From the IMG/VR virus record IMGVR_UViG_3300013093_000131, positions 1-35,236 of that record: 35,236 bases of DNA, one strand, 5' to 3'. Made by a program: the position numbers and the translations under genes. The notes beneath the pieces are model-generated. The model ran no database searches and had not been told where the DNA came from. It saw only the letters and a program-made list of their open reading frames with translations. Of this stretch, positions 1 through 35,236 are shown piece after piece (the first letter of the stretch is position 1; each line of letters opens with the position of its first letter). The stretch is from a virus.

Positions 1-438
1 GAGGCTGTAATTGATGCCTTAAACAATAATGGAATTGCTTTAATGCAAAAGCTACATCCAAGTGAAAATGGTGTGGCTATTGAAACTATATTTGTGCATG
101 AGTCTGGTGAAAGCATGGCTAATGGCATTTTAAGTGTTCCAGCAAGCAAACAAGACCCACAAGGCTATGGCAGTGCTTTGACCTATGCAAGGCGGTACAG
201 CCTGATGAGTGCTTGTGGCATAGCTCCAGAGGATGATGACGGCAATCTAGCCTCTAGAAAGCCAGAACTAAAGTCCAATGTAAATGAGTCAGAGATGGCT
301 GATTGGCTTGAGGCAATAGCTCAAAGTCAAGATTTGGGTGAGTTGCAGAAAAACTTTGTTCAAGCTATATCAGCAACTGATGGTGACAAGCAATGGCAAT
401 TAAAAGTAATTGCTGTTAAAGACAAAATGAAAAAAAAA
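1..438 (+). repeat. terminal overlap, left copy (matches 34799-35236)
   Basis: The alignment is gap-free. I counted 25 mismatches in 438 bases (about 94.3% identity); 22 or so are silent, including two serine codon swaps between TCN and AGY. This is too divergent for a simple terminal redundancy and suggests either strain variants meeting at a circular junction or a second ERF copy. Confidence 0.85.
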
Positions 439-453
439 TTGGAGGTTAAATAA
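1..453 (+). CDS. erf: ERF-family single-strand annealing protein, C-terminal part (5' end off the window)
   Basis: The reading frame is open from base 1 (E-A-V-I-D-A...) and ends at TAA 451-453; the first ATG at 43 is internal. It carries the ERF signature GSALTYARRYSLMSACGI followed by EDDDG. ERF proteins anneal complementary single strands for phage recombination and genome circularisation. The missing N-terminus is present at the other end of the window (34685 onward), so the full protein would be about 188 residues when the circle is closed. The C-terminus is lysine-rich after an A9 run. The stop overlaps the start of the downstream exonuclease (TAATG), which fits a co-translated annealase/exonuclease pair. 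Family assignment is from motif recognition. Confidence 0.9.
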   Translation, partial: EAVIDALNNNGIALMQKLHPSENGVAIETIFVHESGESMANGILSVPASKQDPQGYGSALTYARRYSLMSACGIAPEDDDGNLASRKPELKSNVNESEMADWLEAIAQSQDLGELQKNFVQAISATDGDKQWQLKVIAVKDKMKKKLEVK

Positions 454-1067
454 TGGAAATAGAACAAGGCACAGATGAATGGTTTCAGGCCAGACTTGGA
501 AAGGTAACAGCTTCCAGAGTTGCTGACATAGTAGCTAAGACCAAATCAGGCTATTCCACATCAAGAGATAACTACATGGCTCAATTGGTCTGTGAAAGGC
601 TCACTGGTAAGCCTGTGGAGTCTTATAGCAACTCAGCTATGCAATGGGGTACTGAGACTGAGCCATTGGCAAGGGCGGCATACGAGGTCAAATACAACTG
701 CATGGTCAATCAAGTTGGTTTTGTGCCTCACCCAAGGATTGAAATGTCTGGGGCATCACCTGATGGATTGGTAGATGGAGGTCTCATAGAGATTAAGTGT
801 CCAAATACCGCAACACACCTAGATACTTTGTTATCTCAAAAAGTGCCTAGCAAATACATCATTCAAATGACTTGGCAAATGGGTTGTACAGAAACCAAAT
901 GGACAGACTTTGTAAGTTATGACCCTAGAATGCCAGAAAACTTACAATTATTTTGTAAAAGAGTAGAGTTGGATAAGGCTTATTTGGCTGAATTAGAACA
1001 AGAAGTAATTGTGTTTTTGAGAGAAGTTGAAGAGAAAGTAAATAAATTAAGGAGTTTAAATGTCTAA
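453..1067 (+). CDS. YqaJ-like viral recombinase / lambda-type exonuclease
   Basis: The 204-residue protein begins EQGTDEWFQARLGKVTASR, the standard opening of YqaJ-family exonucleases. SGASPDGLV (D near 108) and LIEIKCP (E-x-K near 117) supply the PD-(D/E)XK catalytic residues, and KYIIQMTWQMGCT is the conserved QxQ-like helix. Enzymes of this family resect duplex ends 5' to 3' to give the single strands used by annealing proteins. Its start overlaps the ERF stop, so the two form a two-gene recombination module. Length is normal for the family. No sign of damage. Confidence 0.92.
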   Translation: MEIEQGTDEWFQARLGKVTASRVADIVAKTKSGYSTSRDNYMAQLVCERLTGKPVESYSNSAMQWGTETEPLARAAYEVKYNCMVNQVGFVPHPRIEMSGASPDGLVDGGLIEIKCPNTATHLDTLLSQKVPSKYIIQMTWQMGCTETKWTDFVSYDPRMPENLQLFCKRVELDKAYLAELEQEVIVFLREVEEKVNKLRSLNV

Positions 1068-1296
1068 GATGATTTCAGAGTTAACCACTATTGTGGGTTC
1101 TTATACTGACAAAGAGGGAAATAAAAAGAATAAATACCATAGACTTGGTTTTATTTTTGATACACCACAGGGGCACATGCTTAAGATAGAGTCATTGCCT
1201 GTTTGTGAGCCTCCTTGGAATGGTTGGGCTTGGATTAATCCTCCAAGAGAAAGAACTTGGGACAAAAAAGAAAAAGAGGATGATATTGGGTTTTAA
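1060..1296 (+). CDS. small conserved phage protein next to ERF/exonuclease
   Basis: This 78-residue protein starts 8 bases inside the exonuclease gene, preceded by AAGGAG. It opens with a beta-type pattern (ELTTIVGSYTDKEGNKKNKYHRLGF) and ends in an acidic/lysine tail (KKEKEDDIGF). Small proteins with a 'VGxYTDKxGxxKxRYxxxG' opening often sit beside recombinases, and some are annotated as single-strand DNA-binding. The acidic tail would suit that role, but I cannot demonstrate it from sequence. A terminator-like hairpin follows directly. Confidence 0.7.
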   Translation: MSKMISELTTIVGSYTDKEGNKKNKYHRLGFIFDTPQGHMLKIESLPVCEPPWNGWAWINPPRERTWDKKEKEDDIGF

Positions 1297-1332
1297 TTTG
1301 GGGGAGCATAAAAACTCCCAATCATTTTTTTA
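1297..1332 (+). terminator. probable rho-independent terminator
   Basis: GGGAG (about 1302-1306) pairs with CTCCC (1315-1319) across an A-rich loop, followed by ATCATTTTTTT. The stem is short (5 bp), so it may be partial. It sits between the recombination genes and the following run of small genes. Confidence 0.5.
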
Positions 1333-1346
1333 ATAAGGAACTAATT

Positions 1347-1691
1347 ATGCAATTTACTATTTTTGATGAAATTAACAAAAAATTCTTTAGTCACCCAGCA
1401 TTTGGAACAGATGCAAAGCTATTAGCTAGAAAGACTGACCCCAAAACCTCCAAAGATTCAGCCAAGACTGTAGACACAACAAAACTTGAAAGCATAGTTT
1501 ATGAAGCAATAAAGTCATTTGGAGAAAAAGGTTGCATTTCTGATGAAGTTTTAGAACTGTTCCCAAAACATAAATACAGCTCAATTACTGCTAGATATGC
1601 TCCATTGCTTAGAAAAGGCTTTATAGAAGCAAATGGTGATACTAGAAAGGGTAATTCTGGCAAACAACAAAGAGTAATGAGGGCTGTATGA
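1347..1691 (+). CDS. winged-helix-like phage protein
   Basis: A 114-residue protein with AAGGAA upstream of the ATG. The segment ARKTDPKTSKDSAKTVDTTK is a recurrent phage motif, and the C-terminal half (EAIKSFGEKGCISDEVLELFP, SSITARYAPLLRKGFIE, RKGNSGKQQRVMRAV) reads as a winged helix-turn-helix with a basic wing. The protein probably binds DNA; its target is unknown. The stop overlaps the next start (ATGA). Function is not established for this family as far as I know. Confidence 0.75.
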   Translation: MQFTIFDEINKKFFSHPAFGTDAKLLARKTDPKTSKDSAKTVDTTKLESIVYEAIKSFGEKGCISDEVLELFPKHKYSSITARYAPLLRKGFIEANGDTRKGNSGKQQRVMRAV

Positions 1692-1966
1692 ATAAAGAAG
1701 TAAAACAAGAGCAAGGTAAGCCTGTGGGCAAGTTTGCAAAGTTTACTGATGGCATTTGGCGAGAAGTTACAGACGGGTCTGCTGGAGTGCCTCTTTATAC
1801 TCATCCTAAAGAATGGGTAGGGTTAACTGATGAGGATATAGAAAATTGTTTTGATGAAAGTTGTCACCTTAAAGTTGTTGACCCCAAAGGTGGAATCAAA
1901 GGAAGTGTAAATATATTTGAAGTAGGCAGAGCGATAGTACAACTATGCAAGGAGCGCAACACATGA
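1688..1966 (+). CDS. uncharacterised 'EQGxPV ... WVGLT' phage protein, intact copy
   Basis: A 92-residue protein with the modular pattern KQEQGKPV near the N-terminus, PLYTHPKEWVGLTDEDI in the middle and a C-terminal helix (IFEVGRAIVQLCKERN). This pattern recurs in phage small-gene clusters and has no known function. A second, damaged copy of the same module lies downstream at about 2119-2343: the two share the bases around 1809-1838 and 2217-2246 almost exactly. It overlaps both neighbours by ATGA junctions. Confidence 0.7.
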   Translation: MNKEVKQEQGKPVGKFAKFTDGIWREVTDGSAGVPLYTHPKEWVGLTDEDIENCFDESCHLKVVDPKGGIKGSVNIFEVGRAIVQLCKERNT

Positions 1967-2246
1967 TAGACCTAATATTCGCATTTATTGTTGGTTGGAT
2001 GGCAAGGCATTTGTGGGATTTATTTTTTAAGCCCGTATTGCGTAACACAATCAAAGCCACTTACGGTATAAAGGAATATCAAATGAAGACAGAAGAACAA
2101 TGGGCAGAAGAAACATCAAAGCAAGAGCAGGGTGAGCCTGTGTGCGATAAAGACCCAAGAGGATGTTGGTCAATAAGGTGTCAATTGGGTAAAAAATGTA
2201 AGAACACACCACAAACTAAATAATGGGTAGGGTTAACTTATGAGGA
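1809..2246 (+). repeat. direct repeat pair shared by the two 'WVGLT' module copies
   Basis: The unit at about 1809-1838 and that at about 2217-2246 share TGGGTAGGGTTAACT and flanking bases, differing at few positions (GAA/TAA, GATGAGGAT/TATGAGGAA). A weaker match also exists between the KQEQGKPV (about 1705) and KQEQGEPV (about 2119) codons. The pattern indicates duplication of a small module followed by divergence. Confidence 0.7.
1963..2223 (+). CDS. membrane-anchored small protein fused to an 'EQGEPV' module, apparently truncated
   Basis: I chose ATG 1963 because it is preceded by AAGGAG and overlaps the previous stop as ATGA, rather than the in-frame ATG at 1945. The 86-residue product has an N-terminal membrane segment (IDLIFAFIVGWMARHLWDLFF) and a C-terminal part with KQEQGEPV and several cysteines. 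A second possible start at ATG 2082 (AAGGAATATCAA before it) would give a soluble protein, so two genes may be joined here. The frame ends at TAA 2221-2223 exactly where the module should continue into WVGLT, so the ORF looks cut short by a nonsense change. Confidence 0.6.
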   Translation: MIDLIFAFIVGWMARHLWDLFFKPVLRNTIKATYGIKEYQMKTEEQWAEETSKQEQGEPVCDKDPRGCWSIRCQLGKKCKNTPQTK

Positions 2247-2343
2247 AGTGCAAGAAATATTGCTTGACCCAAAGTTTCAATTAAAACCCCTTATTGCTCA
2301 TGCAGTGGAAGCTAAATTAAAGGAAAAAAATTCAGGAGGATAA
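2224..2343 (+). pseudogene. in-frame 3' remnant of the 'EQGEPV ... WVGLT' module after a stop codon
   Basis: Immediately after TAA 2221-2223 and in the same frame, 39 more sense codons follow (WVGLTYEEVQEILLDPKFQ... ending KEKNSGG) before TAA 2341-2343. The intact upstream paralog has AAA GAA TGG GTA at this point, and here it is AAA TAA TGG GTA, a single G-to-T change. No good start codon exists within the remnant. It is therefore a cut-off domain, unless the stop is read through. Confidence 0.6.
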
Positions 2344-2345
2344 AA

Positions 2346-2573
2346 ATGATTAAAAGATTACCAATTTACAATCAATTATTAAATATCAGAATGGCTGTTC
2401 CACAAAAGGTATTTATTGACACACTTAAGATTTCAAAAGCAACATTTAAAAGGGATCTAGCAATTTTGAGAGAAAAATTTAATGTTCCTATTTTATATTG
2501 CCACTGGAATAAAGGTTACTACATAGCAAACAAACAAGTATTTGATTATTTGTTTAACAAGGAATTAGCATGA
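2346..2573 (+). CDS. small DeoR/WYL-type helix-turn-helix protein
   Basis: The 75-residue protein has a strong ribosome binding site (AGGAGG). It contains a helix-turn-helix of the type that begins WYL/DeoR regulators (ISKATFKRDLAILREKFNVPI) followed by the usual wing (YCHWNKGYYI). The WYL sensor domain is absent, so this is an HTH-only protein. It may be a phage transcription factor; its operator is unknown. It overlaps the next gene by 4 nt. Confidence 0.75.
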   Translation: MIKRLPIYNQLLNIRMAVPQKVFIDTLKISKATFKRDLAILREKFNVPILYCHWNKGYYIANKQVFDYLFNKELA

Positions 2574-2812
2574 AACACAAGCACGCAGATTTAATTAAAA
2601 AATGGGCAGATGGTGCTCAATTAGAAGTAAAAATGAACAATATTTGGCATCCAGTAGAAAGATTTGATCCATTTTGGACAAATCCAGCTTATGAATTTAG
2701 GATAAAGCCTGAAAATATTGTAGAAATCTGGACAATCAAAGATGGAATAGAAGTTAAAGCAACTTGGAGCCATGACAAAACAGAACTTAAGGCTGTGGAG
2801 TTGGTCAAATGA
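2570..2812 (+). CDS. small conserved phage protein (NPAYEFRIKPE type)
   Basis: This 80-residue protein opens HADLIKKWADGAQLEVK and carries W..V....FW..NPAYEFRIKPE, a pattern I recognise from many phage small genes, where it is unnamed. It looks like a compact beta-rich domain. No catalytic residues are evident. It is translationally coupled by ATGA overlaps at both ends. Confidence 0.75.
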   Translation: MKHKHADLIKKWADGAQLEVKMNNIWHPVERFDPFWTNPAYEFRIKPENIVEIWTIKDGIEVKATWSHDKTELKAVELVK

Positions 2813-3000
2813 TTGAACTTTTAGAACAAAGAAAACAGCAACTCCAAGCTATTTACAAAAAATGCCCAGACATTCAGATTGTTTACAGGCTTAGAGAAGT
2901 TGAGCTAATGATCAAAAGATATAAGAAAAGAATAGAGTTGGAAGTGGATTTAAGTGGATTTAGGCCTGAATTGGAAGAACTAGCAAAGGATATGGCATGA
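2809..3000 (+). CDS. small helical protein, unknown
   Basis: 63 residues, almost entirely charged and helical (LLEQRKQQLQAIYKK, ELMIKRYKKRIELEVD), probably a short coiled coil. It overlaps its neighbours by ATGA junctions, which supports real translation. I do not recognise the family. Confidence 0.65.
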   Translation: MIELLEQRKQQLQAIYKKCPDIQIVYRLREVELMIKRYKKRIELEVDLSGFRPELEELAKDMA

Positions 3001-3203
3001 ACTATGATGAACAAATAGAGGCTAGATTTGAGGAATTACATCAAGATTTCTTGAACCAAAGGGATCTAAGGGCTATGATTGCAGGGAAAGTCTTATGTGG
3101 GCTTTTATCCACTTTGTGGCCTAGTTCAGGATGGGAGCCAGATGAAATTGTTCAAATGTCTGTAGACCTAACTGATAAGCTATTGGAAAGATTAAATGAC
3201 TAA
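2997..3203 (+). CDS. small acidic helical protein, unknown
   Basis: 68 residues beginning NYDEQIEARFEELHQDFLNQ, with SSGWEPDEIVQMSVDLTDKL near the end. It overlaps the previous gene by 4 nt and the following small membrane protein by 8 nt. Not recognised; helical and acidic. Confidence 0.65.
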   Translation: MNYDEQIEARFEELHQDFLNQRDLRAMIAGKVLCGLLSTLWPSSGWEPDEIVQMSVDLTDKLLERLND

Positions 3204-3366
3204 TTTCCTAATTATTTCTATGCTTTTAATGGTTGGAGCTTTTGTTTTTATGGCTAGTATTTGGGCTTTTTTCTTATATATAATCTTAAAAGAAGAAGAA
3301 GAGAAATTACAAAAAGCCATCAGAGAAAACAAAATTCACTTGACAAGAGATAGTGATTTGGGATAA
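3196..3366 (+). CDS. single-pass small membrane protein
   Basis: ATG 3196 is preceded by GGAAAG and lies inside the end of the upstream gene. The 56-residue product starts TNFLIISMLLMVGAFVFMAS and continues hydrophobic to about residue 30, then ends in a charged tail (KEEEEKLQKAIRENK). It is probably one membrane-spanning helix with a cytoplasmic coiled tail. The family is unknown. Confidence 0.6.
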   Translation: MTNFLIISMLLMVGAFVFMASIWAFFLYIILKEEEEKLQKAIRENKIHLTRDSDLG

Positions 3367-3402
3367 TTGAGGCTCCAATTTTTAACTTGCAAGGAACAAA
3401 AA

Positions 3403-3741
3403 ATGGGATATTATGGAATGGAAAAAAAACCTAAAGGGGCTAAATCATCAGATAGAACTGGTGAGAAAAAAGGCATGGAAACAGGCCCAAATAGCTTAAA
3501 AGGCACAAAAGGTATGTCTGGAGAGAAAATGCCCAAGGGTGTTAACAGCTCAGATATGTCTGGTGAGCGTAAGGCCAAATTGGTTGGTGGTGTGGGTATG
3601 GGCAAGGCTGATAGCATTGGTTCCAGAGATGGCTCACACATGGGTATGAATGATGGCAGAACTGGTGAATTTAACTCTGGCTCCAAAGAGCATGAGTGCT
3701 ATTCACATGAAAGAATGCCACATATACAAGACAGCATGTGA
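3403..3741 (+). CDS. glycine/lysine-rich low-complexity protein with an internal repeat
   Basis: An in-frame TTG exists at 3367, but ATG 3403 has AAGGAAC at the right distance and is preferred, giving 112 residues. The product is rich in G, K, S and M, with a duplicated unit (KPKGAKSSDRTGEKK and MPKGVNSSDMSGERK). It is predicted to be disordered and basic. It lies in a cluster of other small basic phage proteins before the terminase genes, so a DNA- or head-associated role is possible but unproven. Confidence 0.65.
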   Translation: MGYYGMEKKPKGAKSSDRTGEKKGMETGPNSLKGTKGMSGEKMPKGVNSSDMSGERKAKLVGGVGMGKADSIGSRDGSHMGMNDGRTGEFNSGSKEHECYSHERMPHIQDSM

Positions 3742-3748
3742 AAAAGCG

Positions 3749-3783
3749 AAATACCCCAAAGATTAGAGGTCTAAGGGGTATTT
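3749..3783 (+). terminator. strong hairpin, possible terminator or mRNA stabiliser
   Basis: AAATACCCC (3749-3757) is a perfect complement of GGGGTATTT (3775-3783). The loop contains a smaller TAGA-GG-TCTA palindrome. No long T-run follows (TTTCTAATC), so termination efficiency is uncertain. It lies between two genes with no other content. Confidence 0.55.
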
Positions 3784-3812
3784 CTAATCAACCCAAATAA
3801 TAAGGATTTGAA

Positions 3813-4073
3813 TTGACTACTCAACATTGTAAGACTTGTAGGTATTTTTCCCAAGATGGATTTAGGGGAATGGGTCTTTGTAAGAGATACCCAGGGGTTC
3901 AAAACACCAATGAAAGCAGTTGGTGTGGTGAGCATAACCCAATTCTGCCAACCACAATTACACTAAAACACACAGATTTGCCAGATACCATTGATAATTT
4001 GGTTTCACAAGCAGAGGCACAGGAGAAGAAGAAACCTGGTAGGCCTAAATTAAGTGGGAGACAAATCCCATGA
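3813..4073 (+). CDS. small cysteine-rich, probably zinc-binding protein
   Basis: I accept the TTG start at 3813 because TAAGGA lies 6-7 nt upstream and no ATG follows before the conserved part. The 86-residue protein has the pattern HCKTCRYF ... GLCKRYP ... SSWCGEHNP, four cysteines and histidines typical of a small zinc knuckle found in phages. The C-terminus is basic (EKKKPGRPKLSGR, AT-hook-like GRP). It overlaps the GroES-like gene by 4 nt. The role is unknown. Confidence 0.7.
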   Translation: MTTQHCKTCRYFSQDGFRGMGLCKRYPGVQNTNESSWCGEHNPILPTTITLKHTDLPDTIDNLVSQAEAQEKKKPGRPKLSGRQIP

Positions 4074-4330
4074 TTTATCCATTAAGAGACAGGGTTGCTG
4101 TTAGGCCCAACACTAGAAAACTTTCAGACATTATTATTGTTGAGAACACAGAAAAGTTTAATGAGGGCACAGTTTTTGCAATAGGCCCTATGGTTGAGGA
4201 CACAAAAGTAGGTGATTTTATTAAGTTTGGGAATGGAACTTATTTAGATTTTCCTATTTTTAAAGATGCTGATGGTCAAGAATTCCAGATCATCCAAGAG
4301 GCAGACATTTGTGCAATATTGGAGGAATAG
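4070..4330 (+). CDS. GroES-like co-chaperonin (Cpn10)
   Basis: The 86-residue protein begins IYPLRDRVAVRP, the conserved first strand of GroES, then shows the mobile-loop region (TRKLSDIIIVENTEKFNEG), GTVFAIGP, KVGDFIKFGNGTYLDF and the C-terminal strand EADICAILEE. Length is slightly below bacterial GroES (about 95). Phage co-chaperonins such as T4 gp31 cap host GroEL so that it can fold the phage coat protein. Here it could serve the P22-type coat encoded at 10094-11347. The mobile-loop hydrophobic triplet III fits GroEL binding. Confidence 0.85.
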   Translation: MIYPLRDRVAVRPNTRKLSDIIIVENTEKFNEGTVFAIGPMVEDTKVGDFIKFGNGTYLDFPIFKDADGQEFQIIQEADICAILEE

Positions 4331-4492
4331 ATGGCTAAAACTGGACTTTATGCAAATATTCATGCTAAACAGCAAAGAATAGCAAAAGAAAAAGCAGAGG
4401 GTAAGCCTGTTGAGCACATGAGAAAGCCTGGTAGCAAGGGTGCTCCAACTGCAAAAGCATTTAAAGAGTCTGCAAAGACAGCCAAAAAATGA
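4331..4492 (+). CDS. small basic phage protein (KTGLYANIHAK type)
   Basis: Starts directly after the GroES-like stop, with GGAGG upstream. The 53-residue product (AKTGLYANIHAKQQRIAKE... KPGSKGAPTAKAFKESAKTAKK) matches a very common short phage/metagenome family without a defined function. It is strongly basic and lysine/alanine-rich. Confidence 0.75.
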   Translation: MAKTGLYANIHAKQQRIAKEKAEGKPVEHMRKPGSKGAPTAKAFKESAKTAKK

Positions 4493-4644
4493 CAACAGAA
4501 GAAATTATTGAGATGGCTAAACAATCTGGTTTTTCGGATGCCGATGAAACAGGAGTGTGGATCACAGATGGTTACTGGGATAAAGAGCTTGAAATTTTTG
4601 TTAAACTTGTAGAAGAAAAAATTTTAGCAAGGTTACAAAAATGA
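4489..4644 (+). CDS. small phage protein, unknown
   Basis: 51 residues (TTEEIIEMAKQSGFSDADETGVW ... WDKELEIFVKLVEEKI), ATGA overlaps at both ends. The layout 'EEIIxMAxxxGF ... LExFxxLVxxxI' is recurrent among tiny phage genes. No function known to me. Confidence 0.7.
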   Translation: MTTEEIIEMAKQSGFSDADETGVWITDGYWDKELEIFVKLVEEKILARLQK

Positions 4645-4916
4645 CTAAAAAACATGATAAACCCATAGAACACAAGACTGTTGGTAAGGGAAAGACCTAC
4701 AACCCTACAGAAAAGGGTGCTGGGATGACTGCCAAAGGTAGGGCTGAATATAATGCTAAAAACAATTCAAATTTAAAGCCCCCTGCTCCCAACCCCAAAA
4801 CTGATAAAGATAAAGGAAGAAAAGCCTCTTTCTGTGCAAGGATGGAGGGAGTTGTTAAAAATGCTAAAGGCCCTGCAGAAAGGGCTAAAGCCTCATTAAA
4901 GAACTGGAATTGCTAA
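4641..4916 (+). CDS. small basic phage protein (DUF6321-like)
   Basis: The 91-residue protein contains GAGMTAKGRAEYNAKNNSN, LKPPAPNPKTDKDKGRKASF and CARMEGVV, ending ASLKNWNC. I associate this layout with a widespread tailed-phage family (DUF6321-like) found near terminase/structural genes. It is very basic. The function is unknown; the name should be confirmed by a profile search. Confidence 0.75.
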   Translation: MTKKHDKPIEHKTVGKGKTYNPTEKGAGMTAKGRAEYNAKNNSNLKPPAPNPKTDKDKGRKASFCARMEGVVKNAKGPAERAKASLKNWNC

Positions 4917-5059
4917 TGCCACTTATTAAATCAAAACTACAGAAAAATGTAGGTAAAAACATAGAAAAAGAGATTCAAGCTGGTAAACCTCAGAAACAGG
5001 CAGTTGCGATTGCCCTGAACGTAAAGCGTGAGGCAGAAAAGAAAGCCAAAAAGAAATGA
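4916..5059 (+). CDS. tiny basic phage protein (KPQKQAVAIAL type)
   Basis: 47 residues; the core EIQAGKPQKQAVAIALNVKREAEKK is a very common phage motif without a function. It starts at the A of the upstream stop codon (TAATG) and overlaps the next gene by 4 nt. Confidence 0.7.
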   Translation: MPLIKSKLQKNVGKNIEKEIQAGKPQKQAVAIALNVKREAEKKAKKK

Positions 5060-5199
5060 AAGCAACTTTAGCCGTTCACTTACTAATTGCAATGGGAATG
5101 GATGAACATCTATTCATGAAGTGGAAATCAGGTAAAAACCCACATTCCACTAAATCAGGCCCAGGTAGAAAACACCAACAAGGAAAGAAAAATGTTTAA
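5056..5199 (+). CDS. tiny phage protein, unknown
   Basis: 47 residues (KATLAVHLLIAMGMDEHLFMKWKSGK... GRKHQQGKKNV), hydrophobic first half and basic second half. ATGA overlap upstream and an 8-nt overlap downstream support translation. Not recognised. Confidence 0.55.
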   Translation: MKATLAVHLLIAMGMDEHLFMKWKSGKNPHSTKSGPGRKHQQGKKNV

Positions 5200-5371
5200 T
5201 TTCACACATGAAGTCCAAGACTTAAACCTCATTATTACATCCCTTGAACACAAAATCAGGGATATGCAATTATTAGTTCAAAAGTTAACAAAACAAGCTA
5301 CTGCTCAAGTTCCAGTAACAGCTCCTGTAACAGAGACAGAAACAGCTCCAGAAGTAACTACTAATAGCTAA
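5192..5371 (+). CDS. small coiled-coil protein with Pro/Thr tail
   Basis: ATG 5192 lies within the end of the previous gene and follows AAGGAAAGAAA. The 59-residue product has a helical first half (DLNLIITSLEHKIRDMQLLVQKL) and a T/P/V/E tail (VPVTAPVTETETAPEVT). The last of the small-gene run before the terminase genes. Family unknown. Confidence 0.6.
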   Translation: MFNFTHEVQDLNLIITSLEHKIRDMQLLVQKLTKQATAQVPVTAPVTETETAPEVTTNS

Positions 5372-5410
5372 AAGTAATATTAAAATCAAATATATACTTA
5401 AATATACAAT
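5372..5410 (+). promoter_or_regulatory. very AT-rich gap before the terminase genes, weak promoter candidate
   Basis: This 39-base gap is nearly all A/T and contains TATACT at 5393-5398, a fair -10 match, without a clear -35 box. If used, transcription would start only about 5 nt before the terS ATG. No ribosome binding site is visible before that ATG, so a very short or leaderless transcript is possible. Confidence 0.35.
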
Positions 5411-5683
5411 ATGGGTGCTCCACTAGGTAATATTAACTCAGCCAAAGGCAGATTGTTTCAGGAAAAACTGAGGATGATTCTTTCTCAGGAACCTCATAGA
5501 GCAAGGGCCATTGCTGAAGTGTTAATTAGCAAAGCTGAAGAGGGAGAACCTTGGGCAATTAGGGAATTAATGGATAGGATTGATGGCAAGGCAGTTCAAG
5601 CTACAACTCTTGAGGATGCAAGTGGGAATGTCATCATGCCACATCTACAAGTTACATTTGTAAAGCCAGATGGAGCAGAGTGA
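5411..5683 (+). CDS. terS: small terminase subunit
   Basis: The 90-residue protein begins GAPLGNINSAKGRLFQEKLR and continues with RARAIAEVLISKAEEGEPWAIRELMDRIDGKAVQ, the signature of small terminase-like DNA-binding proteins in this class of phages. Small terminases recognise the packaging site and recruit the large subunit, whose gene overlaps its end by 14 nt. It is short for a full TerS, so it may be a compact variant. There is no obvious Shine-Dalgarno sequence upstream of the ATG. Confidence 0.75.
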   Translation: MGAPLGNINSAKGRLFQEKLRMILSQEPHRARAIAEVLISKAEEGEPWAIRELMDRIDGKAVQATTLEDASGNVIMPHLQVTFVKPDGAE

Positions 5684-6956
5684 ACTTAATCAAGCTATTA
5701 AAAAGGCTGAGTTTCCTCTCAAGCTCCAGTGCCTGTTCCAACCATCAAGGTATAAATGCATTTTTGGAGGAAGAGGTTCTGCAAAGTCATGGTCTGTTGC
5801 TAGAGCATTGCTCATCTTGGGTGCAAAGCAAGTCCACAGGATTTTGTGTGCAAGAGAATTCCAGAACTCCATATCTCAATCAGTTCATAAGCTATTAAGT
5901 GACCAAATAGTAGAGTTAGGTCTAATTGGTTTCTATGAAATAACCCAAAATTCAATTAAAGGGGCAAATGGAACTGAGTTTGCTTTTGTTGGTCTAAAGA
6001 ACAATCCACATAATATAAAATCATACGAGGGTTGCACTATTGTCTGGGTTGAGGAGGCCCAGGCTGTTTCTGCTAGGTCATGGGATATTTTGATCCCAAC
6101 AATAAGGGCCAAGGATTCTGAAATCTGGATAACCATGAACCCAGAGCTTGAATCTGATGCTACATATCAAAGATTTATCCTTCACAAACCTGATAACTGC
6201 ATTACAACCAAAGTCAATTGGTCAGATAATCCTTGGTTTCCAGAAGTCCTAAACCATGAAAGGATGACACTTCAGGCCAGAGATCCAGAGGCATACAACA
6301 CAGTTTGGGAAGGACTTTGTAGGCAAACTGTGGATGGAGCTGTGTTTGCAAGGGAAATGCAAAGTGCTGAGTTGGAGGAAAGAATTACCAAAGTCAGGTA
6401 TGACCCTACCAAGCCAGTTCATGCTGTGTTCGACTTGGGTTGGGCAGATTCCACTGCCATTTGGTTTGTCCAGTTCATAGCCCAAGAGATAAGATTCATC
6501 AGATATATTGAGGACAATCAGCAGACTGTGAGCCATTATCTGAGCCTGATGCAGACTTATGGATATGTGTATGACACTCTTTGGTTGCCTCATGATGCTC
6601 AGAATAAGACATTGGCGGCCCAAGGCAGAACCATTGAGGAGATTGTTAGAAATGCAGGGTTCAAGACCAAAATCATCCCTAGAACTTCCATAGTTGACTC
6701 CATAAACTCAGCCAGAACCATGTTTAGGAATTGTTTCTTTGACAGAGATAATTGCTATGATGGGTTGCAATGCCTTAGACATTACAGATATGAGGTTGAC
6801 CCAGACACCAAAGCATTTAGCAAAAACCCACTTCATGACCAATATTCGCATGGAGCAGATGCTTTTAGGATGGTTGCCTTGGGAGTCCAAGAGACTAGAC
6901 CTAGAAGAGCAAAACAAGTAAACTATGCACCACCACAATCCTGGATGGCACTATAA
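5670..6956 (+). CDS. terL: large terminase subunit (packaging ATPase and nuclease)
   Basis: The 428-residue protein has a Walker A at residues 33-40 (GGRGSAKS), a Walker B at about 124-130 (IVWVEEA), and ITMNPE as the coupling motif. The nuclease half starts near residue 253 with FDLGWADS and continues with LPHDAQ and HDQYSHGADAFR, the acidic residues of the RNase H-like fold. It belongs to the PBSX/Terminase_3-like group by these motifs. It cuts concatemeric DNA and pumps it through the portal. Length is typical. It directly precedes the portal gene with no gap. Confidence 0.95.
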   Translation: MEQSELNQAIKKAEFPLKLQCLFQPSRYKCIFGGRGSAKSWSVARALLILGAKQVHRILCAREFQNSISQSVHKLLSDQIVELGLIGFYEITQNSIKGANGTEFAFVGLKNNPHNIKSYEGCTIVWVEEAQAVSARSWDILIPTIRAKDSEIWITMNPELESDATYQRFILHKPDNCITTKVNWSDNPWFPEVLNHERMTLQARDPEAYNTVWEGLCRQTVDGAVFAREMQSAELEERITKVRYDPTKPVHAVFDLGWADSTAIWFVQFIAQEIRFIRYIEDNQQTVSHYLSLMQTYGYVYDTLWLPHDAQNKTLAAQGRTIEEIVRNAGFKTKIIPRTSIVDSINSARTMFRNCFFDRDNCYDGLQCLRHYRYEVDPDTKAFSKNPLHDQYSHGADAFRMVALGVQETRPRRAKQVNYAPPQSWMAL

Positions 6957-9065
6957 ATGGCACTAGATCCAATAGAAACAGATTATGACCCCATCATCGA
7001 TGAGGCAAAACAATTCCTGAAGTTTGCTAATGATGCAGACACAATGAATAGGCAAGAGGCTTTAGAAGACCTCAAGTTTGCATCTGGGGGCGACCAATGG
7101 CCTGTTGACCTGCAAAATTCAAGAAATCTAGAGTCCAGACCAGTTCTGACTATCAATAAGCTAGATGGCTACTGTAGGCAAGTCACAAACCAACAAAGAC
7201 AGCAAAGGCCAAGAATTAAGGTTCATGCTACAAATACTGTGGAGGATGCGGCAGATGCCAAGGTAGTCCAAGGCATGGTTAGGCACATAGAAGTGAATTC
7301 CAATGCTGATAATGCCTATGACAATGCCTATAACTATGCAGTCAGAATGGGATGGGGATTTATTAGGGTTGATCATAGGTATGTAAGAGAAGATTCTTTT
7401 GACCAAGAAATCTACATTGATCCTATAGATAACCCATTCACAGTCTATATGGATCCAAATTCAATAGCAGTTGATGGCTCAGATCAAGAAAGATGCTTGA
7501 TTACCTCAATGATGCCAAAGACTGTGTTTAAGGAAATGTATCCAGATGCCCAAGACACTTCCTTTACCTCTAGAGGCACTGGAGATACCCAATCTGAGTG
7601 GATTACTAGAGAAGATATTAGGGTTGCTGAATACTTTTACACAGTTAGAGAGAAAGCCAAGCTCTATTTATTGAGTGATGGAACCTCTAGATTTGCTGAT
7701 TCCAAGGACTTTTTTGACAAAATAGCCAAATCTGGACTAGAAATAGTGGATTCAAGGCCTAGTGTTAAAAAGACCATTAAATGGAAGAAATTAACAGCAA
7801 TAGAGGTGCTTGAAGAAAGGGATTGGCCTGGATATTACATCCCAATTGTGCCAGTATATGGAAGGCATGTTGTTATTGGAGACAAGAGGAAAAAGTTTGG
7901 CATGGTCAGGCACGCAAAGGACAGCCAGCGCATGTATAACTTCTGGGTTACATCTCTAACTGAGTCTGTAGCTTTGGCTCCAAAGGCCAAATGGATTATG
8001 GCAGAGGGTCAGGATGAGGGTCATGAGACTGATTGGGCAAGTGCCAATATCAAGTCTATGGCTACTTTAAGGTACAAGCAGACTGATATTGATGGAAACC
8101 CAGCGCCTCCTCCTCAGAGACTACAACCAGAGCCTCCTCCTGCTGGTGTGATGACTGCCGCTAACCAGATCAATCAGGATATGGCAACCATAATTGGTAT
8201 TTATGACCCAAGCCAACAGCTCCCAGGAAATATGTCTGGTAAGGCTTTGAATGGTCAGCAAATGCAGATTGATTTGACCAATTTTGACCTTTATGACAAT
8301 CTAACCAAAGCAATTGCTCATGTTGGCAAGATCATTTTGGATCTAATTCCTCATATATATGACACAGAAAGAGTAATGAGAATTATTGGGGATGATGGCA
8401 AGCCTGAGTTATTGACCATCAATGAGAGAGATGCAGTTGGTAGAGTGATGAATGATGTCACTGTGGGCCAATATGATGTGGTGATGGAGACAGGCCCAGG
8501 TTATAACTCTAAGAGACAAGAGGCAGTTGAAGCAATGATGCCTCTGTTGCAAGGAAATGAGGCTTTGTTTAATGCCGCTGCAGATTTGGTTTTTAGGAAT
8601 ATGGATTTCCCAGGGGCTGAGGTGATTGCAGATAGGTTGGCGGCCCTGAACCCATTGAGCCAAATTGATGAGCATTCTGAGATCCCTCCACAGGCTCAGA
8701 TGATGATTAAGCAAGGCCAAGCCCAAGTTCAACAATTGACCCAACAGCTCCAAGCAATGCAGTTGGCAATCAAGCAAAGACAAGATATTGAGCAAGTCAA
8801 ACAACAGGCTGAAACTCAGAGGGAATTAATGAGGCAGACAGCCAAGGCCCACAATACTGAGGCCACTTTGGAGGCTAGGGTTCATGATGTCAATACTAAA
8901 GCAATCACAAGCCAGAATAAGACAGAAATTGAGATGATTGCAGATATGATTCTCCATAATATGGATACTGCAAGGCTAGAGAAGGAAATAGCCATGAGGA
9001 ACAGAGAGCAGTATCAAGCAATTGCACAGGCTGACCAATCCATTATGCCCAATCAAGGCTATTGA
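6957..9065 (+). CDS. P22-like portal protein
   Basis: The 702-residue protein begins at the base after the terminase stop. It has the P22-type portal layout: N-terminal helices (QFLKFANDADTMNRQEALEDL), SRPVLTINKLDGYCRQVTNQQRQQRPRIKV, a wing region with YIDPIDNPFTVYMDP, RMYNFWVTSLTESVALAPKAKW, and a stem region near IYDPSQQLPGNMSGKAL. The last 130 residues are a glutamine-rich coiled coil, like the barrel of P22 gp1. It forms the dodecameric channel for DNA entry and exit. It is close to the length of P22 gp1 (725). Confidence 0.93.
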   Translation: MALDPIETDYDPIIDEAKQFLKFANDADTMNRQEALEDLKFASGGDQWPVDLQNSRNLESRPVLTINKLDGYCRQVTNQQRQQRPRIKVHATNTVEDAADAKVVQGMVRHIEVNSNADNAYDNAYNYAVRMGWGFIRVDHRYVREDSFDQEIYIDPIDNPFTVYMDPNSIAVDGSDQERCLITSMMPKTVFKEMYPDAQDTSFTSRGTGDTQSEWITREDIRVAEYFYTVREKAKLYLLSDGTSRFADSKDFFDKIAKSGLEIVDSRPSVKKTIKWKKLTAIEVLEERDWPGYYIPIVPVYGRHVVIGDKRKKFGMVRHAKDSQRMYNFWVTSLTESVALAPKAKWIMAEGQDEGHETDWASANIKSMATLRYKQTDIDGNPAPPPQRLQPEPPPAGVMTAANQINQDMATIIGIYDPSQQLPGNMSGKALNGQQMQIDLTNFDLYDNLTKAIAHVGKIILDLIPHIYDTERVMRIIGDDGKPELLTINERDAVGRVMNDVTVGQYDVVMETGPGYNSKRQEAVEAMMPLLQGNEALFNAAADLVFRNMDFPGAEVIADRLAALNPLSQIDEHSEIPPQAQMMIKQGQAQVQQLTQQLQAMQLAIKQRQDIEQVKQQAETQRELMRQTAKAHNTEATLEARVHDVNTKAITSQNKTEIEMIADMILHNMDTARLEKEIAMRNREQYQAIAQADQSIMPNQGY

Positions 9066-9094
9066 TTGACAGTCTTATGATTTTGGGTTATATT
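9066..9094 (+). promoter_or_regulatory. near-consensus sigma-70 promoter for scaffold/coat
   Basis: TTGACA (9066-9071), a 17-nt spacer and TATATT (9089-9094) begin at the base after the portal stop codon. This is the best-matching promoter I found in the late region. It would give extra transcription of scaffold and coat, the proteins needed in highest amounts. Confidence 0.7.
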
Positions 9095-9108
9095 GCCCAC
9101 AAACCTTA

Positions 9109-9125
9109 CTAGTCAGGCAGACTAG
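9109..9125 (+). promoter_or_regulatory. inverted repeat in the scaffold mRNA leader
   Basis: CTAGTC (9109-9114) and GACTAG (9120-9125) flank AGGCA. It lies just after the predicted transcription start and before the scaffold ribosome binding site, so it could be a 5' stabilising hairpin or an operator. No T-run follows. Confidence 0.45.
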
Positions 9126-9146
9126 GCAAAATACTTGAGGCAACTC

Positions 9147-10058
9147 ATGAGTGATAGACAAGCAAGTAATGTAATTACTTCAGAAAATTCAGGTGATTTT
9201 TATGCTAACAAACTTGGTTTAGCTGATACCCCAAGTCCTGACCCTGCAGAGGCTCCCTCACCAGAGGTTGAGCAAACTGAGCTGACAGAGACAAAAGAGG
9301 ATCAGAGTTTACCAGAGGCACAAGAAGAGACCAAGCCAACAGAGGAAGGTGTTAGAAAGCCAAAGCTCGAAAAGAGGTTTGACAAAGTCATCAAAGAAAG
9401 GGAACTTGCCAGAGCTGAGGCTCAAAAGGAAAGGGAACAAAGAGAGGCTTTGGAGAATCGCTTAAAGGAACTTGAGCAAGCCAATCAACCCAAAAAGGTT
9501 GAGAATCCTGATCAAGAACCACAGCCAAGTGACTTCACTGATGCTTTTGAATATGCAAAGGCATTAGCAAAGTACTCAACTGAGAAGGCACTGAAAGATA
9601 GGGATCAAGCTGAACAGCAAAAGCAAGCACAAGCAGAGAAAGAAAAGGTTTTAACATCTTGGCAATCAAAGCTAGAGCAAGCAAAGGCTGAACTTCCTGA
9701 TTATGAGGAAATGATTGCATCTTCAGATGTGGTTGTTTCAGATCAAGTTAGGGATGCTATTTTGGAAAGTGACACAGGCCCAAATATCTTGTATCACTTA
9801 GCAGAAAATCCAGAAGTAGCAGAAAAGATAGGCAAGATGTCATTGATTAGTGCTTTGAGAGAGATTGGTAAATTGGAGGCTAGATTTGAAAAGCCTACAG
9901 AAACACAAAAGCCTGTTGTTAGAAAGAGCAATGCACCAGCACCTATCAATCCTATTAGAGGGGGTTCTAATGTTGAAGTGCCAATAGATTCAAATGGTGA
10001 ATTTACTGGATCAATTTCACAATGGAAAGAACTCAGAAAAGCAGGAAAGATAAGGTAA
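9147..10058 (+). CDS. scaffolding protein
   Basis: An in-frame TTG at 9135 exists, but ATG 9147 is preceded by TTGAGG at 6 nt and is preferred (303 residues). The sequence is acidic and low-complexity at first (PSPDPAEAPSPEVEQ, LTETKEDQSLPEAQEE), then a long charged coiled coil (RELARAEAQKEREQREALEN), and ends in a basic helix (WKELRKAGKIR). This is the usual build of phage scaffolds, including P22 gp8, whose basic C-terminus binds coat. Position between portal and coat supports the call. Confidence 0.85.
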   Translation: MSDRQASNVITSENSGDFYANKLGLADTPSPDPAEAPSPEVEQTELTETKEDQSLPEAQEETKPTEEGVRKPKLEKRFDKVIKERELARAEAQKEREQREALENRLKELEQANQPKKVENPDQEPQPSDFTDAFEYAKALAKYSTEKALKDRDQAEQQKQAQAEKEKVLTSWQSKLEQAKAELPDYEEMIASSDVVVSDQVRDAILESDTGPNILYHLAENPEVAEKIGKMSLISALREIGKLEARFEKPTETQKPVVRKSNAPAPINPIRGGSNVEVPIDSNGEFTGSISQWKELRKAGKIR

Positions 10059-10093
10059 ATTTATTTAATTAACACTAAAAAGGTAATACTAAA

Positions 10094-11347
10094 GTGGCAA
10101 ATAATCTTTTGACGATATCAAAAATTACTAATGAGGCCTTAATGGTTTTAGAAAACGAATTGACGTTTTCCTCAGAAGTAGACCGAAACTATGACGATCA
10201 GTTTGCCGTAGTCGGCGGAAAGATCGGCAACACAGTCAATGTCCGCAGACCCGGTAGGTTCATTGGTACAACCGGCCCCGCACTTAATGTTGAGGACTTC
10301 AACGAAACTTCAGTGCCAGTTACTCTTTCAACTCAGTTCCATGTGGACACACAGTTCACAACTCAAGACTTAGCTTTGTCTCTTGATATGTTTAGTGACC
10401 GTGTGCTGAAACCAGCAGTGGCCGCTATTGCTAACAAGATTGATAGAGATGGTTTGCAGATGGCGGCACTCCAGACAGCCAACATTGTTGGAACTGCTGG
10501 AACCCCACCGACAGGCCTCATCACCTACTTGACAGCTGGTGCTTATCTTGATGCAGAGGGTGCACCAAGAGATGGTCGTAGAGCTTGTATTGTTGAGCCT
10601 TTCACATCAGCAACTATTGTTGATTCACTAAAAGGTTTGTTCATGCCGCAAGAAGCTATCGCTGAACAATATCGCAAAGGCCTTATGGGCCGCGATAGCG
10701 CGGGCACCAATTGGAAACTCGACCAAAACGTCGTTAGCCAAACCTTTGGTAGCTACAGTGGTTACACATTGTCTGCAGATACAACAGCATCTACAGGCCA
10801 AATTGGTTACCTCTCAAGTGGATGGGCACAATACTCAACAATCCAGATCAAGGCATCTACAGCATCTACATTAAATGCTGGTGATGTGTTCCAGATTGCT
10901 GGTGTGTATGCAACCAACCCACAAAACAGACAAGCCTATGGCTCTGGCAAACTTCGTAACTTTGTAGTTCAGTCCACAACAACAGTTGGAACTTCAGCTA
11001 CAAACATCACAGTTAGCCCTGCAGTGATCATTGGTGGTCAGTTCCAGAACTCAATCATCATTGGTTCAACATCTACAACAGCAGTTGTAACTCCTTTCAA
11101 CAACACTGGTATTCTGTCTCCACAGAATATGCTCTTCCATCGTAATGCATTTACCTTGGCGGTGGCTGATCTTGAGTTGCCCGAGGGAGTGCACTTTGCA
11201 GGACGTGCATCTGATAAGGAAGTTGGATTGTCCATGCGTGTCGTGAGGCAGTACACAATCAACAACGACAGCATTCCCACAAGGCTTGATGTCTTATATG
11301 GTTGGGCACCTCTGTACCAAGAACTTGCTTGCAGAATCGCGGCTTAA
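10094..11347 (+). CDS. P22-type major coat protein
   Basis: Starts at GTG 10094 (ANNLLTISKITNEALMVLENELTF), with AAAGGTAA upstream. The 417-residue protein shows the P22 gp5 layout: VGGKIGNTVNVRRPGRF, HVDTQFTTQDLALSLDMFSD, an inserted domain (about 190-330), and a C-terminal LELPEGVHFAGRASDKEVGLSMRVVRQY. Coat monomers (HK97 fold) assemble on the scaffold. The first 650 bases are strikingly CpG-rich compared with the rest of the genome, with codons such as CGC, CCG and GCG that are rare elsewhere. Confidence 0.93.
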   Translation: MANNLLTISKITNEALMVLENELTFSSEVDRNYDDQFAVVGGKIGNTVNVRRPGRFIGTTGPALNVEDFNETSVPVTLSTQFHVDTQFTTQDLALSLDMFSDRVLKPAVAAIANKIDRDGLQMAALQTANIVGTAGTPPTGLITYLTAGAYLDAEGAPRDGRRACIVEPFTSATIVDSLKGLFMPQEAIAEQYRKGLMGRDSAGTNWKLDQNVVSQTFGSYSGYTLSADTTASTGQIGYLSSGWAQYSTIQIKASTASTLNAGDVFQIAGVYATNPQNRQAYGSGKLRNFVVQSTTTVGTSATNITVSPAVIIGGQFQNSIIIGSTSTTAVVTPFNNTGILSPQNMLFHRNAFTLAVADLELPEGVHFAGRASDKEVGLSMRVVRQYTINNDSIPTRLDVLYGWAPLYQELACRIAA

Positions 11348-11374
11348 TCATTAACACCATAAAGGAAATACAAA

Positions 11375-11803
11375 ATGAGTAATCCCGGACCAGCAACCAC
11401 AGTCTCAGCACACCCAAGTAATGTCACAACAAACCAAGCTCTGCGTTTGTTGGCTGTTGCAAAAGGTGTAAATGCTAATGCTGTAGCAACAACACAAATC
11501 CAAGTTAACAACTCTACAACATACATGCCAAAAGAGTTGATTATTACCAATTCCAATAATGCAGGAACCACAGTGAGTGCCGCTTCCCTAGTGGCAACCA
11601 TTACCCCTGCATCTGGATCTGGTACATCAATCTTTGGAAGTGTGACTGCCTCTAACTGTACAACCAACTTGGGTGTTCAGTATGTAGATGCATCTGCTAC
11701 TTCAACAGCTTACCAAGGCCAATATCTATACGCAAACGTGACCACAGCATCAGGTAACACTGGCACTGTAGACATCTATGTTTATGGCTATGACTTTAGC
11801 TAA
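11375..11803 (+). CDS. probable virion/decoration protein
   Basis: The 142-residue protein is preceded by AAAGGAA and follows the coat gene. It is beta-rich and full of T, S, A and N (NQALRLLAVAKGVNANAVATTQ, KELIITNSNNAGTTVS, YANVTTASGNTGTVDIYVYGYDFS). Such proteins after coat are often decoration or head-stabilising proteins, but I recognise no specific family. A strong terminator follows, so coat and this gene end one transcript. Confidence 0.65.
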   Translation: MSNPGPATTVSAHPSNVTTNQALRLLAVAKGVNANAVATTQIQVNNSTTYMPKELIITNSNNAGTTVSAASLVATITPASGSGTSIFGSVTASNCTTNLGVQYVDASATSTAYQGQYLYANVTTASGNTGTVDIYVYGYDFS

Positions 11804-11823
11804 TACAGCCTAAAAAAAAGGAG

Positions 11824-11860
11824 AAAGCTACTCTCAAAAGGGGTAGCTTTTTCTGTTTTT
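11824..11860 (+). terminator. rho-independent terminator after coat operon
   Basis: AAAGCTAC (11824-11831) pairs with GTAGCTTT (11843-11850), extended by U-G and C-G pairs towards the loop, and is followed by TTCTGTTTTT. It is the clearest intrinsic terminator in the window. Confidence 0.85.
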
Positions 11861-11895
11861 AACAGTACAATTTCAATTTTCAAAGGAAAAAAATC

Positions 11896-12234
11896 ATGTC
11901 AAGCACCACAATTGCAAGGGGCAATATATTAGAGCAATTTGTTATTGCTCCTACACTCACACCATCTGCCCTGACAACTTCTTCTGTTCAATCTTTACAA
12001 ACTTTTAACATTGCAGGATTGCAAGCAACTGATATTGTGACTTTCTTGCAATATCAAGGTAATCAAACATCCAATATTGCAATCACAAACTGTGATGTTG
12101 CAACTCCTAATGTGTTAACAGTTCAGTTCCAAAATGTGTCTGGTGGAGCTACTGCAATCACTCCTGCCTCTGGTGTCTATGACTTTAAAGTGCATAGAGT
12201 TGAGGGAAGTCCTGTAGCAGTTAACGCGGCTTAA
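11896..12234 (+). CDS. small beta-rich structural protein
   Basis: 112 residues, with CAAAGGAAA upstream. The core LQTFNIAGLQATDIVTFLQYQGN ... VLTVQFQNVSGGATAITPASGVYDFKVHRVEG is a pattern I associate with small phage virion proteins (strand pairs around 'GLQATDxVT' and 'AxTxxxGxYxFxVxR'). The function, perhaps head decoration, is inferred from position. Confidence 0.6.
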   Translation: MSSTTIARGNILEQFVIAPTLTPSALTTSSVQSLQTFNIAGLQATDIVTFLQYQGNQTSNIAITNCDVATPNVLTVQFQNVSGGATAITPASGVYDFKVHRVEGSPVAVNAA

Positions 12235-12236
12235 TC

Positions 12237-12590
12237 ATGGCTAATACCAGTGTCTACAGACCCATAGGTCAAACCTATGCTGTGGCAGTAACCACAACTG
12301 CTAGTAGTTCTTTGAGCATTGTCCCTGTTGGCAATGACCAAATCAATTACTGTGCATTTTTGAATACTGGCTCCACACCAGTTGCTATTTCAATTTCTCC
12401 TTTAAATCCTACAAGCATCACAGCAACTCCTGCAGTGTTGCCTACAGCAGGGAACACTAGCACTTCATTTGTGCTTGGTGTGAATATGTCACAGCCTACT
12501 GTGATTGCAACCCCTGCCAATGGATTTAATCTGAGTGTGGTTGGAACAGCAAACACCATTTATGTAATGCCTGTTGCGGATCAATCATGA
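12237..12590 (+). CDS. small beta-rich structural protein
   Basis: 117 residues starting 3 nt after the previous stop. It is beta-rich and T/P/A-rich (YRPIGQTYAVAVTTTASSSLSI, YCAFLNTGSTPVAIS, LSVVGTANTIYVMPVADQS). It resembles other small proteins of phage structural clusters; no defined family. Overlaps the next gene by 4 nt. Confidence 0.55.
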   Translation: MANTSVYRPIGQTYAVAVTTTASSSLSIVPVGNDQINYCAFLNTGSTPVAISISPLNPTSITATPAVLPTAGNTSTSFVLGVNMSQPTVIATPANGFNLSVVGTANTIYVMPVADQS

Positions 12591-12952
12591 CCAATCAAGT
12601 AGCATCTACACAAACAATCAATACTGTAGCGGTATTGACTTACGATACTTTACCAACTGTTTCTTCTGGATTTGGTGGTTCAAATGCTCAAGTTTTGGGC
12701 AATCAAATTGGCATATTCAGAGTGATTTTTGGTAGCACAGCAGGAAATACTGGAACTTTCACATTTCCTTTTTCTGCTCCTAATGGTTGGTTAGTTCAAG
12801 GTTATGACATTACCAATGGAACAACATTGTTCTTGCAACAAGTAGCTTACACAACTACGACAGCAACAATGAACAGTTATAGCATCACAACTGGTGCTTT
12901 AACGAATATGTCTGCTGGTGATACTTTAATCTTTACTGCTCAACCATTCTAA
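12587..12952 (+). CDS. small beta-rich structural protein
   Basis: 121 residues, with GNTGTFTFPFSAPNGWLVQGYDITNG and ALTNMSAGDTLIFTAQPF; it reads as a jelly-roll-like beta domain. The stop TAA overlaps the ATG of the tail fibre gene by one base, so the two may be co-translated. It may be a partner of the fibre. Not recognised. Confidence 0.55.
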   Translation: MTNQVASTQTINTVAVLTYDTLPTVSSGFGGSNAQVLGNQIGIFRVIFGSTAGNTGTFTFPFSAPNGWLVQGYDITNGTTLFLQQVAYTTTTATMNSYSITTGALTNMSAGDTLIFTAQPF

Positions 12953-15900
12953 TGAGTGCCCCTAACCTAACATCTGATCAAAACCTATTGCCAGTACAGG
13001 CATATTTTGATGTTTTTGGCAATTTTCAGACTTTTATAGGTCAGGGGCAACCTTTTTATGCTACTGTAAATCCAAGCCAATCAGGCTTAAATATTACAAA
13101 TAGCACAATAAATAGCACAACTATTGGGTTGGTTACCCCATCTACTGGCATTTTTACTAATATTCAGACAACAACTGGATCTATTAGTACAACTGCTGTA
13201 AATCCAACAGATTTAGTAAACAAATCCTATGTAGATGCTGTTGCTCAAGGTTTAGCATTCAAGCAACCAGCACAAGTGGCAACTTTAGCCAATATTACAT
13301 TGTCTGGATTGCAAACCATTGATGGATATACCACTTTGGTTGGTGATAGAGTTTTGGTGAAAAACCAAACAACACAAGCAAATAATGGAATTTATGTAGC
13401 ATCTGCAAGCACTTGGGTTAGATCTAGTGATGCAAATACTTATGCAGAACTGGTTTCTGCTTTTTTGTTCATTGAAAATGGATCTGCTCAATCTGGATCT
13501 GCTTGGGTTTGTACTATTCCACAATCTGGAACACTTGGAACTACACCAATTACTTTTAGCCAGTTTAGTAATTCAGCTACCTATACTGCTGGAACTGGAT
13601 TAACACTTTCAAGCTATCAATTTAGCATTACACCAGTTGGGACTTCTGGTACTTATGGAAGTGCCTCAAGTGTTCCTGTATTTGTGACCAATGCATCTGG
13701 TCAAGTCACATCTGTAACAAATACATCAATTGCAATATCTAATACTCAAGTTTCAGGCTTGGGAACAATGTCTACCCAAAATGCCAATAATGTGGCAATA
13801 ACTGGGGGAAGTATTATTGGGACACCAATCAGTGGATCTACTGTAGGTGGAACAACAATTACAGCTTCCACACAGTTTAGTGGCCCTGGCACTGGGTTAA
13901 CTGGTACTGCAACAAGTCTTAATATTGGTGGTAATGCCTCAACTGCTACAACAGCTACTACTGCCACTACTGCCAATACAGCCACTACTGCAACAAATTT
14001 GGGTGGTGGATTGGCTGGGTACTTGCCCTATCAAACATCTGCAAACACAACAACATTTTTAAGTCCAAGCACAAATGGTTATTATTTAACACTATCAAGT
14101 GGATTGCCATCTTGGACTGCTTTGCCATCAAATGTATCTTCTTTTAGTGCAGGGACTACAGGATTTACTCCCTCAACTGCAACTACTGGAGCAGTCACAT
14201 TATCAGGAACCTTATCAATCACAAATGGTGGAACAGGCAACACAACAGGCCAAGCAACAAGTGTAGCTAATGCCTTAACATTTAATAATAGTGGTTCTGG
14301 AGTAGTATCTGGCTCTACTTACAATGGTTCTTCTGCTACAACAGTTTCATATAACTCAATTGGTGCATCACCATTAATAGGATCTACTAGCCTTACAACT
14401 TTAGGCGCAGTCACAACAGGCACATGGAATGCCTCATTGATTGGTTTGGCTTATGGTGGAACAAATGCTAATTTAACTGCCAATGCTGGTGGAATTGTGT
14501 ATTCTGGTGCATCTGCTTTGGCAATTAGCACAGCAGGGACAACAGGACAGTATTTAACATCTAATGGAACTGGAGCACCTACTTGGTCTACTCCAAGTGC
14601 CTCAGTTACTATTTCAGATCAAACAGTCAGTTCTAGCACTTTTTACCCTGCATTTTTATCTGCTACAAGTGGTACTGCTACAACTATTGACACTAGCTCC
14701 ACAAAACTACAGTATGTGCCAAGTACAGGAACATTCACAGCTACTGTATTAAATGCAGGAAACCATGTAGCTACAGGCTCCATAACTGGATCTGCTAATA
14801 CTGGTGCTTTTAGTTATGGAACCCTTGGATATTCTGATACCAATATTTTGGCATCATTTCAATCTAGTGTTAATACCTATAACCAGATGGTGCTACAAAA
14901 CACTAGCTCTGGAGCTACAGCATCTACAAATTTTAATGTATCTAACAATAATGCTACTTCTAATACCAATTTTGGTGAGTTTGGTATTAACTCATCTGGT
15001 TTTACAGGAACAGGAGCATTTAGCGCTGCAGGATATGTTTATTTAGCATCTGCATCAACAGATTTAGCTATTGGAACTTATGGTTCTAACTCTATTCATT
15101 TTGTTACAAACAGTAGTGCAACAGATGCAATAACTATAAATACAAGCAATGCAGTAGCTTTTAATGGATCTTATGGAACATCTGGGTATTTATTGCAATC
15201 AAATGGTTCAGGTTCTGCTCCAACTTGGGTATCCACACCAAGTGGGACAACAATAACAGACGACACCACAACAAATGCTACAAAATATCCTTTATTTTCT
15301 TCTGTTACATCTGGCACTTTATCAACTGTTTACACTTCTTCTACTGAGTTTCAATATAACCCAAGTACAGGCACTTTAATTTCCCCAATATTACAAGCAG
15401 GGACTGGTGCAAACTACATTCAGTCATCTGGTAATACAACAGGAAATGCCCCAGTAGTTCAGGCTTTGGGATCAGACACAAACATTTCTTTGGTATTACA
15501 ACCAAAAGGAACAGGAGCATTACAAGCCCAACAAACTACATCTACTGCTACAGGAGGTAATGCTAGAGGTGCTAATGCGGTGGATTGGCAGACAAGTAGG
15601 GGTGGGGCAAGTCAAGTAGCTAGTGGTTCTTTATCGACATTAGGTGGTGGATCAACAAACACCGCAAGTGGATATAATTCAACTGTTACAGGCGGTTCTT
15701 CTAATATTGCAAGCACAAATTATGCTTTTGTAGGTGGTGGAACAAATAACACAGCATCAGGATTTGGACATAGCACAACTGTAGCGGGTTATACAAACAC
15801 AGCCGCAGGATATTTAAATTTTATTGGTGGTGGCTCAAACAATAGCGGAACAGCACAAGCATCAGTTACAACACAAGCAACTACAACTGTAACATCTGGT

Positions 15901-16890
15901 TCTACTGCGGTTACGTTATCTGGTTCAAATGCTTCTATTAAAGTAGGTCAATTAATAACTGGGACAGGAATTGTTCAATATACCTATGTCTCAGCCATTT
16001 CAGGAACATCACTAACTTTATCTCAAAACGCTAACGCATCTGGTTCACCAACCCTATCTTTCTACACACCTCATGGAGTAGTCGTAGGAGGAGGAAACAA
16101 CCAAGCAACAGGCTCTTATAGTTTTGTAGGTGGTGGGGGTGATGCGGGTACTTCTTCACAACGAAATGTAGCATCTGGGGATTGGAGTTTTGTTGGTGGG
16201 GGATGGGGTAATCAAGCTACTGCTGTTGGTGCTGTTGTTGTTGGTGGCGGTCAAAACAACGGATTATCTTTTGGAAATTCAGCGTCAAATACTTCTGCAT
16301 TTGTAGGCGCAGGAGTTGGTAATCAAGCAAGCGGCTCAAGAAGTTCTGTAGTTGGTGGGTATAGTAATTATGCAAATGCTGATTATGCTGCAATTCTTGG
16401 TGGAATTTTTGGAAACGCAAGAAGTATTATTGGAAATCAAGTTGCCGCCGCTTGTAATAACCCAATGGGTACTGCTTCATTAGGAACACAACAATTTGCT
16501 TTATTAATATTAGCTCGTCAAACCACAGATGCAACCGCTACAGTTCTTACAAGTAATACATCTGCTGCTTCATCAACAAACCAAGTAATACTACCCAACA
16601 ACTCAGCATACTCATTTAGAGCAACAATAATTGCAGGGGTTACTGGAGGTGGAAATACTGCTTCTTGGGTTCTGCAAGGTGCTATTAAACGTGGTGCAAA
16701 CGCTGCTTCTACCGCAATAGTTAGCACAGTAACATCTATATTGTTAGCACAGGATTCAGGCGCATCTACTTGGGCAGTTTCAGCTACGGCAGATACAACC
16801 AATGGCGGTTTAGCAATTACAGTTACTGGTCAAGCCTCAACTACAATTAGATGGGTTTGTAAAGTAGAAACCACAGAAATGACATATTAA
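12952..16890 (+). CDS. large modular tail fibre / adhesin
   Basis: The 1312-residue protein is T/S/G/N-rich throughout. About residues 83-200 form a known phage fibre unit (NPTDLVNKSYVDAVAQGLAF, GDRVLVKNQTTQANNGIYV, AFLFIENGSA). Near 320 there is a LNIGGNAST tail repeat. Two copies of one module start near 552 (TISDQTVSSSTFYPAF) and 766 (TITDDTTTNATKYPLF). About 890-1160 is a YadA/Hep-Hag-like stalk with NTASGYNSTVTGGSSN-type repeats. The last 150 residues form a compact end domain. It is probably the host-binding fibre. The position between coat and gp4-like genes is unusual for P22-type phages. Confidence 0.8.
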   Translation: MSAPNLTSDQNLLPVQAYFDVFGNFQTFIGQGQPFYATVNPSQSGLNITNSTINSTTIGLVTPSTGIFTNIQTTTGSISTTAVNPTDLVNKSYVDAVAQGLAFKQPAQVATLANITLSGLQTIDGYTTLVGDRVLVKNQTTQANNGIYVASASTWVRSSDANTYAELVSAFLFIENGSAQSGSAWVCTIPQSGTLGTTPITFSQFSNSATYTAGTGLTLSSYQFSITPVGTSGTYGSASSVPVFVTNASGQVTSVTNTSIAISNTQVSGLGTMSTQNANNVAITGGSIIGTPISGSTVGGTTITASTQFSGPGTGLTGTATSLNIGGNASTATTATTATTANTATTATNLGGGLAGYLPYQTSANTTTFLSPSTNGYYLTLSSGLPSWTALPSNVSSFSAGTTGFTPSTATTGAVTLSGTLSITNGGTGNTTGQATSVANALTFNNSGSGVVSGSTYNGSSATTVSYNSIGASPLIGSTSLTTLGAVTTGTWNASLIGLAYGGTNANLTANAGGIVYSGASALAISTAGTTGQYLTSNGTGAPTWSTPSASVTISDQTVSSSTFYPAFLSATSGTATTIDTSSTKLQYVPSTGTFTATVLNAGNHVATGSITGSANTGAFSYGTLGYSDTNILASFQSSVNTYNQMVLQNTSSGATASTNFNVSNNNATSNTNFGEFGINSSGFTGTGAFSAAGYVYLASASTDLAIGTYGSNSIHFVTNSSATDAITINTSNAVAFNGSYGTSGYLLQSNGSGSAPTWVSTPSGTTITDDTTTNATKYPLFSSVTSGTLSTVYTSSTEFQYNPSTGTLISPILQAGTGANYIQSSGNTTGNAPVVQALGSDTNISLVLQPKGTGALQAQQTTSTATGGNARGANAVDWQTSRGGASQVASGSLSTLGGGSTNTASGYNSTVTGGSSNIASTNYAFVGGGTNNTASGFGHSTTVAGYTNTAAGYLNFIGGGSNNSGTAQASVTTQATTTVTSGSTAVTLSGSNASIKVGQLITGTGIVQYTYVSAISGTSLTLSQNANASGSPTLSFYTPHGVVVGGGNNQATGSYSFVGGGGDAGTSSQRNVASGDWSFVGGGWGNQATAVGAVVVGGGQNNGLSFGNSASNTSAFVGAGVGNQASGSRSSVVGGYSNYANADYAAILGGIFGNARSIIGNQVAAACNNPMGTASLGTQQFALLILARQTTDATATVLTSNTSAASSTNQVILPNNSAYSFRATIIAGVTGGGNTASWVLQGAIKRGANAASTAIVSTVTSILLAQDSGASTWAVSATADTTNGGLAITVTGQASTTIRWVCKVETTEMTY

Positions 16891-16899
16891 GGATAAATC

Positions 16900-17175
16900 A
16901 TGGCATTACAAATAAACTTAACACAAACACAATTTGGCAGTCCTGCTCCACAGGCTTATGCCAGAGTGACTAATTTCTTTGGGAACAAGGATAACATCCA
17001 AGTCCAAGTAGCAGTCCATTACGACAAAAATGCTAGAGAATCTAATATGAGCACAGTCCAAGAACATGCTCATTACATTGGATTAGCTGACATAGCAGGA
17101 AAGGGTGATTTGCTCCCTGCAATCTATGAAGTGTTAAAAACAATGAGCCAGTACCAAGGCGCAACGGACGTTTAA
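16900..17175 (+). CDS. small virion-cluster protein, unknown
   Basis: 91 residues (ALQINLTQTQFGSPAPQAYARVTNFFGNKDNIQVQVAVHYDKNAR ... LLPAIYEVLKTM), beginning 9 nt after the fibre stop with AAGGAT nearby. It reads as an alpha/beta domain of a type seen beside phage fibres. Function unknown. Confidence 0.6.
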   Translation: MALQINLTQTQFGSPAPQAYARVTNFFGNKDNIQVQVAVHYDKNARESNMSTVQEHAHYIGLADIAGKGDLLPAIYEVLKTMSQYQGATDV

Positions 17176-17177
17176 TC

Positions 17178-17690
17178 ATGGCTATTAACGAAAATGCAGT
17201 AACTGATACGCTAACCCCTACAACGGGTACATTAAACATTTCTGGTAATTTAACAGTTTCTGGAACTTTTCCTATTAATAATGGGCCTGCTTTTAGTGTT
17301 TGGGCTAATACTGCAACAAATACTGCAACTGGAACACAAACAAAAGTTGTTTTTAATACTGTTGAATTTGATACCAATAGTAATTATTCAACAGCTAATA
17401 ATAGATTTACGCCAACAGTTGCAGGTTATTATCAAATTAACGCTTCTGTGTTTGCAGCGGGATATGCTACACAAATAACTTATATATTTAAAAATGGCTC
17501 TGAATATAAAAGAACAGGCCAACAAACAGGAGCTTATTTACAAGGTATACCTATATCTTCTCTTGTATATTGCAATGGTTCTACTGATTACATAGAAATT
17601 TATTGGTATCAAGCAAGTGGATCAACAGTTAATAGTGGAATAGGCCAAAGTTTAACTTGGTTTAATGGTTCAATGGTTAGGAGTGCATAA
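17178..17690 (+). CDS. C1q/TNF-like domain protein, probable fibre tip
   Basis: After a short N-terminal linker (TPTTGTLNISGNLTVSGTFPINN), residues about 37-170 have the C1q-like pattern: GPAFSVWA, TKVVFNTVEFDTNSNYSTANNRFTP, AGYYQINASVFAA, IFKNGSEYKR, and a closing strand near GQSLTWFNGSMVRSA. C1q-like jelly rolls form trimeric receptor-binding heads. It follows the large fibre, so it could be a fibre cap. The stop overlaps the next start by one base (TAATG). Confidence 0.75.
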   Translation: MAINENAVTDTLTPTTGTLNISGNLTVSGTFPINNGPAFSVWANTATNTATGTQTKVVFNTVEFDTNSNYSTANNRFTPTVAGYYQINASVFAAGYATQITYIFKNGSEYKRTGQQTGAYLQGIPISSLVYCNGSTDYIEIYWYQASGSTVNSGIGQSLTWFNGSMVRSA

Positions 17691-17869
17691 TGTCTTTATA
17701 CGATCAAATAATGGCAATTTATCCTACACTTACTTCAACAGATTTTGTTCCAATTACAGGAACAATACATCTTCAAAACGACAGCGATGGTAAAGGTGAT
17801 TATATTAAGTCATGGACAAACTCTAATCCACAACCAACAGAGGCGCAATTACAGGCGACAGGCAAATGA
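17690..17869 (+). CDS. small tail-fibre-associated protein
   Basis: 59 residues (SLYDQIMAIYPTLTSTDFVPITGTIHLQNDSDGKGDYIKSW...PQPTEAQLQATGK). The ending 'W....PQPTEAQL' is common in small phage tail proteins (XkdW-like). It overlaps the next gene by ATGA. Function unknown. Confidence 0.65.
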   Translation: MSLYDQIMAIYPTLTSTDFVPITGTIHLQNDSDGKGDYIKSWTNSNPQPTEAQLQATGK

Positions 17870-18180
17870 ATTACAAATGGGAAATATCAGAATTAAGTGG
17901 GGAAGATGAAGTCATCACCCATGCCAAATACCATTTATCTTTGACAGATGGGGTAAACACAGTTGAGACTGAGGGAAACTGGCATTTTAAAGATCCACAA
18001 AACAAGGTTCCATTTGCACAAGTGACTGAGGAAATGGTGGTTGAATGGATTGAAAATGAGACTATGAAAGATGGTGTTTGTGTAATAAAATCTAGGTTAG
18101 AGGAACAATTGGCGCTTTTGGAAAAGTCGAAATCTATTGTCCCCCCTTGGAAACCACAAGTTTTTACTCCCAATATATAA
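17866..18180 (+). CDS. small tail-associated protein (DUF7936-like)
   Basis: 104 residues: an N-terminal beta domain (YKWEISELSGEDEVITHAKYHLSL, NTVETEGNWHF) and a helix (VTEEMVVEWIENETMKDG... SRLEEQLALLEKS). This layout is recurrent near phage tail genes, where it is unnamed; the DUF label should be checked. It has a short proline-rich C-terminus. Confidence 0.65.
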   Translation: MNYKWEISELSGEDEVITHAKYHLSLTDGVNTVETEGNWHFKDPQNKVPFAQVTEEMVVEWIENETMKDGVCVIKSRLEEQLALLEKSKSIVPPWKPQVFTPNI

Positions 18181-18188
18181 GGTGACCC

Positions 18189-19163
18189 ATGACCCAGGCC
18201 ATTGACATCATTTCTAGGGCATTAAAAGATATTGGAGCTTTGGAGGCAGGGGAAACCCCTACACCAGAGGCATCTCAAGATGCTTTTGATATGCTACAAG
18301 ACATGCTAGACCAATGGTCAAATGAAAGCATGATGGTTTTTTATAAGAATGAAATCATCTTTCCTTTGGTTTCTGGTCAAACTCAGTACACTATTGGGCC
18401 TAATGGTCAGATTGGGGCAACTTTTACAGGCTCCATTACTGGCAATATTTTGACTGTTACATCCATCCAATCTGGTGGAATTTCCCTTGGGATGACTTTG
18501 TCTGGGACAGGGATCACTGCAGGGACAAAAATACAACAAATGCTCACAGGGGCTGGTAATAATGTAAATGAGGCAGGGACTTACCTATTAAACATTAGTT
18601 ATTCCTCTGTTTCAAGTGAATCTATCAAGGCTTATTATCAAAGGCCTTTGACCTTAAATTCTTGCTTTGTCAGGATTAACACTTATTCCAACGGGCAACC
18701 CATCACAAACGGTGGTCTAGACTATCCTGTTTCGGTGCTAAATATTGAGCAATATGAAATGATTGGCTTAAAGACTTTAAATGGCCCTTGGCCCAAGGCT
18801 GTCTATTATGAACCTACAGAAACATTAGGAAATATCTATGTTTGGCCTAACCCCTCTCAGGGTGAAATGCATATTTTTGTAGACCAAATATTTCAGCAGT
18901 TTGTATCTATAAATGACACAGTTAATTTACCTCAAGGTTATGCAATGGCTTTAAGGTGGTGTTTGGCTGAAAGATTAATGCCTATGTATGGCAAGGCTAG
19001 TCAGACACAAATTGCAATGATTAACAAGTTTGCCGCCCAAGGGAAGAGCACAGTTAAAAGAACAAACATGAGGCCTCCAATTGTTTCTACCTATGCTGAT
19101 TCATTGTTGGTGGGTAGGCAAAAGGATGCGGGCTGGATTTTGTCGGGTGGATTCTTTAGATAG
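18189..19163 (+). CDS. P22 gp4-like head-completion / tail accessory protein with an inserted beta module
   Basis: The N-terminus (DIISRALKDIGALEAGETPTPEASQDAFDMLQDMLDQWSN) and C-terminus (LPQGYAMALRWCLAERLMPMYG, DAGWILSGGFFR) match the gp4 family, which plugs onto the portal after packaging. P22 gp4 is 166 residues; this one is 324, because about residues 78-147 carry an inserted beta domain (FTGSITGNILTVTSIQSGG, LSGTGITAGTKI, GAGNNVNEAGTYLLN) and more sequence follows. The same kind of module occurs in the gp10-like protein two genes downstream. GGTGACCC precedes the ATG. Confidence 0.85.
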   Translation: MTQAIDIISRALKDIGALEAGETPTPEASQDAFDMLQDMLDQWSNESMMVFYKNEIIFPLVSGQTQYTIGPNGQIGATFTGSITGNILTVTSIQSGGISLGMTLSGTGITAGTKIQQMLTGAGNNVNEAGTYLLNISYSSVSSESIKAYYQRPLTLNSCFVRINTYSNGQPITNGGLDYPVSVLNIEQYEMIGLKTLNGPWPKAVYYEPTETLGNIYVWPNPSQGEMHIFVDQIFQQFVSINDTVNLPQGYAMALRWCLAERLMPMYGKASQTQIAMINKFAAQGKSTVKRTNMRPPIVSTYADSLLVGRQKDAGWILSGGFFR

Positions 19164-19180
19164 AAAATGTGGTACAATAT

Positions 19181-19207
19181 GGTTGTTTTTAACAAGGAGA
19201 AACAACC
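19181..19207 (+). promoter_or_regulatory. hairpin with the endonuclease ribosome binding site in its loop
   Basis: GGTTGTTT (19181-19188) is a perfect complement of AAACAACC (19200-19207). The 11-nt loop contains AAGGAG, and the ATG starts at the very next base (19208). A TACAAT box lies just upstream (19173-19178). The structure could control translation of the endonuclease. Confidence 0.65.
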
Positions 19208-19816
19208 ATGAACAACAAAGCAAAAACAGAAGATCAATTAAAAAAAGAACAAGAACGTAGAGAAAAAAGAAGGGCATACGAAAGAGATTTGTATGCAAGA
19301 CATAAAAATGGTGTTGTAGCAAATGCTGGGAGACCAGCTAATACAGCAGAAGTTTTATGGTCTAAGGTAGACAAAAAAGGTGAAGATGAATGTTGGCCTT
19401 GGTTAGGCTACTCAAATAGGAAGTATGGAAGAACTGAAATAAACGATAAATCTTATTATGCTCATCGAGTTATATTTGATCTGGTAAACCCAGGAATAAT
19501 TAACTTAAACGCTCCTAAAAACACGGATGAGCATGGATTTATTATGCACAGTTGCGATAATCCTATTTGTTGTAATCCAAAACATTTAAGTGTTGGTACT
19601 CATGCGGATAACATGGCAGATAAAGTTGCAAAGGGAAGGCAAAAGTTTTTTCCTAGCGATACTGGCCCAAGATGTAAGTTGACAATGGAACAAGCAAGAC
19701 AAGCAAGACAACTAAGGAAAGATGGAATAAGCGTGATAAATTTAGCCAAACAATTCGGAATAAGTCTGCCAAGCATGAAAACTTTGCTTGCTGGTAAGTC
19801 TTATAAGGAGGAATAA
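19208..19816 (+). CDS. HNH homing-type endonuclease with C-terminal HTH
   Basis: The 202-residue protein has a lysine/arginine-rich N-terminus, [51 protein letters not shown] (HNH core with structural cysteines), and a C-terminal helix-turn-helix ([35 protein letters not shown]). This is the HNH_3 plus DNA-recognition layout of free-standing homing endonucleases. It sits between gp4-like and gp10-like genes that are normally adjacent, so it is probably an insertion. Its 3' end carries the AAGGAGG that serves gp10. Confidence 0.9.
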
Positions 19817-21957
19817 TGGCAGACTTTGGCTTTGTTGGCCCATCCTATTCAGCCCCATCTATATACCAAGATGCTCAAGAGTGCATCAATTGGAGGCCAG
19901 AGGTCGATCCTTTAAAACAACCAGGCTCTAGGGGTGTAGTTGCTTTATATCCAACCCCAGGCCTGACTTCACTTTTAACATTTCAAAATCAAGCTCCTGT
20001 AAGGGGTTTAAGGGCAGTTTCTGGAGGCCAACAACTAATAGCAGTTTGTGGTCAATATGTTTATTCCATGACCTCTAGTTTGGTTCCTACCATTGTTGGC
20101 CAATTATTAACTACTACAGGCCAAGTGGGGATCACAGATAATGGAATAAGTGTTTACATTGTGGATGGGGTCTATAGATACACATGGAGAATTTCTAGTC
20201 CATCATCTGCTGTATTTACTGGAACTATTTCAGGAACTACTTTAACAGTTACAGCAGTTACCAATGGAACTATTGGAGTTGGTCAATCACTTTTTGGGGT
20301 TGGAATTACATCAGAAACTGTAATAACAGCCTTGGGAACTGGATCTGGTGGAGTTGGTACATACACCATAAACATCAGCCAAACAGTCTCTACTGCTGAA
20401 ACAATGAACTCTACAGCTGTGGCGGCCAAGATCACAGCCAGTATCAGTGGATCTACATTAAATGTAACTGCAGTTGCCTCTGGCACTTTGTATCCAGGTC
20501 AAACCATCCAAGGCACAAGTGTTACTGCCAACACAGTAGTTACAGCTTTAGGCTCTCAGACTGTTTTAAGTGGAGCCATAGCCACTGCAGGGACAGGCTA
20601 TTCTGTGAATGACATAGTTACTGTTGTTGGTGGAGTTTATGGACAAAGTCCAGCCACTTTTACAGTTACTTCAATAACTACTGGAGGTGTGGTTACAGGA
20701 TTGAGTTTGACAAGTTTTGGTGCTTACACCTCTACACCATCAAATCCTGTTTCTGTAACTGATTCAGGCTCAGGATCAGGATTAACCCTAAATCTTACAT
20801 TTGGCACAGGATCTGGTGGAACTGGTTCTTATGTATTATCTGGCACACAAACAGTTTCATCTGAAACCATGTATGCCTTGAACTTTACTATTTTGCCATC
20901 TTCAGATGGGGCATTTTCTGGTGCAGATGTAGTAGATACTGTAGACAATTATTTTGTATACAACCATTCAGGAACCCAACAATGGGGTGCTAGTAATTTA
21001 CTTTCCCCTATTTCTTATTCTCTTAGCTTTGCCTCTAAAGATGGTGCTCCAGATAATTTAGTTTCTTTAATTGTTGACCACAGAGAAGTTTATTTATTGG
21101 GTGAGGTTTCATCAGAAGTTTGGGTGGATACTGGTACTTACCCTTTCCCATTCCAAAGAATACCTGGCACAAGCACCCAACATGGAATTGTGGCTACATT
21201 TTCAATAGCCAGATTAGGCAATTCTTTTGCTTATTTAAGTAGGAATGTTAGGGGTCAATCTCAAATTATGATGATGAGTGGTTATATTCCTCAAAGAATA
21301 AGCACTCATGCAGTTGAGAATACTCTTGTTAACCAATATGTTCAAGATGCTGTGGCATGGACATATCAACAAGAAGGCCATGAAGTTTATGTTATTAATT
21401 TTCCTACTATTGATATTACTTGGGCCTATGATATAACCACTAATATGTGGCACAAATGGCTTTGGAGGGATAACACCAACCAATATCATAGGCATAGAGG
21501 CAATTGTTCTGCTGTTTTTCAAAATATGGTGGTTGTAGGTGATTGGCAAAATGGTCAACTTTACATGCTAGACCCTAATAATTACACAGATAATGGGCAA
21601 TCTATTAGAAGATTAAGAAGAGCACCACATTTGGTAACAGACTTCCAAAGGCAGTATTTTGATGAGCTACAGATCCAATTTCAGCCTGGAGTTGGCACAA
21701 CTGGGGTTTCTTTGCCAATTAGCACAGGATCAGTAACAACCTATCCACAGGCTATGCTCAGATGGTCAAATGATGGTGGATCAACTTGGTCAAGGGAATA
21801 TTGGGTAACCATTGGGCAAGAGGGTAAATATAAAAACAGAGCTATCTGGAGAAGGCTTGGATGGGCTAGAGACAGGGTTTTTGAAGTATCTGTCACAGAT
21901 CCAGTATTTGCTGTAATTGTCTCAAGCAATCTGAAAGCTAGTGAGGGTGAATCATGA
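19816..21957 (+). CDS. P22 gp10-like tail hub / DNA stabilisation protein with inserted modules
   Basis: The protein begins [24 protein letters not shown] and ends with [35 protein letters not shown], both hallmarks of the gp10 family. P22 gp10 is 472 residues; this one is 713. About residues 133-353 are inserted beta modules ([18 protein letters not shown]..., [18 protein letters not shown]..., [15 protein letters not shown]...). The family caps the portal and binds the tail needle and spikes. Its start overlaps the endonuclease stop (TAATG) behind a strong AAGGAGG. Confidence 0.88.
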
Positions 21958-22172
21958 CCACACAAATCCAAGGCTATCCACAGACAGAGTTTATTGATCA
22001 AGCAACAAAAAGGCCACAAAGAGCTTGGTTGCAATATTTGCAAAATTTGCTGAATTTCACATCTTCAGGGACAGCCACAAAAGGGGGGGCTATTTTGCCA
22101 AGTGCTCCTGCAGGGTTCATGAATGTCACAGTAAATGGCAAAAACTACAAAGTTCCATACTACAACCAATGA
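21954..22172 (+). CDS. small structural-region protein
   Basis: 72 residues ([31 protein letters not shown] ... [21 protein letters not shown]). The motif 'RPxRAWLxYLQN' occurs in small proteins near phage tail genes. It overlaps both neighbours by ATGA. Function unknown. Confidence 0.7.
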
Positions 22173-22519
22173 AACATTCAGACATATTCAAAAGCATGGA
22201 AGGTAGGATGGACTTTGATCCAAAGATTGTCCATAATTTCTCTGATGGCTTGTATGCCAAGGAAATGACAATTCCCAAGGATTTTTTTGTAGTTCAGCAT
22301 TTGCATAGTTTTAGCCATTTAAGCATTTTGGCTAAAGGTAAGGTTATTTTAAGGACTGATAATTCTGAAGAAATATATAGTGCTCCAGCCTGTATTGAAA
22401 TAAAATCTGGGGTGCATCATTCAATTCAGGCTTTAGAAGATTGTGTTTGGTTTTGTATTCATGCCACAGATGAAAAAGATGCATCTAAGGTGGATGAAGT
22501 TTTGATTAAAAGGGGTTAA
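22169..22519 (+). CDS. cupin-domain protein
   Basis: I use ATG 22169, which overlaps the previous stop; an upstream in-frame ATG at 22025 lies inside the previous gene. The 116-residue product has a cupin barrel: FVVQHLHSFSHLSILAKGKVIL as the first motif and APACIEIKSGVHHSIQALEDCVWFCIHAT as the second, with histidines suited to a metal site. Similar cupins occur in other short-tailed phage structural clusters; the substrate, if any, is unknown. Confidence 0.8.
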   Translation: MKHSDIFKSMEGRMDFDPKIVHNFSDGLYAKEMTIPKDFFVVQHLHSFSHLSILAKGKVILRTDNSEEIYSAPACIEIKSGVHHSIQALEDCVWFCIHATDEKDASKVDEVLIKRG

Positions 22520-22521
22520 TT

Positions 22522-23406
22522 ATGCCTATTGGAGTTGGATTAGGAATGGCAGTTGCAGGGGGGCTTGGCCTTGTTGGGGCTGGGATGTCTGCAAACGCGG
22601 CCAATAACGCGGCTAATTTACAGGCAAATGCAGCGGCAAATGCTCAAGCACTTCAGCAACAAAACTTTAACACCATTAATCAGCAACAAGCTCCTATCAG
22701 ACAGCTTGGATACAATGCAATTAATAATATGGGTGCTTTAGGATCTGGCACTTATGGAATAGTTGACCAAAGTGGAAACACTACTGGAACTGGAGTTGGA
22801 TCAGGTTATTTGACCAATCAGTTTGGTGCGGCAGATCTAAATGCTCAGATGGCCCCTAATTATGGGTTTGTACTTCAGCAAGGACAAAATGCTTTACAAG
22901 CTCAAAATAATGTAGGTGGTGGATTAATAGGTGGTAATGCACTTGCAGGGATGCAAAACTACACACAGGGATTGGCTGGAAATCAATACCAGAATGCCTT
23001 TAATAATTATCAAACTCAAAGAAACAATATTTATAGCATGTTGGCAAGTCAGGCAGGGCTTGGTCAAACTGGTCAAAACCAAGTAAATGCCGCTGGTACA
23101 AACACAGCAACACAACAGGGTGCTTTGGGTGTGGGGGCCGCGTCTGCACTAGGCCAAGGCCAAATAGGCCAAGCAAATGCTTATGGTGGTGCTCTAAATA
23201 CTTTAGGCAATAATGCAATGCTTTATTCTTTATTGAATCAAAACACAACTGTACCTCCTACTGATATGACAGGATTTCAAAGTCCTTATGTAGCCCCTAC
23301 ATACACACCATCTGCTAATGCCCTAAATTCTTTAGGAAGTGGAACCTATAATGCAAATTCTGGTGGATCTTTGGGTAGTGGCACATTTAACCCTTATGGA
23401 TACTAA
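22522..23406 (+). CDS. ejection/internal virion protein (gp7-like position)
   Basis: 294 residues, opening with an A/G-rich hydrophobic stretch (MAVAGGLGLVGAGMSANAA) then long Q/N/A-rich repeats (NAANLQANAAANAQALQQQN; GSGTYN and LGSGT units near the end). Small P22-type ejection proteins have a similar amphipathic, low-complexity character and occupy this place after the hub genes. A role in the trans-envelope channel is inferred from position and composition. Confidence 0.7.
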   Translation: MPIGVGLGMAVAGGLGLVGAGMSANAANNAANLQANAAANAQALQQQNFNTINQQQAPIRQLGYNAINNMGALGSGTYGIVDQSGNTTGTGVGSGYLTNQFGAADLNAQMAPNYGFVLQQGQNALQAQNNVGGGLIGGNALAGMQNYTQGLAGNQYQNAFNNYQTQRNNIYSMLASQAGLGQTGQNQVNAAGTNTATQQGALGVGAASALGQGQIGQANAYGGALNTLGNNAMLYSLLNQNTTVPPTDMTGFQSPYVAPTYTPSANALNSLGSGTYNANSGGSLGSGTFNPYGY

Positions 23407-23408
23407 AA

Positions 23409-24977
23409 ATGGCAGGATTTAATTTCTCACCCATATCTGTTCAACAACAGCCTCAGAATTCTTTGGCTGATTTGATGAATATTGCTAGAGGAGCACAGGC
23501 TTATAGTCAAGCTCAACAATTGAATCCTTTGCAACTCCAAAAGGCTCAATTAGATTTAGAACAAACACAAAAACTTAATCCTTTGGCTTTGCAAAAAGCT
23601 CAATCAGAAGTAGAAACAGCTCAAACTCAAGCTCAACAAAATAAACAAAATTTTTTGGTTTCTGGTGAAGATTATGCAAGAAGAATGATTAATTCTTTGC
23701 CAAAGATTGATTCATTTAAAGATAAAGATGGAAACATAAATGAAAATGCTTTGGCAGAATCTTTAGGAATTGTTAGAGAGGCTGTGGATGCTGTTGGACT
23801 TCCAAAACATCCATCCAACCTTTTGGGACAAATGGAAAAAGCAATAAAAGACAAAGATTTTGCAAAATATGAAAAATTAAGACTTACATCTGCAGGAAGT
23901 TCTGCAACAACATCTGAAGGATTCGCGGCCAAGTTTCCAACTTCTACAATGGCAAATCTTGGTGGCATTAATCAAGTGGTTGCTACTGGAAATCCTCAAG
24001 TGGCTGAAACAGCTCCTGGCACAAAAATAGGTGCTCCATTACCAACAAGTATTGCTCCACAAGTTGTTACAGATCCAATTACAAAACAACAATATGTAAT
24101 TGGAGGACAAAGAGATGTATCTGGAAATTTAACTGGAAATATTACAAAAAGTGGGCCTCCAACTGCTACAACAGTTGCCCCACAAGCTACAACAGCACCT
24201 CCAATTGCATCTCCAACTGTTACAACTCCAAGAGCTACTACTGGAACAGCACCTCCAATGGTAATGTCTCCAACTAAATTTAATCCTCAATTGGCTCCAA
24301 TGCCTAATGAGTCTCCTGAAAACTTTAATGCAAGGATTGCATCTAATCAATCAATATTGGAAAAAGCTAAAGATCAATTTAGTAACCCAAAAAGTGAATA
24401 TGGTCATTTACCAACTATTAGAACTGTTAATGATCACATCATGGAATTACTTAATGATGATGATGTTAGACCTGGTGTTGTATCCAATTATTTGGCTAAT
24501 AAAACAGGAAAAGGTTCATTAAATGATAAAGAAATTAAGCTAACAAAATATCTTGAGCAAAGAATTCAAAATTTATCTGCAAAATCAGATGCTGATGCAG
24601 AATACAAAAGAAGTGCTTATGGTTCATTTAACATTGGAAAAGAACCACTTAAAGAAATTGTTAGACAAGACAATACTTGGTTAACTCAACAAGAATTACA
24701 GGCCAAAGGCATTCAAAATAATGCTGGTTATCAAGTAAATCCAAGATTGGGAGCTGTTCAAGGTTTCAATAATGAATTTGCAAAATTTGCTAGTAGCAAA
24801 GATTTTCCTGATTTAATGAGATATATATCAATAGTTGGTGAAAATCCAAACAAACTTCTTATCAAAGAATATGAAAATGACCATGCAAGAAATTTCATGG
24901 GGAATATGCCATTACAAAGAAGACAACAATTGGAGCAACAAAGACAACAATTATTGAAACTTGTTGGAGGACAATAA
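23409..24977 (+). CDS. ejection/internal virion protein
   Basis: 522 residues. The N-terminal quarter is a heptad-like Q/L/A coiled coil with two similar units (LNPLQLQKAQLDLEQTQK and LNPLALQKAQSEVETAQ). A P/T/A-rich linker follows (about 250-290), then a mixed helical domain, and a C-terminus rich in Q and R (LQRRQQLEQQRQQLLKL). This layout fits ejection proteins of short-tailed phages. No enzymatic motif is visible. Confidence 0.65.
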   Translation: MAGFNFSPISVQQQPQNSLADLMNIARGAQAYSQAQQLNPLQLQKAQLDLEQTQKLNPLALQKAQSEVETAQTQAQQNKQNFLVSGEDYARRMINSLPKIDSFKDKDGNINENALAESLGIVREAVDAVGLPKHPSNLLGQMEKAIKDKDFAKYEKLRLTSAGSSATTSEGFAAKFPTSTMANLGGINQVVATGNPQVAETAPGTKIGAPLPTSIAPQVVTDPITKQQYVIGGQRDVSGNLTGNITKSGPPTATTVAPQATTAPPIASPTVTTPRATTGTAPPMVMSPTKFNPQLAPMPNESPENFNARIASNQSILEKAKDQFSNPKSEYGHLPTIRTVNDHIMELLNDDDVRPGVVSNYLANKTGKGSLNDKEIKLTKYLEQRIQNLSAKSDADAEYKRSAYGSFNIGKEPLKEIVRQDNTWLTQQELQAKGIQNNAGYQVNPRLGAVQGFNNEFAKFASSKDFPDLMRYISIVGENPNKLLIKEYENDHARNFMGNMPLQRRQQLEQQRQQLLKLVGGQ

Positions 24978-24978
24978 T

Positions 24979-27222
24979 ATGGTTATGTCCACATCACAGC
25001 CAAAAGAATATGATATTAATCAATTTCTTAGTTCTTTGCCTGAACCAAAATCAAAAGTTCAAGAACATGATATTAATGAATTTTTGCAAAATGTAACTCC
25101 TACAAACCAACCTCAAGAAGTTGATTTAACAAAACCTTATATTGGCATTAGGCCAATTAGAAGTAAGCAAGCTATTGCTCAACAGAAACCTATTGATTAT
25201 TCTAAAATAGTTCCTGAAATAGGAAATTTAGCTGATATTCCTGCTAATTTGCCTGGAGCTGTAACAAATGTTGGAGTTTATACTGGTGCAAGATTGGTTG
25301 GTCAATCACCAGAACAAGCATCTAAGACTGCTGAAAGTGTTAGTGAGCCTATTACTAATTTGCCTAGTAAAATATTAGGAACTGAGGGATATAAAAGCAG
25401 ATTAACAGATCCTATTAATAATTATATTGCATCTCACATCAATGAAGGTGCAGAAGTTATTGCGAAAAATTTACATATTCCTGTTCAAGATGTACAACAA
25501 GGAATTAGTGCATTAGGATTGGTTGCTCCATTTGGTGCTAAATATGTTGCTCCATTAAGTTCAACAATTAGAGGTGTAGCATCAGATGTTAGAGGTCTTA
25601 GATCTGATTTAACAAGTCAATTTGAGGCTAGAAAAGTTCCTACAGTTTCCCCAGTTGTTGGAGAAACTTCTAAATTGCAAAGTGGTGGAGCAGCGGCTAC
25701 TGCACCAGAAACTTTAGTTCAAGCAGAATTAGAAAAAGCACATCCAACTTTAAAAGCTCAATTGGCTAATAAACCTACAAATAGTTATACACCACAAGAT
25801 TTAAAAGCCTTAGAAATACATAATAAATTTTCTCAAGTTGATCCAGACTTTATTCCTACTGAAGGAGAGGCTAGACAAGATATTGCAAAAATGTCTGATG
25901 AATATAATCATAAAGCATTGCCTGGCAATGAACTTTTAAGAGAAAAATTTGAGCAAAGAAATCCATTGTTAATTAAAGGTTTTAATAATGTTAAAGAACA
26001 ATTTGCTCCAGATCATTCTGGAAAAAGTTTAGAAGATAAAGCAAATAATATTATTGAAGATATTAAAGTTAATAAAGTAGATAAAGATACTCAAGCAATT
26101 AGAGATGCTTATAAAAATCTTGAAGATTTGGGTGGTGGTAAATTTCCAATTGATTCAGAGGCATTTGCAAAAAATGCAATGAATAAATTAACAGTAGAAA
26201 CTGATGATATTGATCATTTGCCAGAAGTTTGGCAAAAGAAACTTAATAGATATTTACCACAAGAAAAATTAGACCCTAAAACTGGTGAAGTAATTGGATC
26301 AATCCCTCCTGAAAGGGATATGAATTTTAACCAATTTGAAAATCTTAGAACTCAATTAGCTACAGCAAGTAGAGCAAGCACAGATGGAAATGTAAGAAAT
26401 GCTCTTGGTCACATTAGAGATGCATTAGAAGAATTGCCATTAAAGGGTGAAAATGCAGAGCAAAAGGCTGTTGCAGACCAAGCTAGAGCTTTATTTAAAA
26501 CACAAAAACAATTAATTACACCTCCTACAAAGAATAAACCTAATCCTAATTACAACAAAGCCTATGCAATTGCGTATGATGATCCTAGAACATTAGAAGA
26601 AATTGAAAAATTAATTTCTCATCCTGATTCTAAAAACTTTTTTAAAACATTAGTAACAAGTGATAAAGCATCACAATCTGATATTAGTAGATTAATTAAT
26701 TTAATTGGAGAAGGTTCAAAATCTCATCATGAATTAATTGCTGGATTGGTAGATCATTTAAAAACAAATGCTGGAGTTGTTAATACTGAATCTGGTGAAG
26801 TTGGTGCAATTTCACAAAAGGCTTTAAATAAAGAATTAAACAATTTGGGTTCAAAACTTGATTTAGCTGTTGGTACAGAAGCGGCCAACAGATTAAGAAA
26901 TATTGGTGATGTAGCTAGATTATCTGAGCATGTTAAAAATGCAGAAGGTGGAAATGCAAATGTTTCTCAAACAGCAATTACATCTGAAAGAGAAGCGGCT
27001 AAGAAAGCAATAAAAGAAGCGGCTCTTGGAGTTGCAGAGGCAGGAGGAAATTTTGCAACTAGTGGGAAATTAGGACTTGTAACATCAATTGCAAAACCAA
27101 TTTTCAAAGCAAGAAGTGAAAGATTAGCATTAGAAGAAACTAAAAAAGCACAACAAGAACAGTTATCAAAAACAATTTCTAGAACTGCAGGAATTAACAA
27201 TATTAAGGACATAGGAAAATGA
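24979..27222 (+). CDS. large ejection/internal virion protein
   Basis: I chose ATG 24979 because GGAGG lies 8 nt upstream; an in-frame start at 24961 would overlap the previous gene. The 747-residue product begins with two copies of a short peptide (YDINQFL, HDINEFL), typical of phage internal proteins, then a glycine/alanine stretch near 80-110 and long helical regions to the end. It takes the position of P22 gp16/gp20. No lysozyme motif is seen. Overlaps the next gene by 4 nt. Confidence 0.65.
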   Translation: MVMSTSQPKEYDINQFLSSLPEPKSKVQEHDINEFLQNVTPTNQPQEVDLTKPYIGIRPIRSKQAIAQQKPIDYSKIVPEIGNLADIPANLPGAVTNVGVYTGARLVGQSPEQASKTAESVSEPITNLPSKILGTEGYKSRLTDPINNYIASHINEGAEVIAKNLHIPVQDVQQGISALGLVAPFGAKYVAPLSSTIRGVASDVRGLRSDLTSQFEARKVPTVSPVVGETSKLQSGGAAATAPETLVQAELEKAHPTLKAQLANKPTNSYTPQDLKALEIHNKFSQVDPDFIPTEGEARQDIAKMSDEYNHKALPGNELLREKFEQRNPLLIKGFNNVKEQFAPDHSGKSLEDKANNIIEDIKVNKVDKDTQAIRDAYKNLEDLGGGKFPIDSEAFAKNAMNKLTVETDDIDHLPEVWQKKLNRYLPQEKLDPKTGEVIGSIPPERDMNFNQFENLRTQLATASRASTDGNVRNALGHIRDALEELPLKGENAEQKAVADQARALFKTQKQLITPPTKNKPNPNYNKAYAIAYDDPRTLEEIEKLISHPDSKNFFKTLVTSDKASQSDISRLINLIGEGSKSHHELIAGLVDHLKTNAGVVNTESGEVGAISQKALNKELNNLGSKLDLAVGTEAANRLRNIGDVARLSEHVKNAEGGNANVSQTAITSEREAAKKAIKEAALGVAEAGGNFATSGKLGLVTSIAKPIFKARSERLALEETKKAQQEQLSKTISRTAGINNIKDIGK

Positions 27223-27965
27223 GTGTCAATCTTGCCCCAATAGGTAATGGATTTCAATTCTTTACCACAACTGGTTTACCTTTAAATGGTGGTTTGATCT
27301 ATACCTATCAGGCTGGATCAACCACACCTCAAGCAACTTATTCAGATAATGCTGGTGTTTATGCCAACACAAATCCTATTGTTTTAGGTACTGATGGCAG
27401 ACCCCAAACAGAGATTTGGCTAACTTATGGCTACAACTATAAGTTTGTACTACAAGATTCAAATTACAACACTATTCAAACTTATGATAATTTGTATGGA
27501 ATTATTGGAGTTGCTCCTACAACATCAACAAGTGTACCTAGTGGATTAATAGCAATCTGGTCTGGTGCTGTAGGTGCTATTCCTAGTGGATGGTATTTGT
27601 GTAATGGACAAAATGGAACACCTGATCTGCGTGATTCTTTTATATTAGGTGCTGGTAATAGTTATGCAGTAGGCGCTACTGGCGGTTCAAAAGATGCAAT
27701 TGTTGTATCACACACTCACACAGCAACATCTACAGTAACAGACCCAGGCCATCTTCATAATTCTGGAACTACTTTTGTAAACGGATCTGGAACAGGATCT
27801 TTGGCTGGTTATTTGCCTGGAGCTGGTTCTGCTGTATATCAAACAGCAATAGCTACTGCTTCTACTGGAATTACAGTTGCTACAACTAATGCAACTGCTG
27901 GTGTAAGTGGTACAAACGCAAATCTTCCCCCATACTACGCATTAGCATTCATTCAGAAAGCATAA
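27219..27965 (+). CDS. tail-collar-domain fibre with P22-spike-like head-binding part
   Basis: Residues 1-95 (GLPLNGGLIYTYQAGSTTPQATYSD, NPIVLGTDGRPQTEIWLTYG, YKFVLQDSN) match the virion-binding domain of P22-type tailspikes. The middle (GLIAIWSGAVGAIPSGWYLC, NGTPDLRDSFILGAG) is a phage tail collar domain, followed by HTHTATSTVTDPGHLHN and a C-terminal LPPYYALAFIQKA. It is probably a short fibre attached to the hub by its N-terminus. This shows one adsorption protein in the expected place, beside the separate long fibre upstream. Confidence 0.85.
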   Translation: MSVNLAPIGNGFQFFTTTGLPLNGGLIYTYQAGSTTPQATYSDNAGVYANTNPIVLGTDGRPQTEIWLTYGYNYKFVLQDSNYNTIQTYDNLYGIIGVAPTTSTSVPSGLIAIWSGAVGAIPSGWYLCNGQNGTPDLRDSFILGAGNSYAVGATGGSKDAIVVSHTHTATSTVTDPGHLHNSGTTFVNGSGTGSLAGYLPGAGSAVYQTAIATASTGITVATTNATAGVSGTNANLPPYYALAFIQKA

Positions 27966-27966
27966 A

Positions 27967-28194
27967 ATGGCTGACATTGATCTTGTTAAATATGGTGTGC
28001 TTTGGCAAAAAGTAGAGGATTATGAGAAAAAGTTTGATTCTATGGAAAAGAAAATAGACAAACTTGAAAACTCTATTGAAAAGCTAGTTTCAATGGCTGA
28101 TAAATCCAAGGGAGGTTTTTGGGTTGGCATGATGATAGTATCAAGCATTTCTAGCTTGGTTGGATTTTTTTCACACTACTTTACTTTTAAATAA
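27967..28194 (+). CDS. small coiled-coil membrane protein
   Basis: 75 residues: a coiled coil (VEDYEKKFDSMEKKIDKLENS) followed by one membrane segment (GGFWVGMMIVSSISSLVGFFSHYF). This build is seen in phage lysis regions, sometimes as a holin-like or accessory protein. It overlaps the next gene by one base (TAATG). The role is not proven. Confidence 0.65.
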   Translation: MADIDLVKYGVLWQKVEDYEKKFDSMEKKIDKLENSIEKLVSMADKSKGGFWVGMMIVSSISSLVGFFSHYFTFK

Positions 28195-28685
28195 TGCCAT
28201 TCATGTTAGCCATCTCTGCAGTCTCTGCTATTAAGCAAGGGGTTGCAATGTATAAAGATGCTAAAAATGTAGGCAAAGAAGTAATGGGCATTTATACAGA
28301 ACTAAGTGATTCACTTGGTTCTTTTTTTGACCATCAAGAAAAAGCTATTGAAGAAGTTAAACATAAAGAGAAAAATCCTCCTAAAGGCAAAAGCATAAAA
28401 GCCCAAGCACTTGAAAATGTTATTAAAAGAAAACAACTTCAACAAGCAGAAGAAGATTTAAAAAGAACTTTAATTTATGATTCTCCTCCAGAACTAGGTG
28501 CTTTGTGGACTGATTTTCAAGCAGAAAGAGCAAAACTTGAAAAAGACAAAGCCAAATTTGATTCAGATCAAAAAAAAAGGATCAAATTGAAAGAAAGGAA
28601 AGAGAAGAAAAAAGAGAAAGATGGAATATTAGAATTGCAATTTGTATTGCAATCTTGGTGGTCATCTTCACAATTGCAAGTTTAA
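28194..28685 (+). CDS. lysis-region/virion protein, zero-frame product; likely extended by -1 frameshift to 28834
   Basis: The zero-frame product is 163 residues: an N-terminal hydrophobic stretch (FMLAISAVSAIKQGVAMYKDAKN), a helical middle (ALENVIKRKQLQQAEEDLKR, LIYDSPPELGALW), then a lysine-rich coiled coil with a poor tail (QSWWSSSQLQV). At A9 (28570-28578) a -1 shift gives KDQIERKEREEKRER and a membrane helix (IRIAICIAILVVIFTIASLM), ending at TAG 28832-28834, for about 213 residues. The extended form looks more natural and resembles short-tailed phage proteins ending in a membrane anchor. Programmed shift, polymerase slippage or assembly error are all possible. Confidence 0.65.
   Translation: MPFMLAISAVSAIKQGVAMYKDAKNVGKEVMGIYTELSDSLGSFFDHQEKAIEEVKHKEKNPPKGKSIKAQALENVIKRKQLQQAEEDLKRTLIYDSPPELGALWTDFQAERAKLEKDKAKFDSDQKKRIKLKERKEKKKEKDGILELQFVLQSWWSSSQLQV
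28570..28578 (+). other. candidate slippery site (A9)
   Basis: Nine A's, read in zero frame as CAA AAA AAA AGG, contain the heptamer A-AAA-AAA at 28571-28577. After a -1 slip the next codons are AAG GAT CAA. There is no ATG, GTG or TTG start in the -1 frame before the membrane helix, so the extension has no independent start. Confidence 0.55.
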
Positions 28686-28778
28686 TGTATTACATTAATT
28701 TGGATTATCAGACAAGTAAAATAGAAGAACCTTGGCACATTGAGTTTAAAAAGAAATTCAAAGATAACAGCATTGATT

Positions 28779-28979
28779 ATGAATGTTACAAAATATTTAG
28801 GGAAACTGGTTATTCTCCTAGCTATTGTAAGTAGTGGGTGTGAGGATAGGTTTCGTTATTTTTGTCAAAACCCTGAGAACTGGAACAATGAAAAGTGCAA
28901 ACCCCCAATCTGTATCGCAACCCAAACGTGCCCAGAATACTTTTCTAAGCCTACTAATGTCAAAACCCAAAACAACTGA
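28779..28979 (+). CDS. small secreted/lipoprotein-like phage protein
   Basis: I prefer ATG 28779 to the TTG at 28740. The 66-residue product has a signal segment (TKYLGKLVILLAIVSSGC), with a cysteine at a relaxed lipobox (SSGC rather than L-x-G-C), then CQNPENWNNEKCKPP, ICIATQTCPEYF, a cysteine-rich pattern I recognise from short-tailed phage lysis regions. It overlaps the frameshift extension of the upstream gene (to 28834) and the next gene. Function unknown. Confidence 0.65.
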   Translation: MNVTKYLGKLVILLAIVSSGCEDRFRYFCQNPENWNNEKCKPPICIATQTCPEYFSKPTNVKTQNN

Positions 28980-29313
28980 ACAGCTCCATGCTGAAACCCA
29001 AAGGTTTGTTGTTAGAGGAATGACATTGGGTTTGATTGGTGTTTTGTTGCTTTTTGCATACAGTGTGGTTTATACAGAACAACCATTATTTAATGAGGCT
29101 CCTACAGACAAAGCTATTTTTGCTGTTCTGACATTACTGGCTGGTCAGGCTACACAAATATTGGCTAACTTTTTATCTAAAACACCTCCTCCAACACAAT
29201 CTAAATGTGTTTCTACAATAAAGCAAGAGGAAAAGTTAATTACTGCATTAGAAAAACCTAGTCCACAAAAATCTTTTTCTTTTGGTAATCCAAATGAAAG
29301 GCCTCCATTATGA
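28957..29313 (+). CDS. two-helix membrane protein, holin candidate
   Basis: Start ATG 28957 (inside the previous gene) gives 118 residues. Two hydrophobic segments are visible (GMTLGLIGVLLLFAYSVVY and IFAVLTLLAGQATQILANFL) with a polar C-terminal tail. The location just before the spanins and endolysin supports a holin role, but holins cannot be identified by motif. Overlaps Rz by 4 nt. Confidence 0.6.
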   Translation: MSKPKTTEQLHAETQRFVVRGMTLGLIGVLLLFAYSVVYTEQPLFNEAPTDKAIFAVLTLLAGQATQILANFLSKTPPPTQSKCVSTIKQEEKLITALEKPSPQKSFSFGNPNERPPL

Positions 29314-29789
29314 GCACTTATATAGCTTCTTTTCTTTTGTTTTTAGGATTAATTTTTGGCATTTATGAATATGGGGTTAGCAAAGGATATTCACAAAGAG
29401 ATGCTGAAACAGTTCAACAAATAGCTAAGATCAATGCAGAAAACCAAAAAAAGACTGAAGATTTAATTCAACAAAGGGATGAAAAAGAATCTGAACTTCA
29501 AAAGGAAAAAGACAATGCTAAAAAAGAAATTGCCAAACTTAATTCTGATCTTGTTGCTAACAAGTTGCAGTTCTATGTCAAAGTTAAATCCTCCCCCAAC
29601 AATGCCTGTCCAAATGCCTCCACTTCCACAGGAGATCAAACCAATGTTGCCCAACTTGACAGTTCAACTGCAACAGCTCTTGTCAATATCACCTCCCAAG
29701 GGGATGAAGGAATAGCAAGACTTAATGCCTGTGTGGCTTTTTATAATCAAATTAGGAGTATGGTAAATGGAACCCCAACAACTAAGTGA
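29310..29789 (+). CDS. Rz: Rz-like inner-membrane spanin
   Basis: 159 residues: N-terminal membrane anchor (IASFLLFLGLIFGIYEYG), then a long coiled coil (VQQIAKINAENQKKTEDLIQQRDEKESEL) and a C-terminal periplasmic part with two cysteines (NNACPN, LNACVAFYNQIRSMV). This is the i-spanin layout. A lipoprotein gene lies completely within it in the +1 frame (29515-29715). Spanins fuse inner and outer membranes at the last step of lysis and so imply a Gram-negative host. Confidence 0.9.
   Translation: MSTYIASFLLFLGLIFGIYEYGVSKGYSQRDAETVQQIAKINAENQKKTEDLIQQRDEKESELQKEKDNAKKEIAKLNSDLVANKLQFYVKVKSSPNNACPNASTSTGDQTNVAQLDSSTATALVNITSQGDEGIARLNACVAFYNQIRSMVNGTPTTK
29515..29715 (+). CDS. Rz1: Rz1-like outer-membrane lipoprotein spanin, nested in Rz
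   Basis: ATG 29515 is preceded by AAAGGAAAAAGAC. The 66-residue product has a signal peptide with a lipobox (LPNLILILLLTSC), then a proline-rich mature part (KLNPPPTMPVQMPPLPQ). This is the classic Rz1 design, wholly embedded in Rz in another frame, as in lambda. An in-frame ATG at 29479 would extend the N-terminus but fits the signal peptide less well. Confidence 0.88.
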   Translation: MLKKKLPNLILILLLTSCSSMSKLNPPPTMPVQMPPLPQEIKPMLPNLTVQLQQLLSISPPKGMKE

Positions 29790-30375
29790 AGCATGTGGCA
29801 TTGATTTATCGCATGCAGAGGCTTTAATTGAGCCTATGGAGAGTGTTTTTAAGATGTATGACATTAGTACACCTGAAAGACAAGCATCTTTTATAGCCCA
29901 ATGTGGACATGAATCTGATGGTTTTAGGTTCATGGAAGAGAATTTAAACTACAGAGCTGAATCACTTTTAAAGACTTGGCCTAGCCATTTCAACCATAAC
30001 AATGTGGCTGAATATGCTCATAATCCTGAAAAAATAGCATCTAGAGCTTATGCCAACAGGATGGGTAATGGTGATGAAGAATCCCAAGAAGGTTGGCTTT
30101 ATAGGGGTAGAGGATTTTTACAACTTACAGGAAAGAATAATTATGAGGCTGTAAGCAATGACTTACAGATTGATTTTGTGAGCAATCCTGATGCAGTTGG
30201 AACTGTGGAGGGGGCAATGGCTACTGCAGGGTGGTTCTGGGAAAAGCATAATTTAAACAAATATGCTGATTCAGGGGATTTTGTAGGAATGACAAAAAAG
30301 ATCAATGGTGGGACAATAGGTTTAGAAAATAGGCAAGCTAGATATGAGCAAGCATTACAAGTTTTAAGGGGATAG
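29767..30375 (+). CDS. GH19-family endolysin
   Basis: 202 residues with glycoside hydrolase 19 motifs: QASFIAQCGHESDGFRFMEE (catalytic glutamate at E49), YRGRGFLQLTGKNNY, and KKINGGTIGLENRQARYEQA. Phage members of this family cleave the glycan of peptidoglycan. It has no signal peptide, so release would depend on the holin. It starts inside the Rz end with GGAG about 10 nt before the ATG. Confidence 0.92.
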   Translation: MEPQQLSEACGIDLSHAEALIEPMESVFKMYDISTPERQASFIAQCGHESDGFRFMEENLNYRAESLLKTWPSHFNHNNVAEYAHNPEKIASRAYANRMGNGDEESQEGWLYRGRGFLQLTGKNNYEAVSNDLQIDFVSNPDAVGTVEGAMATAGWFWEKHNLNKYADSGDFVGMTKKINGGTIGLENRQARYEQALQVLRG

Positions 30376-30377
30376 AA

Positions 30378-30548
30378 ATGGCAACAAACTTCAAAATTAC
30401 TGGCAAAGAATACAAATCACCCAAAAGTCACTATGTGGTTTTAAGGGAACACGAAAAGAAAACTGAGCATGAATTGCACAGACTAGAAGACAAGCTCAAA
30501 AAGCATGAGCACATGCCTATGGAAAAAGCCCATCCAGAAAAAAGCTAA
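30378..30548 (+). CDS. small conserved phage protein (SHYVVLREHE type)
   Basis: 56 residues following the endolysin (ATNFKITGKEYKSPKSHYVV, LREHEKKTEHELHRLEDKLK, KHEHMPMEKAHPEKS). The 'VVLREHE ... KHExMPMEKAHP' pattern is common in small phage genes; the function is unknown. Its stop codon overlaps that of the convergent gene. Confidence 0.75.
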   Translation: MATNFKITGKEYKSPKSHYVVLREHEKKTEHELHRLEDKLKKHEHMPMEKAHPEKS

Positions 30549-30901
30549 TTTAGTTTATTCTGATAATCCAAATAAGACTGAGGAATTGGCACTTCTGGGG
30601 GCCATAAATCAGCCTTAATGAGGCTAAAAACAGTTCTAAGGTGTGCATCCATCCAGAACTGTTCTTTCTCTTCTTTGCTCAAATAATGGCCTTGGTCTAG
30701 GGTGTGATGGCAGTCCCAACACAGGGCCGCTATCATATTATCATCAGACTTAATGCTCCTCCCTTTTCCATGTGCTGAACTATTGGAGTGAGCACCCACT
30801 ACTGTTTCATCATCAGCACCACAAGCATGGCAGTGTAAATATCTAATATTGTTTAGTAGCTTTGGACTTCTAACATATTGCCTTTTAGGATGTGCTTTCA
30901 A
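30545..30901 (-). CDS. YbcO-like (DUF1364) recombination nuclease
   Basis: I prefer the TTG at 30901 because AAAGGA lies about 8 nt upstream and the homologous part begins there; ATG 30946 would add 15 residues inside ninB. The 118-residue product has CHACGADDETVVGAHSN, HGKGRSIKSDDNMIAALC and CHHTLDQGHYLSKEE, the Cys/His pattern of YbcO-type HNH-like nucleases. In DLP12 and lambda-type phages this gene follows a NinB-type gene, as here. It probably cleaves recombination intermediates. Confidence 0.8.
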   Translation of the reverse strand: MKAHPKRQYVRSPKLLNNIRYLHCHACGADDETVVGAHSNSSAHGKGRSIKSDDNMIAALCWDCHHTLDQGHYLSKEEKEQFWMDAHLRTVFSLIKADLWPPEVPIPQSYLDYQNKLN

Positions 30902-31298
30902 GCTCAATTCCTTTTTCAGCACACCATGCTTGGAGCCAATCCACAAATTGACTTGCTTGGTCTTTGGTGAATTTACGACTTTGGAGGCCTAATTGCACAA
31001 GCCTATGCCCATCTAAGGATGGAGCTATTTTGGAAGCATGTAGGCCTGTTTCTGTGGCAAATTGGTCTATTAAAAACCTCTTCCAAGATTCTGTATCCCA
31101 CTTGGCTCCAAAATGTTGAGTTTCTTTTGCTATTTGAGCAATGATGGCATGAAATTTAGAATTTTGGTCATGTGTTCTATTTTCCTCCTCAACTGTCATA
31201 ACTAGGGTTTTCCCTAATTCCAGTGCTGTTTTCATTTTAGGCCATAGATTTTTTATTAGAGCTGTGCCTTGCTCTGTATTAATTAATTTGTATTGCAT
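30885..31298 (-). CDS. ninB: NinB recombination protein
   Basis: 137 residues with the NinB layout: LIKNLWPKMKTALELGKTLVMTVEE, RTHDQNSKFHAIIAQIAKE, SWKRFLIDQFATETG, and SRKFTKDQASQFVDWLQAWCAEKGI. NinB (Orf of lambda) binds single-stranded DNA and helps load recombination proteins. It begins one base after the upstream stop without a clear ribosome binding site, so it is likely translationally coupled. Overlaps the YbcO-like gene by about 17 nt. Confidence 0.9.
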   Translation of the reverse strand: MQYKLINTEQGTALIKNLWPKMKTALELGKTLVMTVEEENRTHDQNSKFHAIIAQIAKETQHFGAKWDTESWKRFLIDQFATETGLHASKIAPSLDGHRLVQLGLQSRKFTKDQASQFVDWLQAWCAEKGIELESTS

Positions 31299-31299
31299 G

Positions 31300-31581
31300 T
31301 TAGTTAATCATAATTTTTAGCATTCTGAGTGCAGATTCAATGCTATCTACTAGGCAAAATGGCCCTCCTTTCCAATTTTCAGCAAAATGTTTTTGATTTG
31401 CATTAAATCCTTTTTTTCCATAAGAGGTATTTAAACTCTTAACTTCCATCAAAATGGTTTGATTTCTGTAGCCTACAAGAAGATCACAAGGTTCATCAAG
31501 ATAATAAACAGTGGCTCCCATATTTCTTAGTGCTTCCACAATATCTTTTTCATTTTCATCTCTTCTACTTGCTCTTCTCAT
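31300..31581 (-). CDS. PD-(D/E)XK (VRR-NUC-like) nuclease
   Basis: 93 residues: RRDENEKDIVEALRNMGATVYYLD, then D33 (CDLLVGYRNQ) and TILMEVKS (E46-x-K48), then FNANQKHFAENWKGGPFCLV. This is the core of a compact PD-(D/E)XK nuclease, VRR-NUC- or resolvase-like, with all three catalytic residues present. In the nin-like context it may resolve branched DNA in place of RusA. The start overlaps the previous gene. Confidence 0.8.
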   Translation of the reverse strand: MRRASRRDENEKDIVEALRNMGATVYYLDEPCDLLVGYRNQTILMEVKSLNTSYGKKGFNANQKHFAENWKGGPFCLVDSIESALRMLKIMIN

Positions 31582-31786
31582 CTTTTAATTCCTTAATTTT
31601 TTCAGCCACATCTTTGCCTAAATTTTTAAATAAAGGCTCAGTTTGCTGTTTTTGTTTGACCAAGTCTCTGGTGTATTCAATCCAACCAGGAGCTAAAGCA
31701 AGTTGAGCATAAAACTTTACTATGCTTGCATATTCAGCATCCCAATTAAAGATTGAATATCCATTTTCTGAGTTTGTTTTGGTCAT
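31565..31786 (-). CDS. small protein, unknown
   Basis: ATG 31786 is my choice (TKTNSENGYSIFNWDAEYASIV, YAQLALAPGWIEYTRDLVKQ, then a lysine-rich helix); ATG 31807 and ATG 31855 are possible. None has a good ribosome binding site, and 31807 overlaps more of the small ORF upstream. The motif 'PGWIEYTRDLV' looks like a real helical domain, but I do not recognise it. The end overlaps the nuclease gene. Confidence 0.55.
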   Translation of the reverse strand: MTKTNSENGYSIFNWDAEYASIVKFYAQLALAPGWIEYTRDLVKQKQQTEPLFKNLGKDVAEKIKELKDEKSK

Positions 31787-31895
31787 TTCTTTTTCTTTTG
31801 TACTCATCTTCTTTTTTGGGAAATTTAGCCCTTTCCAATTGTTTAATAGGAACATCCCAAGGTTTTACTGGTTGCCAAATTGTTTTAAACTCCAC
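31746..31895 (-). CDS. possible 49-residue protein directly after the overlapping methyltransferase ORF
   Basis: GTG 31895 follows immediately after the TAA (31898-31896) of the alternative-frame ORF and in the same frame, with GGAGA about 7 nt upstream. The product starts VEFKTIWQPVKPWDVPIKQL and continues with ERAKFPKKEDEYKRKRND and KLRKWIFNL, which looks like a real protein rather than noise. It overlaps the end of the methyltransferase and the start of the next gene. Function unknown. Confidence 0.45.
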   Translation of the reverse strand: MEFKTIWQPVKPWDVPIKQLERAKFPKKEDEYKRKRNDQNKLRKWIFNL

Positions 31896-32805
31896 TTAAG
31901 ATTCTCCATGCGGTTGCTGCACATAAGGGGACTTGTCCGTTTCCAATGGCTTTAAGTCTGTCCACTCTAGCGGCCACCCCATTAACCACTCTACCCACGT
32001 TGGGTTCAATTGACCACTGCTCCGATCTACTGATTGACTCAACATAATTTGCTTTCCTTTCGCAATTCGTCTTTGTATTGATGGATTGCTCATGTTTCCC
32101 CTGTCTCTGTTGTCCGATGCTTGTGGAGTCGGAAACCATAGAACTACCGTCCCCAATCCTGGTGAATCCCTCAAAAACTCCGATGGACTCCCTTTCTCGT
32201 TTGAATTGTGACAAGTTGGTGTTGGCCACATATTTATTCTTTTTTGTAACGCTTTTCTGCTGTTGCTCCCACCGTCTAATCCTGTCGTATTGGGCGTGTG
32301 GAATTTGTCCTCTCCATTTGGCACAAATCCAGATTCTGTCCCTCTTATGGTTTGCTCCAACGTCTGCTGCTCCCAACACTCCCCATTTCGCATCAAACCC
32401 CATTGAGGCCAAGTTTCCAAGAACTCGTCCAAGTCCCCTAGAAGTGAGCATTGGTGAGTTTTCCACAAAGACGTATCTGGGTCGTACTTCACAAATGATG
32501 CGTGCCATTTCTCCCCACATTCCTGATCGTTCTCCGTCAATTCCTGCTCCTTTTCCTGCTGCACTAATGTCTTGGCATGGAAATCCTCCAGATACAACGT
32601 CAACAATTCCTCGCCACGGATTTCCGTCAAAGGTTTGTACGTCATCCCAAATCGGGAAAGGCGGGAGAAGTCCGTCATTTTGTCTGGCGCACAGTACGCT
32701 TGCTGGGTAGGATTCCCATTCAACGGCACAGACTGTTCTCCATCCGAGAAGTTTTCCACCAAGTATGCCTCCACCAGCGCCTGCGAATAAAGCCAACTCA
32801 TTCAT
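31885..32805 (-). CDS. C5 cytosine DNA methyltransferase
   Basis: 306 residues with motif I (ALFAGAGGGILGG), motif IV (SGGFPCQDISAAGKGAG, nucleophile C77), motif VI as ENSP (115-118; ENV in most relatives), motif VIII (HKRDRIWI, 153-160), a recognition region about 165-265, and motif X (AIGNGQVP, 286-293). It would methylate cytosine in phage DNA, probably against host restriction. ATG 32805 overlaps the previous stop (ATGA) behind GAGGGGTGAT. Base composition is about 48% GC and CpG-rich, unlike the neighbourhood. A second long ORF covers the same bases in another frame. Confidence 0.92.
   Translation of the reverse strand: MNELALFAGAGGGILGGKLLGWRTVCAVEWESYPASVLCARQNDGLLPPFPIWDDVQTFDGNPWRGIVDVVSGGFPCQDISAAGKGAGIDGERSGMWGEMARIICEVRPRYVFVENSPMLTSRGLGRVLGNLASMGFDAKWGVLGAADVGANHKRDRIWICAKWRGQIPHAQYDRIRRWEQQQKSVTKKNKYVANTNLSQFKRERESIGVFEGFTRIGDGSSMVSDSTSIGQQRQGKHEQSINTKTNCERKANYVESISRSEQWSIEPNVGRVVNGVAARVDRLKAIGNGQVPLCAATAWRILSGV
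31896..32801 (-). CDS. alternative-frame ORF overlapping the methyltransferase; probable second coded protein
   Basis: 301 codons from ATG 32801, 4 nt after the methyltransferase ATG and within reach of the same ribosome binding site, ending at TAA 31898-31896. It begins SWLYSQALVEAYLVENFSDG and includes DFSRLSRFGMTYKPLTE and RGEELLTLYL, DPDTSLWKTHQCSLLG, TWPQWGLMRNGECW (130-143), three PTP-type units (FHTPNTTGLDGG, MWPTPTCHNS, WFPTPQASD) and PTWVEWLMGWP near 267-277. I recall these as conserved blocks of proteins beside or fused to phage C5 methyltransferases. Either a true overprinted gene or a shadow preserved by homology; the motif match favours coding. No function known. Confidence 0.6.
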   Translation of the reverse strand: MSWLYSQALVEAYLVENFSDGEQSVPLNGNPTQQAYCAPDKMTDFSRLSRFGMTYKPLTEIRGEELLTLYLEDFHAKTLVQQEKEQELTENDQECGEKWHASFVKYDPDTSLWKTHQCSLLGDLDEFLETWPQWGLMRNGECWEQQTLEQTIRGTESGFVPNGEDKFHTPNTTGLDGGSNSRKALQKRINMWPTPTCHNSNEKGSPSEFLRDSPGLGTVVLWFPTPQASDNRDRGNMSNPSIQRRIAKGKQIMLSQSVDRSSGQLNPTWVEWLMGWPLEWTDLKPLETDKSPYVQQPHGES

Positions 32806-33203
32806 ATCACCCCTCTAATTTGTGCTTCTTTAATTACCAAACCTTTGTATATAGGCCAATGCTCCATTTCGTCCCATTGGTTTAAGCCTAAACGCTCTGC
32901 AAGTTTTTCAACTCCACCTCTAGTATCTAAATCGTAAATATCCTTTGAACTTTTACAAAGTAATCTAAATTTGATTGCAGACGGAGGAAAATCACCATCC
33001 ATGCTTTTTAGTGCATGATCTAATATTTCTTTTGATTTTAAATATTCTCCAAGCTCATCAGTCCAAACCTGACGCATTAAATTAGGATCAATATCTTGCC
33101 AATTACGCACAAATGATTGCCCATAAATTGCCATCATTTTCCCAAAAATATAATCAAGACCATCATCTTCGCTTGTTGGATTAAATATCAATAAGTTTGA
33201 CAT
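32802..33203 (-). CDS. P-like helicase-loader replication protein
   Basis: I chose ATG 33203 (preceded by GGGGGGTGAC), not the GTG at 33212. The 133-residue product has FGKMMAIYGQSFVRNWQDID, LMRQVWTDELGEYLKSKEIL, HALKSMDGDFPPSAIKFRLLC, the 'W..ELG ... AL..M.G.FPPS...FR.LC' pattern of lambda P-type helicase loaders. It would deliver the host DnaB helicase. It overlaps the DUF1376 gene by 23 nt and the methyltransferase by 4 nt. Confidence 0.8.
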   Translation of the reverse strand: MSNLLIFNPTSEDDGLDYIFGKMMAIYGQSFVRNWQDIDPNLMRQVWTDELGEYLKSKEILDHALKSMDGDFPPSAIKFRLLCKSSKDIYDLDTRGGVEKLAERLGLNQWDEMEHWPIYKGLVIKEAQIRGVI

Positions 33204-33888
33204 TTTTGTCACCCCCCATTAAACCTCTGGTCAATCCAGAAATAAATTCTTGCTTTTTGGTTGTAGCAACAGATTTCGATTTATCTTTTACCCAGTCTGC
33301 CTTAAATCCTCTCCATCCTCTAGCAACTATCTCGGACAATGCCTGTTCAAGAGTCCAACCGGCTTTATCTGCCTCCTTTTGAATAGACTTGATTACGGTT
33401 TCAGAAACTGTTGCTCTGGATAACTTGCGTTGTTTAACAAAAGATTCCCAAACATCGTCAGATACACCGAATGGTGCTTGTATTTCTTTATTATGGTTAT
33501 TGGTTAATGGTTTATGGTTATTGGTTGCTATTGGGGTAGCATTAGGGGGGCTATAGCCTGGCAATGGGGGGGCTATAGGGGGGCTATTCCATCTTTTATC
33601 AGCTCCACGCTTTCCTGCCTCAGAATATGATCTAAATTTGGAAATTTCCTCATCAGCTCTAGTGTGTATAAACCCTTCAGGGGTATCTAAAAAGAATTCG
33701 TTAAGAACAGATAAAACTTCTTGTTCTTGGTCTTTCATTCCTATTTGCCGAGCAATATCCCGTTGTTTAATTGGCAGTTCATGTAAATAATAATGATCTA
33801 AAAGCCTACGAAAAGCCAAATCCTCCATCAAAGTCAAATGATGTGTATGGGTTTTGTAGTCCCCAATATGAAATTGATAATAATGCAT
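33181..33888 (-). CDS. DUF1376 (YdaU-like) replication protein
   Basis: Residues 1-95 (YYQFHIGDYKTHTHHLTLME, DLAFRRLLDHYYLHELPI, EGFIHTRADEEISKFRSYSE) form a DUF1376 domain, which starts many phage replication proteins in place of lambda O. A proline linker (NSPPIAPPLPGYSPPNATPI) is encoded by three C6-C7 tract repeats. The C-terminal half (DDVWESFVKQRKLSRATVSE, VARGWRGFKADWV) is like the usual partner domain. It is followed by the helicase-loader gene, so both likely start replication. The start lies 11 nt after an AAGGG, which is weak. Confidence 0.85.
   Translation of the reverse strand: MHYYQFHIGDYKTHTHHLTLMEDLAFRRLLDHYYLHELPIKQRDIARQIGMKDQEQEVLSVLNEFFLDTPEGFIHTRADEEISKFRSYSEAGKRGADKRWNSPPIAPPLPGYSPPNATPIATNNHKPLTNNHNKEIQAPFGVSDDVWESFVKQRKLSRATVSETVIKSIQKEADKAGWTLEQALSEIVARGWRGFKADWVKDKSKSVATTKKQEFISGLTRGLMGGDKNVKLIDI
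33545..33583 (-). repeat. three TATAGCCCCCC-type units in the replication gene
   Basis: On the plus strand, G-tracts of 6, 7 and 6 at 33545-33550, 33566-33572 and 33578-33583, each followed by CTAT. They encode the proline linker of the DUF1376 protein. Homopolymer runs like these can slip. Confidence 0.7.
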
Positions 33889-33992
33889 TTAATTTTCAAA
33901 CCCTTACAAGACCCTGAAAGAAACCTCGGCAGGAGGGGTCTGATCTCTTTTCGATTCGGGGATCAATCCGAATCTAGCCGTGTTTCAACAAA
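33889..33992 (-). ncRNA. structured leader upstream of the replication genes, possible regulatory RNA
   Basis: This 104-base stretch between the Cro-like stop and the DUF1376 start is GC-richer than its flanks. It has a perfect 7-bp hairpin (GATTCGG 33953-33959 with CCGAATC 33968-33974) and a second, longer one (AGACCC 33909-33914 with GGGTCT 33936-33941, inner CTC/GAG). The minus-strand RNA contains ACCCCTCC. The arrangement is reminiscent of phage C4-type antisense RNAs, but I cannot confirm this by sequence alone. Confidence 0.45.
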
Positions 33993-34178
33993 TTATAACT
34001 CTTTTTTTGTGTACTTTTTCAAAAATATTTTAGGAAATTGTATTTTAACTACTGGGGGTATTCCCCTAGTATTCCAATTATTTACTCTTTGTTTGCTTAA
34101 ACCAAGTCTTTTGGCAAGAGCACTAGACCCTCCCAATTTTGTTATAAGTTCTTTATCTGATTGAATTGTTGTGTTCAT
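33993..34178 (-). CDS. Cro-like helix-turn-helix regulator
   Basis: 61 residues: KELITKLGGSSALAKRLGLSKQRVNNWNTRGIPP, a Cro/YdaS-type HTH. It is the only obvious repressor-sized regulator and sits at the divergent transcription point. A strong promoter ends only about 7 nt before its ATG, so its mRNA appears leaderless, and no ribosome binding site is visible. An inverted repeat between the divergent genes is a plausible operator. No CI partner is present. Confidence 0.8.
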   Translation of the reverse strand: MNTTIQSDKELITKLGGSSALAKRLGLSKQRVNNWNTRGIPPVVKIQFPKIFLKKYTKKEL

Positions 34179-34184
34179 AGTTGT

Positions 34185-34212
34185 ATTTTAATCATAAATT
34201 GCAAATAGTCAA
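34185..34212 (-). promoter_or_regulatory. strong promoter for the minus-strand block
   Basis: On the minus strand, TTGACT (34212-34207), a 16-nt spacer and TAAAAT (34190-34185). Transcription would start at about 34178, the A of the Cro-like ATG. Confidence 0.7.
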
Positions 34213-34217
34213 CAAAA

Positions 34218-34236
34218 TGTGTATTATTTTTACACA
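34218..34236. promoter_or_regulatory. inverted repeat, putative operator
   Basis: TGTGTA (34218-34223) and TACACA (34231-34236) with a 7-nt A/T spacer, directly upstream of the minus-strand -35 box and in the divergent gap. A good candidate binding site for the Cro-like protein. Weak plus-strand promoter boxes (TTTACT near 34242, TACCAT near 34264) lie next to it. Confidence 0.5.
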
Positions 34237-34327
34237 AGATGTTTACTTTTGCCAAATTTGATGTACCATTACAAACATCAGGAAAGCAAACTGATATTTT
34301 AATTAAATTTAAATTAAGGAAATAATT

Positions 34328-34501
34328 ATGTGTAATAAAAGATATTTTGAAGATGAGGATTTAGAAATCCAAGAATTAAAAGCTCAAATCTTTTACCAAA
34401 AAAGATATGAATCACATTATTTTGCTCACCCACATTGCCAAGACCCAGACCATCCAGGTTGCCCAAACTGTGAGCCAGAGGAGTATGAAGATGACAATTA
34501 A
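34328..34501 (+). CDS. small Cys/His-rich acidic protein
   Basis: 57 residues, AAGGAAATAATT before the ATG. It has a charged helical N-terminus (FEDEDLEIQELKAQIFYQKR) and a HPHCQDPDHPGCPNCEPEE segment that could hold zinc. It is the first gene of the rightward transcript, a typical place for host-takeover proteins. Family unknown. Confidence 0.65.
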   Translation: MCNKRYFEDEDLEIQELKAQIFYQKRYESHYFAHPHCQDPDHPGCPNCEPEEYEDDN

Positions 34502-34688
34502 ATTTAGAAAAGAAAATATTAATCCCACAACCAAAAATTTCCCAAGGACTTTATCAGAGGCCTTTCCTGAAAACCCAGAACCTAGCTTTGAAAAAGACAC
34601 ATTTGATAAAGATGACAAGATTGTAATTATTGGATGTGTTTGTGTAGGTTTTTGTTTATTTTTATTAATTATATGGAACACAATATGA
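34491..34688 (+). CDS. small tail-anchored membrane protein
   Basis: ATG 34491 (GGAG about 8 nt upstream) gives 65 residues; an in-frame ATG at 34407 lies inside the previous gene. The N-terminal half is polar, and the C-terminus is a membrane helix (IVIIGCVCVGFCLFLLIIW). The stop overlaps the ERF start (ATGA). Function unknown. Confidence 0.65.
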   Translation: MTIKFRKENINPTTKNFPRTLSEAFPENPEPSFEKDTFDKDDKIVIIGCVCVGFCLFLLIIWNTI

Positions 34689-35236
34689 AAACAATTCATT
34701 CAGCATTTGTAAAGGCTCAAAAGGAATTTGGCCCTGCACTAAAAACTTCTACCAATCCACACTTTAAATCACGTTATGCAGATCTGTCAGCCTGTGTGGA
34801 AGCTGTAATTGATGCCTTAAACAATAATGGAATTGCTTTAATGCAAAAGCTACATCCAAGTGAAAATGGCGTGGCTATTGAAACTATATTTGTGCATGAA
34901 AGTGGTGAATCTATGGCTAATGGAATTTTGAGTGTTCCAGCAAGCAAACAAGACTCGCAAGGCTATGGCAGTGCTTTGACCTATGCAAGGCGGTACAGCC
35001 TGATGAGTGCTTGTGGCATAGCTCCAGAGGATGACGATGGCAATTTAGCTTCCAGAAAGCCAGAACCCAAATCCAATGTAAATGAGTCAGAAATGGCTGA
35101 TTGGCTTGAGGCAATAGCTCAGAGTCAAGATTTGGGTGAGTTGCAGAGAAACTTTGTTCAAGCTATTTCAGCCACTGATGGTGACAAGCAATGGCAATTA
35201 AAAGTAATTGCTGTTAAAGACAAAATGAAAAAAAAA
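34685..35236 (+). CDS. erf: ERF-family single-strand annealing protein (3' end off the window)
   Basis: ATG 34685 starts KTIHSAFVKAQKEFGPALKT, then NPHFKSRYADLSACVEAVID, the usual ERF N-terminus, and the frame stays open to the last base. From codon 39 on it repeats the ERF sequence found at base 1, with three amino-acid changes (P to S, L to P, K to R). It overlaps the membrane protein gene by 4 nt. Joined to the left end it makes one full gene. Confidence 0.9.
   Translation, partial: MKTIHSAFVKAQKEFGPALKTSTNPHFKSRYADLSACVEAVIDALNNNGIALMQKLHPSENGVAIETIFVHESGESMANGILSVPASKQDSQGYGSALTYARRYSLMSACGIAPEDDDGNLASRKPEPKSNVNESEMADWLEAIAQSQDLGELQRNFVQAISATDGDKQWQLKVIAVKDKMKKK
34799..35236 (+). repeat. 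terminal overlap, right copy (matches 1-438)
   Basis: Partner of the left-end repeat, ending in the same A9 run. If the map is circular, the genome is about 34,798 bases. Confidence 0.85.

Follow-up and report, generated by a model that had tools for sequence, protein, structure and literature searches.

Does a phage gene whose open frame breaks shortly after a run of nine adenines encode only the short protein that this frame predicts, or does a −1 change of frame at the run lead to a longer, membrane-anchored product, and if so, which machinery slips? The question is raised by a gene in the window, the whole virus record of 35,236 bases analyzed here.

Reading frames around the run

The run (A9) lies inside the gene's open reading frame, where the 0-frame codons CAA AAA AAA AGG cross it. 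The original prediction described a −1 continuation from this point, and its coordinates, frames and stop at 28834 were all reproduced (Table 1). From 28571 the −1 frame reads KKKDQIERKEREEKRERWNIRIAICIAILVVIFTIASLMYYINLDYQ...SPSYCK and is closed by a stop at 28832–28834; the charged stretch entered at the run, KKKDQIERKEREEKRER, is followed by a membrane helix and then a tail. The charged helix is thereby prolonged and a membrane helix added, as had been proposed: over 19 residues, the Kyte-Doolittle maximum of the joined product is 2.78, at residue 148, versus 1.36 for the 0-frame product.

Table 1. Features of the split gene and its immediate neighbors in the window.
Feature	Position	Strand	Remarks
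75-aa charged-helix protein with C-terminal hydrophobic segment	27967–28194	+	phrog_1193 'hemolysin', weak match
0-frame ORF, short product	28194–28685	+	163 aa: 126 conserved residues, then poorly conserved tail
−1-frame stop TGA	28559–28561	+	closes the −1 frame directly 5' of A9
A9 slip site (putative)	28570–28578	+	invariant A8 core at 28571–28578
−1-frame extension: charged helix, membrane helix, C-terminal tail	28571–28834	+	213 aa together with the 0-frame part
Predicted membrane helix, −1 frame, residues 148–168	28634–28696	+	from hydropathy
0-frame stop	28683–28685	+	place differs between relatives
Small lipoprotein-like ORF, lipobox-like VSSGC, several Cys	28779–28979	+	overlaps end of −1 extension by 56 nt

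Homologs were collected from four scans of viral contigs and one of genomes, which returned many loci, partly on the same contigs. Once identical sequences were removed, 83 with a split frame and a useful length remained, and 36 of these fall below 95% identity; the collections are metagenomic, and contigs drawn from similar samples cannot be counted as independent. The genome scan contributed one relative; its contig had been placed in a Bacteroidetes MAG, too weak a link to assign a host.

Comparison of these sequences identifies the −1 frame as the one that continues the protein. Variability by codon position is 0.27/0.18/0.53 in the 0 frame before the run and 0.44/0.36/0.53 in the −1 frame after it, with the third position highest, and the third-position signal passes to the −1 frame right after the run. 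The joined product is 193–215 aa long in complete relatives, mostly 213 aa. The 0-frame tail, already suspected to be of poor quality, proved weakly conserved, with ORF lengths that range from 129 to 176 aa. A −1 stop closely precedes the run in each of the 81 relatives scanned, all but one of these stops lying no more than 12 nt away; when the relatives are pooled, the last of the upstream −1 stops falls at index 374 and the first 0-frame stop past the run at index 387, and in L028 and L120 the stops leave only the run for the change of frame. Between them, the two sets of stops thus restrict the shift to the run. The following gene begins 1–12 nt past the −1 stop in most relatives; in other cases, such as the window, a small lipoprotein-like ORF overlaps that stop.

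Sequencing and assembly commonly lose one base from a homopolymer, and such an indel, or a decaying pseudogene, might be suspected here. This origin carries very little probability, given that the identical break recurs in dozens of diverged contigs, that codon-position variability and homology to unbroken relatives place the trans-frame extension under purifying selection, and that the length of the −1 product and, in most relatives, the proximity of the downstream gene to its stop are kept. We therefore rejected both the assembly indel and the pseudogene, on the conserved break and on selection in the −1 frame. Just as improbable is an independent gene in the −1 frame, translated from a start of its own. 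The −1 frame before the helix does contain an ATG in L122 and a TTG in some relatives; most relatives, however, have no ATG, GTG or TTG there, and neither does the window between the TGA at 28559–28561 and the helix, as originally predicted. Moreover, unbroken relatives encode a single protein. An internal start was rejected for the window, unless an unusual start codon is used.

By these comparisons it is the −1 product that represents the complete protein. The conserved break, together with a selected extension homologous to the C-terminus of the unbroken relatives, supports the central claim of the original prediction, a programmed −1 frameshift that adds a membrane anchor to a charged helical protein, and we regard such programming, by either layer of expression, as highly likely. 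Very probably, this uncultivated virus needs a slip during copying or translation of the gene to produce both a short soluble and a longer membrane-anchored protein. As a separate observation, the end of the extension in L081 and L091 resembles that of the clade containing L015 while the remainder resembles another clade, which suggests recombination within the −1 extension.

Conservation of the run and the unbroken relatives

The homolog alignment proposed at the outset as a check of the break shows a run of at least nine adenines in all 83 distinct split-frame sequences: A9 in 82 and A10 in one (L082), where the tenth adenine arose by substitution and the frame is still broken. No split-frame relative with fewer than nine adenines was found among the homologs scanned. 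No invariant block in the gene is as long as the A8 core, the next being 5 nt, in an alignment with 118 invariant columns out of 630. Lysine codons in the run are AAA in 36 of 36 sequences; other conserved lysine codons mix AAA and AAG. In the clade L015–L027, position 376 is T and position 385 is A, so that the run starts one base later and still counts nine. We found 31 distinct A9/A10 contexts at the split site, and one A9 and two T9 contexts elsewhere in approximately 0.88 Mb of (redundant) related phage DNA; this recurrence is far beyond chance.

Uninterrupted homologs had been named as an observation that would speak against the frameshift. They do exist as a minority, comprising six sequences of one clade and L148, yet they speak in its favor, since their single frame specifies the same full-length product, and the branch of the unbroken clade lies among lineages that are split. 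Sequences of this clade (L029–L035) lack the run and have one open frame that aligns end to end with the joined product, through the helix and the tail. In a tree of the N-terminal part the clade adjoins the split lineages L120 and L028, with moderate support (91/73) for the fork with L120. Given this position beside split lineages, the ancestor may already have had the split frame, with the open frame arising later through its loss; the tree does not fix this direction firmly.

L148 is the only relative found that has both A10 in the genome (2374–2383) and the full-length protein in one open frame; its product ratio may be inverted, or its run may be variable. The latter would fit phase variation, in which run length changes during DNA replication and genomes alternate between open A10 and broken A9 states. 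We consider phase variation improbable for the family: a switching locus should show a mixture of lengths, not exactly A9 in nearly every distinct split sequence, and an open clade without any slippery run also exists.

Slippage by the polymerase or by the ribosome

The motif A-AAA-AAA was originally put forward as slippery for ribosomes and polymerase alike. The heptamer is indeed in phase in all split relatives (sites 377–383); between the two layers, the balance only leans toward the polymerase. We lean toward programmed transcriptional slippage at A9, with the addition of one A. The genome frame would remain broken, and most transcripts would yield a short product of approximately 163 aa ending soon past the run. 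RNA polymerase, probably that of the host, would slip on A9 and so lengthen the run by one A in part of the transcripts, and ordinary translation of these messages would give the 213-aa protein with the additional charged helix, the membrane helix and a tail in which two Cys are conserved. As both forms would share the N-terminal helical domain, the run would fix the ratio of soluble to membrane-anchored protein; we infer that this ratio is set during RNA synthesis rather than on the ribosome. A polymerase gene of the phage itself was not recognized; a Pfam search for a phage-type RNA polymerase (PF00940) gave no match in the window, and its search controls were likewise unmatched.

Alternatively, tandem tRNA-Lys slippage on A_AAA_AAA within A9, i.e. 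ribosomal −1 frameshifting, would make the same two proteins. This is a possible reading to which we give less credence than to the polymerase, although several observations speak for it. The heptamer is a known ribosomal slip motif (PMC3711429), and here it matches X_XXY_YYZ in the 0 frame in every case; sliding of ribosomes on AAA runs is also known (PMC4363877). Every split relative requires the same direction of shift (−1), which the GeneTack authors read as a sign of ribosomal frameshifting (PMC3711429), their heuristic being that orthologs using transcriptional slippage may need different directions; no such difference is seen here, and the heuristic is not a defining feature. E. coli polymerase, moreover, favors T runs over A runs (PMC6260861).

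The features expected around a stimulated ribosomal site are, however, missing. Downstream RNA structure was not detected, with folding z-scores averaging approximately 0 and an alifold energy of approximately 0; an upstream Shine-Dalgarno-like element occurs in a small minority of relatives and is not conserved; and synonymous constraint is not seen beside the run, where third-position variability is normal except at a few single sites. In E. coli, shift-prone heptamers without stimulators reach only 2–10 times a background of 0.055% (PMC4066793). Seven adenines would suffice for the ribosome, yet nine are kept, the moved-run clade included. The bacterial polymerase slips efficiently at nine A or T (PMC5009743), and coding runs are selected against from nine upward in many genomes (PMC1088944); the length kept here reaches the approximately nine or more A or T that characterize transcriptional slippage. 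We favor the polymerase over the ribosome because the run stands without flanking structure, Shine-Dalgarno-like element or synonymous constraint, and because the moved run kept nine.

The closest parallel is tssM1 of Citrobacter rodentium (PMC4256274), where an A-run with a stop close behind is likewise found without stimulators, and slippage restores a longer envelope protein, giving two length forms. That case concerns a bacterial secretion gene with A11 in few species, whereas here a phage gene carries A9 in dozens of sequences and the extension itself supplies the membrane helix. Thermus dnaX and slippage-type IS transposases also obtain two protein lengths from nine A or T (PMC1088944, PMC5009743); these belong to another gene class, and slippage shortens the dnaX product but would lengthen the product here. 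For phages, the open-access literature on transcriptional slippage yielded only single-gene suggestions (PMC2853527, PMC6095929). It is an even call whether a phage gene family depends on polymerase slippage at a kept A9 to set the ratio of soluble to anchored forms of a late envelope protein, with some lineages losing the slip site by becoming unbroken. If true, double-stranded DNA phages would have a programmed transcriptional slippage that evolution has conserved, with a slip site seemingly consisting of nine adenines alone. The natural contrasts in the family (A9, A10, moved run, unbroken) could tell polymerase from ribosome slippage, and gene callers will cut such genes short, losing the membrane anchor.

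Protein, neighborhood and genome

Known conserved frameshifts of tailed phages lie mostly in the tail chaperone gene. Like the G/GT pair of that gene, the family described here would make a short and a C-terminally extended protein through a conserved frameshift; it differs in lying between tail-fiber and lysis genes rather than beside tail-tube and tape-measure genes. The split gene is not positioned just before a tape-measure gene, and PHROG and Pfam searches found no sequence related to the chaperone. We rejected a G/GT identity on gene order and the missing family match; the phage is also P22-like by its portal, connector and ejection proteins. The family would add a phage gene family unrelated to the tail chaperone.

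Searches of Pfam, PHROGs and PDB sequences assigned the split-gene protein to no family. Weak matches to phrog_1544 are probably compositional, since in L033 and L120 this family has a strong match to the gene that follows the split gene. AlphaFold2 modeled the unbroken L033 protein as all-helical, at low confidence (pLDDT 60, pTM 0.25). The two conserved Cys lie in the short C-terminal tail and are absent in L028 and L120. The protein would probably be oriented with its charged N-terminal part inside and the tail outside.

The gene order is tail-collar fiber, 75-aa protein, split gene, lipoprotein-like ORF, spanin (Rz-like) and GH19 endolysin, and from the place of the split gene between tail-fiber and lysis genes we infer an envelope role late in infection. 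The stop of the 75-aa protein overlaps the start of the split gene, an adjacency kept in L033 and L120, and the two proteins perhaps act together. By tblastn, stretches similar to the lipoprotein-like ORF occur in MW202462, MW202675 and OQ999401.

The window also encodes a terminase, a portal, a head-closure protein Hc3, a DNA ejection protein and an Erf-like protein, a set that we take to resemble that of P22 and that suggests a P22-like podovirus. Over 438 nt its two ends (1–438 and 34799–35236) nearly repeat each other, with 25 mismatches between them. This points to a circular or circularly permuted genome of approximately 34.8 kb, apparently assembled from two variants. A second A9, at 430–438, lies a few codons before the stop of the Erf-like ORF (43–453) and also matches the point where the contig ends, 35236. 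On the minus strand, ORFs at 31885–32805 (306 aa), a DNA methyltransferase, and at 31896–32801 (301 aa) overlap almost fully in different frames.
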